Assembly (NCBI RefSeq): GCF_028471905.1
Contig: NZ_CP116902.1
Span: 1,524,501 to 1,588,500, forward strand
Direction: 5' to 3'
Origin: Aneurinibacillus uraniidurans
Lineage (GTDB): Bacteria > Bacillota > Bacilli > Aneurinibacillales > Aneurinibacillaceae
DNA length: 64,000 bases
This document shows positions 1-64,000 of this stretch, piece after piece; positions within the stretch are counted from its first letter, which is position 1; the number at the start of each line of letters is the position of its first letter. Below the pieces are notes generated by a model. That model made no database searches. It saw only the letters and a list, made by a program, of their open reading frames with translations, and was not told the DNA's origin. A program made the translations under genes and the position numbers.

Positions 1-317
1 AGTCAACGCACTTTCTTCTATATAAAGACGGGATACCAGTCGGTGCGGGCCGATTCCGCGTTGTAGACGGCATGGGAAAAGTAGAACGGATTTGTGTTCT
101 GCCTGATCACCGTAGCGGGGGCAGTGGTGGAGTGATCATGCGATCGATTGAGAAATACGCAGGGGAACAAGGCATTCGCAAACTCAAGCTGCACGGACAA
201 ACGCATGCGGAAGGTTTCTATAAGAAGCTTGGATATGAAACAGTTTCCGAGGTTTTTATGGAGGCAGGAATTCCGCATGTTGTGATGACGAAAAATCTTG
301 TAAAGAATACAGACTAG
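1..317 (+). CDS. yjcF: GNAT family N-acetyltransferase, YjcF type (5' end outside the window)
   Basis: The frame is open from base 3 and ends at TAG 315-317, so the gene begins before the window. About 104 C-terminal residues are visible. They include VGAGRFR, then KVERICVLPDHRSGGSGG, which is the acetyl-CoA pyrophosphate loop region of the GNAT fold, and FYKKLGY followed by EAGIPHVVM near the end. This order closely matches Bacillus subtilis YjcF, a predicted acyltransferase of unknown substrate. The internal ATG at 72 is not the start, because homology runs through it. Family assignment is firm; the substrate is unknown. Confidence 0.85.
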   Translation, partial: STHFLLYKDGIPVGAGRFRVVDGMGKVERICVLPDHRSGGSGGVIMRSIEKYAGEQGIRKLKLHGQTHAEGFYKKLGYETVSEVFMEAGIPHVVMTKNLVKNTD

Positions 318-344
318 GTGAGTAACCTTGGTCTGTATTTTTCT
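306..344 (+). terminator. Rho-independent terminator after the acetyltransferase
   Basis: Arms 306-314 (aatacagac) and 331-339 (gtctgtatt) pair perfectly, with further pairing toward the loop, and are followed by a T-rich tract. The 5' arm overlaps the last codons of the acetyltransferase gene. Confidence 0.8.
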
Positions 345-446
345 TTATAGAGTGGTACTGTCAAATTGGTCGACTAATGGAACTACAACCAACCAGCTGC
401 TCTTTGCTACAGTATACATGACCAAAAAGTAGAGGAGTTGCTGAAT

Positions 447-1385
447 TTGATTACCCTTCGTATGAGCGCGTATTTCGAGTTAGCGATTGCGGCTGTTCTT
501 GTCGGAAGTTCCGTTGTGGTTGGCAAAATAACAACGATGCAGATGCCAGTTTTTTTATCACAAGCTGTTAGCCTTGCAATTGCCTTAATGCTATTAATTC
601 CTATTGTAGTAATGAACCGGAATGAGTCGATTTTAGTAGGAAAGAGAGATTTTCTTTTCCTATTTTTACAATCATTTCTCGGGATGTTTCTGTTCCGTGT
701 ATTTCTGCTTTATGGCTTACGATCCGCACCGGCTGCAGAAGCTGGTATCGTAACCAGTTTGACTCCAGCGGTTGTGGCCTTGCTCTCATTTGTTTTCTTA
801 AGAGAAAAAATAACAACAAGGCTTGTGATTGGTATTTTTTGTTCATTACTAGGGGTTGTCAGTATTCAGGTACCTAGTTGGTTTTTTCCAGATCCTTCAA
901 TCCAATCGTATGCCTCATACGGTGGACTTTTTCTCATTCTAATGGCCGTCATCGGGGAGGCCATGCTCACCATATTGCGTAAGATGACAACAAGTAACGT
1001 TTCCTCTTTGTTAGGAACAACGTACGTAACGTTGTTTTCCTTCCTGATGTTTCTGCCCTTTGCTCTTGCTGAAGCAAGACAATTTGAATTCGTCCATATA
1101 AGTTTTGGGGATATCGGTCTGTTGCTTTACTATGGAATTTTCGTCACAGCATTAGCATACCTCTTATGGTTCCGTGGGGTTTCGAAAGTATCTGCCGGGA
1201 CTGCTGCCGTCTATACAAGCTGCATCCCTGTCAGTACCTTACTGCTTTCTTATGTCGTATTACATGAGCCGTTTTCTTTGGCTCATATCGTGGGGGTGTT
1301 ATTCGTGTTCGTAGGGATTTGGCAGGTATCTAGGAATCCCGCGCCAGAAACGTGTTCTGTTTTGGGGAATGAATTAGATTGCTGA
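447..1385 (+). CDS. EamA/DMT-superfamily transporter
   Basis: An integral membrane protein of about 312 residues with around ten hydrophobic segments arranged as two repeated halves, the layout of EamA drug/metabolite transporters. LRSAPAAEAGIVTSLTPAVV in the first half and AVYTSCIPVSTLLLSYVVL in the second are the conserved helix pair of each repeat. A GAGGAG at 432-437 best serves TTG 447 (spacing 9); TTG 438 is too close and ATG 462 rather far. The gene is followed after about 80 bases by a MarR regulator on the same strand, which probably controls it. The substrate cannot be inferred from sequence; family members export amino acids, metabolites or drugs. Confidence 0.85.
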   Translation: MITLRMSAYFELAIAAVLVGSSVVVGKITTMQMPVFLSQAVSLAIALMLLIPIVVMNRNESILVGKRDFLFLFLQSFLGMFLFRVFLLYGLRSAPAAEAGIVTSLTPAVVALLSFVFLREKITTRLVIGIFCSLLGVVSIQVPSWFFPDPSIQSYASYGGLFLILMAVIGEAMLTILRKMTTSNVSSLLGTTYVTLFSFLMFLPFALAEARQFEFVHISFGDIGLLLYYGIFVTALAYLLWFRGVSKVSAGTAAVYTSCIPVSTLLLSYVVLHEPFSLAHIVGVLFVFVGIWQVSRNPAPETCSVLGNELDC

Positions 1386-1465
1386 CCCTTCTCTCTTCCT
1401 TGACCAATTAGGAGAAGGAGAACTATTATGGGTATAACATGCATATGAGAGGGGTTTTTTGTTCG

Positions 1466-1912
1466 GTGTCTTATAAAATTGATGAGTCGCTCGGGTTTAT
1501 TCTGAGTAACACTCAGCGGAAATTAAGTCATTTTTTGTTATCCAAATTCAAACCGTATGACATTACGACAGAACAATGGGTTTTAGTCGCCAAACTAGGA
1601 GAAGAGAACGGAATTACGCAGAAGGATTTAGCCGAGCGAACGGAGAAAGACCAAGCAAACGTGACCCGGATTATTGATCTGTTAGAAAAAAAGGGACTGG
1701 TTAGACGGGAAAAAAACAGTACCGATAGAAGATCGATGCTCGTACATCTGACTGATGAAGGAGAAAAATTACGAGAAATGCTGGCGCCAATCGAAGAGTC
1801 AGTCGTGAATGTATCGCTATCGGGCATGTCTGAGGAAGAAAAGGCGTTATTGAAAGATTTTCTTGCCCGCATCGCGGCTGCTATACAGAATGAGTGTCAA
1901 GATCAGGATTAG
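1466..1912 (+). CDS. MarR family transcriptional regulator
   Basis: Winged helix-turn-helix protein of about 148 residues. ITQKDLAERTEKDQANVTRI is the recognition-helix region and KNSTDRRSMLVHLTDEGE the wing, both typical of MarR. The start is uncertain: GTG 1466 has a GAGAGGGG at a spacing of about 11, while ATG 1439 lies 18 bases after GGAGAAGGAG. That stronger site instead fits a tiny ORF, ATG 1428 to TGA 1446-1448 (MGITCI), which overlaps ATG 1439 and may matter for translation. The neighbouring EamA exporter gene is the likely target, a common MarR-exporter pairing. The ligand is unknown. Confidence 0.85.
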   Translation: MSYKIDESLGFILSNTQRKLSHFLLSKFKPYDITTEQWVLVAKLGEENGITQKDLAERTEKDQANVTRIIDLLEKKGLVRREKNSTDRRSMLVHLTDEGEKLREMLAPIEESVVNVSLSGMSEEEKALLKDFLARIAAAIQNECQDQD

Positions 1913-1979
1913 ATGTTTATTATATAAAATATTGAATTTTCTCTATTTTTGTTTTATCATTTACATAATGAAGGTTGTT

Positions 1980-2046
1980 GTACGTAACTGGCGAAGCGTG
2001 GATTACCACGAGGAAGCGTACAGATTATATAGCCGTACGCCTGGGC
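1980..2046 (+). promoter_or_regulatory. ZTP (pfl) riboswitch aptamer
   Basis: P1 pairs GTACG 1980-1984 with CGTAC 2017-2021. Inside it are AACTGGCG and a P2 hairpin, CGTGG 1997-2001 with CCACG 2006-2010 around ATTA. After a short linker comes the conserved GCCGTACGCCTGGGC (2032-2046). GGCG 1990-1993 can form the expected pseudoknot with CGCC 2038-2041. Layout and conserved bases agree with the pfl/ZTP class, which senses ZMP/ZTP, purine intermediates that build up when 10-formyl-tetrahydrofolate is short. An intrinsic terminator follows within four bases, giving the usual ligand-ON expression platform. Assigned by eye, not by covariance model. Confidence 0.82.
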
Positions 2047-2049
2047 GAA

Positions 2050-2084
2050 AGTATTTGATTAGTTTACAATCAAATACTTTTTTT
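2050..2084 (+). terminator. Riboswitch expression-platform terminator
   Basis: A perfect 11-bp stem (agtatttgatt 2050-2060 with aatcaaatact 2068-2078) around a 7-base loop is followed by six T residues. It begins directly after the ZTP aptamer and ends about 38 bases before the transporter start codon, so it can only act as an attenuator for that gene. Confidence 0.9.
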
Positions 2085-2121
2085 GTTTGTAACATACATA
2101 GTGAAGCGGGAGGAGAGAGGA

Positions 2122-3327
2122 ATGGAGAAGACAAGTATAATGCGAGATGTTTCGATGTCGGCTGTGGTAGCCGGGTTCATTGCTACGATTGTATCGTATG
2201 CGGGACCTTTGTTAATCGTATTTCAAGCAGCGAAGGTAGCAAATCTAGGTGATGCATACGTATCTTCCTGGATATGGGCGATTTCGCTTGGGAGCGGTCT
2301 GACATGTCTGCTGCTTAGCATCTGGTTTCGTTCACCTGTTATTACGGCCTGGTCAACACCGGGGCTTGTGCTGCTCGTGTCTAGCTGGTCAGCGTATAGC
2401 TATTCAGATGCGATTGGTGCATTTGTTTTTTCTGCCGTTATGGTTACGATTTTAGGTGTAACTGGTGTTTTTTCTGCTGTGATGAATCGGATTCCGTATG
2501 CGATTACAACGGCCATGCTGGCGGGAATTTTGCTGAAGTTTGGAATTGAGGTGTTCGTGTCGCTACAGAAACTGCCCACACTTGTTCTGCCGATGATTGT
2601 GTGCTATTTAGTGGCAAAGCGTTTTTTGCCGCGGTATGCCGTAGCGCTCACGCTATGTGTAGGGTTGCTGCTAGCGTATGGTCTTACGGAGTTCACGTTT
2701 AGCACGATACATGCAGCGATGGTTAAGCCAGTTTTTACAAAACCGACCTTTTCATTTGATGCGATAATAGGGCTGGGTATTCCGTTGTGTGTAGTGGCGA
2801 TGGCTTCTCAAAATGCGCCGGGGATTGGGGTGCTGCGAGCTGATGGATACAATACGCCGATCAACCCGCTTATTACAACGACAGGGATTGCTTCGCTGCT
2901 TTTCGCTCCGTTCGGTTCGCACGGAATAAATCTGGCTGCCATCACAGCGGCGATCTGTACAGGAAAAGAAGCGCATCATGATAGTAGAAAACGCTATATT
3001 GCTGGAATTTCCTGCGGCGTGTTTTATATCATATTCGGTACGTTTGGTGCCACGATCTCATCGCTCGTCTCTTCCTTGCCAGGAGAATTAATTGCTGTAC
3101 TTGCCGGATTAGCTTTATTTGCTTCCTTAAGTGCAAGTCTTGCATCTGCAATGAAGGAAGAAGCACAGCGAGAAAGTGCGCTTATTACATTCCTAGTTAC
3201 CATATCGGGTATCTCAATCGCGGGGATTGGCTCCGCGTTCTGGGGATTGATCGCAGGAGTGGTAACCAGCTTTATTCTAACAGGGGATGTACGTACGGCT
3301 TTACGGAAAAAAAGCCGGGCAGCATAA
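2122..3327 (+). CDS. BenE-family (benzoate/H+ symporter-like) transporter under ZTP riboswitch control
   Basis: About 401 residues and roughly 12 membrane segments, with the BenE features VITAWSTPGLVLL, IPYAITTAMLAGILLKFG and NAPGIGVLRADGYNTPINP. BenE carriers (TC 2.A.46) resemble nucleobase transporters, and the named substrate is benzoate. ATG 2122 follows GGAGGAGAGAGG with good spacing; an upstream TTG at 2083 lies in the terminator T tract and is unlikely. No aromatic degradation genes flank it. Control by a ZTP riboswitch ties it to purine/one-carbon need, so 4-aminobenzoate, the folate precursor, is an attractive substrate, but this is inference. Confidence 0.85.
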   Translation: MEKTSIMRDVSMSAVVAGFIATIVSYAGPLLIVFQAAKVANLGDAYVSSWIWAISLGSGLTCLLLSIWFRSPVITAWSTPGLVLLVSSWSAYSYSDAIGAFVFSAVMVTILGVTGVFSAVMNRIPYAITTAMLAGILLKFGIEVFVSLQKLPTLVLPMIVCYLVAKRFLPRYAVALTLCVGLLLAYGLTEFTFSTIHAAMVKPVFTKPTFSFDAIIGLGIPLCVVAMASQNAPGIGVLRADGYNTPINPLITTTGIASLLFAPFGSHGINLAAITAAICTGKEAHHDSRKRYIAGISCGVFYIIFGTFGATISSLVSSLPGELIAVLAGLALFASLSASLASAMKEEAQRESALITFLVTISGISIAGIGSAFWGLIAGVVTSFILTGDVRTALRKKSRAA

Positions 3328-3394
3328 TGTTTTACAATTTCCCATGATTTATTGATAATTTCTCCGCAATGTCACCGTATGCTAAGAAACATCA

Positions 3395-3485
3395 AAGGTG
3401 TGTCAACAGGGAGAAGCGCACGGTCACAGTGGAGAAGGTGAAAGGTGACCAGAGGGGTCTGTTGCATAAACAGGCCTTTTTCTTT
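3395..3485 (+). promoter_or_regulatory. cssR: Structured leader with terminator-like hairpin before cssRS
   Basis: Three hairpins follow one another: GTGTGT with GCGCAC (about 3398-3421), GGTCAC 3422-3427 with GTGACC 3445-3450, and GGTCTGTT 3456-3463 with AACAGGCC 3469-3476 followed by a T run. The last looks like an intrinsic terminator only about 40 bases before cssR. It either ends benE transcription, with a weak TTGCAT-17-TACTCT promoter overlapping it, or attenuates cssRS. No known riboswitch class was recognised. Confidence 0.45.
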
Positions 3486-3523
3486 ACTCTTAAGAAATAA
3501 TAGAAAACAGTGGGGTGAGACGA

Positions 3524-4204
3524 TTGCCATACCGCATCTATTTAGTAGAAGACGAACAGAACTTAAATCAACTTTTGGCAACGTATTTACAAAACGAGGG
3601 GTGGGACGTTACCTCTTTTTTGAATGGTGGCGATGCCCGGCAGGCGATTGCTCGGCAGCCTGATTTGTGGGTTCTTGATATTATGCTCCCGGATGTGGAT
3701 GGATACCAGCTTATCCGGGAGATTAAAGCACAGGCGCCAGATGTTCCGGTTATTTTTATCTCCGCGCGAGATGCAGAACTTGACCGTGTGATCGGGCTTG
3801 AGATGGGAAGTGACGACTACCTGCCGAAGCCTTTCCTGCCGCGTGAGCTGGTCATTCGGGTTAAGCGGCTGCTTAATCGGGTATACAATGTGGTTTCGAA
3901 TGCAGTGGAGGCGGGGAATGTACTTCATATTGCGCCGTATACAATCGATGAAACGAAGCGGATTGTGACGCGGGACGGTCAAGAAATTGAGCTGACATCG
4001 AAAGAGTTCGATTTACTTTTGCTGTATGCCAAAAACCAGGGGCAGGCGTTTGCGCGGGAACAAATCTTGCGCCGCGTCTGGGGGGAAGACTACTTCGGTA
4101 CGGATCGGGTAGTGGATGATCTGGTGCGTCGGGTACGAAAGAAAATGCCAGAGCTGCGTATTGAGACGATATATGGATATGGCTATCGGATGGTACAGAT
4201 ATGA
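3524..4204 (+). CDS. cssR: Response regulator CssR (secretion stress)
   Basis: OmpR/PhoB-type regulator of about 226 residues. The receiver has VEDE at 8-11, the phosphorylation site Asp52 in LDIMLPD, and KPFLPREL; the C-terminal winged helix contains LTSKEFDLLLLYA and ends with ETIYGYGYRM. The sequence resembles B. subtilis CssR throughout, including FISARDAELDRVIGLE. Together with CssS it senses misfolded exported protein and induces HtrA-type proteases. TTG 3524 sits 5 bases after GGGGTGAG; GTG 3515 overlaps that site and is less likely. Stop and the cssS start overlap in ATGA, so the two are translationally coupled. No htrA gene lies nearby. Confidence 0.92.
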   Translation: MPYRIYLVEDEQNLNQLLATYLQNEGWDVTSFLNGGDARQAIARQPDLWVLDIMLPDVDGYQLIREIKAQAPDVPVIFISARDAELDRVIGLEMGSDDYLPKPFLPRELVIRVKRLLNRVYNVVSNAVEAGNVLHIAPYTIDETKRIVTRDGQEIELTSKEFDLLLLYAKNQGQAFAREQILRRVWGEDYFGTDRVVDDLVRRVRKKMPELRIETIYGYGYRMVQI

Positions 4205-5553
4205 AAAATCAGCCGCTTGCCATTCAAATCTGGACAGCGTTCGCTGCCTTTATGCTCGGGATTGCGGTCCTTGTTGTGCTGCTTGTACCGTGGATGCTGC
4301 GGCCATTTTTTGTGGACGATATGTATGCCCGTATTTCGGATGCGCAGAACATTCTTTGGGAACACCGGGTTGTGAACGGAGAAAATCCGGAAAAACGACC
4401 ATCACCACCTGATCGTGAAAAGCGGGATGTGAAGCATCTTATTTTCGTTGATAATGAACTTGTGATGCTGACACCGCATCGCCTGCCACCAGAAGTGCTC
4501 ACGAAGATTACGGACCAAATTGTCAAGCAGAAGACAGGTACGAAGAAGTATCAGCAAAATATACAGGATCAACAGTTTTACTATATGATTCGGAGCGAGA
4601 AGGTCGGTGGACATTCTGTCTCGCTCGTTTCGTATATAACAGGTGCGTATGAGACAGAGATGAATCGTTCCTTGCTGCGCCAGCTCGTTAGCATTATGGG
4701 GCTCGTCCTTCTTGTCGGTGTTCCGTTCGCACTCTGGCTTGCCCGCTATTTATCCCGCCCGCTGCGCACGATGGAGAGGCATGTGAAGCAGATCGCAGAT
4801 CGGAAATGGCACGAACCGCTTGATGTGAACCGTAAAGACGAGATTGGAAGACTGGGTCAGTCGATTGAGCGGATGCGCAGGCGGTTGATCAAGCAGGATG
4901 AAGCCCAGCAGTCCTTTCTCCAGCATATTTCTCATGAATTAAAAACGCCGGTCATGGTGATTCGCAGCTATGCGCAGGCGATTCGGGATGGAATTTTTCC
5001 GAAAGGTGACCTGGATGGCTCGGTTGGTGTGATTGAAGAGGAATCAGAACGGCTTGAGAAGCGTATTCGCAGCTTGCTGTACTTAACGAAGCTCGATTAT
5101 CTGGCCAGCCGCGAACATGAGATGGAAACGGTAGATTTAAGTTTGCTCGTCGAAGATGCCATCACTCGTCTACGTGTGCGCAGGCTTGACATTGAATGGG
5201 AGATTGATATAGTCCCGGCCTGTGTACGGGGGGACGACGAACAAGTAAGTATTGCGATTGAGAACTTGCTTGATAATCAGATTCGCCACGCTGCCCAGAA
5301 AGCATCCGTGACGTTGAAAAAGGTACAGGAAGAAGGGAAGTCGTATGTCTTGCTTCGGTTCTGGAATGATGGTGGTTCGATTGAGGCAGATGTGAAGGAT
5401 ACGTTGTTTATGCCGTTTTATAAAGGAAAGAAAGGACAGTTCGGTCTCGGCCTGACGATTGTGCGGCAGATTGCCGAGCTGCATGGTGCAGATGTGTGTG
5501 TCGAGAATGAGGATGAGGGAGTGGCGTTTTATTTGCGGATGATAGTTGAGTAG
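4201..5553 (+). CDS. cssS: Sensor histidine kinase CssS
   Basis: A 450-residue membrane kinase. A first transmembrane helix lies at about 11-34, an extracellular sensor domain at about 35-155, a second helix at about 160-180, then a HAMP-like linker. The H box HISHELKTPV has the phospho-acceptor His245, and the ATPase domain contains NLLDNQIRHA (N box) and FGLGLTIVRQIAELHG (G2 box). It pairs with CssR, whose gene overlaps by four bases, and in B. subtilis detects secretion and heat stress at the outer membrane face. The domain set is complete and the sequence supports CssS more than a generic kinase. Confidence 0.9.
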   Translation: MKNQPLAIQIWTAFAAFMLGIAVLVVLLVPWMLRPFFVDDMYARISDAQNILWEHRVVNGENPEKRPSPPDREKRDVKHLIFVDNELVMLTPHRLPPEVLTKITDQIVKQKTGTKKYQQNIQDQQFYYMIRSEKVGGHSVSLVSYITGAYETEMNRSLLRQLVSIMGLVLLVGVPFALWLARYLSRPLRTMERHVKQIADRKWHEPLDVNRKDEIGRLGQSIERMRRRLIKQDEAQQSFLQHISHELKTPVMVIRSYAQAIRDGIFPKGDLDGSVGVIEEESERLEKRIRSLLYLTKLDYLASREHEMETVDLSLLVEDAITRLRVRRLDIEWEIDIVPACVRGDDEQVSIAIENLLDNQIRHAAQKASVTLKKVQEEGKSYVLLRFWNDGGSIEADVKDTLFMPFYKGKKGQFGLGLTIVRQIAELHGADVCVENEDEGVAFYLRMIVE

Positions 5554-5723
5554 GGTGATCTTTGTATCGAAGAGATAATAGTTTTGGAACTTACTATTTA
5601 CAAACTAATTAGTAGACCGTATACTAAAAATTATTTAAAATGAAAAGTCTATCTGTTTACTTTGTTTTATGATTGCATCATATCGTTTCCTAATTATTTC
5701 TCTAAGTCAAAGGATACTCTACC

Positions 5724-6263
5724 ATGCTTATCAAATCTGTCATCATTTGTATTTATCTTTTATTCACGTATTGGCTTTCCTTTCGTGCGCCTGAGCTGCA
5801 TATGGTTTTTTATCCTACTTTAGCTGCCTTCAGCTTTCTGTTCATGTCCCGTTCAACTGATAAAAAAAACGTATACAAGATTGTTGGTGGGGCCATATTG
5901 GCATCAGCAATTGGCAGTTCGTTATATTTTGTGAATGCTGGTTTCGTCTCATTTTTTCTGACATCGTTTGTTATCATTTGGATGATCCAAAAGTTTAATT
6001 GGAATGCTGCGCCTATTTTAGCAGTATCCTTAGTTCCCTATTTTTCGAAGCCGCCATCTGTTTGGATTTTTCCATTATCGGTATCGTGTTCTTTACTCGG
6101 TCTTTTAGTAACATTGTGCGTGATTCAACAAGTTGAAAAAACAAAAGATGCCGTGAATGTAATCCCTATTTTAGCGCATAAACAACCACAATATCACTGG
6201 TATGGAATTTTTGGAGAAGGAAGCATCAATCTTATTGTTGGAGCGCTATACTCGTTACTATAG
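5724..6263 (+). CDS. Membrane protein, possibly HPP family
   Basis: A 179-residue protein with five or so hydrophobic segments and no obvious soluble domain. VFYPTLAAFSFLFMSR after the first helix and the short overall length recall HPP-family proteins, some of which are linked to nitrite transport, but the resemblance is partial. The ATG follows only a weak AAAGGA. The gene stands alone between cssS and a strong terminator, and the AT-rich composition differs from cssRS. Function unknown; the family call is tentative. Confidence 0.55.
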   Translation: MLIKSVIICIYLLFTYWLSFRAPELHMVFYPTLAAFSFLFMSRSTDKKNVYKIVGGAILASAIGSSLYFVNAGFVSFFLTSFVIIWMIQKFNWNAAPILAVSLVPYFSKPPSVWIFPLSVSCSLLGLLVTLCVIQQVEKTKDAVNVIPILAHKQPQYHWYGIFGEGSINLIVGALYSLL

Positions 6264-6272
6264 GAATTTGTA

Positions 6273-6321
6273 AAAGAAAGCAACTGGCTTAGGTAAATTA
6301 GTCAGTTGCTTTCTTTGTTTT
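6273..6321 (+). terminator. Rho-independent terminator
   Basis: A 14-base arm aaagaaagcaactg (6273-6286) pairs with cagttgctttcttt (6303-6316) and is followed by GTTTT. It closes the HPP-like gene. Confidence 0.85.
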
Positions 6322-6454
6322 AACAAAATGCCCACTTATTTGAATCAATTTCATAAATCCGGGACCAGTAACTATAAGGGTTTCTAGGCATAGGAAAAGG
6401 AGTACCTCCCCAAATCTCGAATAAGTTAAGCACGACCAAAACTTTATAGATAGG

Positions 6455-6717
6455 ATGGTGACCCCCTATGTCCATTATGACAAGAAGTATAAAACAATCA
6501 AATTTGTACGGCCCAAAGCGTGCATAGATTGCCCATTGGCTTACGATTCGTTGTACCAAAAAGTATACAAGGTACGAATCGAAACAGATTTACGTCGCTA
6601 TACAGCACCGGCTTGTGGAAGTCAGAAGTGGAAGATCTCTATGACCAACGCACAGCCGTAGAACGAGTCATCGCCTATTTGGAGGTATTTGGAAGGGTAA
6701 ACGTAAGATTAAGAAAG
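6455..6717 (+). pseudogene. C-terminal remnant of a DDE transposase (IS1182/IS4-like), frameshifted
   Basis: Two reading frames together give the tail of a DDE transposase. The first reads CIDCPLAYDSLYQKVYK and ends in GSQKWK; the second continues as LYDQRTAVERVIAYLEVFG. The segment WK..LYDQRTAVERV is typical of IS1182/IS4-type enzymes near their C terminus. The frame changes near base 6630, the N-terminal two thirds are absent and no terminal inverted repeats were found, so this is a relic. It lies directly before the WYL regulator, whose ribosome site overlaps its degenerate end, and marks a point of past insertion. Confidence 0.65.
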
Positions 6718-6729
6718 GAGGGGAGTGCT

Positions 6730-7692
6730 GTGTCAAAAAACGATAATATGCTGGCAATTCTTTGGATGCTGAATTCAGGAGCAAAAATAACTGCGAAACA
6801 AATTGCGGAAAAGTTAGAGATAAACGTGCGAACCGTATACCGTTATATTGATTCGCTTTGCGCTAGTGGAGTACCGATCGTATCTGATGCAGGACAGAAT
6901 GGCGGGTATAGCTTGCTGAACAATTTCATCAGTGCGCCTTTGTTCTTTGATGTTGAAGAACAAAAAGCAATTATTCATGCTGCCGTATTTGCAAAAGAAG
7001 CAGGGTACCCTTTCAGTGAGGTATTAAGCAAAGCTACAGAAAAATTGAAAATGTATTCAAATCGGGAACAGGAAAGCATTCTCAAGCGCCATTTAACTGG
7101 CTTTGAAGTGATAAGCCGTAACATGGCCCCTTCTGTTAAGCCAATATTAGTAGAACTGGAGCGGGCTGTAGCAAACGAGTATTCTGTAGAAATTGAATAT
7201 CGCACAAGCCATGAAGAACAACCCAAGCAAAGGGTGATTGATCCTTATGGTGTGATTTATTGGAATAATAAATGGTATACGATTGGGTTTTGTCATCTGC
7301 GGAATGAAATCAGAAGTTTCCGGGCTGAACGGGTTTTACAGATAAAACAAACGCAAAGGGTGTTTAAACGGCCTGAATTTTTTTCTGCCAAGGAGTTTTT
7401 TTTACAAAGTCTATTGCCGGACCTGACGGATAAGGATGGAGTGATTTCATTAATTATAAAGGGTAGGGCAGAGGCTTTGGACGACTTGTGCATTCATTGG
7501 TTTTTAGGTCATCATCTGAAAGAGAGGACAACAAATCAAGCTGTCTTTTTACTTGACGAAAGAGCAATTCATGCATATGTGCCGTATTTTCTTTTATCCT
7601 ATGGGAAGGCTATTCAGGTAATCGAACCACAGAGTTTGAAGATAAAACTTGTTGCTGTCGCATCAGAGTTAATGGAATACTATAAGATTTAA
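6730..7692 (+). CDS. WYL-domain helix-turn-helix transcriptional regulator
   Basis: About 320 residues. An N-terminal DeoR-like HTH reads KITAKQIAEKLEINVRTVYR, and a central WYL domain contains VIDPYGVIYWNNKWYTIGF and IRSFRAERVLQI, with a C-terminal WCX-like part. GTG 6730 has AAAGGAGGGG six bases upstream; a longer frame to 6520 runs into transposase relics and is not genuine. In Bacilli such YobV/YafY-type regulators sit beside DJ-1 or RidA genes, as here, and probably bind a small ligand or nucleic acid. It ends at a strong terminator, so it is transcribed apart from the following DJ-1 gene. Confidence 0.85.
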   Translation: MSKNDNMLAILWMLNSGAKITAKQIAEKLEINVRTVYRYIDSLCASGVPIVSDAGQNGGYSLLNNFISAPLFFDVEEQKAIIHAAVFAKEAGYPFSEVLSKATEKLKMYSNREQESILKRHLTGFEVISRNMAPSVKPILVELERAVANEYSVEIEYRTSHEEQPKQRVIDPYGVIYWNNKWYTIGFCHLRNEIRSFRAERVLQIKQTQRVFKRPEFFSAKEFFLQSLLPDLTDKDGVISLIIKGRAEALDDLCIHWFLGHHLKERTTNQAVFLLDERAIHAYVPYFLLSYGKAIQVIEPQSLKIKLVAVASELMEYYKI

Positions 7693-7729
7693 AAGCTTCA
7701 CTGACAGCCGTTGTCAGTGAAGCTTTTTT
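7691..7729 (+). terminator. Rho-independent terminator
   Basis: A near-perfect 16-bp stem, aaaagcttcactgaca with tgtcagtgaagctttt around gccgt, runs into T residues. It directly follows the WYL regulator stop codon. Confidence 0.9.
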
Positions 7730-7778
7730 ATAATGAGAAAAAGGCATCAATGAACTGTAAAAGATGGAGGACATGCAA

Positions 7779-8405
7779 ATGAATAATACTGTATATCTCT
7801 ATGTATTTGATACGATGGCAGACTGGGAAATAGGTTACTTATCTGCCGAACTGAATTCGGGAAGATATTATAAGAAAGGGCTGACACCATCAAAAATAGT
7901 TACTATGGGAATTGAAAAGACCCCTGTTATTACAAAGGGGGGATTGAAAATATTACCTGATAGTAAGCTGGATGAGTGCAGTATTAAAAACGCAGATGCT
8001 TTGATTCTACCGGGTGGAGATACGTGGGCGGAAACAATTCACGAACCTATAATAAAAATAGTAGAGCAGTGTTTAAAGGAGAATATTGTTGTAGCGGCGA
8101 TTTGTGGTGCTACAGTAGGACTGGCTAAGAAAGGATTGTTGGATTCACGATGGCATACGAGCAACGACTTGGACTACCTTAAAATGATATGTCCTACCTA
8201 TACCGGAGAAAAGTACTACAAGAAGGAGTCCGTCGTAACTGATGGAAAACTGATAACTGCTTCCGGAATAGCTCCATTGGAATTTGCTTTACATGTCTTG
8301 AAGTCCTTAGATGTATTTACACCACAGACATTAGACGCTTGGTATAATCTTAATAAAACTCATGAACCGAAATATTTCTACGAGATGATGAATTCAATTC
8401 AATGA
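7779..8405 (+). CDS. DJ-1/PfpI family protein (type 1 glutamine amidotransferase-like)
   Basis: About 208 residues with the DJ-1/PfpI fold. LILPGGDTW is the loop before the nucleophile elbow, and AAICGATVGLAKKGLLD carries the conserved cysteine with the usual following helix. WHTSNDLDYLK and ITASGIAPLEFALHVL complete the family pattern. Relatives such as YoaZ are tied to stress or to glyoxalase/deglycase-like chemistry. GGAGG at 7766-7770 points to ATG 7779; ATG 7764 overlaps it. VOC and RidA genes follow on the same strand, suggesting a small detoxification group. Confidence 0.85.
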   Translation: MNNTVYLYVFDTMADWEIGYLSAELNSGRYYKKGLTPSKIVTMGIEKTPVITKGGLKILPDSKLDECSIKNADALILPGGDTWAETIHEPIIKIVEQCLKENIVVAAICGATVGLAKKGLLDSRWHTSNDLDYLKMICPTYTGEKYYKKESVVTDGKLITASGIAPLEFALHVLKSLDVFTPQTLDAWYNLNKTHEPKYFYEMMNSIQ

Positions 8406-8452
8406 AGGCATACTTCACAATTTTTAGGTCTTATTTTAAAGGAGAGATAAAA

Positions 8453-8977
8453 ATGGCTGATAACATAAAATATTTAGGAGTGTCGGGTAAATATACAAAG
8501 AATGGGATACCCAACGGATTTACAACGATAACACCATTCATAGTAGTGAAGAATCCTTCTGAAGCAATAGAGTTCTATAAGTCTGTTTTCAATGCAAGGG
8601 TTAAGGATGTTACTGAATTTTCCGATGAAAAAGGTAATAAAATAGTTGTTCACGCGGAATTGGATTTTGGAAATGGCTTTTTGCAGTTGGGCGCAGCGAA
8701 TCCGTCTTATAAACTGGTTTTACCGCCAACTGGGGATAATGCATGTTATTCTTTAGCAATTTATGTTACTGATGTTGATCAGGTGTTTGAAAATGCAGTG
8801 GCAGGAGGAGCAAAAGTTAGGGAACCGATTGGTAACTTTGTTTCAGGTGATCGATTCGGCAGCATTTTGGATCCATTTGGAGTAAGATGGTCCATTATGA
8901 CTAGGATCGAGGATTTACCAGAAGAAGAAAGCAGTCGGAGAGTGAAGGAATGGGCTAAAAGTTTAAGTGGGAATTAA
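8453..8977 (+). CDS. VOC family (glyoxalase/PhnB-like) protein
   Basis: A 174-residue protein with paired beta-alpha-beta modules of the vicinal oxygen chelate fold: TTITPFIVVKNPSEAIEFYK at the start and YVTDVDQVFENAVAGGAKV in the second half, closing with RFGSILDPFGVRWSIM. The pattern resembles PhnB-like glyoxalase homologues more than true glyoxalase I. ATG 8453 follows AAAGGAGAG; the ORF can be extended to 8402, overlapping the DJ-1 stop, but without a ribosome site. Substrate unknown. Confidence 0.85.
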   Translation: MADNIKYLGVSGKYTKNGIPNGFTTITPFIVVKNPSEAIEFYKSVFNARVKDVTEFSDEKGNKIVVHAELDFGNGFLQLGAANPSYKLVLPPTGDNACYSLAIYVTDVDQVFENAVAGGAKVREPIGNFVSGDRFGSILDPFGVRWSIMTRIEDLPEEESSRRVKEWAKSLSGN

Positions 8978-9072
8978 ATCATGTAAGATAACCTTCTCTA
9001 TAGGTCAACTTGTAGCCAAAAATGAATGTAGCTATATTTAAGGCAGATTTTTATTTGAAAGGAGTCAAAATC

Positions 9073-9489
9073 ATGACTGATTTTAAAGTAGAACATAAGA
9101 ATCCAGACTTTTTATTTTCATCAAAAATATTCAGTCAAATGATTACTGTCAGCGGTAATGCTAAAACAATCTATATCGGCGGGCAAAATGCAACAAATGC
9201 AGAGGGAGAACTGGTTGGACAGGATGATCTTGAATTGCAGACCAAACAAATCCTGAAGAATATCGAAATCATCCTGGCTTCTGAACAAGCAAGCTTTAAG
9301 GATCTTATTAAGCTTAATATCTATTTGTTAAATGGATGTAATCCGCAAATTGGTCTTAAAGCATTTCAAGAATCCATTGGAGTAATGGAGAATCCGCCGT
9401 TAATTACAGTACTGTTCGTTTCTGGTTTTGCACGTCCGGGATGTTTAATTGAAATAGACGGAATTGCAGCAGTAGAAAGCAAGAAATGA
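9073..9489 (+). CDS. RidA family (YjgF/YER057c/UK114) protein
   Basis: A 138-residue RidA-like protein. IYIGGQNATNAEGELVG, LELQTKQILKNIEIIL and the C-terminal RPGCLIEIDGIAAV are family hallmarks, although the usual arginine in the R-V-x-V motif is not obvious. Canonical RidA hydrolyses reactive enamine/imine intermediates. ATG 9073 is preceded by AAAGGAG. It is the last of the WYL/DJ-1/VOC/RidA group, with about 95 bases separating it from the VOC gene. Activity on 2-aminoacrylate is possible but unproven. Confidence 0.82.
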   Translation: MTDFKVEHKNPDFLFSSKIFSQMITVSGNAKTIYIGGQNATNAEGELVGQDDLELQTKQILKNIEIILASEQASFKDLIKLNIYLLNGCNPQIGLKAFQESIGVMENPPLITVLFVSGFARPGCLIEIDGIAAVESKK

Positions 9490-10053
9490 GGTGGTATCGT
9501 ATGGATTAACAAAGCTAAAATGCAAACGACGAGAGAAAAGTGAATCCAGCAAATGATAGAGGAACTTCGCAATGTCAACAAATATATGAGCATGGGCTAT
9601 CGAATAAGATAAACGCTTCTAGAAACTTAAAACAATGATGGGAAACAAGTAGCCTGTGTTTCCGCATATGGTGCATGTAGAGTATTTTTTATACCACTAA
9701 AAATCACGTAAAGTATTTGAAAAAGAGCGGCCACCAGTGTCGCTCTTTTTCATTGTGTTGTGGAGTAGCGGTACCAACTATAAGTCTAAAGCTCTGAGCA
9801 ATGCAGACGGTAGTAGTCATTGATATCTAATGAAAACAAATCATAAGACTAAATCTGAAGAGAGCCAGCGAAAAACAAGAACGTAATTCCCATAGAAATC
9901 AAGCCAATTTGCGCTTGGCAGTTGCCCACCCAACATTGCCTCCCCACTTTTCATAATTTCCCATAATATTTCGATAATTGTCCCACACTTCCTCCGTACA
10001 CTACTAACATCTAACCCATTATACCAGTAGCAGAACAGTACGGGAGGACTACC
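9490..10053. other. 564-base intergenic region with no convincing gene
   Basis: Only very short frames are present, such as an 18-codon one beginning near 9553, so decayed coding sequence is possible. A terminator hairpin lies at 9721-9751. Nothing else was recognised before the GGGAGG ribosome site of the acyltransferase at about 10041. Confidence 0.6.
9721..9751 (+). terminator. Rho-independent terminator
   Basis: Arms aaaagagcg (9721-9729) and cgctctttt (9741-9749) pair around an 11-base loop. It probably ends the DJ-1/VOC/RidA transcript; the A- and T-flanked stem could act in both directions. Confidence 0.75.
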
Positions 10054-11100
10054 ATGCAAGAAGACAGACAACCACTCGCAGCCCTTTACCTCATCCAGCT
10101 CATCTCCGCATTCCTCGTTCTTGCCGGACATTATACAGCCGATGTCGACGACTTCATCATCTGGACCACATGGGAAGAAAAACTTAACCAGTTCAGCCGC
10201 TATGGCACTGTTATACTAGCCATTCTGACCGGCTACTTTACAGCCTACAGTCTAGAACGGAAGCAAGTTACCATGCACACATTTTTTCGTGGGAAGCTCG
10301 TGCATATTTTCCTACCATTTATCGTCTCCGGGATTGTATACACACTTGTTTTAAAAAGAACGATTCCATACACAGCGCAATATTGGACGCGCATTTTATC
10401 CGGTGATGCGGCGGGACACTTGTATTTTGTGTTCATGCTTGCTCAATATTATGTGTTTGCCTACGTGTTTCAGCGCTGGATTAAACGTTCGAATATTCTG
10501 GTCGTTTGTGCCGTGTTCGCAGCCTTCCAGTATGGATTCATCAACAACACACCAGCAGGCTGGTTGGCGCTTGGTGTCCGCCACTTTCTTCCTGCCTGGA
10601 TTTTCACCTTTTATACCGGGGATATTCTATACCGATATCGCAGCATGATTTTTACTTTTTTTCGAAAGCATTCATTCGTTTGGTTCGGGCTCGCTGTTGC
10701 CGCTACGTCCAGTACGATCTATGTGCTCATGTCGCCTAAACTGTATACAGCTAATCATCTTTCATTCGTACTTGGCACGTGGGTATGGCTTGTAGTCGTA
10801 CTGTATGTACTCGCTCGCTGCGAGGAGTGGCTTCGCATCATCCCGTTCCGCAAAGGTTTGACTTTCCAGATTTATTTATGGCATCCGCTGTTCATTATTG
10901 TAGGCAATAAGCTGTTTCAGCGAGTAGGAAGGCTGGAATGGGTATTGGCTCACAAATGGGCATCTGCTATATATCTCGGCAGCCTGTTTATCGCGACGTA
11001 TAGTATGTCTGCGTTATATATAGAAGGACTAAAATGGATTCACAGGCGGACAGCAGAGAAGAAAGAAGAGAAAGAACAAACTGTTGCATGGGGGAGTTAG
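10054..11100 (+). CDS. Membrane acyltransferase (acyltransferase 3 family)
   Basis: A 348-residue protein with about ten hydrophobic segments, the AT3 arrangement. LISAFLVLAGHYT carries the conserved histidine of the first helix region, and QIYLWHPLFIIVG matches the late AT3 motif. Such proteins O-acylate surface sugars, peptidoglycan or secondary metabolites at the cytoplasmic membrane. GGGAGG precedes ATG 10054. Its stop is 4 bases before the HlyD-type gene, so it heads the exporter operon that follows; acylation of the exported product or of the envelope is a plausible role, but inferred only from position. Confidence 0.8.
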   Translation: MQEDRQPLAALYLIQLISAFLVLAGHYTADVDDFIIWTTWEEKLNQFSRYGTVILAILTGYFTAYSLERKQVTMHTFFRGKLVHIFLPFIVSGIVYTLVLKRTIPYTAQYWTRILSGDAAGHLYFVFMLAQYYVFAYVFQRWIKRSNILVVCAVFAAFQYGFINNTPAGWLALGVRHFLPAWIFTFYTGDILYRYRSMIFTFFRKHSFVWFGLAVAATSSTIYVLMSPKLYTANHLSFVLGTWVWLVVVLYVLARCEEWLRIIPFRKGLTFQIYLWHPLFIIVGNKLFQRVGRLEWVLAHKWASAIYLGSLFIATYSMSALYIEGLKWIHRRTAEKKEEKEQTVAWGS

Positions 11101-11104
11101 ACAA

Positions 11105-12484
11105 ATGAAGACAAAATGGATGTACATGACTGCCGGACTGCTTGTTGTGGTAGCGCTTACCGGATATTCCACACGAACGCTGTGGATGAAGCCTACACAG
11201 GAGGCTTCGGCACAGATGAAAGAACAGCGGGTCATGCAGGGCGATTTAAAAATTGACCAGGTCGCCGATGGCAATATTACGCTGCCGCTTTACAATGTGG
11301 ACTTTGAGGTAAATGGAACACTAGCCCGTATTGCCGTGAAGTCCGGACAGATGGTGAAAAAAGGAGACATTCTCGCAGAGCTAGATAGTGACGCGTATAC
11401 CCAGGCGATCAGTAAGGCCGAACTTAGTCGCAAAAAGGCAGAAACCAGTCTTGCGAATGTCCAGCAGCAAACATCAGTAGACAACGTAACCGGAAAGCAA
11501 AAGATAGAAGAGTTACAGCTTGACTACGAAAAAAGCAAAACCGACCAAAATGCACAAATTGCGACGGAAGAACAAAAGGTTCATGATCTACAGACACAGT
11601 TTAAAAAGCTAGAGCAGGAATATACGGCAATGACCAAGCTTGCGGATGCGTATCCGAAAAACGACATTGAAAGTAAGCGCCTCGATTATGAAAACGCGAA
11701 AAAAGCATATGAATCGGGACTTGCCCATTACAAAATGGTGAAAGTACAAGCCGAAGAGGCAATTAACAAGGCAAAAGTAAGCTATGAGAATCAGAAGAAG
11801 CAATACGCAATGACATCTGGTACGGCCGGTCAGGTAGCAACCGCTCGCGTTGAAGTGGAGAGTGCGCAAAACGACCTTGTAACAGCTCAAACGAACCTGA
11901 ATAAAACAGTGCTGCGTGCGCCGATTGATGGAAAAGTCGTATACATATCGAAAAAAGTAGGCGAGCAGACAGGACCTGTACAGGATGATGGCAGTACAAC
12001 AACGGTAGATACGAAGCATTTCATTGTTCTAGCTGATTCTGGAACGGTCCAGGTGAAGGCTGATGTGGCCGAGTCGGATATTAAGAACATTACGCTCGGT
12101 CAGCCAGTAGAAGTGACAGTTGACGCAAATGAGGGTGAGGCAATACGAGGAAAAGTGACGGCGATTAATAGTCTGCCAAAAGTGGATTCGAATGGTGTCG
12201 TAACGTATGAAGTGACAGCCGATCTTACGGGCGCGGGCGATACGTTGAAAGAAGGCATGACGGCTGTAGTTTCTTTTATTCTCAAGGAGAAGAAAAACGT
12301 GCTGTATGTTCCGAATAAGGCAGTGAAGGCGGAAAACGGAAAGCAGTATGTGCAAGTGAAACAGCCGGACGGAACGGTAGCGAAGAAGTACGTACAGGGT
12401 GGAATGACGGATGGTGAGAATATGGAAGTCGTGAGCGGTCTAAGCCGGAATGACATTGTTCTGGTGAAGGAGGACAAAAAGTGA
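11105..12484 (+). CDS. HlyD/MacA-type efflux membrane-fusion (adaptor) subunit
   Basis: About 459 residues: a membrane anchor at roughly 5-25, then a lipoyl-like half motif (FEVNGTLARIAVKSGQMVKK), a long alpha-helical hairpin of coiled-coil character around residues 95-260, and the second half (LRAPIDGKVVYI), followed by a beta-barrel domain. This is the adaptor of a tripartite-like or Gram-positive ABC exporter. GGGGAG precedes ATG 11105. The stop overlaps the permease start in GTGA. With the FtsX-type permease and the ATPase three genes on, it forms a MacAB-like exporter. Confidence 0.88.
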   Translation: MKTKWMYMTAGLLVVVALTGYSTRTLWMKPTQEASAQMKEQRVMQGDLKIDQVADGNITLPLYNVDFEVNGTLARIAVKSGQMVKKGDILAELDSDAYTQAISKAELSRKKAETSLANVQQQTSVDNVTGKQKIEELQLDYEKSKTDQNAQIATEEQKVHDLQTQFKKLEQEYTAMTKLADAYPKNDIESKRLDYENAKKAYESGLAHYKMVKVQAEEAINKAKVSYENQKKQYAMTSGTAGQVATARVEVESAQNDLVTAQTNLNKTVLRAPIDGKVVYISKKVGEQTGPVQDDGSTTTVDTKHFIVLADSGTVQVKADVAESDIKNITLGQPVEVTVDANEGEAIRGKVTAINSLPKVDSNGVVTYEVTADLTGAGDTLKEGMTAVVSFILKEKKNVLYVPNKAVKAENGKQYVQVKQPDGTVAKKYVQGGMTDGENMEVVSGLSRNDIVLVKEDKK

Positions 12485-13677
12485 GTCTGATTGAAACCAT
12501 CCGCTCGGTTCTGTTAAACATTCAGGCGAACAAGTTCCGGGTGTTTCTCACTTCGCTTGGAATTATCATCGGGACGCTTACGATTGTGCTGGTGGTAGCC
12601 ATCGGCAAGGGGAGCGAGCAGGCAGTATCTGAGCAGTTCAAACGGCTAAGTGTCGAAACAATTGTCATTCGTCCGGGCCGGGATGCACCCCCTAACAGTG
12701 AACTAACCAAGGAGCAGGCATTTAAAATGAAAGAACTTGAACATGTTCGCGATGTGAGTGCCGCGATCCGTTCCCAAAGTCAGGTGAATTACCGATCAAC
12801 GTCAGAGAGTGCTTCTATTATGGGGATTAGTGAATCGTACGCTTTGATGAATAATCTTGCGCTTGAGACTGGCTCCATGTTTAGTGATCGGGATGGTGAG
12901 AAGCGAAACAAGGTGGCGTTGCTTGGCTATACTTTGGCCCAGACACTGTTCGGGGAAGATGTATCCGAGGCGATTGGAAAACAGATTACGATCAAGGGCC
13001 GCAAGTATGAAGTGAAAGGGGTGCTCAAGCGAGTGGGTGACACCGGACCAGGGGGTGGACCTGGTGGTGGCAGTACGGATGATAGTGTGTTTGTGCCCTA
13101 TGATGTAGCGGTCAAATACACGGCGGGCAAACAGTCCAAACCAAATTATACTGCGCAGGCAACGGACATTAACTCAGTTGCCGCCGCGATGCAGGAGATG
13201 CAGACGTATATCGAAAACACGACTGGCAAGACGGATGCGTATACGTTGATGGATGCAGGGAGTCGGCTGAATTCGGCTAAGGAAACAGCCCGTACGATGT
13301 CTGCATTATTAATTGGGGTTGCAGGGATTGTTCTGCTAGTTGGTGGGATCGGTATTATGAATGTATTATTTGTATCCGTCAAGGAACGCACAAGAGAGAT
13401 TGGGATTCTGAAGAGTATTGGAGCCAAACGGCGGGATATTCTACTAGAGTTTTTGCTCGAATCAATTTTGATTAGCTTTGGTGGCGGGATAGTCGGTATT
13501 GTGCTTAGTATGATTGTGATGCCACTTATGGCGTATACCAGTATCCGCGTACTTTCCTCGGCACAAGGCATGCTGCTTGGTCTTGCCTTTGCGGTGTTGA
13601 CCGGCACGTTTTTCGGCTACTATCCAGCATTGAAAGCATCGAAGCTAACGCCGATTGAAGCGTTGAACCATGAATAA
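12481..13677 (+). CDS. MacB/FtsX-type ABC transporter permease
   Basis: A 398-residue permease with one N-terminal helix (KFRVFLTSLGIIIGTLTIVL), a large extracytoplasmic MacB_PCD domain at about 45-265, and three C-terminal helices (FtsX domain) containing VLFVSVKERTREIGILKSIG and ending in PIEALNHE. This is the mechanotransmission type of ABC exporter. A glycine-rich loop (GPGGGPGGG) sits in the outer domain near residue 195. GTG 12481 overlaps the previous stop and follows AAGGAGG. It pairs with the ATPase at 14224. Confidence 0.9.
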   Translation: MSLIETIRSVLLNIQANKFRVFLTSLGIIIGTLTIVLVVAIGKGSEQAVSEQFKRLSVETIVIRPGRDAPPNSELTKEQAFKMKELEHVRDVSAAIRSQSQVNYRSTSESASIMGISESYALMNNLALETGSMFSDRDGEKRNKVALLGYTLAQTLFGEDVSEAIGKQITIKGRKYEVKGVLKRVGDTGPGGGPGGGSTDDSVFVPYDVAVKYTAGKQSKPNYTAQATDINSVAAAMQEMQTYIENTTGKTDAYTLMDAGSRLNSAKETARTMSALLIGVAGIVLLVGGIGIMNVLFVSVKERTREIGILKSIGAKRRDILLEFLLESILISFGGGIVGIVLSMIVMPLMAYTSIRVLSSAQGMLLGLAFAVLTGTFFGYYPALKASKLTPIEALNHE

Positions 13678-13696
13678 AAATAATGGGGGAATACAA

Positions 13697-14221
13697 ATGA
13701 AGAAACAGGTGAGAACGATGGGGATATTATTAATGTTTGCCCTTGCGGCGACAGGTTGTGGCAATGCAGCGGAACAAGCAACGGCTACTTCGGATCAGGC
13801 GCAAGGAGCAGCAAGCATGAATGGGGACAAAAAACCACAAGGAAAATTTAGTCGTCCTGACCTAATGGGAGAAGTGGAATCGATTGTCGGCAATGAAGTG
13901 AAGCTAAAGCTAATTGAAATACCGGAGCGAACGGGAGCGCAACGGCAGTATTCGGGTTCCGGGCAAGGTCAGGGAGGAGGAAATACGAGCGGTTCCGGAC
14001 AAGCACGTACAGTGAAATATACCGGACAAACAGAGACAGTTACCATTCCGGTAGGGGTTCCGCTGATTACGATGTCACGTGGCAACAATGGATTGGAAGA
14101 GACGGAAGTCGAGTTAAAAAGCATTAAGAAAGGCTCGATCCTTAGCATTACGTATGCCGATAAGACAGCTAAAACCATTTCGCGCGTTACCATTCGAACA
14201 CCAAGACAGAGTGGGCAGTAA
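13697..14221 (+). CDS. Secreted lipoprotein of the MacAB-like operon
   Basis: About 174 residues with a lipoprotein signal (LMFALAATGCG; lipobox cysteine near residue 20). The mature part is low-complexity near its start, has a Gly/Gln/Ser-rich stretch (SGSGQGQGGG), and ends in a small beta-rich segment, KYTGQTETVTIPVGVPL. No family recognised. ATG 13697 is preceded by GGGGGAA; ATG 13670, overlapping the permease end, is less likely. Its place between permease and ATPase implies a part in the same exporter, possibly as an extracytoplasmic accessory, which is inference. Confidence 0.75.
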   Translation: MKKQVRTMGILLMFALAATGCGNAAEQATATSDQAQGAASMNGDKKPQGKFSRPDLMGEVESIVGNEVKLKLIEIPERTGAQRQYSGSGQGQGGGNTSGSGQARTVKYTGQTETVTIPVGVPLITMSRGNNGLEETEVELKSIKKGSILSITYADKTAKTISRVTIRTPRQSGQ

Positions 14222-14223
14222 GT

Positions 14224-14895
14224 ATGAGTGCGATTATTGAGCTTATCGATATCAAAAAATCGTTCGGCTCGGGTGAGGGCCGGGTAGACATATTGAAAGG
14301 CGTATCGCTTATGGTAGAAGAGGGCGATTTCCTGGCGATTCTCGGTCCATCCGGCTCGGGAAAGACAACGCTGATGAACATTATTGGCTTGATTGATACG
14401 GCTGATGCAGGAGAGTATTTGCTAGAAGGTGAGTCAGTTAGCCAGAAAAGTGAAAACGAATACGCGACGATTCGTAATCAAAAGATCGGGTTTATTTTTC
14501 AACGGTTTAATTTGATTGCAAAGTACTCTGCGCTGTATAATGTCGCGCTGCCTTTGCTGCTGCGCGGGGAAAAGCGAGATGTGGCGATGCAGCGGGCAGA
14601 AGAGATGTTGACGCGCGTTGGGCTTGGAGAACGATTAAAGTATCGGCCCGTCCAGTTATCCGGTGGGCAGCAGCAGCGCGTCGCCATCGCACGGGCACTG
14701 GTCGGCGAGGCGAATATCTTTCTTGCCGATGAACCAACCGGCGCACTTGATTCCCGCACGGGCCAGGATGTGATGAATATGCTCAAAGAACTGAATCAGG
14801 CAGGCAAAACGATCATCATTATTACGCATGATACAGGCATTGCTGCTCAAACGAAGCGTGTCATTCATGTGCGCGACGGATTAATCTACGCATAA
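14224..14895 (+). CDS. MacB/LolD-type ABC transporter ATP-binding protein
   Basis: A 223-residue ATPase with Walker [11 protein letters not shown]-loop FIFQRFNLI, signature [15 protein letters not shown], Walker [13 protein letters not shown] and H-loop ITHDT. The FQRFNLI and EPTGALDS patterns are those of LolD/MacB/FtsE exporters that partner FtsX-fold permeases, here the one at 12481. The ATG has only a weak ribosome site and sits 2 bases after the lipoprotein stop, suggesting translational coupling. It is the last gene of the operon; a terminator follows at once. Confidence 0.92.
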
Positions 14896-14900
14896 ATTAC

Positions 14901-14955
14901 ACAGAGGCTGTCCTAAAAGCCAAAACATGGCGACTGAGGCAGCCTCTGTTTTTTC
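14901..14955. terminator. Bidirectional terminator between convergent genes
   Basis: Arms acagaggctg (14901-14910) and cagcctctgt (14940-14949) pair, followed by a T tract. It serves the exporter operon; the DUF2512 gene on the other strand ends at its far side. Confidence 0.85.
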
Positions 14956-15343
14956 ACATGTTATTAATCATATCCATAAGGCTAGGACGATTACGACCAA
15001 ACACCTTCCGCTCGACATAAATGTGATACGCGAATTCCTCCACGCAAAGGGCAACGGTGACCAGGGTGAACAGAAAGGCTTGACGATAGCCAACAGGAAA
15101 GCCAAGAAGTACATGCAGGCTCCATAGTCCACCTACTACAAGCAGCGCATCTGACAGCAGGCCGACTGTATTACCGAATTTCCGTAAAATTACCAGATCC
15201 CCCAGCAGGAATGTTACCGTACCAATAACAAGTATAAGCGTAGCTACGAGATGGAAGGGCTCGTGGTAAACAAGACCGATAAACAAAGAAAAGTTAGCTG
15301 TAACGCGGAGAAGTTTAATGAGATAAGCTTTTATGTAGTTCAT
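14954..15343 (-). CDS. DUF2512 family membrane protein (YndM-like)
   Basis: About 129 residues with four hydrophobic segments. It begins MNYIKAYLIKLLRVTANFSL and has LGDLVILRKFGNTVGLLSDA between helices, which matches DUF2512 proteins of spore formers. The C-terminal tail is short and charged. Function unknown. ATG 15343 and an in-frame TTG at 15352 both follow AAAGGAG; the spacing is long for the first and short for the second. It is monocistronic and convergent with the exporter operon. Confidence 0.8.
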   Translation of the reverse strand: MNYIKAYLIKLLRVTANFSLFIGLVYHEPFHLVATLILVIGTVTFLLGDLVILRKFGNTVGLLSDALLVVGGLWSLHVLLGFPVGYRQAFLFTLVTVALCVEEFAYHIYVERKVFGRNRPSLMDMINNM

Positions 15344-15509
15344 CGAAAACAATCGCTCCTTTCCTTTTCCTCATCTGAATTATACCATAGCACGTTTGGT
15401 ATGCTTCAATGATATGCTGGGGGAACTCCCCTAATTTTACTGTCATTGCCCGAATTCTTTTTTTATGGTAAAATTTTCAGAAAATAATAAAAACTGAAGA
15501 GGGGAATGT

Positions 15510-15929
15510 ATGGTTAAAACAAGAGTAGAAGGGAATGTCATTTATGTAACATGGGAAAATGCATGGCGCACGCTCGGAATTGGTCTGTGCATTCTGTCTC
15601 TTATGCTAGTAGGGGTTCATGTATCAGGTGCGTACGGCAATCCATTCACCAAGGAAGAATTGAGAGATGAGGTGCGTAATCGCCTACTCGCAAGTGGAAA
15701 GTACAAAGAGAGCGACATTGTAGAACTGACTTGCACATATAGCAGCAGCGGCGCGTATACAGTCCACGTAACATTCACAGATGAAACCATTCATTCGTAT
15801 CAATATGATTTGGACGAAAATGGAACCGCTTTCGTTTTAGCAGATGAAGCAAAAAAGACAGAGCAAAAAGAGAAGGATAGGTCGCAAGATACGATTACAG
15901 TAGAAGACATGAGCCCGTATCAAGATTGA
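15510..15929 (+). CDS. Membrane-anchored protein of unknown function
   Basis: A 139-residue protein with one membrane helix at about 22-42 (LGIGLCILSLMLVGVHVSG), an extracytoplasmic alpha/beta region at about 48-110 and an acidic, lysine-rich tail. The layout is that of small single-helix surface proteins, and I recognise no domain. ATG 15510 follows GAAGAGGGGAATGT. It lies alone between the DUF2512 gene and an aldehyde dehydrogenase. Coding status is supported by length, ribosome site and regular codon use. Confidence 0.7.
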   Translation: MVKTRVEGNVIYVTWENAWRTLGIGLCILSLMLVGVHVSGAYGNPFTKEELRDEVRNRLLASGKYKESDIVELTCTYSSSGAYTVHVTFTDETIHSYQYDLDENGTAFVLADEAKKTEQKEKDRSQDTITVEDMSPYQD

Positions 15930-16047
15930 AGTGTTCTAAAATGTAAGCGGTAACAAATTACAAGCGAATAGCATCGTCTCATCTTGCTGAATCGGGGAAG
16001 ATATCGATACAATAGGCTATACGACTATCATGCAGAAAGATGGGACA

Positions 16048-17442
16048 ATGATGCACACTACTTACATAAACCAGGTAAACATTTCGGAAATGGTGGCACG
16101 CCAGCGCGAGTATTACCAGAGTGGACGGACATATGCCGCTTCTGAACGTCGCACACATCTTAAGGCTTTGCTTGATGCGATCAAGCGATATGAGCCGAAG
16201 ATTATGGAAGCGTTGCGATATGATTTGAACAAAGGCGAATTCGAAGCGTATACGACAGAGATCGGAATTCTGTACGAAGAGATTCGGTTTAGTATAAAGC
16301 GAATTGGCAGATGGATGCGGCCGAAGCGAGCGAGAACATCCCGTATTCATCTCGGAGCAAAAAGCTGGATTGTACCGGAGCCATACGGTACTGTGCTTAT
16401 TGTTGCACCGTGGAATTATCCGTTTCAACTGGCGATTTCACCTTTGATCGGCGCGATTGTGGCAGGCAACACGGCCATTTTGAAGCCGTCTGAGTTGACA
16501 CCACATGTGTCAGCGCTGCTTGCCCAGCTAATCCGTGAGACATTTGCCCCGGAACATATTAGCGTAATCGAAGGTGGTGTAGAGACAAGCACAGAGCTGC
16601 TCCAACAGAAGTTTGACTACATTTTCTTTACAGGAAGTGTTGCGGTTGGCAAAGTTGTCATGGAGGCAGCCGCTAAGCAGCTTATCCCAGTCACGCTTGA
16701 ACTCGGAGGGAAAAGCCCGTGCATTGTTCATCACGATGCAAATGTAGAACTTGCGGCGAAGCGTATTGCATTCGGTAAATTTACGAATGTAGGGCAGACG
16801 TGTGTCGCGCCTGATTATTTGTTCGTTCATACGAGTGTAAAAGATAAGCTGCTTGCTGCTCTCAAACAGACCATTGAAGCATTTTATGGTGGTGAACCTC
16901 TGCATCATCCAGATTACGGTCGTATCGTTAGCCGACGACATTTTGATCGACTGGCCGGGTTCTTACGTGACGGAACGATTGTGACAGGCGGGCAGACTGA
17001 TGCGGAAAAACTACAGATTGCCCCGACGATTCTTGAGGATGTGCAGTGGGAGTCGGCGGTTATGCAGGAAGAGATTTTCGGTCCGGTGCTTCCCGTATTG
17101 ACGTATGACACGATCGAGGAAGTGATTGCAGCGGTAAACGCCAGGCCGAAGCCGCTTGCGCTTTATTTGTTCACGCGGGATAGCAATGTGGAGGGACAAA
17201 TTGTCAAGCGTATTTCGTATGGTGGCGGCTGCATTAACGATACGCTTATGCATGTGGCAAGTCCGTATTTGCCATTTGGCGGTGTGGGCGAAAGCGGTGT
17301 GGGGAGCTATCACGGCAAGAGAAGCTTCGATACATTTACACATTATAAAAGCATACTGAAACAGACAAACTTGTTTGACTTTTCATTTCGCTACCCGTCT
17401 TCGAAAATCGGGCTTAGCCTTATCCGGAAACTGTTAAAGTAA
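16048..17442 (+). CDS. Aldehyde dehydrogenase family protein (YwdH-like, class 3 type)
   Basis: About 464 residues and full length for the non-phosphorylating ALDH fold. [15 protein letters not shown] is the cofactor site, FTGSVAVGK the Rossmann turn, Glu218 in LELGGKSP the general base and Cys252 in [11 protein letters not shown] the nucleophile. The C terminus [10 protein letters not shown] is typical. The end (YKSILK... [11 protein letters not shown]) resembles fatty/long-chain aldehyde dehydrogenases related to YwdH. The start is either ATG 16048 or the next codon; ATG 16030 has no ribosome site. The gene stands alone; the substrate is unknown, with medium or long aliphatic aldehydes most likely. 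Confidence 0.9.
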
Positions 17443-17541
17443 AAATCGTGTAACTTGTAGATAGGGTGAGGGGCTGTTTCGCATGTAGGCGGGAGAGCTC
17501 CTTTTCCGCTCCCCCACCACGCATCGGAAGATCAAAACTTA

Positions 17542-18120
17542 TCAAGCAGAAGTTCGGGTCACTTTCCACGCCTGCCAACTGGTAAACAGCACAATGGCGA
17601 GCGCGACGACAGCGTCAAGCCGATACAGCTGCGTATTATTGATAAGGAGCAACGCAATTGCTGCGGCGATTGATACATAGCCTGCCGTCAAAAGTCGAGC
17701 AGCGTTTGCGACGAGTAGGGGAGGAGTTTGCGCATCACTCATGTTCTGCATGGTTTTGCCGAAGCTCCCATTAATCAGTGCACCGATACCGGCTACGACA
17801 GCACCAACTACAGGCAAAAGCACAGGGCTAGGGTGTAAAATGTTTTGCACAGACGCGAAGGCGATCCAAAGTCCGCCGCCCACTACAAATACGAGTGCGG
17901 CAAGAAGTATTTTTTTAGACGGCTCGGTATAGTGGGAATCGCCGCTGCGCAGGGTAAGAAAAACAGCGGCAGAAGCTGCTGCACACAGGAGTGAATACAG
18001 TCCGGCAGCAGCTACAGAAAGTGAGCCAGTTAGTAGTGTAATAAATCCTGTCATACAGAAGACGAATAAATTACAGGCAATCGATAAACCCGCAAAGCGG
18101 ATAGCAGTAGCAATGTTCAT
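17542..18120 (-). CDS. CDF-like membrane protein lacking the metal-binding residues
   Basis: A 192-residue six-helix protein that aligns with the membrane domain of cation diffusion facilitators: TGSLSVAAAGLYSLLCAA matches helix 2, VQNILHPSP the helix 3-4 loop and RLDAVVALAIVLFTSWQAW helix 6. The four transport-site ligands of FieF/YiiP (Asp, Asp, His, Asp) correspond to Tyr42, Cys46, Arg142 and Ala146. The cytoplasmic metal-sensing C-terminal domain is missing, and the protein ends just after helix 6. It cannot move zinc by the known mechanism; a changed function is more likely than random decay because the frame is intact. It diverges from the rhodanese gene. Confidence 0.75.
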   Translation of the reverse strand: MNIATAIRFAGLSIACNLFVFCMTGFITLLTGSLSVAAAGLYSLLCAAASAAVFLTLRSGDSHYTEPSKKILLAALVFVVGGGLWIAFASVQNILHPSPVLLPVVGAVVAGIGALINGSFGKTMQNMSDAQTPPLLVANAARLLTAGYVSIAAAIALLLINNTQLYRLDAVVALAIVLFTSWQAWKVTRTSA

Positions 18121-18227
18121 TTTCTTAGGACGTCCTTTCCTGAAATCTTTAGTAGCTAATTGAGCTTATTTGTAGTTCCATTCTCTATTGAACCACAGTC
18201 GCGCTGGATTTGGAATCATAATCCCGG

Positions 18228-18284
18228 TTGACAGAAACATAAGTTGCGAGCATAATCTAAATATATCATATACCCCATAGGGTA
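18228..18284 (+). promoter_or_regulatory. Promoter with CsoR/CstR-type operator for the rhodanese gene
   Basis: TTGACA (18228-18233) and CATAAT (18251-18256) are 17 bases apart. Just downstream is TACCCCATAGGGTA (18271-18284), a perfect TACCC-N4-GGGTA dyad of the kind bound by CsoR-family repressors, including the persulfide sensor CstR. It overlaps the expected transcription start and precedes AAAAGGAGAGAG, the ribosome site. Confidence 0.65.
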
Positions 18285-18299
18285 AAAGGAGAGAGACAA

Positions 18300-18614
18300 A
18301 TGTCACGTATTGTCAATATTTTGTCACAGCAGGTACAAGAGAGACAACAGCAAGGAGAAAAACTGCGAATTATTGATGTACGAGAACCGGAAGAAGTCGC
18401 ACAAGGAATCATTCCAGGTGCTGTTCATATCCGACTGTCTGAGTTGCCGAACCGGCTTAGTGAAATTGATAAAAGTGCAGAAACGATTTTCGTCTGTCGG
18501 GGTGGCAATCGTAGCAGCATGGCTTGTGAGTATTTGTTGGACCTTGGTTATACGAATGTTAAGAACTTAATGGGTGGAATGATCGGCTGGGATGGGCCGA
18601 TTGAAAAACGCTAA
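18300..18614 (+). CDS. Single-domain rhodanese (sulfurtransferase)
   Basis: A 104-residue rhodanese. RIIDVREPEEVAQGIIPGAVHI is split here by motif: IIDVREPEE and GIIPGAVHI, followed by the catalytic loop Cys-Arg-Gly-Gly-Asn-Arg-Ser in IFVCRGGNRSS and the C-terminal NLMGGMIGWDG. The active cysteine would carry a persulfide. The upstream CsoR/CstR-like dyad suggests induction by reactive sulfur species, as for rhodaneses of the cst operon, though no cstR gene lies in the window. The ribosome site AAAAGGAGAGAG fixes ATG 18300. A terminator follows, so the unit is monocistronic. Confidence 0.9.
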   Translation: MSRIVNILSQQVQERQQQGEKLRIIDVREPEEVAQGIIPGAVHIRLSELPNRLSEIDKSAETIFVCRGGNRSSMACEYLLDLGYTNVKNLMGGMIGWDGPIEKR

Positions 18615-18632
18615 TTATGATACACAATGTAG

Positions 18633-18672
18633 AAAAAAGCTAGTCTGATTTTATTCAGGCTAGCTTTTTTTG
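18633..18672 (+). terminator. Rho-independent terminator
   Basis: aaaaaagctag pairs with ctagctttttt around a short loop, with one bulge, and ends in seven T residues. It closes the rhodanese unit. Confidence 0.85.
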
Positions 18673-18792
18673 GAAATATATAAAACAAGTATGAAACTTC
18701 ATTGCTTTTGTACCGTATAAGCATACAAAATACATAAAATATGAAGAGCGCATCGTAGGAACTGGTGAGGAAATGGGGGAAAGAGGTGACAA

Positions 18793-19485
18793 ATGGACTG
18801 GAAAAAGCCGATTCAACTTTTTCAGGAGATAAATATTCAAGAAGAAGAGGGAAACCAACTTGTTCGGATCGGAGGTGTTCCACAAGGCATTGTGTGTGTA
18901 GGGCGCGGGACAGATGCAGCTGTGTTTGTGCATGAGGACCATCCAGGATACGCCTATAAAGTATATGCAGCCACAACGGATGCAAAACGTAAAAATGAAG
19001 AAGAGGCTTACCGAAAGCTTGGGAATAATCCATATTTTCCGACATATTACGGATCAGCCGAGCGATGCCTGGTGTTAAGTTACGAACAGGGAAAGAGTTT
19101 GTATGATTGCCTGATCGAAGGGGTTGAAATTCCGGCTCATGTGATTACACAGGTGGATGAAGCAATTGCATATGCACGCAGTGTCGGACTAAATCCGCGT
19201 GACGTTCATGTGAAAAATATTTTGTTACAGGGTGAGGTATGCCGAGTAGTCGATGTATCTGAGTATGTAAAGGAGGGGAATGATAGACGCTGGGAACATC
19301 TTAAGGAAGGCTATCGCCTGTATTATCCACTTATTGCAGCCCGTAAAATTCCTCCTGCTTTGCTCGAGTTTGTAAAGAAACAGTATTGGAAAAAAGCATC
19401 TTGTACGTTTTCGGTGCAGGCATTCGGACGCTTTTTGCTTCCGTTGCTTGGAATCGACAAGCAGCGAAAAGCTTTTTTCCTCTGA
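18793..19485 (+). CDS. RIO/YrzF-like protein kinase homologue
   Basis: A 230-residue kinase-like protein. VGRGTDAAVFVHEDHP is the nucleotide loop, YKVYA carries the likely ATP-binding lysine, GLNPRDVHVKNILL is the catalytic loop with Asp, and VVDVSEYVKEG stands for the metal-binding DFG segment, as in RIO-like kinases where the Phe and Gly are not kept. Relatives such as YrzF of B. subtilis are uncharacterised serine/threonine kinases. ATG 18793 follows AGAGGTGA. It is monocistronic with a terminator directly after the stop. Activity and substrates are unknown. Confidence 0.78.
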   Translation: MDWKKPIQLFQEINIQEEEGNQLVRIGGVPQGIVCVGRGTDAAVFVHEDHPGYAYKVYAATTDAKRKNEEEAYRKLGNNPYFPTYYGSAERCLVLSYEQGKSLYDCLIEGVEIPAHVITQVDEAIAYARSVGLNPRDVHVKNILLQGEVCRVVDVSEYVKEGNDRRWEHLKEGYRLYYPLIAARKIPPALLEFVKKQYWKKASCTFSVQAFGRFLLPLLGIDKQRKAFFL

Positions 19486-19497
19486 TAAGAAGCTTAT

Positions 19498-19540
19498 AAA
19501 AAACGTATGCAGCCTTATGTGGCTTGCATACGTTTTTTTG
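19498..19540. terminator. Bidirectional terminator between convergent genes
   Basis: aaaaaacgtatgcagcc pairs with ggcttgcatacgtttttt with one mismatch, flanked by A and T runs. It lies between the kinase and the CydB-like gene on the opposite strand, 5 bases before the latter ends. Confidence 0.85.
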
Positions 19541-19544
19541 TTGG

Positions 19545-20357
19545 TTAGTGTTGGCTTCGTGTGCATTTATGATGAAGCAAAAAGAGTTGTCTGGCAGCGT
19601 ATAGTACCGGAAGCAGTAAAAACAGTGCTCCCACACAAAGCGTAGTAAGGATAAAGGACGGGCTGATTTTTCCATCATATACAGTAACGTATGGATACAA
19701 TACGTACGGATAATGAGATACAGCATAGCCAAAAAACGCGAGCCCGTACTGTATGGTAATCAGAAAAAAGGAGACACCATACGCTTTTTTCTTGTAAACA
19801 AGATACACAGCTACAAGAAATGCCAGAAATGAAAGTGGGAATACCCACATCACCGTTAGCATGTCGATGAAGTGCAGGCGATTGTGCAGCTTGAGCATAA
19901 AGAACACAATGACAGAAGCAAGAATAGCAGGAAGACTCCACATCAGTGTATATACGCGGAGCATCGCTTCTGCCCCCACATCTTTGATCCGTCTGGCATA
20001 GTAGGTCAGAAAACTAGCAGAAATAAATAGAATGCTTACAACGGCGAGGAGAATCACACTCCAGGAAAACGGACTAGTAAGCAAATCATTCAGCAGTAGT
20101 GTAAGACGACCGTTTTGAATCGTAAAGAAGTCTCCTTCAGAAATAGCAAGCAAAACGGGAATGACCAGACCGATCATGCCGTAAATGATCCAGAATGGAG
20201 ACGAATAGCGCTGAATGGCAGCATAAAGCGGAGGCACCTCGCCGGACCAATCGCTGTACAGACGAAAAAATCCCGCACCGGAATGAATCGCTCCTACAAT
20301 TACATAGCCGAACAGCATAAACCAGAGCACCGAAATAATGAACAGATCAAGCGGCAT
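19545..20357 (-). CDS. Orphan CydB-like (cytochrome bd oxidase subunit II family) membrane protein
   Basis: A 270-residue protein with about eight hydrophobic segments. The early helix LDLFIISVLWFMLFGYVIVG, the following GAGFFR and the late YAVSHYPYVLYPYVTVYD resemble subunit II of bd-type quinol oxidases, where a G-x-YP-x-L motif is usual. It is shorter than typical CydB (about 340 residues), and no cydA-like partner, which would carry the haems, lies within the window. Subunit II has no catalytic haem in known bd enzymes, so an orphan must either pair with a distant subunit I or do something else. ATG 20357 has GGAGGGAAAAAT upstream. Confidence 0.6.
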   Translation of the reverse strand: MPLDLFIISVLWFMLFGYVIVGAIHSGAGFFRLYSDWSGEVPPLYAAIQRYSSPFWIIYGMIGLVIPVLLAISEGDFFTIQNGRLTLLLNDLLTSPFSWSVILLAVVSILFISASFLTYYARRIKDVGAEAMLRVYTLMWSLPAILASVIVFFMLKLHNRLHFIDMLTVMWVFPLSFLAFLVAVYLVYKKKAYGVSFFLITIQYGLAFFGYAVSHYPYVLYPYVTVYDGKISPSFILTTLCVGALFLLLPVLYAARQLFLLHHKCTRSQH

Positions 20358-20639
20358 ATTTTTCCCTCCGCACGATAAAATAAATCTCTATTTAGCATTG
20401 TACTGAAAAAATGTGCGCAAATGATGAAAAGGATATGACAAATTTTAAAAAACTTATGTTTCCATTGTGAAAACCTCATTTGTGAAATGAGAGCATTAGT
20501 AATAAAGAAGCAGGTATGTAAGACAACTTACAAAGCTTTAACATTGGCTTAATGTGTGGTTTATATTACCGAAGTATGATGAAACAGTAAACAATCAACA
20601 TAAAAACAAATGAAACAAGAACAATGGGAGGTTTTTTTG

Positions 20640-21752
20640 ATGAAACGTCAATGGAGTAAGAAATCTTTTAAAGCAATTCAAGCTGGAATACTAGGAATGA
20701 GCTTACTAGGTTTAACGGCTTGCGGAACAAAAGAAGAATCTGCTGCTCCTGTTGTTAAAGATCCTAGTTCATTAAGCGTTGGAGAAATCGAAGCAAAAGC
20801 AAAGACAGAAGGAGAAGTCAACAGTGCTGGTATGCCTGATACATGGGCGAATTGGGGAGAAACATGGGCTGACGTGACCAAAAAATATAATTTGAAGCAT
20901 ACAGATACAGATATATCGAGCGCTGAGGAGATTGCTAAATTCGAAGCTGAAAAAGAGAATGCAACCGCTGATATCGGTGACATGGGAATTTCTTTTGCTC
21001 CAATTGCTGAAAAGAAAGGATTAACTCTTCCATATAAAACTTCTCATTGGAATGAAATACCTCAATGGGCGAAAGACGACAATGGGGATTGGGTTGTTGG
21101 ATACCAAGGAACGATTGCATTCCTTACGAATAAAAAATTGGTGAAAAACCCGCCGAAATCCTGGGACGACATTTTGAAGGGGAATTACAAAGTGACAATT
21201 GGGGATGTGCAGCGCGGAGCGCAAAATCAGATGGGCGTTCTTGCTGCGGCGATGGCTTACGGCGGTAGTGAATCGAATATTAAGCCAGGACTTGACTTTT
21301 TTGCTAAACTTGCGAAGCAAGGCCGCCTTAGTCTAACGGACGCAAAGCCAGCCAATATTGAAAAAGGCGAAGTAGAAGTTGCGATTGTGTGGGATTTCAA
21401 CGCACTTAATTATGCTACTCAAATAAACCGTGACCAATTTGATATATGCATTCCAAAAGAAGGTTCGGTAGTCAGCGGCTATACAACGATTATTAACAAA
21501 TATGCAAAACATCCATATGCAGCGATGGCAACTCGAGAATATATCTTGAGTGACCAAGGACAAATTAACCTGGCTAAAGGATTTGCTCGTCCAATTCGTG
21601 ATGTAAAACTTCCAAAAGAAGTAGCTGACAAAATGCTTCCAAAAGAGCAATACAACAATGCAAAACCAATCAAAGATCCACAAGCTTGGGAAAAAACAGC
21701 CAGTACTTTACCACAACTCTGGCAAGAAGAGGTGTTAGTCAATGTCAAATAA
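20640..21752 (+). CDS. ABC transporter solute-binding lipoprotein
   Basis: About 370 residues. A lipoprotein signal ends at LLGLTACG, cysteine near residue 28. The mature part is a class II binding protein of the iron/polyamine/2-aminoethylphosphonate group: DIGDMGISFAPIAEKKGLTL, GYQGTIAFLTNKKLV with PPKSWDDILKGNYKV, VAIVWDFNALNYA and hinge strands. GGGAGG precedes ATG 20640; the in-frame ATG 20610 has none. Its end overlaps the next gene by 11 bases. It delivers substrate to the permeases at 22677 and 23528. A phosphate ester or phosphonate ligand is suggested by the company of a phosphohydrolase. Confidence 0.87.
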   Translation: MKRQWSKKSFKAIQAGILGMSLLGLTACGTKEESAAPVVKDPSSLSVGEIEAKAKTEGEVNSAGMPDTWANWGETWADVTKKYNLKHTDTDISSAEEIAKFEAEKENATADIGDMGISFAPIAEKKGLTLPYKTSHWNEIPQWAKDDNGDWVVGYQGTIAFLTNKKLVKNPPKSWDDILKGNYKVTIGDVQRGAQNQMGVLAAAMAYGGSESNIKPGLDFFAKLAKQGRLSLTDAKPANIEKGEVEVAIVWDFNALNYATQINRDQFDICIPKEGSVVSGYTTIINKYAKHPYAAMATREYILSDQGQINLAKGFARPIRDVKLPKEVADKMLPKEQYNNAKPIKDPQAWEKTASTLPQLWQEEVLVNVK

Positions 21753-22575
21753 AGTGATCGCGATTGTTGTTGATGGCATGCGATACGATAAAGCCTGTGA
21801 GACGCTCGGATTTATTCAACATCTGGTTGAAACGAATCAGGCGGCACTGTACAAGGTAAAGTCAGAGCTTCCAAGTCTGTCCCGTCCATTATATGAAGTA
21901 TTATTGACAGGTACGCCTGTATTCATGAATGAAATTACGTCAAACCAAACCGTTCGTCTATCTACGGAAAAAAGTCTCTTTCATCTTACGAAAGAAAACG
22001 GCTTAAGAAATGCAACAGCATCGTATTACTGGGTAAGTGAACTTTATAATCGTGCGCCATTCGACTTTATTGAAGATCGTGAGCAAGAAGATGAGTCTAA
22101 GCCGATTCAATATGGCAAGTTCTATTGGGACGAAGACTATCCGGACAGTCATTTGATAATGGATGCCGAGGTTTTGCGCAGAAAGTATGATCCGGACTTT
22201 TTATACATTCATCCTATGGGTGTTGACGTAAAAGGAGAAAATTATGGTTCGGAATCGAAAGAATATCGTGAGCAAATTTTGAAAATGGGCAGCTTATTAG
22301 CACAACTTCTACCGATTTGGATGAAAGCTGGTTACCACATTTTAATTACGTCTGATCATGGCATGAGTGAATATGGCAACCATGGCGGCATAACGGATGG
22401 TGAACGCGACGTACCGCTGTTCATCATCAGCCCAAGAGTGGAAGCTGGAATTCACGAAGAAGTCGTTCCACAATTGGCTTTTGCACCACTCGTTTGTGAA
22501 CTCTTAGGGATTGAGCGGACCGATAAAATGATTTCTTATCGATTGCCTGGATTGAAGGAAACAGTCGCTCATTAG
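21742..22575 (+). CDS. Alkaline phosphatase superfamily hydrolase (nucleotide pyrophosphatase/phosphodiesterase-like)
   Basis: A 277-residue cytoplasmic protein with no signal peptide. Metal-site residues can be followed: Asp11 in VVDGMRYD, a probable Ser47 nucleophile in LPSLSRP, Asp162 in VDVKGENYG, Asp205-His206 in SDHGMSEYG and His214 in NHGG. The second ligand of the usual D-x-x-G-H motif is Glu166 instead of His, which is odd. Family members cleave phosphodiesters, pyrophosphates or C-P bonds. Because it is intracellular and sits between binding protein and permeases, it probably cleaves the imported compound. Overlap with the upstream gene implies coupled translation. Confidence 0.82.
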   Translation: MSNKVIAIVVDGMRYDKACETLGFIQHLVETNQAALYKVKSELPSLSRPLYEVLLTGTPVFMNEITSNQTVRLSTEKSLFHLTKENGLRNATASYYWVSELYNRAPFDFIEDREQEDESKPIQYGKFYWDEDYPDSHLIMDAEVLRRKYDPDFLYIHPMGVDVKGENYGSESKEYREQILKMGSLLAQLLPIWMKAGYHILITSDHGMSEYGNHGGITDGERDVPLFIISPRVEAGIHEEVVPQLAFAPLVCELLGIERTDKMISYRLPGLKETVAH

Positions 22576-22608
22576 AAAGGACAGATGAGAAGTCTACTTT
22601 TATCATGT

Positions 22609-22640
22609 GAATCGATCTGGTGATAGAGCCAGATCGATTC
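22609..22640 (+). other. Perfect 12-bp intra-operon hairpin
   Basis: gaatcgatctgg (22609-22620) pairs perfectly with ccagatcgattc (22629-22640) around tgatagag. The following bases are AAAAAATTG, with no T run on the + strand, so it is not a normal terminator for this operon. An RNA processing or stability element that sets binding protein and hydrolase apart from the permeases is more likely. Confidence 0.7.
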
Positions 22641-22676
22641 AAAAAATTGTGAGCACATATAGAGGAGCGAAAACTC

Positions 22677-23531
22677 TTGCAAAAAATGAAAAAACCAAAA
22701 TGGTATGCTTTAGCTCTTTTACTGCCCTTTATCATTCTTGTGATTGGCTTTGAAATTGGACCGTTAGTTTCCATGATTAAAAATAGCTTTTATGCAGACG
22801 ATGGAATCAAGCTTACAATCGACCAATACGTAACGATATTCAAAAGTAAATTTTACTTACAAGCCATTTATAACAGCGTGCTTATTTCACTGTTTTCTGC
22901 CATAACTTCGATCATTGTGGCTGTTGTTGTCGCTTTTTCGTTTACAAAGTTCTCGCAACAAGTACAAAACCGTTTACTTATGATTGCCAACATGACTTCG
23001 AATTTTGAAGGGATTCCCCTTTCTTTTTCATACATTATTTTACTCGGAAACAATGGTCTGTTTACGCTGCTTTTTGCCAAGCTTGGCTGGGATGTGTTTG
23101 CAAAGTTTAATCTCTACTCCTGGACCGGATTAATTCTCGTTTACGTTTACTTCCAAATTCCTCTGGCTGTTATGCTTCTTTATCCTTCTTATCAGGGGAT
23201 TAAACAACAATGGAAAGAAGCAGCAGCATTATTAGGAGCTTCAAAACGACAGTTTTGGTTCCATATTGGGCTGCCGGTTCTGTTACCTAGTATTGCAGGG
23301 ATATTCAGCATTTTGTTTGCGAATGCCATGGGTGCTTATGCTACCGCTTATGCCTTAGTCGGCAGTAACTATAATTTATTGTCGCTGCAAATTGCGTCTC
23401 TAGTTGCCAGCGATGTTACATTAAAGCCACAGCTAGGTAGTGCATTAGGTGTTTTGCTAGCTTCCACTATGATTGTCGCGATGTGGTTTAATCAACGAAT
23501 GATGCGCCGCATTAGGAGGGATTTACGATGA
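22677..23531 (+). CDS. ABC transporter permease (first)
   Basis: A 284-residue permease with six or seven hydrophobic segments and the importer EAA loop EAAALLGASKRQFWFHIGLP. It resembles the PotB/FbpB class. TTG 22677 has GAGGAGC with a spacing of 8; ATG 22686 would be 17 away, so TTG is chosen. The stop overlaps the next start in ATGA. It forms the membrane channel with the permease at 23528. Confidence 0.9.
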   Translation: MQKMKKPKWYALALLLPFIILVIGFEIGPLVSMIKNSFYADDGIKLTIDQYVTIFKSKFYLQAIYNSVLISLFSAITSIIVAVVVAFSFTKFSQQVQNRLLMIANMTSNFEGIPLSFSYIILLGNNGLFTLLFAKLGWDVFAKFNLYSWTGLILVYVYFQIPLAVMLLYPSYQGIKQQWKEAAALLGASKRQFWFHIGLPVLLPSIAGIFSILFANAMGAYATAYALVGSNYNLLSLQIASLVASDVTLKPQLGSALGVLLASTMIVAMWFNQRMMRRIRRDLR

Positions 23532-24400
23532 AGTCTTCATTGACCGTTCATAAAATAATTGTTGGATTACTTATCATCTATTTGGTAATTCCGCTTCTCG
23601 GAACATTTTTATTTTCCATTGCGGGTAAGTGGGATCATACGATTTTACCTGAGTCTTTTACGATGAAGTGGTACATTCAATTGTTCCAGGATGAAAGATT
23701 TTTTACTGCCTTTGAACACACATTGTTTTTGATTGTTATGTCTGTAGGGCTTAGCACTCTGATTATGCTTCCAACAATCTTTATCATCAGCGTATATTTT
23801 CGTAAATGGGAAGGGCTGCTTCAAGCAACGGCTATGCTTCCTTATGGAATCCCGCCAATTGTTGGAGCGGTAGGATTAATCAAGTTATATTCGGATGGAC
23901 CGATTCAAATTTCTGGAACACCTTGGATTTTGATCGGCGCCTATTTTGTTACGATTCTACCATTTATGTATCAGGGGATTCGGAACAGTCTTCGTACAAT
24001 TAATGCAGTAGAACTTGTTGATGCAGCTGAGTTATTGGGAGCATCAAAGCTCCAGGCTTTTCGAACGGTAGTGTTTCCAAATATTCTATCAGGTATCTTA
24101 GTATCAACTCTATTATCCGTTGCCCTTTTGTTTAGTGAGTTTTCTTTCGCTAATTTACTCGTTGGAGGTCGATTTGAAACCTTGCAAATTTATCTTTCCA
24201 ACAAATTAAATACGAGCGGTCACTTAACAAGTGCCATTGTGATTACGTATTATTCCGTGATTTTAGTAGTAACCGGTGCCGTCTTAAAACTCACGTTTAG
24301 AGACCAAAAAAGTCCGATGCTGTTAAATAAGAAGCGAGTGTTTTCGATTTTCAAGAAGAAATCTTCTCAAAAAATTACGGTCTTGGAAGGTGAAAATTAA
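23528..24400 (+). CDS. ABC transporter permease (second)
   Basis: A 290-residue PotC/FbpB-like permease with six hydrophobic segments and the EAA loop VDAAELLGASKLQAFRTVVF. An unusual lysine/serine-rich tail (KKRVFSIFKKKSSQK) extends past the last helix. ATG 23528 overlaps the first permease, preceded by AGGAGGG, and its stop overlaps the ATPase start. The three genes are strictly coupled. Confidence 0.9.
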   Translation: MKSSLTVHKIIVGLLIIYLVIPLLGTFLFSIAGKWDHTILPESFTMKWYIQLFQDERFFTAFEHTLFLIVMSVGLSTLIMLPTIFIISVYFRKWEGLLQATAMLPYGIPPIVGAVGLIKLYSDGPIQISGTPWILIGAYFVTILPFMYQGIRNSLRTINAVELVDAAELLGASKLQAFRTVVFPNILSGILVSTLLSVALLFSEFSFANLLVGGRFETLQIYLSNKLNTSGHLTSAIVITYYSVILVVTGAVLKLTFRDQKSPMLLNKKRVFSIFKKKSSQKITVLEGEN

Positions 24401-25413
24401 TGAACTATGTAAGCATTGACCAAGTAACGAAGCGATATGAAAATCAGGTCGTTTTAAATAATATTTCTTTAACCTTGCAAAAAGGAGAATTCGCTACGCT
24501 TCTTGGACAAAGTGGATGCGGAAAAAGTACGTTATTACGTTCTATTGCAGGACTTGAAGAAGTTGATACGGGGAGCATCCTGGTAGATCAAAAAAACATT
24601 ACCCATTTATCACCACGTCAGCGTGATGTCGGGATGGTGTTTCAATCGTATGCGCTTTTCCCAAATATGACGGTTTTTGATAATATTGCATATGGCCTCA
24701 AAATGAAAAAAGAGAAAAATATCAAATCAAGAGTGCAGAATATGATTGATATGGTCGATTTAACTGGAAAAGAAGGATCTTATCCGCATCAATTATCTGG
24801 CGGGCAGCAGCAGCGGGTTGCTCTTGCACGAGCACTTGTAATGGAACCGAAAGTGTTGCTTTTGGATGAACCGTTAAGTGCATTGGATGCAAAGATCAGA
24901 AAAAATCTACAAAAAGAATTAAAGAGAATCCAAAGAGAATTAGAGATTACAACGATTTTTGTTACGCATGATCAGGAAGAAGCGATGACTCTGTCTGATA
25001 AGATTTTTATTATGAATGAAGGGAACATCGTACAATATGGTTCGCCATCAGAAATTTATACGTCCCCGATCAATACATTTGTGGCAAAATTCATTGGAAA
25101 TTATAATGTTCTAGATATAGAGGTCTTTAATAAGCTTGTTCACAGTACAGAATTAACAGGCTATGAGGTAGCGATTCGTCCTGAAGTTTTACAATTGATT
25201 CCTGATGGGCAAGACATCCAGTCTTTACAAGATAATTGGACAGTACAAGGTTTGATTCGGGATATTTCAATGACAGGGAATGTTTTACGATACGAAGTAG
25301 AAACAGATGGTTCGATTTTTTATGTGGATTCTCTTCACCATCAAGGTGGAATGCTAGAGCAAGGTTCACGCGCTCATATACTTATCCCTAAGAAAGAATG
25401 CATTGCTTTATAA
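24400..25413 (+). CDS. ABC transporter ATP-binding protein (PotA/FbpC-like)
   Basis: A 337-residue ATPase: Walker A GQSGCGKST, Q-loop VFQSYALFPNMTV, signature [15 protein letters not shown], Walker B VLLLDEPLSALD, and H-loop THDQEEAM. A C-terminal TOBE-like domain (about 240-335, AIRPEVLQLIPDG) is typical of the polyamine/iron/phosphonate importer group. The start overlaps the previous stop (TAATGA). It energises import through the two upstream permeases. Confidence 0.93.
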   Translation: MNYVSIDQVTKRYENQVVLNNISLTLQKGEFATLLGQSGCGKSTLLRSIAGLEEVDTGSILVDQKNITHLSPRQRDVGMVFQSYALFPNMTVFDNIAYGLKMKKEKNIKSRVQNMIDMVDLTGKEGSYPHQLSGGQQQRVALARALVMEPKVLLLDEPLSALDAKIRKNLQKELKRIQRELEITTIFVTHDQEEAMTLSDKIFIMNEGNIVQYGSPSEIYTSPINTFVAKFIGNYNVLDIEVFNKLVHSTELTGYEVAIRPEVLQLIPDGQDIQSLQDNWTVQGLIRDISMTGNVLRYEVETDGSIFYVDSLHHQGGMLEQGSRAHILIPKKECIAL

Positions 25414-25440
25414 ATTATAAAGAAATAATAAGGTGATGAA

Positions 25441-26223
25441 ATGTTGATTTTACCGGAGGAAAGAAAGCATGAAATTTTAAATGAACTTAAAAGTATTGGA
25501 AAGGTAAAAGTCGTTGATTTAGCTAAGCAATTCAATGTTTCAGAAGAAACCATCCGCCGTGATTTAACAATGCTAGAGGAAAGTGGGCTACTGAAAAAAG
25601 TTTATGGTGGGGCGATTAAAACGACCTTTCAATCTGGAGAGCCTCCGTTTACACAGCGTACTACTGTAAACCAAGCAGAGAAAATCAAAATCGGCCAAAA
25701 AGCAGCCGAGCTTATTTCCGATGGAGATGTAATTGTCATTGATGTAGGGACAACTACGGTTGAGTTTGCTCGTTCTATCCAGAACAAAGATAATATTACG
25801 ATCTTAACAAACTCGATCCCTGTCTCAGCTGTATTAACAGAATCTCTTAACCAAAAAAAGTTTACAGGAGAGATTTTATTGTTGGGAGGACAAATTGATC
25901 CGAAACAACAATCTGTAAGCGGTCGTCTCACAGAGCAAATGTTAAATCAATTCAATATCGATAAGGCATTCATTTCAGCGGGCGGTGTTTCGATTAAAAA
26001 TGGTGTGAGTAATTATCATTTAAATGAGGCATTAGTTTCCCGTACCATGGTCGATGTATCAAAACAAATTATTATGGTAGCTGACCATTCAAAATTGGGT
26101 GTTGATACATTCTGTAAGGTTTGTCCTTTAGAAAAGGTTGATGTAATTGTCTGCGATCAGTCACTTCCAAAGACATGGGAGAGCCATTCAAAATTAAACG
26201 AAATCGATTGGATTGAAGCGTAG
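25441..26223 (+). CDS. DeoR/GlpR family transcriptional regulator
   Basis: A 260-residue DeoR-type regulator. The N-terminal HTH reads VVDLAKQFNVSEETIRRDL and the C-terminal ISOCOT-like ligand domain includes DVGTTTVEFARSI and ADHSKLGVDTF. These proteins usually bind phosphorylated sugars or related phosphate esters and repress catabolic operons. Lying inside the operon, it is probably an autoregulated, cluster-specific switch; the effector could be a phosphorylated breakdown product. AAGGTGATG precedes ATG 25441. A clear operator was not identified in the 280-base region before 20640. Confidence 0.9.
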   Translation: MLILPEERKHEILNELKSIGKVKVVDLAKQFNVSEETIRRDLTMLEESGLLKKVYGGAIKTTFQSGEPPFTQRTTVNQAEKIKIGQKAAELISDGDVIVIDVGTTTVEFARSIQNKDNITILTNSIPVSAVLTESLNQKKFTGEILLLGGQIDPKQQSVSGRLTEQMLNQFNIDKAFISAGGVSIKNGVSNYHLNEALVSRTMVDVSKQIIMVADHSKLGVDTFCKVCPLEKVDVIVCDQSLPKTWESHSKLNEIDWIEA

Positions 26224-26248
26224 TAGTCTATAAAAGGAGCCGGACAAC

Positions 26249-27133
26249 ATGAGTTTAATTGCAATAGACATGGATGGAACACTATTAAACCATCAAAATG
26301 AAATTAGTGAAGAAAATATAAAAGCAATTCGAGATGCCCAGGAGAAGGGCATTGAAGTAGTCATTTCGACAGGTCGGGCTTATTTTGATGTGCGAAAAAT
26401 TTGTGAAAAGGCAGGGCTTTCTACCATTGTAATTGGCACAAACGGTGCGACTATTCATGCGAAGGATGAAAAGCGTATTTCTGCTACTACAATAGAGAGA
26501 GATCATGTCCAATCGATTCTCCAATGGCTGGACGAACGGGCTTATTATTATGAAGTGTTTACAGACACGGCCATTTATACCCCTAGACAAGTACGAGAAC
26601 ATTTCTATCATGAGATTCAAAAGATGAAAAGCGCAGATTTAGATGCAGATATGAAAGAAGTAGTGGAAGAGGCAGAACGACAATTCGATCAGTTCGGGTA
26701 TGTTTTCGTTGAAAACTATCAAGATATTTTAAAACAAGAGGAAGACGTTTATAATATTTTGGTTTGTTCGTTTGATAAAGGGAAATTAGCTGAAGGATGG
26801 AAACAATTCGCAGCCTTTGATGCGCTAACAGTCGCTTCATCTGCCCATCATAACATTGAAATTACGAGTAAGAACACATCTAAAGGAATTGCTCTTGAAA
26901 AATTGGCTACTTTGATCAATCGTTCCTTAGATCAGGCGATGGCAATCGGAGACAGCAACAATGATTTATCGATGCTTCAGAAGGTAAAATACAGTGTGGC
27001 GATGGGGAATGCGAAGGATGAGGTAAAAGAGGTCTGTACAATGACAACGCTAAAAAATAATGAGCATGGTGTGGCCCATGCCATTTATCAATATCTTGAA
27101 AACCTTATGATTACAACAGGAGAGAATCTTTAA
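26249..27133 (+). CDS. HAD superfamily phosphatase (Cof-type, IIB)
   Basis: A 294-residue Cof-type HAD hydrolase: nucleophile motif DMDGTLLN near residue 7, motif II VISTGRAY, a C2 cap domain at about 85-195, motif III lysine in SKGIALEKL and motif IV AIGDSNNDLSMLQ. Enzymes of this type remove phosphate from sugar phosphates and other small esters. In context it would dephosphorylate the product of the upstream hydrolase. AAAGGAGC precedes ATG 26249; the stop directly abuts the next ATG. Substrate not determined by sequence. Confidence 0.9.
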   Translation: MSLIAIDMDGTLLNHQNEISEENIKAIRDAQEKGIEVVISTGRAYFDVRKICEKAGLSTIVIGTNGATIHAKDEKRISATTIERDHVQSILQWLDERAYYYEVFTDTAIYTPRQVREHFYHEIQKMKSADLDADMKEVVEEAERQFDQFGYVFVENYQDILKQEEDVYNILVCSFDKGKLAEGWKQFAAFDALTVASSAHHNIEITSKNTSKGIALEKLATLINRSLDQAMAIGDSNNDLSMLQKVKYSVAMGNAKDEVKEVCTMTTLKNNEHGVAHAIYQYLENLMITTGENL

Positions 27134-27478
27134 ATGGCCTGGATCTACATTATGATTGCAGGTCTTTTAGAAATCGTCTGGGTTATAGGTCTTAAATATT
27201 CACACGGGTTTACCGAGCTCATCCCTAGTATACTCACGGTGGGAATTATCATTTTTAGCTTTTTTTTATTGTCAAAGGCGTTACATTCAATTCCGGTGGG
27301 AACAGGGTATGCTATTTTTACGGGGATGGGTACGGTAGGAACGGTAGCGATTGGTGCGATCTTTTGGGGAGAGACAATCAATTGGCTCAAAATTTTTTTT
27401 GTTGTCTTAATGATTGTTGGAATCATTGGACTGAAAATCATTTCAAACGATGACCACGTGCAACAAGAAGTGAAATGA
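27134..27478 (+). CDS. SMR exporter subunit, guanidinium-exporter (Gdx/SugE) type, first of pair
   Basis: A 114-residue, four-helix small multidrug resistance protein. The membrane glutamate lies in AGLLEIVWVIGLKYSHGF (Glu13), and VGTGYAIFTGMGTVGT is the helix-3 motif. The W-V-I-G-L-K-x-x-x-G-F pattern is that of Gdx/SugE guanidinium exporters and YkkCD rather than of EmrE. The start abuts the HAD stop, with AGGAGAG nine bases before. Paired with the gene at 27505, it probably works as an antiparallel heterodimer exporting a small guanidinium compound in exchange for protons. Confidence 0.87.
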   Translation: MAWIYIMIAGLLEIVWVIGLKYSHGFTELIPSILTVGIIIFSFFLLSKALHSIPVGTGYAIFTGMGTVGTVAIGAIFWGETINWLKIFFVVLMIVGIIGLKIISNDDHVQQEVK

Positions 27479-27504
27479 TGCGTACAAGGTTAGGTGATGT
27501 GTAG

Positions 27505-27825
27505 ATGGCGTGGTTTTTCCTGCTTATTGCTGGTTTTGCCGAGATTGGCAGTGTCATAAGCCTTAAACTTGCTGATGGCTTTACAAAATTTTTCCCTTCT
27601 GTAGCCTGTCTTTTGTTTGGAAGTCTCAGCTTTTATTTCCTTTCTCTATCATTAACGGTTCTTCCAGTCGGGACGGCCTACGCAATCTGGACCGGTATCG
27701 GCTCGATTGGGAGTGTTTTAGTAGGAATGCTTTTCTTTAATGAACCGAAAGATCGTAAAAGAATAGTTTTGATTGCTTGTATTACAATAGGAGCTGTTGG
27801 TGTTAAAATAACTTCTGGCCAGTGA
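27505..27825 (+). CDS. SMR exporter subunit, second of pair
   Basis: A 106-residue SMR protein with Glu13 in [14 protein letters not shown], and [20 protein letters not shown] on helix 3. It is clearly related to the preceding subunit but carries a changed helix 1 (S-V-I-S-L-K in place of W-V-I-G-L-K) and a shorter tail. Such adjacent, unequal SMR genes usually form obligate heterodimers such as YkkC-YkkD. The gap to the first subunit is 26 bases, with GGTGATG as a ribosome site. The substrate is inferred to be guanidino-type because of the first subunit. Confidence 0.87.
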
Positions 27826-27871
27826 GAAAAACCGGGCAAAACAGCACCGTTGCTATGAAAAGAGGAAAAAG

Positions 27872-29242
27872 ATGAGAACCACTAAGATCGAAGGAAAATG
27901 TGTACAAGATTGGATAACAGAATATCCCTTACTACATGAGCTAATTGCAACAAAAGAAGTGTTTTGGTCAAACCCTAACTATGAGTTGTTTCAGGCAGGA
28001 ATTAAAAAAATTCTACTTAATGAAAACGGTGTAAAAGATGCAGAAGAAAGATTGACGCGTTTTGCTCCATATATCGCCAAAGTGTTTCCTGAAACAAGAG
28101 AATTGAATGGGATTATTGAATCTCCTATCGTTCAAATTCCTTCGATGCAAAAACATGTAGAGGAAATCCATGAGCTGGAATTACCAGGTAGATTCTTGTT
28201 GAAATGCGACAGTCATCTTCCTATTTCAGGTTCGATTAAAGCAAGAGGCGGGATTTATGAGGTTCTCAAACATGCGGAGGATCTAGCGCTTCAACACCAG
28301 CTAGTAACACTGCAAGATGACTATTCCATAATGGATAGTGAGAAATTCAGAAACTTCTTCTCACAATATTCAATTGCAGTAGGATCAACGGGGAATTTAG
28401 GACTTAGCATTGGAATTATGAGTGCGAAAATGGGCTTTAAGGTAACGGTTCATATGTCAGCAGATGCGAAGAAATGGAAAAAAGATCTTCTGAGAAGCAA
28501 AGGGGTAACCGTTGTTGAATATAAAGAAGATTATAGTAAAGCTGTAGAAGAAGGCCGCAAACATGCGAATAGCGAACCAAATTGTTATTTCGTTGATGAT
28601 GAAAATTCCAGCGACCTATTTTTAGGATATGCAGTAGCAGCTTCCCGGGTAAAAAAACAACTAGAGGATATGAATATAACGGTAGATGAAGATCATCCCC
28701 TGTTTGTGTATCTTCCATGTGGAGTAGGCGGTGGTCCTGGGGGAGTTGCCTTCGGATTGAAATTACTATATCAAGATCATGTACATTGTTTCTTCGCAGA
28801 ACCTACGCATTCACCGTGTATGCTACTTGGTTTAGCAACGGGATTGCATGATAAAGTTTCTGTACAAGATTTTGGTATTGACAATATGACAGCAGCAGAC
28901 GGCCTTGCAGTTGGAAGACCATCTGGGTTTGTTGGTAAAACAATCGAGCCTTTATTAAGTGGATGTTATACTGTGAGTGATGATGAGTTGTATAAGCTAT
29001 TATATGCATTGATTGAGACAGAAAATATTTATTTGGAGCCTTCTGCCTTGGCAGGTGTATTTGGTCCTGTTCAGTTGATGAAGGAGAAAGAGGGACAGGA
29101 ATATTTACAGAACCATCAACTAACAGATCGAATCAAAAACGCTACGCACATCATGTGGGCTACCGGCGGCAGTATGGTTCCTGCTGAAACGATGGAAGAA
29201 TATCGACAAAAGGGCTTGAAATTATCACGTAAGAAAAATTGA
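27872..29242 (+). CDS. dsdA: D-serine ammonia-lyase (D-serine dehydratase)
   Basis: A 456-residue fold type II PLP enzyme, full length for bacterial DsdA. PLP lysine Lys123 lies in [29 protein letters not shown] binds the cofactor ring, [14 protein letters not shown] is the phosphate loop, and [14 protein letters not shown] closes the active site. It turns D-serine into pyruvate and ammonia in the cytoplasm. ATG 27872 follows AAGAGGAAAAAG, 46 bases after the SMR pair, and a terminator follows. No dsdX or dsdC lies nearby, so D-serine probably arises from the imported compound of this operon rather than from direct uptake. Confidence 0.92.
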
Positions 29243-29301
29243 ACAAACGCGCGTAGTTGAGTTGTACAAAACTTACGCTTGAGCGTTGACTGCTTTTCTA
29301 C

Positions 29302-29338
29302 AGCGATGGTTATTTACGGAAAATAGCCATCGCTTTTT
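29302..29338 (+). terminator. Rho-independent terminator ending the dsdA operon
   Basis: agcgatggttatttac pairs with aatagccatcgct, with one G-T pair, followed by TTTTTG. It sets the dsdA operon apart from the NSS symporter gene. Confidence 0.85.
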
Positions 29339-29485
29339 GTTGTTCTTACATACTTTCACCATTAACTTTCTGCCCTTATACATGAGATAAAAAATGTGAT
29401 TTGTAAAAAACAAAATATTTATACATAACATATGGTAGAATGAGTACGGACTTTCTAACATACAAACAGAGGAATGGAGAAAAAT

Positions 29486-30826
29486 ATGCAACAGTCAGAG
29501 CAATGGACATCAAGACTTGGCTTTATTCTTGCTGCTGCCGGGTCGGCGATTGGACTCGGGGCAATTTGGAAGTTTCCGTATGTAGCGGGAACGGGTGGGG
29601 GAGGAGCTTTCTTCCTAATTTTTATTTTATTTACGGTATTGATTGGTTTACCGCTTCTGCTTGGTGAGTTCGTAATTGGCCGCAATACGCAGAAAGAAGC
29701 GGTTAGTGCCTATGCAGCGATTGCACCGCACACGGCCTGGCCCTGGATTGGGCGCCTTGGCGTTATCACTTGTTTTATTTTGCTTTCGTTTTATAGTGTC
29801 GTGGGTGGATGGATTCTGCTATATTTATTCCGCAGTGCGACTGGACAGCTATTTAAAGTGGGCGGCGGATACGAGGCGCTGTTCGGTCAGGTGATTTCGA
29901 ATTCATGGCTTACGGTTGGAGCTCAGCTTGTTTTTATGCTGCTTACGGTTATCGTAGTCGCACGCGGCGTGCAAAATGGGATTGAAAAAGCGAATAAATA
30001 TATGATGCCTGGCCTGTTTATTTTGTTTATCGCAATTATTATTCGTTCCGTAACGTTAGATGGAGCATGGGCAGGGGTCACGTTTTTTCTGAAACCGGAT
30101 TTTACGAAGCTGACATCGGAAACGGTGTTGTATGCGATGGGACAATCGTTCTTCTCGCTTAGTGTCGGTGTGTCGGTTATGGTGACATACAGTTCGTATT
30201 TATCGAAAAAAGAAAGCTTGCCGCGCTCGGCCGTATCGATTGTTGTGATGAATTTGCTCATCTCTTTACTGGCGGGGCTGGCAATTTTTCCAGCAACATT
30301 CTCACTTGGTATGAAGCCGGAAGCGGGTCCGGGGTTGTTGTTTATGGTACTGCCTGCCGTGTTTGAGCATATTCCGTTTGGTCAGTTGTTTCTCACGGCA
30401 TTTCTAGTTTTATTCCTATTCGCAACACTGACGTCGGCGTTTTCGATGCTTGAGATTATTGTTGCTTCTTTAACGAAAGGCGTGCAGGAGAAGCGGGTGC
30501 GGGCGAGTTGGATAGCTGGTCTGCTTATTTTTGCAGCGGGCGTTCCATCTGCGCTGTCTTTTGGTATATTGAGCGATGTGAAGCTATTTGATAAGTCAAT
30601 TTTTGACGCGGCAGATTTTTTAGTGAGTAACATTTTGATGCCGCTTGGCGCACTGTTAATTGCCGTATTTGTTCCGCTTAAAATGAAGCGTGCTGTACTG
30701 CTTGAAGAGATGAGCGCAGGATCTAGTACCGGCGCGCGTCTATTTGCAGGCTGGTTGTTTCTGCTTCGGTATATAACGCCAGTCGCGATTGTGATTGTGT
30801 TTCTTAATGTATTGCATATTATTTAA
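29486..30826 (+). CDS. Sodium-dependent transporter of the NSS (neurotransmitter:sodium symporter) family
   Basis: About 446 residues and 11-12 hydrophobic segments. The helix 1 signature [20 protein letters not shown] corresponds to the LeuT sodium/substrate site, with Ala where LeuT has the Na-binding Asn27, as in YhdH-like bacterial members. These carriers import amino acids with sodium. GGAG at 29476-29479 favours ATG 29486 over ATG 29474. It is monocistronic with its own terminator. Nearness to dsdA raises D- or L-serine as candidates, but the terminator between them makes that weak. Confidence 0.88.
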
Positions 30827-30845
30827 AAGACGAAGAAAGTATGGC

Positions 30846-30896
30846 AAAAAGGCCGTCTCAAGAGCTAGAACATAGCGATTGAGACGGCCTTTTTTT
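30846..30896 (+). terminator. Rho-independent terminator
   Basis: aaaggccgtctcaa (30848-30861) pairs with ttgagacggcctttt, followed by a T run. It ends the NSS transporter unit. Confidence 0.9.
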
Positions 30897-30944
30897 GAGA
30901 AAACTACGGAGCTTAGGCATATAAAATTTGTGTTTGAGTTATCT

Positions 30945-31176
30945 CCCAACTGTCGGCAGGAGCGGAGAAGGAAGGCGCTGTGGAACGCTTTTACGCTCTA
31001 CCCAGCGGAAGGGGGCAGGCATACGGGCCTTTGCCCATAACTCTTCTGCGCCCAAACATCTCGTTCTTTTATGGGCGAGTGTGCCTGAACCCTGAGGCGG
31101 ACAGTTTCCGCTTCCCCGCAGAGCGTAACCAAGTGACAAAGCGCCTTCCTTCTCCGCTTCTCCACTACACGTTGGG
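30945..31176. repeat. Large imperfect palindrome, repeat family copy R1 (core orientation +)
   Basis: The ends CCCAAC and GTTGGG pair. Further in, ggagaaggaaggcgct pairs with agcgccttccttctcc, ttacgctct with agagcgtaa, caggcatac with gtgtgcctg and gcccataa with ttatgggc, so the whole 232 bases can fold into one long branched hairpin. The core has cccagcggaagggggcagg (31001-31019), also found at 61182. It is GC-rich against its AT-rich flanks. No gene lies inside. It occupies most of the 454-base gap between the NSS gene and the XRE operon. Confidence 0.85.
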
Positions 31177-31207
31177 CAGATTCAACCCATCAAACCCATT
31201 TTTTGTA

Positions 31208-31242
31208 TTGACTTATACTCTCTAAAAGTGTAATTTTACACT
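31208..31242 (+). promoter_or_regulatory. Promoter and overlapping palindromic operator of the XRE-ABC operon
   Basis: TTGACT (31208-31213) is 17 bases from TAATTT (31231-31236). A perfect dyad AGTGTAATTTTACACT (31227-31242) covers the -10 element, so bound repressor would block transcription. The first gene of the operon encodes an XRE-type regulator, the obvious candidate for binding here. Confidence 0.65.
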
Positions 31243-31280
31243 ATAAGAATAAATTTCAACACAAAAGAAAGGAGAATGTT

Positions 31281-31829
31281 ATGAACGGATACGAGCCTGT
31301 GCAGTTTACGCAAGACATGCTTGATCGGATGATTTCCGAAAAAGTGCGGTTGATCCGCACCGAAGCGAAGCTGACACAGGAACAGATGGCGGATGTGCTC
31401 GGCCTGTCTAAAAAAACGCTCGTCCAGGTAGAAAAAGAGCGAAAAACGCTCGGCTTCACAGCGGCGGCCCTCGTTGGCGCCTTGTTCCGCGACAGTGAGA
31501 TTATGCAAGGCATGTTTGGAGAGTCAGCGCTTGAAGTGATACGACTGACTGCTTTTAATGGGATCGAACACGGTGACGAGAGCGGAGCGGACTGGATTTC
31601 CCGCGCCCGCACACAGGCACGCTACAAGTCGATGGGACGACGTGTCTGGTGGAAAGATGAGCAAGAAGGGGATATGTATATCTTGCAATCACATATTTTG
31701 ACCGGGCACTGCCGTATCATTGACCGAGAAGATGCGTTGCAGTATTACGGGGCTGATCTAGAAGAGGCGCAAGTGCGCTTGCGTGAGCTCGAAGAGATGG
31801 CACGGGATCATAGAGAGAAGGGGATATGA
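31281..31829 (+). CDS. XRE family transcriptional regulator
   Basis: A 182-residue regulator. The HTH at about 20-60 reads VRLIRTEAKLTQEQMADVLG and LSKKTLVQVEKERKTLGF. The C-terminal part contains RRVWWKDEQEGDMYILQSH and a charged coiled-coil-like end, and is not a domain I recognise. AAAGAAAGGAG precedes ATG 31281. It starts a four-gene unit with a surface protein and an ABC transporter, and its stop overlaps the next ORF. Autorepression through the dyad over the promoter is likely. Confidence 0.85.
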   Translation: MNGYEPVQFTQDMLDRMISEKVRLIRTEAKLTQEQMADVLGLSKKTLVQVEKERKTLGFTAAALVGALFRDSEIMQGMFGESALEVIRLTAFNGIEHGDESGADWISRARTQARYKSMGRRVWWKDEQEGDMYILQSHILTGHCRIIDREDALQYYGADLEEAQVRLRELEEMARDHREKGI

Positions 31830-31831
31830 AA

Positions 31832-33595
31832 ATGAGAGGACGAAAACGGAGCAGGCAGCTTGCCTGGGTCGGTGTGCTTATGCTGCTGTTCGTATGGAGC
31901 AGTTGGTATGTTCCGGTACAGGCAGCTTCCGAACCGGTTGAACTAAAAGTAAGCGTTGGGTTTGATGGTACGTTTAACGGTTCCAGTATCGTACCGATTA
32001 CTGTAACCGTAAAAAATATAACGGATCAGGCAGCAGAGGGCGACGTCATGCTGCATATGCAGAATTCGAATCAGCTTGGTGGTACATATATTCAGCATGT
32101 GCAACTGCAAAAAGGCGAGAGTAAGCGGCTTACGTTCCGTATGTACGGTCAAGAGATTGGTCAGGGAGTTAACCCAGGACGTGACTCATATGTCCAATGG
32201 GTGCAGGGGGATGTACCCGGCGTGAAGTATCCGCTTGAAGGACACGGGATATCAGGAAGGGGGGAGCATGATCGTATTGTTGTTGTACTCGGAAACGATA
32301 CCGATACGAAAGCCATCCTCAAAGCGAAACCGCTACAGCCAAAAGAGGATAATACGGTGCCGATGGAGTTGTCTACGGCAGCTGTATCGCTTGAGATGAT
32401 GCCGACCGATCAGATTTTGGACAGCGGAATTGATGTGTTGATGGTGACGAAAGAGACGGCGGCTCGGCTTCCTGTATCCTTTCGGAAAGAAATTGATCTC
32501 TGGACAAAAGCAGGCGGTCAGTATTTGATCGTAGAGCCGGGGAGTGAATCTGCTGCCTGGGCAGCGGTTGTGAAGCGGGCCAACCAGCCGGCTTTTGGCT
32601 GGGGTGATCCGGTTGGTAACTTCTATGGATTAAGTGAAGCGTCATCAACGCTTCGTTCGCTTACACTTCCTGATGTTCCGCTTGCAGCACTTTTGTTTAC
32701 CGGGTATATCGTACTGATCGGGCCGCTCGTCTTTTATGTGATGAAAAAACGGAACGCTCGCGAGTGGAATTGGCTGCTCATTCCGGTGTTGGCACTTAGT
32801 GTTACCGGTGCGGTGTACATGTATGGAAGATGGCAGCACGGAGATCAGGTAAAAATGCAGAGTGCATCACTTGTGAATTTGCTGGGAAACGGGGATGCGA
32901 GTGTCGAGCAAGCTACGACATTTTTTGTGCCGCATGGCGGGGATTATACACTTTCGTATCCGGTGCAGGCAGATGTATTTGCTGTTGGAGAACGAAACAA
33001 TACACCGCGTAAACCTGAAGAAAGCAATGTGATCATTGGTGTACAGCCAGAGCGAAAAGATGTTTGGTTCCGGAAGGCTGATTTCTGGTCGATGCATACG
33101 GTATATGCACGGCAGCGGGAGCAGGCTGCAGGAACGATAACCGGGCAGTTAGAAGCACGTGGTAATCAAATTATCGGAACGGTGCGCAACAACACGAAAT
33201 ATACGCTAAAAGATGTGCGCATCGCGAGCGGCAAGGGCATACAGGAAGTGACGAAGCTTGCGCCAGGTGAAACAGTACAAGTGAAGCTTGTGGCTGAGCC
33301 AGCGGTAGGGGATCGACCATTCTTGCAGACCGATGCAGGAAAGCGCATGTTGCCAGTACATGTGCGAACAGCAGAGCAGGATGTGACACGTTCACCGGAA
33401 ATACGACTGCTTGAGATGGCATATAACCCATCTTTCAATCCGGATGTAGCACCTGATGTATATGTGCTTGGTTGGGTCGAAGAACCTGTCTTGAAACCGA
33501 GTATGTCAGCATCTCATGAGTCAACGAACCTTACGTTAGTAAACGCAAAACTTACTACTGTGAAGCAAGCAGATGTGAAAGGAGGTACGAAGTAG
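31832..33595 (+). CDS. Large membrane-anchored surface protein of the ABC operon
   Basis: About 587 residues. A signal peptide (LAWVGVLMLLFVWSSWYVPVQA) leads to a beta-rich domain at about 35-125 (VPITVTVKNITDQAAEGDV), a middle Rossmann-like part (HDRIVVVLGNDTDTK), two membrane helices at about 285-340 and a C-terminal beta domain. This resembles uncharacterised proteins of Paenibacillaceae next to ABC exporters. SD AGAAGGGG favours ATG 31832 over ATG 31826. It probably works with the ATPase and permease that follow without gaps. The function is unknown. Confidence 0.7.
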   Translation: MRGRKRSRQLAWVGVLMLLFVWSSWYVPVQAASEPVELKVSVGFDGTFNGSSIVPITVTVKNITDQAAEGDVMLHMQNSNQLGGTYIQHVQLQKGESKRLTFRMYGQEIGQGVNPGRDSYVQWVQGDVPGVKYPLEGHGISGRGEHDRIVVVLGNDTDTKAILKAKPLQPKEDNTVPMELSTAAVSLEMMPTDQILDSGIDVLMVTKETAARLPVSFRKEIDLWTKAGGQYLIVEPGSESAAWAAVVKRANQPAFGWGDPVGNFYGLSEASSTLRSLTLPDVPLAALLFTGYIVLIGPLVFYVMKKRNAREWNWLLIPVLALSVTGAVYMYGRWQHGDQVKMQSASLVNLLGNGDASVEQATTFFVPHGGDYTLSYPVQADVFAVGERNNTPRKPEESNVIIGVQPERKDVWFRKADFWSMHTVYARQREQAAGTITGQLEARGNQIIGTVRNNTKYTLKDVRIASGKGIQEVTKLAPGETVQVKLVAEPAVGDRPFLQTDAGKRMLPVHVRTAEQDVTRSPEIRLLEMAYNPSFNPDVAPDVYVLGWVEEPVLKPSMSASHESTNLTLVNAKLTTVKQADVKGGTK

Positions 33596-34522
33596 ATGAT
33601 TGAGATGATAGACGTAACCAAGCAGTTTGGTCGTACGATGGCGCTTAAGGGCATCACGATGACCATTGAGAAAGGGCAAATTTATGGCTTTGTTGGCCCG
33701 AATGGCGCGGGCAAAACGACGGCGATGTCAATCCTTGCTACGCTGACAGCTCCGACAAGCGGTACTGCTCGGGTTGGCGGTTATGACTGCGTAAAACATC
33801 CAAAAGATGTGCGCCGCCTGATTGGCTATATGCCGGATTTTTTTGGCGTGTATGATAATTTGACTGCTTATGAATATCTTGATTTTTACGCAGCAAGTCA
33901 CGGGTTATCTGTTACTGAGCGCGAGCGCGTCATTCCCCAGATGCTTGAACTTGTCAATTTGACGCACAAAACGAATGACTATGTAGATATGCTCTCACGC
34001 GGCATGAAGCAGCGCCTTGGCTTAGCTCGTAGCCTTGTCCACAATCCGGAGGTGCTTATTCTCGACGAACCAGCATCTGGACTTGATCCACGGGCGCGTA
34101 TTGAGATGCGCGAGATCGTCAAGGCTCTGCGTGATACAGGCAAAACCATTTTAATTAGTTCTCATATTCTCCCGGAATTAGCAGAGATGTGTGATACGAT
34201 CGGCATTATTGAAGCAGGTCAGCTTGTAGCGGCTGGTACGGTTGCGGATATTGATCGCCACATGCGCGGTCATCGCCTGCTGAAAATTCGTCTGCTTGAT
34301 CGCCAGGCAGAGCTGCTTACTCGGCTTCGTACTGTATCTTCTGTTTCGAATGTAGTGGCAGAAGACGATCATGTTATCGCCGGATTTACCGGAACGGACG
34401 TTGAACAGGCGGGATTGCTTGCTAGTCTGCTTGCTGAAGGGTATCCGATCGTCGCATTTGGTGAGACGGAAGGCAACCTTGAAGACATCTTCCTGGAGAT
34501 TACGAAAGGAGTGGGATCATGA
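33596..34522 (+). CDS. ABC-2 type transporter ATP-binding protein
   Basis: A 308-residue ATPase: Walker A GPNGAGKTT, signature LSRGMKQRLGLARSL, Walker B VLILDEPASGLDP, H-loop SSHILPE, then an about 90-residue C-terminal extension typical of CcmA/NatA-like exporters. GAAAGGAGGT precedes ATG 33596, directly after the surface-protein stop. Its stop overlaps the permease start (ATGA). It pairs with the permease at 34519. Confidence 0.92.
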   Translation: MIEMIDVTKQFGRTMALKGITMTIEKGQIYGFVGPNGAGKTTAMSILATLTAPTSGTARVGGYDCVKHPKDVRRLIGYMPDFFGVYDNLTAYEYLDFYAASHGLSVTERERVIPQMLELVNLTHKTNDYVDMLSRGMKQRLGLARSLVHNPEVLILDEPASGLDPRARIEMREIVKALRDTGKTILISSHILPELAEMCDTIGIIEAGQLVAAGTVADIDRHMRGHRLLKIRLLDRQAELLTRLRTVSSVSNVVAEDDHVIAGFTGTDVEQAGLLASLLAEGYPIVAFGETEGNLEDIFLEITKGVGS

Positions 34523-35400
34523 ACATGCGTCAACTGCTTGTCAATCCGGTGCTTAGCAAGGAATTCCGGGTACGGATGCGCTCCAAAAAGACACCGGGGA
34601 TTATTAGCTTTTATTTAGCTGCGCTTGCGATTGTCGTGTTTACCGTTATGTATTTTGCAATAAAAGATCGTCCAGGTTATCAGGCATCCAGTGCACAAGG
34701 ATTTTTTATATTGTTGTCGGCCTTGCAGTATGGTCTGATTATTTTTGCTACACCAGGCTTGACTGCCGGTGTCATTAGTGGGGAGCGTGAACGGCAGACG
34801 TTATCACTTCTTTTGACGACGAATTTGTCGGCTTGGCAGATTATTGTCGGCAAGTGGATGTCATCACTTAGCTTTATGATTTTGCTCGTACTTGCCTCGA
34901 TGCCGTTGTACAGTCTTGTATTGTTGTTTGGCAGTGTGTCTCCACTGCAAATGATGCAGACATTCGGCGTGTATTTCGTTACAATGATTTCAATTGGCGC
35001 AATGGGAGTGCTTATGTCGACGCTTATTAAGCGAACCGGAGCAGCAGCGGTTGCGACGTATTCGGTGGTGTTTGCTTATACGACATTGCTATCGATTGTT
35101 ACATGGATCATGGTGAAGTCGATAGATGATGATTTGCGAGCAGCTGCCCAGACAACAGGTCATATGGCGAGTATCATAACACACCCATTGTTTGACTGGC
35201 TGAATTTTTTGGTAGCGATCAATCCGGTGAATGCAGTGGTATATGTATTTCTTAACGATAAGTGGATGATTAACGATGTGACAGTGCAAGAGATGATGTT
35301 TCATCCGTATACAACATTTATTGTGTTCTATGTGATTCTTACGGTGCTCATTCTTGCACTTGCTTCGTTTCTGATTCGTCGTATTCAGATTCGCCCGTAG
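34519..35400 (+). CDS. ABC-2 type transporter permease
   Basis: A 293-residue protein with six hydrophobic segments. It begins NPVLSKEFRVRMRSKKTPG, then GVISGERERQTLSLLLTTNL, the ABC-2 membrane-interface motif. It resembles NatB/YhaP-like or gliding-type permeases. Substrate unknown; resistance to envelope-active compounds or export of an envelope component are the usual roles. It ends the XRE operon at a strong bidirectional terminator. Confidence 0.88.
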   Translation: MNMRQLLVNPVLSKEFRVRMRSKKTPGIISFYLAALAIVVFTVMYFAIKDRPGYQASSAQGFFILLSALQYGLIIFATPGLTAGVISGERERQTLSLLLTTNLSAWQIIVGKWMSSLSFMILLVLASMPLYSLVLLFGSVSPLQMMQTFGVYFVTMISIGAMGVLMSTLIKRTGAAAVATYSVVFAYTTLLSIVTWIMVKSIDDDLRAAAQTTGHMASIITHPLFDWLNFLVAINPVNAVVYVFLNDKWMINDVTVQEMMFHPYTTFIVFYVILTVLILALASFLIRRIQIRP

Positions 35401-35412
35401 AATGATTATCAT

Positions 35413-35459
35413 AACAGAGAACCCCCCGACCACTAAGGTAGTCGGGGGGTTCTCTGTTT
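35413..35459. terminator. Very strong bidirectional terminator
   Basis: A perfect 18-bp stem, aacagagaaccccccgac with gtcggggggttctctgtt around a 10-base loop, stands between the convergent ABC operon and the surface-protein gene on the opposite strand. Confidence 0.9.
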
Positions 35460-35482
35460 AGTAACTCTTTTCAGATTTAAAT

Positions 35483-36562
35483 CTAAGGGGTATATACAAT
35501 GCTGTCACCTGTTGTCGTATCAGTGTCTAACCCTGCACCAGTAAATGTGCGTGTTTCTGTTGTAGGCATTCGGTTGCCCAGTACATCTTGAATAGCGGTC
35601 GTACTTGAACCAGAAGCAAGAACGGTGACTTTGCTATCATTACTTTTATTTGTCATTATACCTGCTGTAGTGAGAATAACTGTTTTCCCATCAGGTTGGA
35701 GTATAGCAGAAACCGGTGTCACAGAGGTAGCACCTGAAAGCGGTGAGCCATCTGCTTTACTGAGTTCATAATTGGTCTTGGTTTCAGCAGATGCTTTTGT
35801 TACTTTTTCACTGAAAGTGACAAGCATACGCTTTTGGTCGATCCCTACGGCACTTATTACAGAAGGGCCTTTAAAGTCATAACCAAAATCAGAACCTGGG
35901 ATAGATGCGGCTCTACTATTTACACTAAGTGAACCCTCTTTCCCGGCAAGTGAAGAGATGGTTAGGTTATATTTTTTCTTATCGCTTCCCACTTGAGTCA
36001 CTTTTGAAATTGTTGTCAAAGAGCCATCTACCTTTACACTAAAACGAGCTGCATCAGGAACAGAAGAAAGTACATCAGATAAATCCACTTGTACAGTCGT
36101 CTCATTTAGTACGGTAACATTGGTGATCGTGATATTCCAAGTGGATCCGGTTTGACGATCTACTTCTATAATCTGACCATTAGAAGAAAGGGTTGCTGTC
36201 TTAATTGTTTCAGGAAGTGCACTGTATAGTAGAGCATTGTTTTCTGTGTATTCTTTTAGGTTACGTGAAGAAGAATAGGCGCTTAGAACATCTTTGTAAT
36301 CCACATAGCCCCGTTTTGAGTCATAAAGAGCAACGGCTTGACCAGAGATGAAGTGCTGCCATAGTTTACTGCCGGTTGACTTTGGATCAATGATGTAGTC
36401 TGTTCCAGACCTAACTAAATCATCGACTGAATAGTAGTAAAGTGTATTGTTTGATTTTGCTACGTATCCTTCAATTTCGGCTGATGTAATGCCGGTACTG
36501 CCTGACCATAACAGTGTAGTGGCACCCAGCAGTGCTAAGAAGGTTTTTTTTTGTTTTTTCAC
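35483..36562 (-). CDS. Secreted protein with SbsA-type Ig-like domains
   Basis: A 359-residue exported protein. The signal peptide runs to TSA near residue 28 (TFLALLGATTLLWSGSTGIT). After an N-terminal region of about 100 residues (KSNNTLYYYSVDDLV) come two beta-sandwich segments; the second (MLVTFSEKVTKASAETKTNY and DSKVTVLASGSSTTAIQDVLGNRM, split by a linker) resembles bacterial SbsA Ig-like domains of S-layer proteins. GTG 36562 follows AGGAGGCT. It ends the unit begun by the SLH protein 12 bases upstream, so the two are probably made and shown together on the wall. Confidence 0.75.
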   Translation of the reverse strand: MKKQKKTFLALLGATTLLWSGSTGITSAEIEGYVAKSNNTLYYYSVDDLVRSGTDYIIDPKSTGSKLWQHFISGQAVALYDSKRGYVDYKDVLSAYSSSRNLKEYTENNALLYSALPETIKTATLSSNGQIIEVDRQTGSTWNITITNVTVLNETTVQVDLSDVLSSVPDAARFSVKVDGSLTTISKVTQVGSDKKKYNLTISSLAGKEGSLSVNSRAASIPGSDFGYDFKGPSVISAVGIDQKRMLVTFSEKVTKASAETKTNYELSKADGSPLSGATSVTPVSAILQPDGKTVILTTAGIMTNKSNDSKVTVLASGSSTTAIQDVLGNRMPTTETRTFTGAGLDTDTTTGDSIVYTP

Positions 36563-36574
36563 GTTGTAGCCTCC

Positions 36575-38044
36575 TTACTTATTTTCTTCGACTGAAACAT
36601 ATAGGTCGTCAGCATTTAATGTTGTTTTAACAAGCCCGAAAAACTTCTTTTTATCAGGTGAGTAGATTAAGTAGCTACCTTCTACTTTGACACGGAAGTC
36701 ACGCGGTGATTGTGTGCCGCTTAGTGTAACGGTAATTTCTTTATAACCAAGTAGCTTGGAATCTTTCACTTGCGCTTTAGCTGTCGGTAGTCCGGCTCCC
36801 ATGTTAGGTAACACTTTGCTTGTACCTTCGACTTTAATACCGGATTTGACTTGTTTGAATCCCTTTGCCGTATCTTTAGGGTCAAGTAGGCGAAGCGAAT
36901 ACGTTTGATTTGGTAGAACGGTAATAGCATAATCTCCGTCAGAATCGGTTTTGCCGGTAAACGTTATATTGTTAGCTGTGAACGCAATTTTTGCGTTTTT
37001 TACCGGGTACGCATACTGACTGAGGAGTTTTCCTGAAAGCTGGACTCCTTGCTTCATACGGAGATTGACTTCTTTCGTAGTATTCGCTGTAACTTTTACA
37101 TTCGTTTCATACGCGACGTATCGGTCTTTGATTGCAACTACTGTATAAGTGCCAGGAGCTGGGCTAAGCGTATAATTACCACTAGGATCCCCTGAAACTT
37201 CTTGTTCCGGTTCAAAGGCACCGGATTTGATAACCTTAACGGTAAAAGGTGTAGCAGATTTGTCGTCAAGCGTCACCTTGCCCCGCACGGTTCCGGAAGT
37301 CGTTTGTGTTTTGGTCGACTGTGAACTTTGACTTGAACTAGTAGTCTGATTTGATTTCGTAGTTTGACCTGAACTAGTAGTTTGACCTGAACTAGTAGTC
37401 TGACCTGGTTTCGTAGTTTGAGTCGGTTGCTGCCCGGAAGAAACTGGCTTGAATGCGCGTGCTTTGTTCAGCATGACAGCCGCCTCTGCTCGCGTCATAT
37501 ATTTAGTGGGACCGAATGTACGATTTGCATAGCCGTTCATAATTCCTTTAGCAGTCAGTCCATTTACGCTTGTACGCGACCAGTCAGGTACAGTCACTGC
37601 GTCTGTAAAGGACTTGCTTGAGTTCTCTTCTGTAATCCCAAGTAAATTCCCTAACATAGCGGCTGCTTCTGCGCGCGTGACAAGCTTACTTGGCTGGAAC
37701 GTGTTATCTGGATAGCCGGACACATACCCGGCTTTTTTAGCGATTGCAATCTGAGAGTGAGACCAGAGAGAAGAAGGAACGTCTGTAAAGTCTGCGTTTC
37801 CATCAGTCGCTGTCAATTTAAAAGTTTTATTTACCATCGTCACGAATTCCGCACGAGATATGCGAAGATCCGGTCGGAATTTCCCATCTGGATAGCCTGT
37901 GACTGCCCCGATACTAACCATGCTATCGATTGATGACTTCATCCATGGAATATTCGTATCGCTAAAGCGTGCAGCTGACACAGGAGCAGCCAAGCTGGTA
38001 GCCAGGCATGCAGAAAGAAGGATGGCTGCAGATTTTTTTCTCAT
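36575..38044 (-). CDS. S-layer homology (SLH) domain surface protein
   Basis: A 489-residue exported protein. A signal peptide ends at APVSAA (about residue 24). Three SLH modules follow (about 25-195: VTGYPDGKFRPDLRISRAEF, VSGYPDNTFQPSKLVTRAEA and MNGYANRTFGPTKYMTRAEA), which anchor proteins to pyruvylated wall polymer. A Ser/Thr/Gln/Gly-rich linker at about 200-250 has repeats of TTSSGQ. Then come carboxypeptidase-regulatory-like beta domains (GNYTLSPAPGTYTVVAI, GDYAITVLPNQTYSLRLL). Its partner is the Ig-like protein just downstream. A clear wall-display role; ligand unknown. Confidence 0.88.
   Translation of the reverse strand: MRKKSAAILLSACLATSLAAPVSAARFSDTNIPWMKSSIDSMVSIGAVTGYPDGKFRPDLRISRAEFVTMVNKTFKLTATDGNADFTDVPSSLWSHSQIAIAKKAGYVSGYPDNTFQPSKLVTRAEAAAMLGNLLGITEENSSKSFTDAVTVPDWSRTSVNGLTAKGIMNGYANRTFGPTKYMTRAEAAVMLNKARAFKPVSSGQQPTQTTKPGQTTSSGQTTSSGQTTKSNQTTSSSQSSQSTKTQTTSGTVRGKVTLDDKSATPFTVKVIKSGAFEPEQEVSGDPSGNYTLSPAPGTYTVVAIKDRYVAYETNVKVTANTTKEVNLRMKQGVQLSGKLLSQYAYPVKNAKIAFTANNITFTGKTDSDGDYAITVLPNQTYSLRLLDPKDTAKGFKQVKSGIKVEGTSKVLPNMGAGLPTAKAQVKDSKLLGYKEITVTLSGTQSPRDFRVKVEGSYLIYSPDKKKFFGLVKTTLNADDLYVSVEENK
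37331..37402. repeat. 18-base repeats coding a TTSSGQ linker
   Basis: Near-identical 18-base units occur at 37331-37348, 37367-37384 and 37385-37402, the last two in tandem. They encode a hexapeptide Thr-Thr-Ser-Ser-Gly-Gln linker of the SLH protein and could vary in number by slippage. Confidence 0.8.
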
Positions 38045-38127
38045 GATAGCTAAAAAACCCCCGTTTTTCTAAAATATGTTCTCCTTCATTATATATCGGA
38101 TTGGAAAGGGGTGGTAGAAAAATAAAT

Positions 38128-38154
38128 AGAAAAAAACAGGACATACGTCCTGTT
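38128..38154 (-). terminator. Rho-independent terminator after yidD
   Basis: On the minus strand aacaggac pairs with gtcctgtt around a short loop and leads to a run of T residues. It lies just after the yidD stop. Confidence 0.75.
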
Positions 38155-38169
38155 ATACGCCTTATGAGC

Positions 38170-38394
38170 TTATGATTCTTTTTTCTTTGGAACCGGGTCG
38201 ATGCCGCCGGGGTGGAAGGGATGACACTTCAGAATTCGCTTTATTGTGAGCCAGCCGCCTTTGAACGCTCCGAATCGCTGAATGGCTTCTAATCCATAGT
38301 GGGAGCAGGACGGATAGAAGCGGCAGGAAGGAGGCAGGAGAGGAGAGAGAATTCGTTGATAGGCGCGAATTAAAAATAGTAGAATGGTTTTCAT
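38170..38394 (-). CDS. yidD: Membrane protein insertion efficiency factor YidD
   Basis: A 74-residue protein with the YidD pattern: [29 protein letters not shown] and HPGGIDPVP, with the three conserved cysteines. YidD assists YidC-dependent insertion of membrane proteins. The ORF could be extended upstream to 38514 but homology starts at ATG 38394, preceded by GGAGG about 11 bases before. It is not near rpmH-rnpA-yidC here, which is usual for Bacilli. Diverges from the CobW GTPase gene. Confidence 0.92.
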
Positions 38395-38507
38395 CGTATC
38401 GTTATTCCTCCGCTGCAACATATATGGCTCATTATACAGGATACATGGTGAATGATCACGCCAAAGAGGTATAATTGTACTACATCGGCAAGAAAGGAAC
38501 GACACAT

Positions 38508-39464
38508 ATGGCACAAGGACAAATTGAATTGTATATACTCACGGGATTTCTCGGCAGCGGGAAAAGTACACTGCTCGCTCGCTTGTTGGAAGCAGAACAC
38601 AAGCAAGAGCGGCGAGTTGGTGTCATTATGAACGAAGTGGGCGAGATTAGCATTGATTCGGCATACATACCAGACGGCATGCCGCTTGCAGAATTGCTCA
38701 ATGGCTGTGTGTGCTGCAGCATACAGGGAGAGCTGACGATGCAGTTATATCAGATGGCTCAGACGTATGAGCTAGACGCAGTATATATCGAGGCGACAGG
38801 AGCTGCACACCCGCTTGAAGTGCTCGAAGCTTGCACACATCCATCGCTTGCGCCACTGTATGAGATGCGTGCGATCGTAGGCGTGATTGATATGAAGCAG
38901 TGGCAAAATCGCCAGGAACTAAAAAAGCCTGTGCAGCAGTTGCTAGAAGCACAGGCAAAATATGTGGATATTATCATTGGTACGAAGCAGGATCGGCTTA
39001 CGGAAGCGGAACGAGTAACGGTAGCTGAGACCATAACATCATGTCAGCCAGAAGCGATACATACTTTTACAACGTATGCACGGATTGATCCTGATATCAT
39101 AACTAGATCGCGACCACGCTACCGGACAGATCAGCCGCATGAGAAGACGCACGTTCATCACCATTTGCATCTGCGTACGTATACTCGGTTTTTGTCGGGG
39201 GCGCTGCCGCGTATGGCGTTTGAAAACTGGCTGCGCAGCTTGCCGCCTACGGTGTATCGAGCCAAAGGCTTTATTCATGTGACGGATACGTCGCGCCTGT
39301 TTTTATTCCAGTACGCATATGGCGAACCGATGCTCATTCCGTACAACAGCGACCGTCCGTGTGAGGATGTGCTTGTGTTTATTGGAGATAATCTGGATAC
39401 GGATCGGATTGAACAGGCGTTGAATGAGCTTGAGAATGCGGCGAGACGAGAGGGAACTTTGTAG
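38508..39464 (+). CDS. CobW/COG0523 family GTPase (G3E)
   Basis: About 318 residues. The G1 loop is [21 protein letters not shown] follows, the metal-binding CxCC motif is [12 protein letters not shown], the G4-like element is [11 protein letters not shown], and a His-rich segment [12 protein letters not shown] precedes the C-terminal CobW_C domain. COG0523 proteins are metal chaperones or insertases, often for zinc. GAAAGGAACG precedes ATG 38508. No Zur-type box was clear upstream. The metal is not fixed by sequence, though the histidine-rich stretch favours zinc, nickel or cobalt. Confidence 0.9.
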
Positions 39465-39803
39465 TTATCCGATCATTTTATACCCGATATACATGACCAC
39501 GAGCAGGTCAATGATAAATAGCACCCATAGTATAGGTCTGCGCTCGCCTTTATACGCATCGAGCAGGATCATCTCCATTAACCCGATCAAGAAAAGTGCC
39601 AGTGAGCCTTTTACAAGCGTAATCGGGATGAAATTGTAGGCTGAAACGAGCATAAAACCGCTGACGATGACAAGCAACATGACGAGGCGGGTGAGCATAT
39701 GAAGAATTTTATACCCTTGTTCATTTCCTAAGCGCAGGATAATAAAGCTGAGAACGAATAAAATGAGAAGCAGAGACCATAATCCGGTATGTATGTGTAC
39801 CAT
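39465..39803 (-). CDS. yisL: DUF1516 family membrane protein YisL
   Basis: A 112-residue, four-helix membrane protein beginning MVHIHTGLWSLLLILFVLSF and containing LHMLTRLVMLLVIVSGFML, a match to YisL. Function unknown. AAAAGGACG precedes the ATG at 39803. Its stop directly abuts the CobW stop, so the two converge with no spacer. Confidence 0.88.
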   Translation of the reverse strand: MVHIHTGLWSLLLILFVLSFIILRLGNEQGYKILHMLTRLVMLLVIVSGFMLVSAYNFIPITLVKGSLALFLIGLMEMILLDAYKGERRPILWVLFIIDLLVVMYIGYKMIG

Positions 39804-39988
39804 AAGTAATCACGTCCTTTTTATAACATTTCTTTTACTATACCATGCCGTATTAGCCTTGCAAGTGAGAGGGCCGATTGAATGTGTTGAAGCGTTGTGG
39901 AGAGCAGCTAGGCGGATAGAAAAAGTATGAAACGAAAATTAGTCGTCTACGTATAAGTAGCAAAGAGGAAAAGAGAGGGGGAGACGAG

Positions 39989-40324
39989 ATGAAATGGATC
40001 TGGCACTGGGTATTGTCGGCTGTCGCTTTATTGATCGTTGCCTGGTTATTTAACGGAATCTGGTTTGATACAGTTGGTGCTGCATTTATGGCTGCTCTTG
40101 TATTAGGGGTTATCAATACCATTCTACGTCCGATTTTGAAGCTGCTCGCTTTACCAATCACCATTTTGACCTTTGGAATTTTTTCGCTCGTTATTAATGC
40201 GGCGATGCTTACTCTAGCCGGGCATCTAGTCAGTGGGTTTCATGTCAGCGGCTTTTTCACAGCCTTTTTTGCCTCCATTGTGCTGTCTATTGTGAGCAGT
40301 GTGTTGTATGCGGCGCTGGAATAG
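39989..40324 (+). CDS. Phage holin family 4 / YvlD-like membrane protein
   Basis: A 111-residue protein with four hydrophobic segments. LGVINTILRPILKLLALPIT and GFHVSGFFTAFFASIVLS are the two recognisable YvlD motifs. Despite the holin label, such chromosomal genes have no proven lytic role and YvlD belongs to an envelope-stress operon in B. subtilis. AGAGAGGGGGAGACG precedes ATG 39989. A terminator follows. Confidence 0.87.
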   Translation: MKWIWHWVLSAVALLIVAWLFNGIWFDTVGAAFMAALVLGVINTILRPILKLLALPITILTFGIFSLVINAAMLTLAGHLVSGFHVSGFFTAFFASIVLSIVSSVLYAALE

Positions 40325-40328
40325 CACA

Positions 40329-40370
40329 AAACAGGAGCTATCCCACCATTTGGGACAGCTCCTGTTTTTG
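40329..40370. terminator. Bidirectional terminator
   Basis: acaggagctatccca pairs with tgggacagctcctgt, one mismatch, then TTTTT. It lies between the YvlD-like gene and the opposing small gene at 40382. Confidence 0.88.
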
Positions 40371-40381
40371 TATGAAGAAGA

Positions 40382-40576
40382 CTACGCCATCAGCTTCAGG
40401 CTTTGCGTAATCACACGAGTTTCTTCTTTTGTCAGTTGTTTTCCATTGTAGTGAACTTCATGCTGGTCGAGAAAATCAGCCAGGTTCATCGCAATATTCC
40501 ATTCAAATCGGTCATCAAAAATATCCGTCAGTTCTACAGGTTCACCAGAGCACAGAACGTCACGAATTGTTTTCAT
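40382..40576 (-). CDS. Small protein of unknown function
   Basis: A 64-residue acidic soluble protein, starting MKTIRDVLCSGEPVELTDIF and ending in KEETRVITQSLKLMA. No domain recognised. AAAGGTG precedes the ATG at 40576, and a convergent terminator lies after the stop, so it is probably a real gene. Codon use matches its neighbours. Confidence 0.6.
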   Translation of the reverse strand: MKTIRDVLCSGEPVELTDIFDDRFEWNIAMNLADFLDQHEVHYNGKQLTKEETRVITQSLKLMA

Positions 40577-40737
40577 ACGTAATAAAACACCTTTCTTTAG
40601 GCAAAGTCATTGTTATGCACGCGTTCTATCGTACGTCATCCTTCACATAAAGTCCATAGGCATGAAAGTGTTGGTTTCGCTTTCAAATATGTATAAATTG
40701 TGAACCGGGATAAACCCGGCTCATGGAAACAAAAAAG

Positions 40738-40947
40738 TTATTTGCGTGCTTCATCCTTAATCTCACTACGCATCGATTCGATGCTGTTGCGGCGGCGTTC
40801 GTTTTTCTCTTCAACTTTATGACGCTGCTCTTCGCTCATATGCGTATTGCTCATCGTCTCTTCTGCGGCTTCGATGTTTCCGATCGTGTTTTGAATCATT
40901 TCCTGTAGTTTTTGCACGTTGTCCTGACGGTTATCTGGTTTCGCCAT
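40738..40947 (-). CDS. tlp: Small acid-soluble spore protein Tlp
   Basis: A 69-residue hydrophilic protein, MAKPDNRQDNVQKLQEMIQN onward, then ENERRRNSIESMRSEIKDE, clearly Tlp (thioredoxin-like protein), a minor spore component made in the forespore. ATG 40947 follows GGGGGCAA; a longer ORF to 41076 is artificial. A SigG-type promoter lies about 50 bases upstream. Its presence shows the organism forms endospores. Confidence 0.93.
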   Translation of the reverse strand: MAKPDNRQDNVQKLQEMIQNTIGNIEAAEETMSNTHMSEEQRHKVEEKNERRRNSIESMRSEIKDEARK

Positions 40948-40995
40948 CGAAATTGCCCCCTTACAGAGAATGTAGATGCAGACTGCATCCGAAAC

Positions 40996-41026
40996 TATTG
41001 TGCAACAACGAAACAAAACATATGCA
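40996..41026 (-). promoter_or_regulatory. tlp: Probable SigG promoter of tlp
   Basis: Reading the minus strand, TGCATA (41026-41021) lies 18 bases from CACAATA (41002-40996). This agrees with the forespore sigma-G pattern (TGMATA, CATAMTA) with few mismatches and fits known SigG control of tlp. Confidence 0.5.
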
Positions 41027-41143
41027 GCACTAACAAAATATAATGATAAATATGCAAAATTTGCATTTTTTAACAAGTGTATTCATCGTTATAATAAACT
41101 TACATAAGTTATGAAATATTCAGAAGACTGAGGAGGAGCGGGG

Positions 41144-41365
41144 ATGCACGATCCGCGGAAGTGTGAGAATTGCTGGTGGATATGTGGAAATACAAATCAA
41201 TGTCTGTTTTTAGAGGAACTGCAACAGTTACAGAAAACGCCCAAACAAACCGTATGCTGGGGATGGCGCCCGATTGAAACAGAAGAACGCCATGCTTATC
41301 TGGCTTCACACGGGCGAGAAGTGGACCGAATCGGACGCTTGCCTGTCTGGACAGAATGTTTGTAG
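41144..41365 (+). CDS. Small cysteine-rich protein
   Basis: A 73-residue protein. CENCWWICGNTNQC and a later CWGWRPIE place five cysteines, a possible metal-binding or disulphide-bonded knuckle, with another Cys at the end. No family recognised. GAGGAGGAGCGGGG before ATG 41144 is a very strong ribosome site and a terminator follows, so expression is likely. Confidence 0.68.
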   Translation: MHDPRKCENCWWICGNTNQCLFLEELQQLQKTPKQTVCWGWRPIETEERHAYLASHGREVDRIGRLPVWTECL

Positions 41366-41389
41366 CTGCATCCAGCCTCAGTCATACAA

Positions 41390-41436
41390 AACAAGGCCCC
41401 TGTTGTCCAAAATGGACAGAGGGGCCTTGCTTTGTA
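41390..41436. terminator. Bidirectional terminator
   Basis: caaggcccctgttgtcc pairs with ggacagaggggccttg, with one offset, followed by CTTTGT. It separates the cysteine-rich gene from the convergent DedA gene. Confidence 0.85.
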
Positions 41437-41446
41437 AGGAAAGTAA

Positions 41447-42043
41447 TTAGGCATTTTTCCGTTTTTTACGAAGAATGTTAAGTATGTATAACACGGTAGC
41501 GATGATTGCAATCCAGACTAGCGGCTGTACATAAGGGGCAGCTTTCTCATTGATATGTTCCCACTGTGCACCGAGCTCTCTGCCTAATGTTACGAACAGA
41601 ATGGACCACGGGATAACCGCAAGCGTTGTATACAACGTAAACTTAGTAAATGACATACGGGCAATACCAGCGGGAATCGAAATTGCATGGCGCACAACGG
41701 GAATGAAACGAGCGGTAAAAATTACGCCGACACCGTATCGATTAAACCAGTATTCCGCGAGGTCGATTTGCTTGCTGTGAATAAACAAATATTTCCCGTA
41801 TTTTTCAAGGAACGGGCGTCCGCCATAATAGCCGATCCAGTACAAAAATAACTGGGCGATTGTGCCCCCGATCGTGCCCGCGATGATGGCACCGACGAAC
41901 GTGATAGAACCTTGGGAGACAAGAAACCCTCCATAAGCGAGTACAATTTCACTCGGAATTATTTCAATCATTAATCCGATCGCAATGCCGAAATAGCCGA
42001 GATCGCTTAAAAACATAAGCACGGAATGAACAAATTGTTGCAT
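41447..42043 (-). CDS. DedA family membrane protein
   Basis: A 198-residue DedA (SNARE-associated/VTT) protein. MIEIIPSEIVLAYGGFLVSQ holds the early acidic motif, GYYGGRPFLEKYGKYLF the loop, and FIPVVRHAISIPAGIARM the conserved arginine motif. DedA proteins act in membrane homeostasis and undecaprenyl-phosphate or phospholipid flipping. AAGGAGGAGGAG precedes the ATG. It ends in basic residues typical of the family. Confidence 0.92.
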   Translation of the reverse strand: MQQFVHSVLMFLSDLGYFGIAIGLMIEIIPSEIVLAYGGFLVSQGSITFVGAIIAGTIGGTIAQLFLYWIGYYGGRPFLEKYGKYLFIHSKQIDLAEYWFNRYGVGVIFTARFIPVVRHAISIPAGIARMSFTKFTLYTTLAVIPWSILFVTLGRELGAQWEHINEKAAPYVQPLVWIAIIATVLYILNILRKKRKNA

Positions 42044-42263
42044 GACTCCTCCTCCTTGTTTGCTACTTTACATTGTACTGCGCAACGAAATTCCCGACAA
42101 GGATAAGATTGGAACTAGGACCATTCAGGAGTTATGCAAGTCTATTCTCCTCTTTTAGATAGCGAAAAAAGTAACAAGGCATGGTGTCTATCGCTCTATT
42201 TTATACCAAAAATTTAACAGGTATAATGAAACTAACGATAATGAAAGCAGGAGGCGAGTGTTC

Positions 42264-42485
42264 ATGAAAAAGCAGCGGACAGCCGTGCTAGAAAAGCCTA
42301 GCTCCGGAACGAGATCAGCTGTGTTGTATGGGATGCAGTCGGATGCTGAAGTAGATATGTACCGCAAAGTACGCGCATACCTGCTTCAAAATCCACGGGC
42401 CAATGCGATGCAGGTAGCCAATGCGACGAATGTATCTGTCTATAAGATTACACAGTTTGTACGCGAAGGACTTCTTCGCCATTAG
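42264..42485 (+). CDS. Small helix-turn-helix protein (YvyF C-terminus-like)
   Basis: A 73-residue protein whose C-terminal half reads [20 protein letters not shown] then REGLLRH, an HTH resembling the end of flagellar-operon protein YvyF, without the N-terminal zinc-finger part. GCAGGAGGCGA fixes ATG 42264. A terminator follows at once. Probably a small DNA- or protein-binding factor; no target suggested. Confidence 0.65.
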
Positions 42486-42499
42486 AAGCTATACGTACT

Positions 42500-42532
42500 A
42501 AAAGCCGGATGATTGCTCCCGGCTTTTTTTTG
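42500..42532 (+). terminator. Rho-independent terminator
   Basis: aaaagccgg pairs with ccggctttt around a 10-base loop, then a T run, just after the small HTH gene. Confidence 0.85.
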
Positions 42533-42610
42533 TGCTGTATGTGCATGTATGATTTACCGAAGCTGTTTCATACTAGAAAGAGCCAACGTATAGAGGAGGG
42601 TCTTTCTAGT

Positions 42611-43372
42611 ATGCGAGAGCAAATGAATGAATTCGAACCGCAGCCGATGCCGCAGGACCCGGAGAAAGCTCCGGTGCAAGAACCACGCAAGGCTGTTACT
42701 GAGATGATTCAGCAGTTCGGTCAGACCAATGTGCCAACGATGTCAGAGAACAATATTTTCTGTTTGCCGATCATTGGTCAGATTGAAGGTCACCTGCAGC
42801 TGCCGCCCCAAAACAAAACGACAAAATACGAACACCTTATTCCACAGCTTGTCGCAGCCGAGCAAAATCCGCAGGTGGAAGGTGTACTTTTGATTTTAAA
42901 TACAGTCGGCGGTGATGTGGAAGCAGGATTGGCGATTGCGGAGATGATGGCTTCGATCTCGAAGCCTACCGTATCGCTCGTATTAGGCGGTGGTCATAGT
43001 ATTGGTGTACCGATTGCTGTATCGACAGATTACTCGTTTATTGCCGAAACCGCGACGATGACGATCCATCCTGTGCGCTTGACTGGACTTGTCATAGGAG
43101 TGGCCGAAAGCTTTGAGTATATGGAAAAAATGCAGGATCGCGTTGTGAAATTTGTGGTTAATCATTCGAAGATAGGGGAAGAGCAGTTCCGTTCGCTTAT
43201 GCTGAAAGTCGGTGAACTTAGCCGTGATGTTGGCACAAATGTAGTCGGTACGAAAGCAGTAGAGTACGGACTAATTGATGAAGTGGGTGGACTTGGTCAG
43301 GCTATTGCAGAGTTGCGCAAACGCATTGAGGCGAATCGTCCAATCAAGGAGCAGGAGCAGGTGGTTCAATGA
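42611..43372 (+). CDS. tepA: ClpP-fold protease TepA (translocation-enhancing protein)
   Basis: A 253-residue ClpP-like serine protease. [19 protein letters not shown] is the oxyanion strand-turn, catalytic Ser130 lies in [13 protein letters not shown], and the His is in [10 protein letters not shown]. The N-terminal 40 residues are acidic and disordered. TepA of B. subtilis helps germination and degrades small acid-soluble spore proteins, and was first linked with protein secretion. GAGGAGGG precedes ATG 42611. ylzJ overlaps its end, as in other Bacilli. In B. subtilis spoIIIE comes next, but here it is 6.6 kb away. Confidence 0.9.
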
Positions 43373-43593
43373 TCATCTATTCTGCGATGCCACTGGAATT
43401 GATTTTTCAAAATGACCATCAGGAAGCATATGAGCATACGGAAGTGCAGCTAAATGGTGTGACGATGCTTGTCCAACCATGCGGCGTGAATGAAGCAAGG
43501 ATTGTCCGGCTAATTAGCCCAAATCCGTACGATTATATGAATCCGAATTATGCACCAGGACAGAAGATTTATTTTAGACCGCAGTTTGAGTAA
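43369..43593 (+). CDS. ylzJ: YlzJ-like small protein
   Basis: A 74-residue protein starting [13 protein letters not shown] and ending [13 protein letters not shown], which matches YlzJ. The start overlaps tepA by four bases (ATGA). Function unknown. The conserved tepA-ylzJ pair supports the call. A terminator-like hairpin follows and separates it from the convergent YcdB-like gene. Confidence 0.85.
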
Positions 43594-43598
43594 AATGC

Positions 43599-43643
43599 AA
43601 AAAGGGGCTAACTCAAAAGGTTATGAGTTCACCCCTTTTCATT
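43599..43643. terminator. Bidirectional terminator
   Basis: aaaaaggggctaactca pairs imperfectly with tgagttcacccctttt. It sits between ylzJ and the oppositely oriented YcdB-like gene. Confidence 0.75.
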
Positions 43644-43644
43644 T

Positions 43645-44916
43645 CTATACTTCATCTAATTCAATTACATCTCCACTAGTCGCAAGTACGCCGTATTGGC
43701 AATCAAGTTTCCCGCACAATATATATCGTTTTTGTTCAAAATCATATACATATACCGGGGTTAGTTCGAGTTTTGATTGTATTTTTTCAAAAGCATCTTC
43801 TTTGCTGGTTGTAACAACATCAGATGCAGTATACTGTTCGAACATTTTTAAAAACAGTTGGTTATCAAAATAGTTCACAGCCTCATAATGCATAGAATCA
43901 ATAAAAACTTTCAATTTTCGTTGAGGTACCCGTATATTCTCGATTTGTTTTAACTCTGCAATGATATATCGTTTATCACGGTGTAAGCTGATTAACATCC
44001 AATTAGCAGTATCGTTAGGAAACTCTTTTCGTAAAAAAGCTAAAACTCCTGCGATCGCCATTTCCTGATCATGCTTTGTTAAAGGAAGCGTGTCGGGGTG
44101 AGGCATGAATGAGAAAGCTTGATCCGATGTTACGCAATCGTTTGTTACATTCAATGGTCGTTCTTCAAATTTTTCATGAATCGGGGTATCCCATTCCATC
44201 ATTTTTTCTATTTTTAAGTACGATCGTCTGTCTACCATGACCTCAAAAGGAATGGTTGTTTTTTTGTCATTGGAAACGTATAGTTCCTCCATCGCATAGA
44301 TGGGGAGCCACTTTTCTTGTTTTTTTGAAGGGAATTCAAAAAGTTTCCATTGTTCATACGCGACTTGTTTTATATCAGAATCTAATGTAAGCGTGTAATT
44401 GACTTTTTCTACGGGGTCATTTGAGGGGAAATCTCCAAAAATAGAAAACGAAAGCAACTTCCCGGTATCATCAAGTTGTATTTCTATATGTCCCGGTGGT
44501 GAAACAGGAATTCCGTGAAGGCATGACTGAAATAGCATTTTCGTTTCTTCTTCTTTTTTAATTTGAAATTGATGATGATACGTTAAACCTGTTTCCTTCT
44601 CAATCCAATGTATTATGTCATGAGAGTCATGTTTATCGAACGCTAACGTAGTTGCTCCTGCTTTTCCACCTACAAAAATAATACTTTTCAAACGGCGGCT
44701 TCTCAGGTCCAGATCTACAACAGCGGTACCTGTTGGATTAAGCCCATCTTCTGTTCGCTCCGTGATATGTTCTGGAAACCATTCCATCGATAACGTATAA
44801 TCCGTACCATTAAAAATATTTTTGTGGGAATATATGTTTGCTGTATGTAGACCATAAGAGTGTAAACCGATTTTTTCCTTTGTAAGGTCGACTAATTTTT
44901 TTAGTTGTAGGTCCAT
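43645..44916 (-). CDS. YcdB/YcdC repeat-like protein
   Basis: About 423 residues, soluble, no signal peptide seen. VEKVNYTLTLDSDIKQVAYE and the repeated strand-loop-strand pattern resemble YcdB/YcdC domains of Bacilli, and a PepSY-like segment may be at the end. GCAGGAGAG precedes ATG 44916; the longer ORF to 45000 starts without one. Lower GC than ylzJ or spoIIIE. Function unknown. It opens the block that separates tepA-ylzJ from spoIIIE. Confidence 0.65.
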   Translation of the reverse strand: MDLQLKKLVDLTKEKIGLHSYGLHTANIYSHKNIFNGTDYTLSMEWFPEHITERTEDGLNPTGTAVVDLDLRSRRLKSIIFVGGKAGATTLAFDKHDSHDIIHWIEKETGLTYHHQFQIKKEEETKMLFQSCLHGIPVSPPGHIEIQLDDTGKLLSFSIFGDFPSNDPVEKVNYTLTLDSDIKQVAYEQWKLFEFPSKKQEKWLPIYAMEELYVSNDKKTTIPFEVMVDRRSYLKIEKMMEWDTPIHEKFEERPLNVTNDCVTSDQAFSFMPHPDTLPLTKHDQEMAIAGVLAFLRKEFPNDTANWMLISLHRDKRYIIAELKQIENIRVPQRKLKVFIDSMHYEAVNYFDNQLFLKMFEQYTASDVVTTSKEDAFEKIQSKLELTPVYVYDFEQKRYILCGKLDCQYGVLATSGDVIELDEV

Positions 44917-45013
44917 GGTATCTCTCCTGCATTGGTGTCTTAGTGGTGTTCGGCTGCAAAGGTAGAGTGATTGACTTAAACAAGCCAGGTACACAATCAT
45001 AGCCTGTCTTGTA

Positions 45014-45253
45014 CTAAGAACAGAAGATAATTACGTTGTGCATATCTTTTTTCAAAATATATACGTCTTCGCCAACGACTTTATATGTAATATGGTTTTT
45101 CTCAAGACATTGGGTGAATGTTTGTCTGGATTCATCATTTGCGTATGAAGCTATTTTTATATATGTGTTGGAATCGGATTCGCTCTTTTCATACCACAAG
45201 ATACATCCGCCTAGTAATAGTAACAGAGCCACTAGCGTGTATATTTTCTTCAA
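45014..45253 (-). CDS. Small lipoprotein
   Basis: About 80 residues. TTG start at 45253 with AAGGAG eight bases before; the signal YTLVALLLLLGGCILW has a lipobox-like LGGC. The mature part is about 60 residues, including SYANDESRQTFTQCLEKNHI. No family known. It lies upstream of the YcdB-like gene on the same strand and may be co-transcribed. Confidence 0.6.
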   Translation of the reverse strand: MKKIYTLVALLLLLGGCILWYEKSESDSNTYIKIASYANDESRQTFTQCLEKNHITYKVVGEDVYILKKDMHNVIIFCS

Positions 45254-45459
45254 GTGACCATCTCCTTGCAGTTCAAAAAATCCCCTCATTTAACCATTTT
45301 ATAAATATTATACCTATTATGTATATTATTAATTTTGAAAGGGGATTGCAATGAAAAAACATATATTCAAAATTATAAGTGGAAGAGCTTTCGGTATGCT
45401 GCTGACGTTTCCGAGGCATAGAGACTTCTGTCCATTCATTATTCTGCTTTATCCAAAAA

Positions 45460-45497
45460 AAATGAGTCAGCTACCCTGGCGAAACAGGGTAGCTGAC
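45460..45497 (-). terminator. Terminator of the TetR-DUF5367 operon
   Basis: gtcagctaccctg (45466-45478) pairs perfectly with cagggtagctgac (45485-45497). On the minus strand it is followed by eight T residues, so it ends transcription from the DUF5367 gene. It cuts through a spurious + strand ORF at 45351. Confidence 0.85.
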
Positions 45498-45573
45498 TTG
45501 ATTTACATAGACATGATTATCGAACGTAGTATGGTTCCATCTTTGTTTTACTTCACGTAAGTATTAACCTAAT

Positions 45574-45978
45574 TTAACAGCACTTTGTTTTCTTTATTTT
45601 GTTAATCATTATAGGTATCACTAAATACAAAACGTAAGCAAAAGACATCCAAGCAGTAAAAGCGATAACTTGTGAATCGTCCAGCTTTGGAAAAATAAAT
45701 TGGTGATTAGATAAAGAAAATGTATCTAATGTTAACCCAACAGACGTACCGATTACTCCAAATTTAAGTGGCGCGTTCTCTGATCTATCAAATAGTAAAT
45801 ATAAGTATGTAACACCGAATAATAAAATACCTGTCCCAACTATTAGCAAGGAGATACTAACTGTGAATGCATTGGTGCCAGGACTAAAGAGGACATATTC
45901 TCCAAAAACCACAAAAAACAGTGTAGCAAAGAACCATACTAAAACACCCCATAATGCTGTATATAAGTATTTTTTCAT
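45574..45978 (-). CDS. DUF5367 family membrane protein
   Basis: A 134-residue, four-helix membrane protein. Helix 1 reads YLYTALWGVLVWFFATLFFV, and the end has YVLYLVIPIMINKIKKTKCC. The arrangement matches DUF5367 proteins found beside TetR regulators. The start overlaps the TetR stop by four bases, so both are translated together. It may be an efflux-type or membrane-stress protein; role unknown. Confidence 0.72.
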   Translation of the reverse strand: MKKYLYTALWGVLVWFFATLFFVVFGEYVLFSPGTNAFTVSISLLIVGTGILLFGVTYLYLLFDRSENAPLKFGVIGTSVGLTLDTFSLSNHQFIFPKLDDSQVIAFTAWMSFAYVLYLVIPIMINKIKKTKCC

Positions 45979-46562
45979 TTGCTATCCCCTTGATTTGCTA
46001 GGTTATTTAACCCTATAAATAATTGTTCAAGTTCCGCATACGTTTTTTCTACTGAGAAGTCTTTTGACAGTAAGGCCTGTAATGCTAGTCCGTCTACAAT
46101 TGCGTTTAGAAGTATTCCCCATGTTTCTAATGAAACTCCCTTTACTGGTGATGCAGGCCATAGTTTTGATAAATTATCAGATAGAGTTCTGTTTTCTTTC
46201 ATAATAATATCCCCAAGTTGTTCCTTTATTTTTTCATTAGTAAAGCCTGACACAACTAACAGTAAAAACAGTTTATGAAAAAAGGAATCGTGAGAACAAC
46301 GACTTTTTGCTGACTCCACTGCCAGTCTTATGACATTCTCATTGCTCTGGGACAATTCATTCCATGTACGATCGCAGGTATCTTTTACAATCTCTAATAA
46401 CAATTGTTCTTTTGTTCGAAAGTGATAATAGACAGTCCCTTGTGTCACTCCCGCCATCTCTGCAACGGCTCTTAAAGTGAATTTTTCAATTCCGTTAACA
46501 ACTAGGCAATTCTTTGCATACGTAATTAACTCTTGCTTACTAATAATATTTGGCTTTGCCAT
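45975..46562 (-). CDS. TetR family transcriptional regulator
   Basis: A 195-residue TetR-type protein. The HTH is FTLRAVAEMAGVTQGTVYYH followed by FRTKEQLL. The C-terminal ligand domain is about 140 residues. The start ATG 46562 is preceded by GGTGGTG. It overlaps the DUF5367 gene and an imperfect dyad (46580-46595) just upstream suggests autoregulation. Ligand unknown. Confidence 0.88.
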   Translation of the reverse strand: MAKPNIISKQELITYAKNCLVVNGIEKFTLRAVAEMAGVTQGTVYYHFRTKEQLLLEIVKDTCDRTWNELSQSNENVIRLAVESAKSRCSHDSFFHKLFLLLVVSGFTNEKIKEQLGDIIMKENRTLSDNLSKLWPASPVKGVSLETWGILLNAIVDGLALQALLSKDFSVEKTYAELEQLFIGLNNLANQGDSK

Positions 46563-46579
46563 ATGTTCACCACCGCATA

Positions 46580-46595
46580 AGTTATTCAAATGACT
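46580..46595. promoter_or_regulatory. Probable TetR operator
   Basis: AGTTATTCAAATGACT is an imperfect dyad (AGT-ATT and AAT-ACT pair) 18 bases before the TetR gene start on the minus strand, a usual place for autorepression. Confidence 0.4.
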
Positions 46596-46810
46596 AACTC
46601 CGTTTAAGGAGATTTTACCATTTGTTGTTTGTGATTTCAATGCAGATGCAGGATAATCTTTGCCTAGTTAAAGTGTCAAATAGAGGGCGTGTAAGTGTGG
46701 TGAGAAAAGAGAATGTGACAGTATATTTTCCTTTATAACAAAGGCAAAAGATTTATTTGTGCCCGTAGTTTGGGAGGGGAGCAGAAAACCTTTGATAGCA
46801 AATTTTTGGG

Positions 46811-46901
46811 GGAACATGCGAGTATGTTCCAAGTGTGATTGAAATGTTACGATGACTTAATCGTTTGAAGTGAATTTTCGATATCTCAACATACTCGCAT
46901 G
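46811..46901. repeat. Nested inverted repeats in the TetR-MFS intergenic region
   Basis: catgcgagtatgtt (46815-46828) recurs in inverted form as aacatactcgcatg (46888-46901). The first copy lies inside its own hairpin, ggaacat (46811-46817) with atgttcc (46824-46830). No protein gene fits the 390-base gap. Two alternative folds are possible; the function is not known. Confidence 0.6.
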
Positions 46902-46952
46902 ATTTTTATCGTTTCTTATGGACTTACAGAATAGAGAAATAAACCTCGTTTT

Positions 46953-48188
46953 TTACATCGTTTGCTCCAGTTCACCAGGTTTTTTTAGCTTAAACAGTGG
47001 AACGACAAATAGAAGACCAATAATGAACATAGCTGCCGCCCCTTCAAATACGATAAGAAGTGAAAACTTGTCTTTAAGCCATCCTGCTGTGCTCATCGAA
47101 ATGACCATCATTCCTAAGAAAAACGGGTTTAGCACCCCATTGACGCGGCCGATGAACGACTGCTCTGTATTTTGCAAAATCAGCGTACTGATACCGACCA
47201 TAAAGCATGGGAAGAAAAAGCCGACCATGAACTGTGCGACAACCGTCAGTGCAATTGAGGTTGAGAATCCCATCGTCGCCATCGCAATCGAGTCTGCCAG
47301 CATGCCGATAGCCAGCAACTTTTGCGGTGCGATTTTCTTCGACAAGACAGCGATCAGACCGCCACCAATCAGCATTGCAGCGCCATGTACCATCATGAAC
47401 CACTGCAGATTCTCCTTCGGTAGGTTGAGACGCTCCGTCAGCAAAAATACGCCGAGCGGCTGCGTAACACCACTTGCGAGTCCAATAGCAGCAAAAGTTC
47501 CTGCTAAAGCGGTCAATACGTATTTGGATTTCACATATTGAATACCGTCACCGAGATCCTGCCAAAATCCAGTAGAAGCTTTCTCTTGAACATTGCTAGG
47601 ATCATTCGGCAGTCGGGTTAGTACGGCAGCGGATAAGAGGAACGTGATGCCTGTCACAACAATTGACGTTTGAATGCCGAATGACTGAAAAATGAGTGAG
47701 CCGAGTACTGGACCTACTATCATGAAAACCGCTATGTTTGTCTGGAGTAGCGCCATTCCTTGTTGAACCTGCTCGGTTGGCACATGCTGCTTGAACAGCT
47801 TCATGCTTGAAGGTTGAGAAAACTGAGATAATATCGCCGATACGAGCGTCGCGAAGAATATAGTCTTCCATGATCCGAACAAGAGTGTGACGAAGACAGC
47901 AAACACAGAAGCAGCGCTTAGCATGTCGCACCAAACCATCGTTCGCTTAGGGCGCCATCGGTCTGCGAAAGTACCACCAATGAAAGAAAACAAAAAGATC
48001 GGGGCGTATTCCGCTACGGAAATGAGCGAGACCGCGTAAGGGTTATTACCTGTCTGCTCCATTACAAACAGTAAAATCGAAAAATTTCGTACCCAAATGC
48101 CGATTTGTAGCAATACGTTGGACAACAAAATTGTCCGGACAAATCGGTTTTGGAAAAGGCTTAATTTTGCAGGCTGATTGCTATTCAT
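46953..48188 (-). CDS. MFS transporter (EntS/enterobactin exporter-like group)
   Basis: A 411-residue protein with about 12 hydrophobic segments. GGTFADRWRPKRTMVWCDML is the loop 2-3 motif, and FLTERLNLPKENLQWFMMVH starts the second half. It resembles exporters of the EntS/MFS_3 group, which move siderophores, macrolides or drugs. GAAAGGTGTGG precedes the ATG. It stands alone and diverges from pncA; the TetR gene faces the same way downstream. Confidence 0.88.
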   Translation of the reverse strand: MNSNQPAKLSLFQNRFVRTILLSNVLLQIGIWVRNFSILLFVMEQTGNNPYAVSLISVAEYAPIFLFSFIGGTFADRWRPKRTMVWCDMLSAASVFAVFVTLLFGSWKTIFFATLVSAILSQFSQPSSMKLFKQHVPTEQVQQGMALLQTNIAVFMIVGPVLGSLIFQSFGIQTSIVVTGITFLLSAAVLTRLPNDPSNVQEKASTGFWQDLGDGIQYVKSKYVLTALAGTFAAIGLASGVTQPLGVFLLTERLNLPKENLQWFMMVHGAAMLIGGGLIAVLSKKIAPQKLLAIGMLADSIAMATMGFSTSIALTVVAQFMVGFFFPCFMVGISTLILQNTEQSFIGRVNGVLNPFFLGMMVISMSTAGWLKDKFSLLIVFEGAAAMFIIGLLFVVPLFKLKKPGELEQTM

Positions 48189-48492
48189 TATTCCACACCT
48201 TTCTTTATATCCATTTCTTTTCCTTCTACGTTATCGCCACAAACAAATCCTAATTCCACATCATCAAATTAAGTGTCTATAATATAAAAAAATGTAGACT
48301 TTAATGATTTTTGTTTGTTCTTTTATAGATATAATATAATTATGTTTGTTTTTAGTCAATGAATAAAACTAGATGTTTGTATGTTTTGTCTAGTATACAA
48401 AAACGAATTTTATCCATGAAACATGAAATTTTCTCATCGTTACTAACGTACTAATAACAAAGCGAAAAAAATGAGAGGGAGGAATTTCAAAT
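48189..48492. other. AT-rich intergenic region between divergent MFS and pncA genes
   Basis: Promoters for both genes must lie here, but I could not pick a clear -35/-10 pair for either. It holds no coding frame of note and no strong hairpin. Confidence 0.5.
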
Positions 48493-49047
48493 ATGAAAGC
48501 TTTCATTAATATTGACTATACTGTAGACTTCGTGGCAGATAACGGGGCGCTGACATGTGGAGAGGCGGGGCAGGCTATTGGAGATCGGCTCGCCGAGCTG
48601 ACCAAACAGTTTGTTCAAGCCGGGGATTTTACTGTTATGGCGATTGATCTTCATTTCGCAGACGATGTACATCATCCTGAATATCGGCTATACCCGCCGC
48701 ATAACATCAAAGGAGCGCCGGGACGAGAGTTATATGGTGCAGTACGAGAAGTATACGAAACACATCGTAGTTCAATTATGTGGCTGGACAAAACACGATA
48801 CAGCGCATTTTGTAATACTGGATTAGCAGACGAACTCCGAAAACGCAGCATCACAGAAGTTCACCTAGGAGGAGTTTGTACGGACATCTGTGTTTTACAC
48901 ACTGCTGTGGATGCATACAATCTCGGTTTTACGGTTGTCATTCATGAAGATGCTGTAGCAAGCTTTGATCCGGTCGGTCATACGTGGGCATTGAATCATT
49001 TCAAAAATGCACTTGGGTTTACTGTTGTGCATTCATCAAACAGATAG
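48493..49047 (+). CDS. pncA: Nicotinamidase (cysteine hydrolase, YueJ-type)
   Basis: A 184-residue isochorismatase-fold amidase very like B. subtilis YueJ. Asp8 region FINIDYTVDFVADNG, LYPPHNIKG, the catalytic lysine in DKTRYSAF and the nucleophile Cys in GGVCTDICVLHTAVDAYNLG make a complete triad. It turns nicotinamide into nicotinate in the NAD salvage path. GAGAGGGAGG precedes ATG 48493. It is alone; no pncB is beside it. Confidence 0.9.
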   Translation: MKAFINIDYTVDFVADNGALTCGEAGQAIGDRLAELTKQFVQAGDFTVMAIDLHFADDVHHPEYRLYPPHNIKGAPGRELYGAVREVYETHRSSIMWLDKTRYSAFCNTGLADELRKRSITEVHLGGVCTDICVLHTAVDAYNLGFTVVIHEDAVASFDPVGHTWALNHFKNALGFTVVHSSNR

Positions 49048-49134
49048 AAAATAAGAAAAGGAGTTTACTATCTTCTTGTAGAATCTAAAATTTGGGAACT
49101 TCATTTCTCGGAGGGAGAAAATAGGGAGGAAAAA

Positions 49135-50067
49135 GTGGGGATAAAAAAAGCAGCGGTACTGTTTCTTAGCCTGGTTCTGTTATTTGGAAGTGCACCGACT
49201 GCATCAGCGGCCGTAGAAGCAAAAAACCAAAAGGCGTACGAACAGCTCAAAACGGCAATCCACGGGCATCTTACCAATCGGGACACGAGTTTCAAACTCG
49301 TTTTTCAAGGGCCGGGGGTGTATAAAATAAAAGGACTTGTCGAACAGGCTCTTGAAGAGATTTATAATCAAGATCAATATTTATATCATTCGATGGAGAG
49401 CAGCCAGATAGGAGCGAAAGTAGGGTCTAATAATAAGGTTACGCTTTATTTTACGATGGAATATCAGACAACAGCCCAGCAGGAAGCATATGTAACAGAG
49501 CAGGTGAAGAAAATTACAGCTTCAATTATCAAGCCGAGAATGAATGCACACGAAAAAGTGCGGGCCATTCACGATTATATCGTTTCTACGGTGTCCTATG
49601 ATGAAAGCTTGAACCGATATTCAGCGTATGATGCTCTTGCATCAGGCACAACGGTGTGCAATGGCTATGCACAGCTAGCGAACAGGCTTTTGACCCAGGC
49701 GGGTGTTGAGAACCAGATCATTAGTGGTGAGGCGTCAAGTGGGACAGGCGAGGCGGAACCACATGCGTGGAATCTCGTCAAATTAGACGGAAAATGGTAT
49801 CACCTCGATTGTACATGGGATGATCCGGTGCCGGATAGGAAAGGATCTATAGAATACATGTACTACAATCTGTCTGATAACCAGATAAAAGCAGATCACA
49901 CATGGAAGACAGACAAGTTTCCACGCGCCTCCACTTCATATATGCAGACACTAGCATCACTTCGTATAAAGGATGCGAATCGGAGTGAGTTTTATAAAGA
50001 TATGGAAGCAGAAATTCGGGAGGGTGAGGCTCTGCGCCAGTACAGCCGTAATAGAGGGAATAAGTAG
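49135..50067 (+). CDS. Secreted transglutaminase-like protein
   Basis: A 310-residue protein with a signal peptide (AVLFLSLVLLFGSAPTASA) and a transglutaminase/protease-like core at about 130-250. The triad can be traced: Cys in SGTTVCNGYAQLANRLL, His in EPHAWNLVKL and Asp in WYHLDCTWDD. These proteins work on the cell wall or on envelope proteins, possibly as a peptidase, crosslinker or germination enzyme. AGGGAGGAAAAA precedes GTG 49135. A terminator follows. Confidence 0.87.
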   Translation: MGIKKAAVLFLSLVLLFGSAPTASAAVEAKNQKAYEQLKTAIHGHLTNRDTSFKLVFQGPGVYKIKGLVEQALEEIYNQDQYLYHSMESSQIGAKVGSNNKVTLYFTMEYQTTAQQEAYVTEQVKKITASIIKPRMNAHEKVRAIHDYIVSTVSYDESLNRYSAYDALASGTTVCNGYAQLANRLLTQAGVENQIISGEASSGTGEAEPHAWNLVKLDGKWYHLDCTWDDPVPDRKGSIEYMYYNLSDNQIKADHTWKTDKFPRASTSYMQTLASLRIKDANRSEFYKDMEAEIREGEALRQYSRNRGNK

Positions 50068-50126
50068 CCATGACGGTCGCGTTCTGCTGTGATATACTAG
50101 GCGTACGCATGTGCGTATAAATCGGT

Positions 50127-50169
50127 AAAAAAGGCAACTGTGCCCATTGGAGCACCGGCTGCCTTTTTG
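50127..50169 (+). terminator. Rho-independent terminator
   Basis: aaaaaggca pairs with tgccttttt with an inner gtgc-gcac pairing. It lies between the transglutaminase-like gene and spoIIIE. Confidence 0.8.
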
Positions 50170-50204
50170 TCCGTGATGAATATATACAGTAAGGTGGTGG
50201 AGCA

Positions 50205-52784
50205 ATGGCAGGGAAACGATCGGCGAAGAAGAGTCAGGGGCAGGCGAAGCGTAGCTTTGGAGAGACGATGCGGTACGAATTGTACGGCCTAAGTGTCATT
50301 ACGGTGTCGCTTCTTGTTCTGCTTACCTTTTCGAATCCGAGTTGGTTTGGCCGATATGTGTCCTGGATGTTCCGCATTGCTGCCGGATCATGGGATTTTC
50401 TCATTCCGCTTGTTGGGATTGGGACAGGCATATATGTAATGGTGCAGCGCAAATGGCCAAATTTTCTCAGCCAGCGCTGGATTGGTATTTTTCTGTTGTT
50501 TTTTGCCGTGTTGATCTGGAATCATATGCTGCTGTTTGAGCAGGTGACGGCAGGCGGACGGTTTGCAGACCAGTCGGTGATTAGCGTGACGTGGGAGCAG
50601 CTGCTCAAGGAAAATGCACAGATTAGCGCAGGTAAGCCGTCGACAACGGATGTCGGGGGCGGGATGCTTGGAGCGCTTGGCTACGGACTATTTTCATCCG
50701 GGGTCGGTAATGCCGGAACAACGCTTGTTGTGGTGTTTCTCGTACTTATTGGATTGATGCTGACGTTTAACATTTCGTATGTACGCATTCTTGCAGCGGT
50801 GCGTCGCCTGCTCGGTGCAGGTGGGGTGCGGATGAAGGAAGCGGGAGAAGATGCGCTGGCATTGCTAAGTGAGCGCCGAGAACGACGCCAGCAGGAGAAG
50901 GAGGCACAAGCAGCTATCGAAGCGGAGTTCGCAGAGGAAGAGGAGAATGACGGTTCAGCAGATGAAGCGAAGCCAGGTCTATTCACACGCTGGATGGATA
51001 AGCGTCGGGCACAGGAAGAAGAACCTGCACAACCGAGCAGACAGGGGCGTACCCGTACAGAGCGTAAGAAAGTGAGCGAACCGGCTGTTCTGCCGGATAT
51101 GGATGACTTTATAGAACCGCAGGAAGAGATTATCGTCGACCATTTTGCAGATCGTGCATATGGAGAAAATCATGTGCCGCCGTTTATGCCAGAGACGGAA
51201 GAGAAGCCGGAAGCGCTGTACACACCACCTAGCGAGCCGACGGTGCAAATGGCAGGGTCGCAGATGAAGGTTATGCTTCGGGAACGCACAAAGCTAGAAA
51301 CGAAAGAACCACCGATGCAGCAGGCGCCTGTGTCCGATGTGTCGCTCGCGTTTGACGAAGTGGAGCAGATGAATCAGCGGTATATGATGCCGAAACTTGA
51401 TCTGCTTGACCGAGGCAAAGGTATGAAGCCGAATGCATCAGCGAAGGATGCGCAGCATAACGCACAGAAGCTGGTCGCAACATTAGAAAGCTTTGGCGTG
51501 CAGGCAAAGGTAAGTCGCGTGCAGCAGGGCCCAACGGTTACGCGCTACGAGATTCAGCCAGCGATTGGCGTCAAGGTTAGTAAGATTGTGAATTTGACCG
51601 ATGACATTGCGCTGGCACTCGCAGCGCGCGGCATCCGGATGGAAGCTCCTATTCCGGGCAAATCTGCGATTGGCATCGAGGTGCCAAATGATGAAGTGGC
51701 ACTTGTGACGTTACGTGAAGTGCTAGAAAGCCTTGAATATCAGAAATCAGAAGATAAGCTTGGCATTGCGCTCGGTCGGGATATTTCCGGGCAGCCGATC
51801 ATTGCAAATCTAGCTCGCATGCCGCATTTGCTTGTTGCAGGAGCGACGGGCAGCGGGAAATCTGTGTGCATTAACGGCATTATTATGAGCATTTTGTTTA
51901 AGGCTAAGCCATCAGAAGTAAAGCTGATGATGATTGATCCAAAAATGGTTGAATTGAACGTGTATAACGGTGTGCCGCATTTGTTATCGCCCGTTGTAAC
52001 CGATCCGCGCCGAGCTTCGATGGCGCTCAAAAAAGTGGTGCAGGAAATGGAGCGCCGCTATGAACTGTTCGCGAAAGCGGGGACACGTGATCTGGAGCGG
52101 TATAATGAACAGGCGCACCGCGAAGGGATTCAACCGCTGCCGCTTATTGTGGTCATCGTGGACGAGCTGGCAGATTTGATGATGGTAGCACCGGGGGATG
52201 TGGAAGATGCGATCTGCCGTCTTGCACAGATGGCGCGTGCCGCAGGCATCCACCTCATTATCGCTACACAGCGTCCGTCTGTTGATGTCATTACGGGTGT
52301 GATCAAAGCTAATATTCCGTCACGTATTGCGTTCGGTGTATCATCAATGGCGGATTCACGTACGATTCTTGATATGGGTGGTGCTGAGAAGCTGCTCGGC
52401 CGGGGAGATATGCTGTTTTTGCCGATGGGTGCATCGAAGCCCGTGCGTATTCAAGGCGCTTTTATTAGCGATAGCGAAGTAGAGCGTGTGGTAGAATACG
52501 TGAAAGGACAGCAGGAAGCGCATTATAGTCCGGAGATGGTGCCAGGTGAAGAAGCGGAAGCGGCCTATGATGAACCGGAGGATGATATGTATGAATCCGC
52601 AGTCGAGCTGGTACGTGAGGCGCAGACTGCATCGGTGTCACTGATTCAGCGCCGCCTGCGCGTCGGTTATACACGGGCAGCTCGCTTGATTGATATGATG
52701 GAAGCGCGTGGTGTTGTGGGCCCGTACGAGGGCAGTAAGCCGCGTGAAGTACTCATTCCGCGCCACGACCCGCAAATTTCGTAG
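50205..52784 (+). CDS. spoIIIE: DNA translocase SpoIIIE/FtsK
   Basis: An 859-residue translocase. Four to five N-terminal membrane segments (about 22-190), an acidic variable linker (about 200-400), then the motor: Walker [11 protein letters not shown] near residue 548, Walker [14 protein letters not shown] near residue 650, and the C-terminal gamma winged helix ([20 protein letters not shown]). It pumps chromosome DNA across the septum during division and sporulation. GGTGGTGG precedes ATG 50205. In B. subtilis it follows tepA-ylzJ; here a block lies between. mscL and a CBS gene come after. Confidence 0.95.
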
Positions 52785-52794
52785 CAGGAGGTTT

Positions 52795-53268
52795 ATGGTG
52801 AAGTTTGTTGAGGAGTTTCGTAAGTTTATTAGCAAAGGAAATATTATTGATCTCGCGGTGGGGGTCGCACTCGGAACTGCGTTTAATAAAATTGTGACTT
52901 CGCTTGTCGAAGATATTTTGATGCCACCGATTGGAAAAGTGCTGGGTGGCGTAGATTTTTCGGCTCTTTATATTAATCTGTCCGGTACGAACTATGCTTC
53001 GCTCAACGCTGCCAAAAATGCGGGAGCTGCGACGATTAATTACGGGGTTTTCTTGAACAACGTGCTTCACTTTTTTATTATTGCGCTGACACTTTTTATA
53101 GTGGTGCGTGTATATAGTAGAATCGGAGTGCTGCGCAAACAGGAGGAAGCGGTGCAGGCACCGAAGAAAAAGGAATGCCCGTACTGTTTGTCTGATATTC
53201 CAGTGGCGGCGGTACGTTGTTCGGCCTGCACGTCTCATCTGGAGCCAGTAGCTGAGAAAAGTATGTAA
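52795..53268 (+). CDS. mscL: Large-conductance mechanosensitive channel MscL with zinc-ribbon tail
   Basis: A 157-residue MscL: helix 1 FRKFISKGNIIDLAVGVALG, then KIVTSLVEDILMPPIGKVLG, and helix 2 FLNNVLHFFIIALTLFIVVR. The C-terminal cytoplasmic part ends in a CxxC-x10-CxxC zinc ribbon (CPYCLSD ... CSACTSHL) that ordinary MscL lacks. MscL relieves turgor on osmotic downshift. AGCAGGAGG precedes ATG 52795, 11 bases after the spoIIIE stop. Confidence 0.93.
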   Translation: MVKFVEEFRKFISKGNIIDLAVGVALGTAFNKIVTSLVEDILMPPIGKVLGGVDFSALYINLSGTNYASLNAAKNAGAATINYGVFLNNVLHFFIIALTLFIVVRVYSRIGVLRKQEEAVQAPKKKECPYCLSDIPVAAVRCSACTSHLEPVAEKSM

Positions 53269-53283
53269 CCTACGACAAAAGGG

Positions 53284-53742
53284 ATGGATCGATATATGGG
53301 GAAACTAGAAAAAGCAGTCCGACCGGAAGAAAGTATTGCGGATCTTGTTATTCCAGGAAGCAAAGTAGCGATTGTCCAGGAAGGCAATACGCTTGAACAC
53401 GCCTTGCTTGTACTTATTAAATCGGGTTATACTGCGATTCCAGTCTTAGATCGGGATTATAAGCTTAAAGGGTTAATCAGCATGCCGCTTATTTTGGATA
53501 CAGCGCTTGGCATTGAGCGAATCGAGTTTGAGCAACTTGGAACGCGTCGCGTAGAAGAAGTGATGAATACGAAAGTAGGCTGGATGCGGGAGAGCGGAAC
53601 ATTTTTCCGTGGGCTGGAGCTTTCGATTAATCATCCGTTTTTATGCGTAGTAGATGAAGAAGGTGTGTTCAAAGGTATATTGACACGCAAATCGATTCTA
53701 GCCACGCTCCATAAACAGATGAAAAACGCGCCAAAAGAATAA
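53284..53742 (+). CDS. cbpB: CBS-domain protein CbpB/DarB (YkuL)
   Basis: A 152-residue protein of two CBS motifs. EGNTLEHALLVLIKSGYTAIPVLD lies in the first: GNTLEHALLVL and SGYTAIPVLDRDYKLKG, then LGIERIEFEQLG and FLCVVDEEGVFKGILTRKS, close to B. subtilis YkuL, the c-di-AMP-binding CbpB/DarB that regulates Rel and pyruvate carboxylase. The start may be ATG 53284 or 53296; neither has a strong ribosome site. Possibly the end of the spoIIIE-mscL-cbpB unit before the terminator. Confidence 0.85.
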   Translation: MDRYMGKLEKAVRPEESIADLVIPGSKVAIVQEGNTLEHALLVLIKSGYTAIPVLDRDYKLKGLISMPLILDTALGIERIEFEQLGTRRVEEVMNTKVGWMRESGTFFRGLELSINHPFLCVVDEEGVFKGILTRKSILATLHKQMKNAPKE

Positions 53743-53750
53743 AAGTGTGA

Positions 53751-53789
53751 AACCGGGGAATGCTATATAGGCATTTCCCGGTTTTTTTT
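53751..53789 (+). terminator. Rho-independent terminator
   Basis: aaccggggaatgc pairs with gcatttcccggtt, one mismatch, then eight T residues. It ends the CBS gene unit. Confidence 0.88.
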
Positions 53790-53800
53790 GTAATCACATA

Positions 53801-54033
53801 ACTTTGTGTGGTGGGAGGGAGAGAAGAGAGAAGCCGTTCGCTCAGGTATGTTTGGCAGGGGGGGATAAACTGCCCGCTCCAGGAGCCCGGCGAACTCGCC
53901 CGCAAAGAAAAGCCCCACGATGTTTCTTCATAGAAGAATTGCAGGTAAAGGCCCGTTCACCGTTCTTCTTCCGCTGGGGAACAAGCGTACAGACGCTCTC
54001 TTGCTTCCCTCTTCTCTCCCTCCCAAACAAAGT
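53801..54033. repeat. Large imperfect palindrome, repeat copy R2a (core orientation -)
   Basis: The outer arms actttgt...gggagggagagaagag and the right-hand counterpart ctcttctctccctccc...acaaagt pair over about 30 bases. The core is the reverse complement of that in R1 and R3b: tccgctgggg, cgttcacc and gcgaactcgccc appear in the opposite sense. A whole-length fold is possible. No gene lies within. It occupies the 506-base gap before pepF, together with R2b. Confidence 0.8.
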
Positions 54034-54105
54034 TTGGATTCAAAAAATAAAAATATAAAAACATGTGGAGCGAAGCCGTACAAAATTTGCGCTTGAGTGG
54101 AACTG

Positions 54106-54202
54106 CCCAACTGTCGGCAGGAGCGGACAGTCTTTGCTTCTTCGCAGAGCGTAACCAAGTGACAAAGCGACTTCCTTCTCCGCTCCTCCACTACATGTTG
54201 GG
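54106..54202. repeat. Shortened repeat copy R2b (orientation +)
   Basis: It has the same ends as R1 (cccaactgtcggcaggagcg at the left and ctccactacatgttggg at the right) and shares gcagagcgtaaccaagtgac with R1 positions 31119-31138, but lacks the roughly 135-base core. Left flank aaaatttgcgcttgag also resembles the R1 left flank. It looks like an internal deletion derivative of the family, about 45 bases before the pepF start codon. Confidence 0.8.
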
Positions 54203-54248
54203 CTACTCCTCATCTCCCAAGCCAAAATTGAAAGGAGAACTACTTACT

Positions 54249-56156
54249 GTGAAACAACGAACCATGCAAACAATCAGCGCCATTATGTTAGCGCTTACTT
54301 CTGTTTCTGTACCGTCCTCAATTCCGATCCGGGTCGTTTATGCGGCAGAAACTACAGTTCCGTCATATCAGACACGGGACGAGATTCCTGACATGTATAA
54401 GTGGAAGCTTGCACAAATATATGCGAGCCACAGAGCTTTTGAAGCAGATGTGAAAAAGGCAGAGAAGATGGCAGGCGTGATCGCATCGTATCAGGGCCAG
54501 CTGGCTTCGTCTCCACAGAAGATGAAGCAGGTGCTAGATCAGTATGTAGTGATGGCGCGGATACGAGACAAAGCATCACTATATGCGGGTGCTGGACTTG
54601 ATGTACATACATCTGATTCGTCCTTGCAGGCGCTCTCAGATCGGGCAAGCAATATGAACCGATTCATAGGAGAAAAGACAGCTTGGATGACCCCGGAGAT
54701 TGTAGCGATTTCTGATGAACGTATGAAAGCATTACTTGCCTCATCTGATCTTGCTCCATACCGCCTTTTTCTTGAAGACGTGCGTCGGAGCAAATCGCAT
54801 ATTTTATCACGCGACATGGAACGGCTGCTCGCTCAGACGTCTCCGCTTGCCGGAACTGCCGAGTCTGTATATAACATGCTGGTCAAAGATATCAAATTCC
54901 CGTCCATCAAAAACGAAGCAGGTCAGGATGTTCCGTTAACTCGTTCTAACTATGTGTCGTATCTCGAAAGTTCCAATCAATCTGTTCGTCGCGATGCGTT
55001 CCAGACATACTACAGAACGCTCCAAGGATTTCAAGACACATTTGCCCAGACACTAGCTGGCCAGGTGAAGGTGCATAATGCGTATGCGAAGGCGCGTCAC
55101 TATAATAGTGCGCTTGCTGCAAGTTTGGAAGCGAATAACATCCCTGTACAAGTATACGATGAACTCATTGCAACCGTTCATGAGAATTTACCGCTCTTGC
55201 ATCGGTATGTAGCTTTGAAGAAAAAAATGCTTGGTGTGCAGGAGCTGCATATGTATGACATGTATACGTCAACCGTGCCGCACAAGGAACGCTATATCCC
55301 GTACGAGGAAGCGAAACAGATTGTGCTAGACGGTTTGAGCGTTCTCGGGGAGGATTACACGACTGTACTGACGCAGGCGTTTGGGGACGGATGGATCGAT
55401 GTGTATTCAACCGCTGACAAGCGCTCTGGAGCTTATCAGACCGGGGCGTATGATACGCATCCGTATGTGCTGCTTAATTACCAGGGAACAGCCGATGACG
55501 TGTCGACCATTGCTCATGAGCTCGGTCACGCGATGCAGACCTATTACTCCAACAAAAAGCAGCCATATATTACGGCAGGCTACCCAATTTTTACTGCGGA
55601 AGTTGCCTCTACATTGAATGAGCAGCTACTGTTTAAAAGTCGCTATGCCAAGGCAAAGACAAAAGAAGAAAAAATGGTATTGTTGAACGGCTATCTTGAT
55701 AATTTCCGCAATACTTTGTTCCGTCAGGCACAGTTTGCAGAATTTGAGAAGCTTCTGCATGAGAAGGAACAGGCTGGTGAGTCACTAAACGCGGAAGCGA
55801 TTAAAAAGCTGTATGTCGATCTTAACCAGAAGTATTATGGAAAAGCAGTTGTCAATGACCCAGAGATTGCGATGGAATGGGCGCGTATTCCGCATTTGTA
55901 CTACAATTTTTATGTATATCAATATGCGACGAGTTTTGCTGCTTCCGCTGCACTTGCTGGACAAATTGAAACAGAAGGAAAAGTGGCTGTTGAGCGCATT
56001 CGCACGAAATTCCTGGAGGCCGGAAGCTCAGCGCCGCCGCTTGAGGTGCTAAAAGCAGCCGGTGTTGACATGTCTACTGCCAGACCTGTACAGGAAGCGA
56101 TGAAGCAGTTCGAGCGAGCCCTTACGGAAATGGAAGAACTGGCAGCACAAAAATAA
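54249..56156 (+). CDS. pepF: Exported oligoendopeptidase F (M3 family)
   Basis: A 635-residue M3 metallopeptidase. The zinc motif HELGH lies in TIAHELGHAMQTYY near residue 423, with the third ligand Glu in FTAEVASTLNEQ. The N-terminal M3 helical domain is complete. Unlike normal cytoplasmic PepF, it has a signal peptide (TISAIMLALTSVSVPSSIPI, cut near VVYAAE), so it should act outside the membrane. GTG 54249 follows AAAGGAG at 11 bases; the longer ORF to 54063 runs into the R2b repeat and is artificial. Confidence 0.88.
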   Translation: MKQRTMQTISAIMLALTSVSVPSSIPIRVVYAAETTVPSYQTRDEIPDMYKWKLAQIYASHRAFEADVKKAEKMAGVIASYQGQLASSPQKMKQVLDQYVVMARIRDKASLYAGAGLDVHTSDSSLQALSDRASNMNRFIGEKTAWMTPEIVAISDERMKALLASSDLAPYRLFLEDVRRSKSHILSRDMERLLAQTSPLAGTAESVYNMLVKDIKFPSIKNEAGQDVPLTRSNYVSYLESSNQSVRRDAFQTYYRTLQGFQDTFAQTLAGQVKVHNAYAKARHYNSALAASLEANNIPVQVYDELIATVHENLPLLHRYVALKKKMLGVQELHMYDMYTSTVPHKERYIPYEEAKQIVLDGLSVLGEDYTTVLTQAFGDGWIDVYSTADKRSGAYQTGAYDTHPYVLLNYQGTADDVSTIAHELGHAMQTYYSNKKQPYITAGYPIFTAEVASTLNEQLLFKSRYAKAKTKEEKMVLLNGYLDNFRNTLFRQAQFAEFEKLLHEKEQAGESLNAEAIKKLYVDLNQKYYGKAVVNDPEIAMEWARIPHLYYNFYVYQYATSFAASAALAGQIETEGKVAVERIRTKFLEAGSSAPPLEVLKAAGVDMSTARPVQEAMKQFERALTEMEELAAQK

Positions 56157-56239
56157 TAAAAAATTTCACTTTCCCCCCACAAATGGGAAAAGAAACACGA
56201 ATTATATGGTACAAAAAACATACGGACAGGGTGAATGAG

Positions 56240-56422
56240 ATGAATCATGTAGACATGTATAATGCAGGGCGCATAGAGCTGCACGTAAGCTCCGCTGATG
56301 AAATGTACGAGACGATGACACGATTTCACATGACATACCCGAATGCGGTATTTGAGGATCTTGAATACATAGGCGTGGAGAATGGCAGTCTCGCCATTAA
56401 ACTTTCCTACTCTGTAATATAA
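56240..56422 (+). CDS. Small protein of unknown function
   Basis: A 60-residue protein, MNHVDMYNAGRIELHVSSAD to NGSLAIKLSYSVI. No domain recognised. CAGGGTGA precedes ATG 56240; the ORF may be extended to 56183 without a ribosome site. A terminator follows, supporting a real gene. Confidence 0.55.
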   Translation: MNHVDMYNAGRIELHVSSADEMYETMTRFHMTYPNAVFEDLEYIGVENGSLAIKLSYSVI

Positions 56423-56433
56423 AGCAACATTAC

Positions 56434-56470
56434 AAAAAAGGAGCCTCCTGTTAACGGAAGCTCCTTTTTG
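56434..56470. terminator. Bidirectional terminator
   Basis: aaaaaaggagc pairs with gctccttttt around a loop with inner ccg-cgg pairing. It lies between the small gene at 56240 and the convergent ribU gene. Confidence 0.8.
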
Positions 56471-56481
56471 TATTGGATATC

Positions 56482-57081
56482 TCATTGTGAGACTGTCTTA
56501 ATCGTAGGGCGAAGTCGCTGATAGATCGGGTACGTAATAATGGCTTCGATGATCCCTTTCATCAGGTTAAATGGGAACACCGCATACAGAATCAGCGCCC
56601 ACAGGCTAGTAATGCTAGAATTAGCTGACTGTGACCAGGCCACAATCTCGGGTACGGACTTGCCAAGCAGTACTCCATAAGCCGGGATAAAAATAAAGTA
56701 GTTCGCAATCCCCATCACGCAAGCCATAACGATCGTGCCTGTAATCGTACCGACCCAGTAGCTAAGCTTGCTCTCGCGCATGAGCTTCATGAACCAGACC
56801 GAGACGACGACGAACGTACTACCAGCAATAAAATTCGACAATTCCCCGACGCCCATACTGTCCTGACTATATAAAATTGCATGAAGGACGTTCTTAAGTA
56901 ATTCTACGATGACACCCGCCAGCGGCCCAAACAGTGTGGCTCCGACTAAAGCTGGAATCTCGCTAATCCCAAGTTTAAGAAACATGGGGAAAATCGGTAG
57001 CGGAATTTCTATGAACATCAATAGAAACCCGATTGCAGACAGCAGTGAAAGCACTGCCATTCGGCGTGTTTTTCCTCTCAT
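56482..57081 (-). CDS. ribU: Riboflavin ECF transporter S component RibU
   Basis: A 199-residue protein with six membrane segments. LSAIGFLLMFIEIPLPIFP is the N-terminal RibU helix, and LKLGISEIPALVGATLFGP with FNLMKGIIEAIITYP completes the family. RibU binds riboflavin and joins the shared EcfAAT module, which is not in the window. ATG 57081 is preceded by GGGAG in a short gaag...cttc hairpin, close behind the FMN riboswitch that governs it. Confidence 0.92.
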   Translation of the reverse strand: MRGKTRRMAVLSLLSAIGFLLMFIEIPLPIFPMFLKLGISEIPALVGATLFGPLAGVIVELLKNVLHAILYSQDSMGVGELSNFIAGSTFVVVSVWFMKLMRESKLSYWVGTITGTIVMACVMGIANYFIFIPAYGVLLGKSVPEIVAWSQSANSSITSLWALILYAVFPFNLMKGIIEAIITYPIYQRLRPTIKTVSQ

Positions 57082-57094
57082 TATGAAGTTCTCC

Positions 57095-57240
57095 CTTCTT
57101 CCATCCAGACTATACTGTCGGTCCCGGAATTACACCGGGTCAGCCGGACGCATACGATTTGCATCCGGGTCGCGGACTGCGGAACGAGTAAGAGGTGTTC
57201 CATCACCGCCGGTCGGGAATTACACCCTGCCCTGAAAGGA
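57095..57240 (-). promoter_or_regulatory. ribU: FMN riboswitch (RFN element) of ribU
   Basis: Read on the minus strand from 57240, the conserved RFN parts appear in order: tttcagggcagggtg, aattcccgaccggcggt, gtccgcgaccc, ccggctgacccggtg, aattccgggaccgacagt and agtctggatggaagaa at 57098-57113. The ribosome site of ribU lies only a few bases past the aptamer, so FMN binding probably blocks translation; no terminator stem was found between aptamer and gene. Confidence 0.93.
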
Positions 57241-57375
57241 GTTGTGTTTTTGTTCACAACCTATGTAGAACTATGCCACGAAAATAGAAAATCGTCAATA
57301 CTTCACATATTTCACACAATTTTTTTTTATAATGAATGTATTATGTAATGGAAGTGATCATAAGGAGAGAAAATC

Positions 57376-58374
57376 ATGAAGGGAATACAGATGGCATGTC
57401 TGATCGGTATCATGTTCTTTCTGGCCATCGGTGTTACAGGCTGTGGATTTCGTTCGTTTGCAGCGGTTCCACTCGAAGACGATGTGCTCATTGTAGCGGG
57501 CACACAGTCTCGTACTGTTTCATTTTTGCAGGCGAATACGGGAGAGGTCATAACCGAGTGGAAGCCTCAATTTGCATTTAATCGGATGCTTCTTCTGCCC
57601 GATCACCACAATATTCTGCTCTATCATAAAAATGAAGGACAAGCACATGTCATTGATATGCGTGATGGAAAGGAAAAGGCGGTCTGGAAGATAGGGACTG
57701 GCATTGTAAACGCGGTTGCGTCAACGGATGGACAGACGATTTATCTGGCAGATCGGGATCATGGCTTACTGCGGTTCTACGGACTCGATGGTCAGGAGCG
57801 GATGAAAGTAAAGGTTGGTTCGTACCCGCTTACGATTATTCCGGACCCGAGTGGAAAATGGGTATACGTATACGATTTGCATGAAGCGAAGGGATATACG
57901 GTTGATGCGAAAGTCGGGCATGTAACGCGTACATTTGCTACGAATGAATCACCAATGGGTGGTCTGTTTATTCCGAAGCAGCAGGAGCTGTGGGTAGGTG
58001 GACATGGTGAGGGAGACGTGCCGGAAGAATCTATTACAGTGCTGAATGCTATGACCGGCCAGAAGCAGGGGAAAATACAAGCACCCTCAATGCCGGTTGA
58101 TTTTGTACCATATAATGAAGATACAGTATTTGTGCTCAGTCATGGATCGAGTACATTGCGGCGCATTCGAGTCACAGACCATGCCATAACCGGAACGCTG
58201 CCGCTCGGTACGAGTCCGTTCGGAATGGCGATGGGGCGAGAGAAACTGTATATTTCCAGCTTTGAGGGCGGTCAGGTGTATGTTGTCGATCCGAAGCAGA
58301 TGAAAGTGAGCAAGACAGTGCGGGTCGGTGGCGGGCCGATGCAGATAGTTGTACGGGAAGGTGGGCAATCGTGA
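57376..58374 (+). CDS. YncE-like beta-propeller lipoprotein
   Basis: A 332-residue lipoprotein. The signal ends at LAIGVTGCG, then come about seven beta-propeller blades (DVLIVAGTQSRTVSFLQANT, GQTIYLADRDHGLLRFYGL and LYISSFEGGQVYVVDPKQMK as examples) of the YncE/40-residue YVTN type. AAGGAGAG precedes ATG 57376. The stop overlaps the response-regulator start (GTGA). Being co-made with a two-component system and a FixH-like lipoprotein, it may serve as a surface sensor or binding partner. Ligand unknown. Confidence 0.83.
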   Translation: MKGIQMACLIGIMFFLAIGVTGCGFRSFAAVPLEDDVLIVAGTQSRTVSFLQANTGEVITEWKPQFAFNRMLLLPDHHNILLYHKNEGQAHVIDMRDGKEKAVWKIGTGIVNAVASTDGQTIYLADRDHGLLRFYGLDGQERMKVKVGSYPLTIIPDPSGKWVYVYDLHEAKGYTVDAKVGHVTRTFATNESPMGGLFIPKQQELWVGGHGEGDVPEESITVLNAMTGQKQGKIQAPSMPVDFVPYNEDTVFVLSHGSSTLRRIRVTDHAITGTLPLGTSPFGMAMGREKLYISSFEGGQVYVVDPKQMKVSKTVRVGGGPMQIVVREGGQS

Positions 58375-59039
58375 GTCAGTTTTCAATATTGGTGGTAGAT
58401 GATGAAGCACCGATGCGTGAGTTAATCGCCATGTATTTGATAAAAGAAGGCTATGAATGCGTGGAAGCAGAAGATGGAGAGGAAGCACTCGCACGACTTG
58501 TGGAACGCAGGTTTGATCTGCTTGTGCTTGATGTCATGATGCCGAATATGGATGGGCTTTCTGTATGTATGAAAGTGCGGGAAAAATCGGATGTGCCGAT
58601 TATTTTTGTGACGGCACGAGGGGATGAATGGGATAAAGTAAACGGCCTTAAGATTGGGGCGGATGATTATATTGTCAAGCCGTTCAGCCCGCGTGAGCTC
58701 GTAGCCCGAATTGAAGCGCTACTGCGTCGTACGCATCGTCAGGTGGATGACATTGCAAGCATCGGTCCGCTTGAGATGGACATTAAGGGGCACAAAGTGC
58801 GAATTAATGGCATTGATTTGTTCCTGACATTAAAGGAGTTTGATTTGCTTGCCTGCTTTACTCGCCATATTGGACAAGTATTAAGTCGCGACCAGCTTCT
58901 CGAGATGGTCTGGGGCTATGAATATTACGGCAATGCCCGTACAGTCGATACGCATGTTAAAACGCTCCGCATGAAGCTTGGAGAGTATGCAAGTCTCATC
59001 CAAACCGTCTGGGGAATCGGCTATAAGTTTGAGGTGTAA
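58371..59039 (+). CDS. OmpR/PhoB-type response regulator
   Basis: A 222-residue regulator. Receiver residues Asp10-Asp11 and phospho-acceptor Asp54 (LVLDVMMPNMDG) with KPFSPREL; winged helix LTLKEFDLLACFTRHIGQVL and RTVDTHVKTLRMKLG. GTG 58371 overlaps the propeller stop. It partners the kinase 3 bases downstream. Its target genes are unknown, but the operon itself is likely. Confidence 0.92.
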   Translation: MSQFSILVVDDEAPMRELIAMYLIKEGYECVEAEDGEEALARLVERRFDLLVLDVMMPNMDGLSVCMKVREKSDVPIIFVTARGDEWDKVNGLKIGADDYIVKPFSPRELVARIEALLRRTHRQVDDIASIGPLEMDIKGHKVRINGIDLFLTLKEFDLLACFTRHIGQVLSRDQLLEMVWGYEYYGNARTVDTHVKTLRMKLGEYASLIQTVWGIGYKFEV

Positions 59040-59042
59040 GCA

Positions 59043-60464
59043 GTGAGAGGATTTACGTTAAAGCTGAATCAGCGGCTGTGGCTGCTCATTACATCCGGCA
59101 TTGTGTTCACCGTACTGATGTCGTATGGGCTAACAGAATATTTATATGAAAAGTTGTATGTCCAGCAGGTTGAATCATCTCTGCGCTATCAGGGAGAACA
59201 AGTGGCCGGGATGTATAAGGGAGGACCGTTGACGGCTGCGTTTCGCCAGCAGGCGGAAAAGTTTAACACCGTATCGGGAGCAGAAATTTATGTAACGGAA
59301 AATCAACGTGAGCTGGGAGCCTGTCTGCCGTTTGAAGTGGAGTACAATGCCCTTATTACCGAAGAGGAGCGGAGCCGACTGTTAGCGGGGCAAACGGTAA
59401 GGAAGATCGGGTACGAAGAGAAGTTTGGTCGGAAGATTATGGCGGTAATTGTGCCGCTTTTAGATGGTAAGCGTCTGGCTGGGATTGTGTATTTGTATGT
59501 ACCGCTTGCGACGATTACAGAGGCGTTCAGTGAAGCGCGTTATATTGTGCTGGCGACAGGCGGTCTGTTTATTCTTGTTTCCATGTATGCAGGTTTGCAA
59601 ATCGTTACCCGTCTGACAAAGCCGTTGCGGGCGATGGAGGCGGCGGCAGGGGAGATGGCACGGGGCAATTTTGCCGCCCGTGTCGATGTCGGGATAACAG
59701 ATGAAGTCGGCAGGCTCGGTCATGCGCTCAATCATATGGCGTCTGAACTTGCGGAAGTGGAGCAGCAGCGCAAAGAATTTCTCGCCAATGTGTCACATGA
59801 ACTTCGCACACCACTTAGCTACATCAAAGGATACAGTGAGGCGATGATTGAAGGGGTTGTACAGACAGAAGCCGATAAGCAGCGATATGTCACGCTCATT
59901 TATCGAGAAGCAGGTCGTATGCAGCGGCTTGTGCATGATCTGCTTGATCTCGCACGCCTTGAAGGAGAGGCGTACCCGCTTGCGTTGATGCCGCTCCCGC
60001 TTGCCCAGCTGGTAGAAGATACACTGGCAAAGTTTTGTCCGTTTCTTGAAGAAAAAGGAGTACGGTTGACGATGGAGCTTGATCCCGATATGATCGTTAA
60101 GGGAGATCAGGATCGACTTGAACAGGTGATTCACAACTTGTGTGATAATGCGCTGCGGTACCTACCGGAAAATGGTCAGCTTACGGTAACCCTTATGAAG
60201 GCGGAAGGTGGACGTTGTCGACTCACGGTAGAAGATAACGGACCGGGCATTCCGCAAAATGAGCTGGCTCGCATCGGCGAGCGGTTCTACCGTGTAGATA
60301 AAGCACGTAATCGTCGAAATGGCGGAAGTGGTCTTGGATTATCGATTGTGCGGCAGATTGTTCATCTGCATGGTGGAACGTGGACGATCGAAAGCACCGT
60401 TGGAGTTGGCACAGTTGTGTCGATTTACTTGCCGTTGTATGAATATGAGGAGCAACAATCGTAA
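59043..60464 (+). CDS. Sensor histidine kinase
   Basis: A 473-residue kinase. Helix 1 lies at about 13-32, an outside sensor domain at about 35-165, helix 2 at about 166-188, a HAMP region with EMARGNFAARVDVGITDEVG, H box NVSHELRTPLSYI with His252, N box HNLCDNALRYL, and G box GSGLGLSIVRQIVHLHGG. GTG 59043 comes after AGGTGTAAGCA. The operon context (propeller lipoprotein before, FixH-like after) suggests that it senses an envelope state or ligand. Confidence 0.92.
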   Translation: MRGFTLKLNQRLWLLITSGIVFTVLMSYGLTEYLYEKLYVQQVESSLRYQGEQVAGMYKGGPLTAAFRQQAEKFNTVSGAEIYVTENQRELGACLPFEVEYNALITEEERSRLLAGQTVRKIGYEEKFGRKIMAVIVPLLDGKRLAGIVYLYVPLATITEAFSEARYIVLATGGLFILVSMYAGLQIVTRLTKPLRAMEAAAGEMARGNFAARVDVGITDEVGRLGHALNHMASELAEVEQQRKEFLANVSHELRTPLSYIKGYSEAMIEGVVQTEADKQRYVTLIYREAGRMQRLVHDLLDLARLEGEAYPLALMPLPLAQLVEDTLAKFCPFLEEKGVRLTMELDPDMIVKGDQDRLEQVIHNLCDNALRYLPENGQLTVTLMKAEGGRCRLTVEDNGPGIPQNELARIGERFYRVDKARNRRNGGSGLGLSIVRQIVHLHGGTWTIESTVGVGTVVSIYLPLYEYEEQQS

Positions 60465-60476
60465 GGAGTGGGACGT

Positions 60477-60890
60477 ATGATGAAACAACATGTATGGATT
60501 AGACGAGTATTGCTACTTGTCTTTCTGCTGGTAGCGCTCGTTGGCTGCTCAGCAAACAATACGCAAAAGCCAAGTGCGAATGCGGAACCTGCACCGATTG
60601 AAGTGGAATTCCAGACGAAGACATGGGCGCCAAAAGTTGGGGACACGCTGACATTCAAGTTGGTTGTCACACAAAATGGTCAGCCTTTGGACAAGCCGGA
60701 CGACGTGTATATCGAACTTTGGAAAGACAAGCAGCGCGAAAACCATGAGACTGTTAAGCCGAAAAAAATTGGAGCAGGTCTATATGAATTGACACAAACG
60801 TATAAGGAGCCAGGCACTTATTATTTGATGTATCATGTCGAAGCAGGCGAAGTACATGAGATGTCAAAACGAAAAGTTGTCGTGGAGTAA
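60477..60890 (+). CDS. FixH/YtkA-like lipoprotein
   Basis: About 137 residues. Lipoprotein signal LLLVFLLVALVGCSANN, then a beta-sandwich of the FixH/YtkA type: FKLVVTQNGQPLDKPDDVYI, then IGAGLYELTQTYKEPGTYYL. Related domains occur near cytochrome-oxidase assembly and copper genes in Bacilli. AAGGAG fixes ATG 60477, 12 bases after the kinase stop. Last gene of the four-gene operon; a terminator follows. Confidence 0.83.
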   Translation: MMKQHVWIRRVLLLVFLLVALVGCSANNTQKPSANAEPAPIEVEFQTKTWAPKVGDTLTFKLVVTQNGQPLDKPDDVYIELWKDKQRENHETVKPKKIGAGLYELTQTYKEPGTYYLMYHVEAGEVHEMSKRKVVVE

Positions 60891-60892
60891 AG

Positions 60893-60938
60893 AAGCTGTC
60901 CCGAAGCCAGAACATGGCAAACGGGACAGCTTTTTTTG
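60893..60938 (+). terminator. Rho-independent terminator
   Basis: aagctgtcccg pairs perfectly with cgggacagctt, and TTTTTT follows. It ends the propeller/two-component/FixH-like operon. Confidence 0.9.
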
Positions 60939-60940
60939 TT

Positions 60941-61100
60941 GTGAAATCGAAAGTGTGGGGGGCGGGAGCGGGAGAAGGAAGGAGCCGTTCGCTTCGATAC
61001 GCTTGCGGGCGCAAAGGTTCGTTCGTCGTTCTCCCTTCGCTGAGTAGGCGCGTACAGGCGCTCTTACTTCTCCCACTCCCCGCACAACGTTTCGATTTAC
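60941..61100. repeat. Shortened repeat copy R3a (orientation -)
   Basis: The outer ends gtgaaatcgaaa (60941-60952) and tttcgatttac (61090-61100) pair, followed by ggggcgggagcgggagaagg against cttctcccactccccgc. Inside are gagccgttcgct and cgttctcccttcgctg, which match R2a, with most of the core missing. It may be a deletion derivative like R2b. Confidence 0.78.
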
Positions 61101-61143
61101 AAAAAACATGTGATGCCGGATTGATGGTTTTCGTTCAAAAAGC

Positions 61144-61337
61144 GGGATCGGGTGGGGCAGCGGAACGCCTGTATGCGACTTCCCAGCGGAAGGGGGCAGG
61201 TGAACGGGTTTTTGCCCACAATGCTTCGATGCAAATACATCGCGGGCTCTTTTGTGGGCGAGTTCGCCTGACACCTGGAGCGGACAGTCCCGACTTCATA
61301 GCAAGCATACCTAAGTGACGAGGCCCCATCTGATCCC
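61144..61337. repeat. Large imperfect palindrome, repeat copy R3b (orientation +)
   Basis: gggatcgggtggggc pairs with gccccatctgatccc at the ends. It contains cccagcggaagggggcagg (61182-61200), identical to R1, then tttgccca and gtgggcgagttcgcctga matching R1 and, inverted, R2a. It directly follows R3a in opposite orientation, as R2b follows R2a. It ends about 95 bases before the next start codon. Confidence 0.82.
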
Positions 61338-61431
61338 CCTTCGCCCATCCTTGCATTCAGCTTTCGCATACAAGCACCCGCCCTTTTGCTATCTCATACT
61401 GTATAGAGGAAAGCAGACAAGGAGGCGTGTG

Positions 61432-62523
61432 ATGAAAGTTCCGTATGTAGGCGTCCTGCTGAATCGGGCAATGTATAAAGGGATTCCAGCAGGAAAGACA
61501 CAGACCGAAGTCCTTGCGTTTTATGAAGAAGGAGGCAAGCTGCATGGTCTAAAACCGTGTTATTTCCGGCTGGAGGACGTACAGCCTGGCAAATCGACGT
61601 TGTGGGCATACGTTAAGAAAGGCGAGAAATATCGGCGGATGATTGTGCCTGTGCCGAAGGTGATTCATAATCGGGCGCTGTATTTTTCAAATACAGAGAA
61701 AGGGAAGCTAAACAGTTTGACGAAAGACAACATTATTGTGTTTAATCGCTGGAACCGTTACAGCAAACCGTATGTTCAGGACTTATTGTGGAGCGATGCT
61801 CTTCTGCGTCCGCATCTCGCTTATACAGTGCGAGGGACCGTAGAGAATTTGCAGATGATGATGAAGAAATATCGTCAGTTATTTATTAAGCCGAACAGCG
61901 GGAGCATTGGATTTGGCATCATGCGTCTGGCGCGTCAAAAGGATGGCTGGCGGCTTTCGTATGCTGTATATGAAAACAAAAAGCGAATCTGGCGCAATCT
62001 AGATTTTAAAGGTCAGATCCCTGCTTTGCTTCGGACGAAGCTGCGTAGTGGAAAGTATCATATTCAGCAGCAGCTTCCGCTTGCCACATATAAGGGAAGA
62101 CCGTTTGACCTGCGGGTATCTGTGCAGAAAGATGCGACTGGGCACTGGCAGGTAACGGGGATGGTAGGGAAGGCAGCACCGCAGGGTCGATTTTTAAGCA
62201 ATGTTGGGCAGGGGGGACGGGTATATCCGTTGTCTGTTTTGCTAACCGATCATCCGAAATTAGAACGTAAAGCGGTCGAGAAAGCAGTAGAGATGTTTGC
62301 GTTACGTGTAGTGTATAAATTGGAACGTTCGATTGAAGGTCTGGCAGATGTGGGGCTTGATATTGGGCTGACAGAGGGAGGGACTCCACTTTTCATTGAA
62401 TGCAATGGACGGGATCAGAGGTACAGCTTCCGCAATGGAAAAATGACCCGGGAGTGGAAGGCAACGTATGCCAACCCGATAGGATATGCACGCTATTTGC
62501 TTAGCCGTGCGCGTGAGGAGTAA
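61432..62523 (+). CDS. YheC/YheD family ATP-grasp protein (spore coat-associated)
   Basis: A 363-residue YheC/YheD protein. VGVLLNRAMYKGIPAGKTQT begins the N-terminal part, YRQLFIKPNSGSIGFGIMRL is the ATP-grasp core, RGRPFDLRV-like KGRPFDLRVSVQKDATGHWQ the central fold, and DVGLDIGLTEGGTPLFIECN the metal site. B. subtilis homologues are linked to the spore coat. AAGGAGG precedes ATG 61432; the longer frame to 61315 enters repeat R3b and is artificial. Substrates unknown. A terminator follows. Confidence 0.88.
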   Translation: MKVPYVGVLLNRAMYKGIPAGKTQTEVLAFYEEGGKLHGLKPCYFRLEDVQPGKSTLWAYVKKGEKYRRMIVPVPKVIHNRALYFSNTEKGKLNSLTKDNIIVFNRWNRYSKPYVQDLLWSDALLRPHLAYTVRGTVENLQMMMKKYRQLFIKPNSGSIGFGIMRLARQKDGWRLSYAVYENKKRIWRNLDFKGQIPALLRTKLRSGKYHIQQQLPLATYKGRPFDLRVSVQKDATGHWQVTGMVGKAAPQGRFLSNVGQGGRVYPLSVLLTDHPKLERKAVEKAVEMFALRVVYKLERSIEGLADVGLDIGLTEGGTPLFIECNGRDQRYSFRNGKMTREWKATYANPIGYARYLLSRAREE

Positions 62524-62539
62524 TCATGAATACCTCTCT

Positions 62540-62598
62540 AAAAGAAGAGGCTGCCCCGTTGCCATCTTTCGGCTATGGGGACAGCTTCTGTTCTTTTA
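62540..62598. terminator. Bidirectional terminator
   Basis: aaaagaagaggctgcccc pairs imperfectly with ggggacagcttctgttctttt. It lies between the YheC/YheD gene and the convergent GerMN gene. Confidence 0.82.
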
Positions 62599-62603
62599 CA
62601 TCA

Positions 62604-63236
62604 TTATTTTATTTGCGGTACATTAGATAGAGTAAGCGGATCGATTGGAGTGGAAGCATCCATGTGTCCAAGGATCGTGTCTGTTTCCTTACCATCGAGG
62701 ACAATTTTTGCATTCTTGAATCCAAACTGGCTCATGATCGTAGCGATTTGCTCCATAAGGAATTGTTCGCCCGTAGACCCAAGATTGGCAGCTTGCTTAA
62801 CATTGGACGATAAGCTAACGATCGCTGTATGACCATCCTTTTTCACGGATTGAATCTCAACACTAGCTGGGAGCAGGCTGACAAGTTTTTTGCTTTTTGG
62901 ACCGTTTTGCCATGCTTTTAGCGCGAGCAATGGAAGGTCGTCTTTCTTCTCATAAGAGATGGTATGTGTTTCTTTATATTCGGTCATCAAATTATCATCG
63001 CTGAATACAAGCTCGACAGTTTTTTTCTGAACAGTTGGTTTATCGGATTGTACAGGCTCAGTTGCTTTAGGGGTTGGCTGATTTACGGCTCCCTCTGTCT
63101 GTGTCTGAGTTCCGTTGGCCGGTACATTTGTAGTCGTTGGTGCTGGCGCATTTGTTGGTGTACTGGACGTATTTGTGCAGCCAGCCAGTCCGATTGTTAC
63201 AGTCGCAGCGGCGAGTAAAGCATAAGGTAAACGCAT
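62604..63236 (-). CDS. GerMN-domain lipoprotein
   Basis: About 210 residues. Lipoprotein signal AAATVTIGLAGCTN, then a Thr/Pro/Asn-rich linker (about 25-75) and a GerMN domain at about 85-205: YEKKDDLPLLALKAWQNGPK, then LLPASVEIQSVKKDGHTAIV and EQFLMEQIATIMSQFGFKNA. GerM-type domains act in sporulation and germination, probably binding peptidoglycan. AAGGGAAGG precedes ATG 63236; the frame to 63260 is not needed. It stands alone. Confidence 0.87.
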   Translation of the reverse strand: MRLPYALLAAATVTIGLAGCTNTSSTPTNAPAPTTTNVPANGTQTQTEGAVNQPTPKATEPVQSDKPTVQKKTVELVFSDDNLMTEYKETHTISYEKKDDLPLLALKAWQNGPKSKKLVSLLPASVEIQSVKKDGHTAIVSLSSNVKQAANLGSTGEQFLMEQIATIMSQFGFKNAKIVLDGKETDTILGHMDASTPIDPLTLSNVPQIK

Positions 63237-63463
63237 AGCGTAATCCTTCCCTTCTGACATAATACTTGCTGTTTATATGATCTTATTGTTACATAATACT
63301 TTACCACAAAACACCTGCATAAGTCCTAACTGGTAAAAACAGTTTAGAGAATAAAAAGAATGCACAAAAATGTACGAAAATACTCGTTTTTTATGCCGAA
63401 GAGGGGCAAAATCAAGTATAGTGTAGATATAAAAAAGCAATACGATATACAGGAGTTGAATGT

Positions 63464-64000
63464 ATGGATCAATCATCGGTGCATTCGATTGTTCAAGCAA
63501 TTAGCCAGACACTTCCACAGGAAGCCTCGATTGCCATTGCAGACGAATCGAAATTTATTTATTACCAGCCGAGTCGGATGATCGATTTGAAGATCAAGCC
63601 GGGAGATATAGTGAAAGAAGGAACTCTTACACGCCGAGCCTTGTCGGACAAGCAAAAGCTTGCTCAATATCTTGAGGAGAGCGTATTTGGCGTGCCGTAT
63701 TATGCGATGAGCACCCCAATCATTACACACGGGCAGGCAGAAGGATGTGTGACGACGATTTTTCCGTCTTCTATCCAGCAGATCGACCGCTCGCTGCCGC
63801 GTCATCATTTTTTGATTGGACGTGGAGAAGATCGGTGGATTCCGATTCCGCTGTTTGATATTCAGTTCATTGAGTCGGATAAGGGAAAAACATTTTTGCA
63901 CACGGAGCGCGGCGTGTATTTAAATAAATACAGCCTGATTGAGCTTGAACGACTGCTGCCATCTGATCGATTTATACGGTGTCACCGTGCCTATATGGTA
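63464..64000 (+). CDS. LytTR-domain transcriptional regulator (3' end outside the window)
   Basis: The frame is open from ATG 63464, behind AGGAG, to the window end; 179 residues are visible. An N-terminal PAS-like or small sensory domain holds EASIAIADESKFIYYQPSRM and GVPYYAMSTPIITHG; from about residue 115 the LytTR DNA-binding domain begins: WIPIPLFDIQFIESDKGKTF, then YSLIELERLLPSDRFIRCHR. The remaining 40-50 residues lie outside. Such Bacillus proteins are uncharacterised, often with metabolic or redox targets. Confidence 0.87.
   Translation, partial: MDQSSVHSIVQAISQTLPQEASIAIADESKFIYYQPSRMIDLKIKPGDIVKEGTLTRRALSDKQKLAQYLEESVFGVPYYAMSTPIITHGQAEGCVTTIFPSSIQQIDRSLPRHHFLIGRGEDRWIPIPLFDIQFIESDKGKTFLHTERGVYLNKYSLIELERLLPSDRFIRCHRAYMV

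Follow-up and report, generated by a model that had tools for sequence, protein, structure and literature searches.

Why would a riboswitch for ZTP, a signal from the purine pathway, stand ahead of a gene annotated as a benzoate transporter, and what might such a transporter carry? The question arose in a 64,000-nucleotide stretch of the Aneurinibacillus uraniidurans genome (hereafter the window). We think it quite probable that the locus holds a ZTP riboswitch controlling a one-gene transcript for a BenE-family importer, which belongs to the regulon that answers shortage of 10-formyl-tetrahydrofolate (10-formyl-THF).

The ZTP leader and the gene behind it

The features on which this reading rests are as follows.

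1912-3326, plus strand: leader and benE stretch missing from the closest same-genus genome (genome comparison)
1932-1960, plus strand: putative sigma-70-like promoter, TTGAAT-17-TATCAT, a consensus match only, about 14 nt 5' of the aptamer (consensus scan)
1974-2053, plus strand: ZTP/ZMP (pfl) riboswitch aptamer (RF01750)
2048-2085, plus strand: intrinsic terminator, arms 2048-2060 and 2068-2080 followed by a T-run, abutting aptamer helix P3
2108-2113, plus strand: Shine-Dalgarno sequence GGGAGG (direct sequence reading)
2122-3327, plus strand: gene for a BenE-family transporter of 401 aa, ATG at 2122 (PF03594, TIGR00843)
3451-3481, plus strand: terminator-like hairpin 3' of benE, ahead of the two-component genes (consensus scan)

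The RF01750 covariance model, whose gathering score is 39, matched the leader at 59.8 bits (E 3.3e-7 over the whole window) with all 86 model positions covered, so the pfl/ZTP aptamer proposed in a first-pass annotation of this DNA stands. It is the only ZTP switch of the host genome (3.85 Mb, 99.9% complete) at E <= 0.001. Every invariant column of the ligand-site and pseudoknot core (ACTGGCG ... GCCGNNCGCCTGGGC) is retained, and alignment shows this conserved core to be common to 24 other ZTP switches. The aptamer is thus predicted from its sequence to bind ZMP/ZTP. By analogy with the published description of the class, from which an ON switch is expected (PMC2864571), it is most likely a transcriptional ON switch. 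The window also contains an FMN riboswitch on the minus strand (57089-57243; RF00050, 117 bits).

The gene behind the leader matches the BenE family over its full length, scoring 474.8 bits with PF03594 and 420 bits with TIGR00843 (cut-off 203). Since the hairpin at 3451-3481 closes the unit ahead of the two-component genes, benE is the sole gene behind the switch, as the first-pass annotation had it. That annotation had also noted a lack of aromatic catabolism genes nearby, and we agree: the neighbors are EamA, MarR and two-component genes, no ben or aromatic genes adjoin, and there is no operon partner.

The terminator had been described as a perfect 11-bp stem straight after the aptamer. 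It is indeed perfect and abutting, while its length is 13 bp, with a stability of about -12 kcal/mol when the outer G-U pair is included. Across the window and four homologous leaders on Priestia plasmids, 98.1% of stem cells are paired, compared with at most 52% in slid controls, and three stem pairs differ on both sides between the window and those four leaders. The terminator is therefore conserved as a structure.

One feature of this terminator counts against our preferred reading. A terminator 5' arm that overlaps P3 is the layout expected for the published strand-displacement mechanism, and six scanned ZTP loci (L002, L004, L057, L059, L065 and L076) show such overlaps, of 7-15 nt. The window terminator begins directly 3' of P3 (offset 0) with almost no overlap, and its 5' arm does not take the 3' strand of P3 (CCTGGGC); in lacking P3 displacement it is unlike most of the ZTP terminators scanned. 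The only competing structure that we saw was a weak 5-bp helix enclosing P3, to which we give no weight. The Priestia plasmid leaders share the abutting layout, and so do two further ZTP leaders: one precedes a purT-like gene (L003 488-568, minus strand) in a member of the host's family, the other a serC-like gene (L068 1501-1581, plus strand). Both genes were named by eye. PurT provides a formate-dependent bypass of 10-formyl-THF.

Under the mechanism that we propose, a short supply of 10-formyl-THF would leave AICAR unformylated, ZMP/ZTP would rise and bind the aptamer, and the abutting terminator would then fail. The resulting one-gene transcript, a ZTP riboswitch joined to the message for a putative importer with the SLC23/26 fold, would allow BenE to be made. 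Because induction would come with 10-formyl-THF shortage, the cargo should be something that relieves a one-carbon or purine shortage.

Recurrence and origin of the ZTP-benE pairing

Recurrence of the pairing elsewhere had been suggested as a check, and a census of the class Desulfovibrionia, sulfate reducers unrelated to the host, bore it out. Among 247 genomes, 46 carried a total of 47 ZTP switches (RF01750). Downstream lay glyA in 31 cases, BenE in 13 and a gene left undetermined in 3; the 31 serine hydroxymethyltransferase calls were made from the conserved protein start, with one confirmed by Pfam, and all 13 BenE cases were confirmed with an independent model. These 13 proteins are 53-57% identical to the window BenE. 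The genomes that encode them fall into two subclades, have leaders of their own and contain a single ZTP match each. TGA or TAG codons appeared as 'stops inside' some of the Desulfovibrionia BenE matches; we think that these are the natural stop codons of the genes, reached where the alignment ends. BenE occurs in 32 of the 247 genomes, which makes adjacency by chance negligible: a rough estimate that treats related genomes as if independent is of order 0.002 (47 x 32 BenE genes / (247 x ~3500 genes)). A scan of named genomes, made with an alignment-based query after a single-protein query had returned nothing, placed a ZTP switch 5' of BenE in Nitratidesulfovibrio liaohensis, Desulfovibrio sp. 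A2 and a 'Proteobacteria' MAG. We took the recurrent tie of BenE to ZTP aptamers in the 13 Desulfovibrionia genomes as the mark of membership in the ZTP regulon. From this recurrence in organisms unrelated to the host, the transporter probably helps to restore the supply of one-carbon units or purines, and benzoate is probably not what it carries.

ZTP control is not general for BenE proteins of the window type. RF01750 found no match at 20 Brevibacillus-type orthologues (60-71% identical) or in a group at 48% identity, and no ZTP switch was seen in the Brevibacillus, Desulfosporosinus and Pseudomonas relatives examined. Inheritance of the switch together with BenE from Brevibacillus-type orthologues was rejected, as all 20 of those scanned lack it. 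Within the class Bacilli, two scans compared by coordinates put ZTP and BenE side by side in G000 only. A tree built from 104 BenE proteins puts the window protein into a clade of Bacillota whose sister is that of the Desulfovibrionia, and the ZTP label requires three changes on it. An AU test, run on a quickly made tree in which some branches are long, rejects a single ZTP-BenE clade, that is, one origin through protein descent. Together with the three label changes, this makes more than one origin of the link probable.

Could the riboswitch have come to lie before benE by accident, through a rearrangement, with the transporter having no role in one-carbon stress? The leader's own relatives speak for this. 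Window positions 1978-2092 share 75-82% identity with leaders on Priestia plasmids that serve a different gene, AICAR formyltransferase in four of the five records that show the downstream gene (L319 is the exception), and the host leader seems from its sequence to have been recruited from a relative of these. In addition, BenE orthologues exist without the switch, and the cassette is missing from the sister species G004, the closest same-genus genome. There, the MarR gene directly joins the equivalent of window position 3327 onward, and leader and benE are both absent, so the cassette may have been inserted in the host or lost from G004. The pairing in the host may accordingly be young. Set against accidental capture is the same pairing in the 13 Desulfovibrionia genomes, with their two subclades and own leaders, and we regard capture without function as very improbable.

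The surroundings of these leaders also vary. The EamA gene beside MarR (window positions ~302-1385) is likewise missing in G004; with the ZTP-benE cassette absent as well, both flanks of the MarR gene are variable. On the Priestia plasmids, L320, L321, L322 and L338 carry a stand-alone AICAR formyltransferase under a ZTP switch. In L319 (Priestia megaterium pNCT2_1) the ZTP leader and terminator at 3997-4076 have no gene directly behind them and are followed by an IS256 transposase; this leader looks like a decaying orphan because its P3 is mutated (GCCG to ATCG).

The BenE protein and its candidate cargo

The AlphaFold2 model of the window BenE (pLDDT 87.7) has the SLC23/SLC26 (NAT) fold, with 14 helices and strands in TM3 and TM10. 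Its closest solved folds, found with Foldseek at E 1e-9 and TM 0.6-0.67, are UraA, UapA and SVCT1, carriers of uracil, purines and ascorbate. Identity to them is just 14-16%, and a sequence search found no related solved structure, solved NAT proteins included.

Residues that may line the cargo site differ within the family. Positions 79, 267 and 270, which by the SLC23/26 fold would face the site from TM3 and TM10, are T79/H267/N270 in the window protein and in 120 of 153 aligned relatives; these residues may set the cargo. They are A/I/V in L314 and in L302, where benE sits between benD (above its cut-off) and the gene of an aromatic-acid MFS carrier. The window BenE is only 44% identical to this BenE beside benCD. 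A79 is found in only five of the aligned proteins, three of them with visible ben or aromatic-MFS neighbors. The "benzoate transporter" label of the family is misleading, and the argument of the first-pass annotation from benzoate specificity loses its footing.

That annotation had proposed that BenE imports 4-aminobenzoate (pABA), with folate shortage sensed as ZTP and a folate building block taken up in response. The logic would fit a ZTP regulon, and pABA resembles benzoate, the substrate implied by the family's annotation as benzoate/H+ symporters. The host, however, has a complete pabB-pabA-pabC-folP-folB-folK operon. Its pabB-like gene (499 aa) falls short of the curated cut-offs for both pabB and trpE and was named pabB from its operon; trpE lies in a separate trp operon. 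Two genes matching TIGR00553, one TrpE-like and one PabB-like, are present in 12 of the 13 Desulfovibrionia with ZTP-linked benE, the 13th (G399) being a fragmented draft. With pab genes present in both settings, there is no pABA auxotrophy, and we rejected it as the reason for import, although scavenging by a prototroph is still conceivable. Since, in addition, the BenE beside benCD differs at the TM3/TM10 motif and the neighbors of benE are amino-acid, PLP or SAH genes rather than folate synthesis genes, we consider pABA import quite unlikely: it is one cargo candidate of several, and not the leading one.

Gene neighborhoods of BenE relatives point elsewhere. Among 80 named relatives, a divergent MocR regulator accompanies benE in 44, glyA is a neighbor in 9 and RidA/DAO-type genes occur in 12-14. 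In genus g33 (L099, L124 and others) benE lies directly between a yggS-like gene on its 5' side and a glyA paralogue, with a MocR regulator nearby. In some Desulfovibrionia (L291 2667-4171; L280) benE is followed by an ArsR-methyltransferase gene and ahcY, and the ZTP switch there controls glyA. Judging by gene content, these neighborhoods suggest serine/glycine and PLP metabolism (glyA, MocR, RidA, DAO) or S-adenosylhomocysteine recycling (ahcY), not pABA. A BenE-GlyA functional link was predicted independently, as was a BenE-family "putative pyridoxine transporter" in PdxR regulons (Suvorova and Rodionov 2016, PMC5320631). Serine supply itself is under ZTP control elsewhere: ZTP switches in tandem with glycine switches control the gene that starts serine synthesis (PMC9481103), and the serC-like gene of L068, named by eye, is a further case.

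Taken together, these neighborhoods and the ZTP control of serine supply weakly favor an amino acid that donates one-carbon units over nucleobases and vitamin B6. We therefore rank a serine-type donor feeding serine hydroxymethyltransferase ahead of nucleobases, vitamin B6 and pABA, as a tentative front-runner. We know of no serine carrier of the SLC23/26 fold.

A cell stalled at AICAR might instead use BenE to shed AICA, the nucleobase of the accumulating intermediate, or to import purine bases; a purine carrier was the alternative offered in the first-pass annotation. The purine-pathway origin of the ZTP signal, the solved folds closest to BenE, and the Desulfovibrionia in which benE adjoins ahcY, which encodes an adenosine-releasing enzyme, would all suit such a carrier. 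The likeness to solved NAT proteins is nevertheless at the level of fold, with no sequence match, and the glyA/MocR neighborhoods carry no hint of purines; nucleobase transport is a possible but rather unlikely cargo. Vitamin B6 import, which would provide serine hydroxymethyltransferase and further PLP-dependent enzymes with PLP, draws on the MocR and PLP-enzyme genes that adjoin benE and on the predicted pyridoxine transporter of the PdxR regulons. That prediction was made for MocR regulons and not for ZTP (PMC5320631). In addition, the ahcY product is not a PLP enzyme and B6 would be a weak answer to 10-formyl-THF shortage, so we hold this candidate to be unlikely.

Extending the serine-type reading, the whole T79/H267/N270 clade, annotated as benzoate symporters, could consist of importers of serine-type one-carbon donors that came under ZTP control at least two times and are under MocR control elsewhere. 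We offer this as a conjecture that will more probably fail than hold.

Significance and comparison with known systems

The regulatory claim, that a ZTP riboswitch is tied to BenE, is strong on computational grounds, and since the link recurs in two phyla it is not easily dismissed. If it is true, the ZTP regulon gains a transporter, and folate stress alters what the cell imports and not only what it synthesizes. An orphan family whose members are widely annotated as carriers of benzoate would gain a connection to one-carbon metabolism through a regulator that reports one known metabolic state, and its cargo would thereby be open to direct testing. The riboswitch class is known, whereas its association with BenE, of which the tables in Kim et al. 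2015 may hold a prior mention, appears in no paper of the literature searched.

With the ZTP/ZMP class (pfl motif, RF01750) the window switch shares a full aptamer, the conserved core and a terminator that follows directly. It differs in that this terminator abuts P3 without consuming its 3' strand, and in controlling a BenE-family transporter; published ZTP gene lists comprise purH, fhs, pfl, glyA, folD, metH and serine-synthesis genes (PMC2864571, PMC9481103). The Priestia plasmid leaders of AICAR formyltransferase are homologous to it in aptamer and terminator, with compensatory changes in the stem, and stand before a purine enzyme where the window has a transporter. As a protein, the window BenE matches the benzoate/H+ symporter models far above both cut-offs and departs from the symporter beside benCD in its T79/H267/N270 residues and its lack of adjoining ben genes. 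Another known parallel is the MocR-regulated BenE-GlyA transporters (PMC5320631), which belong to the same family, are linked to glyA and share an amino-acid/PLP context. There the regulator is a PLP-dependent protein, while in the window it is a ZTP riboswitch, and in the tree those transporters and the window BenE occupy sister clades.
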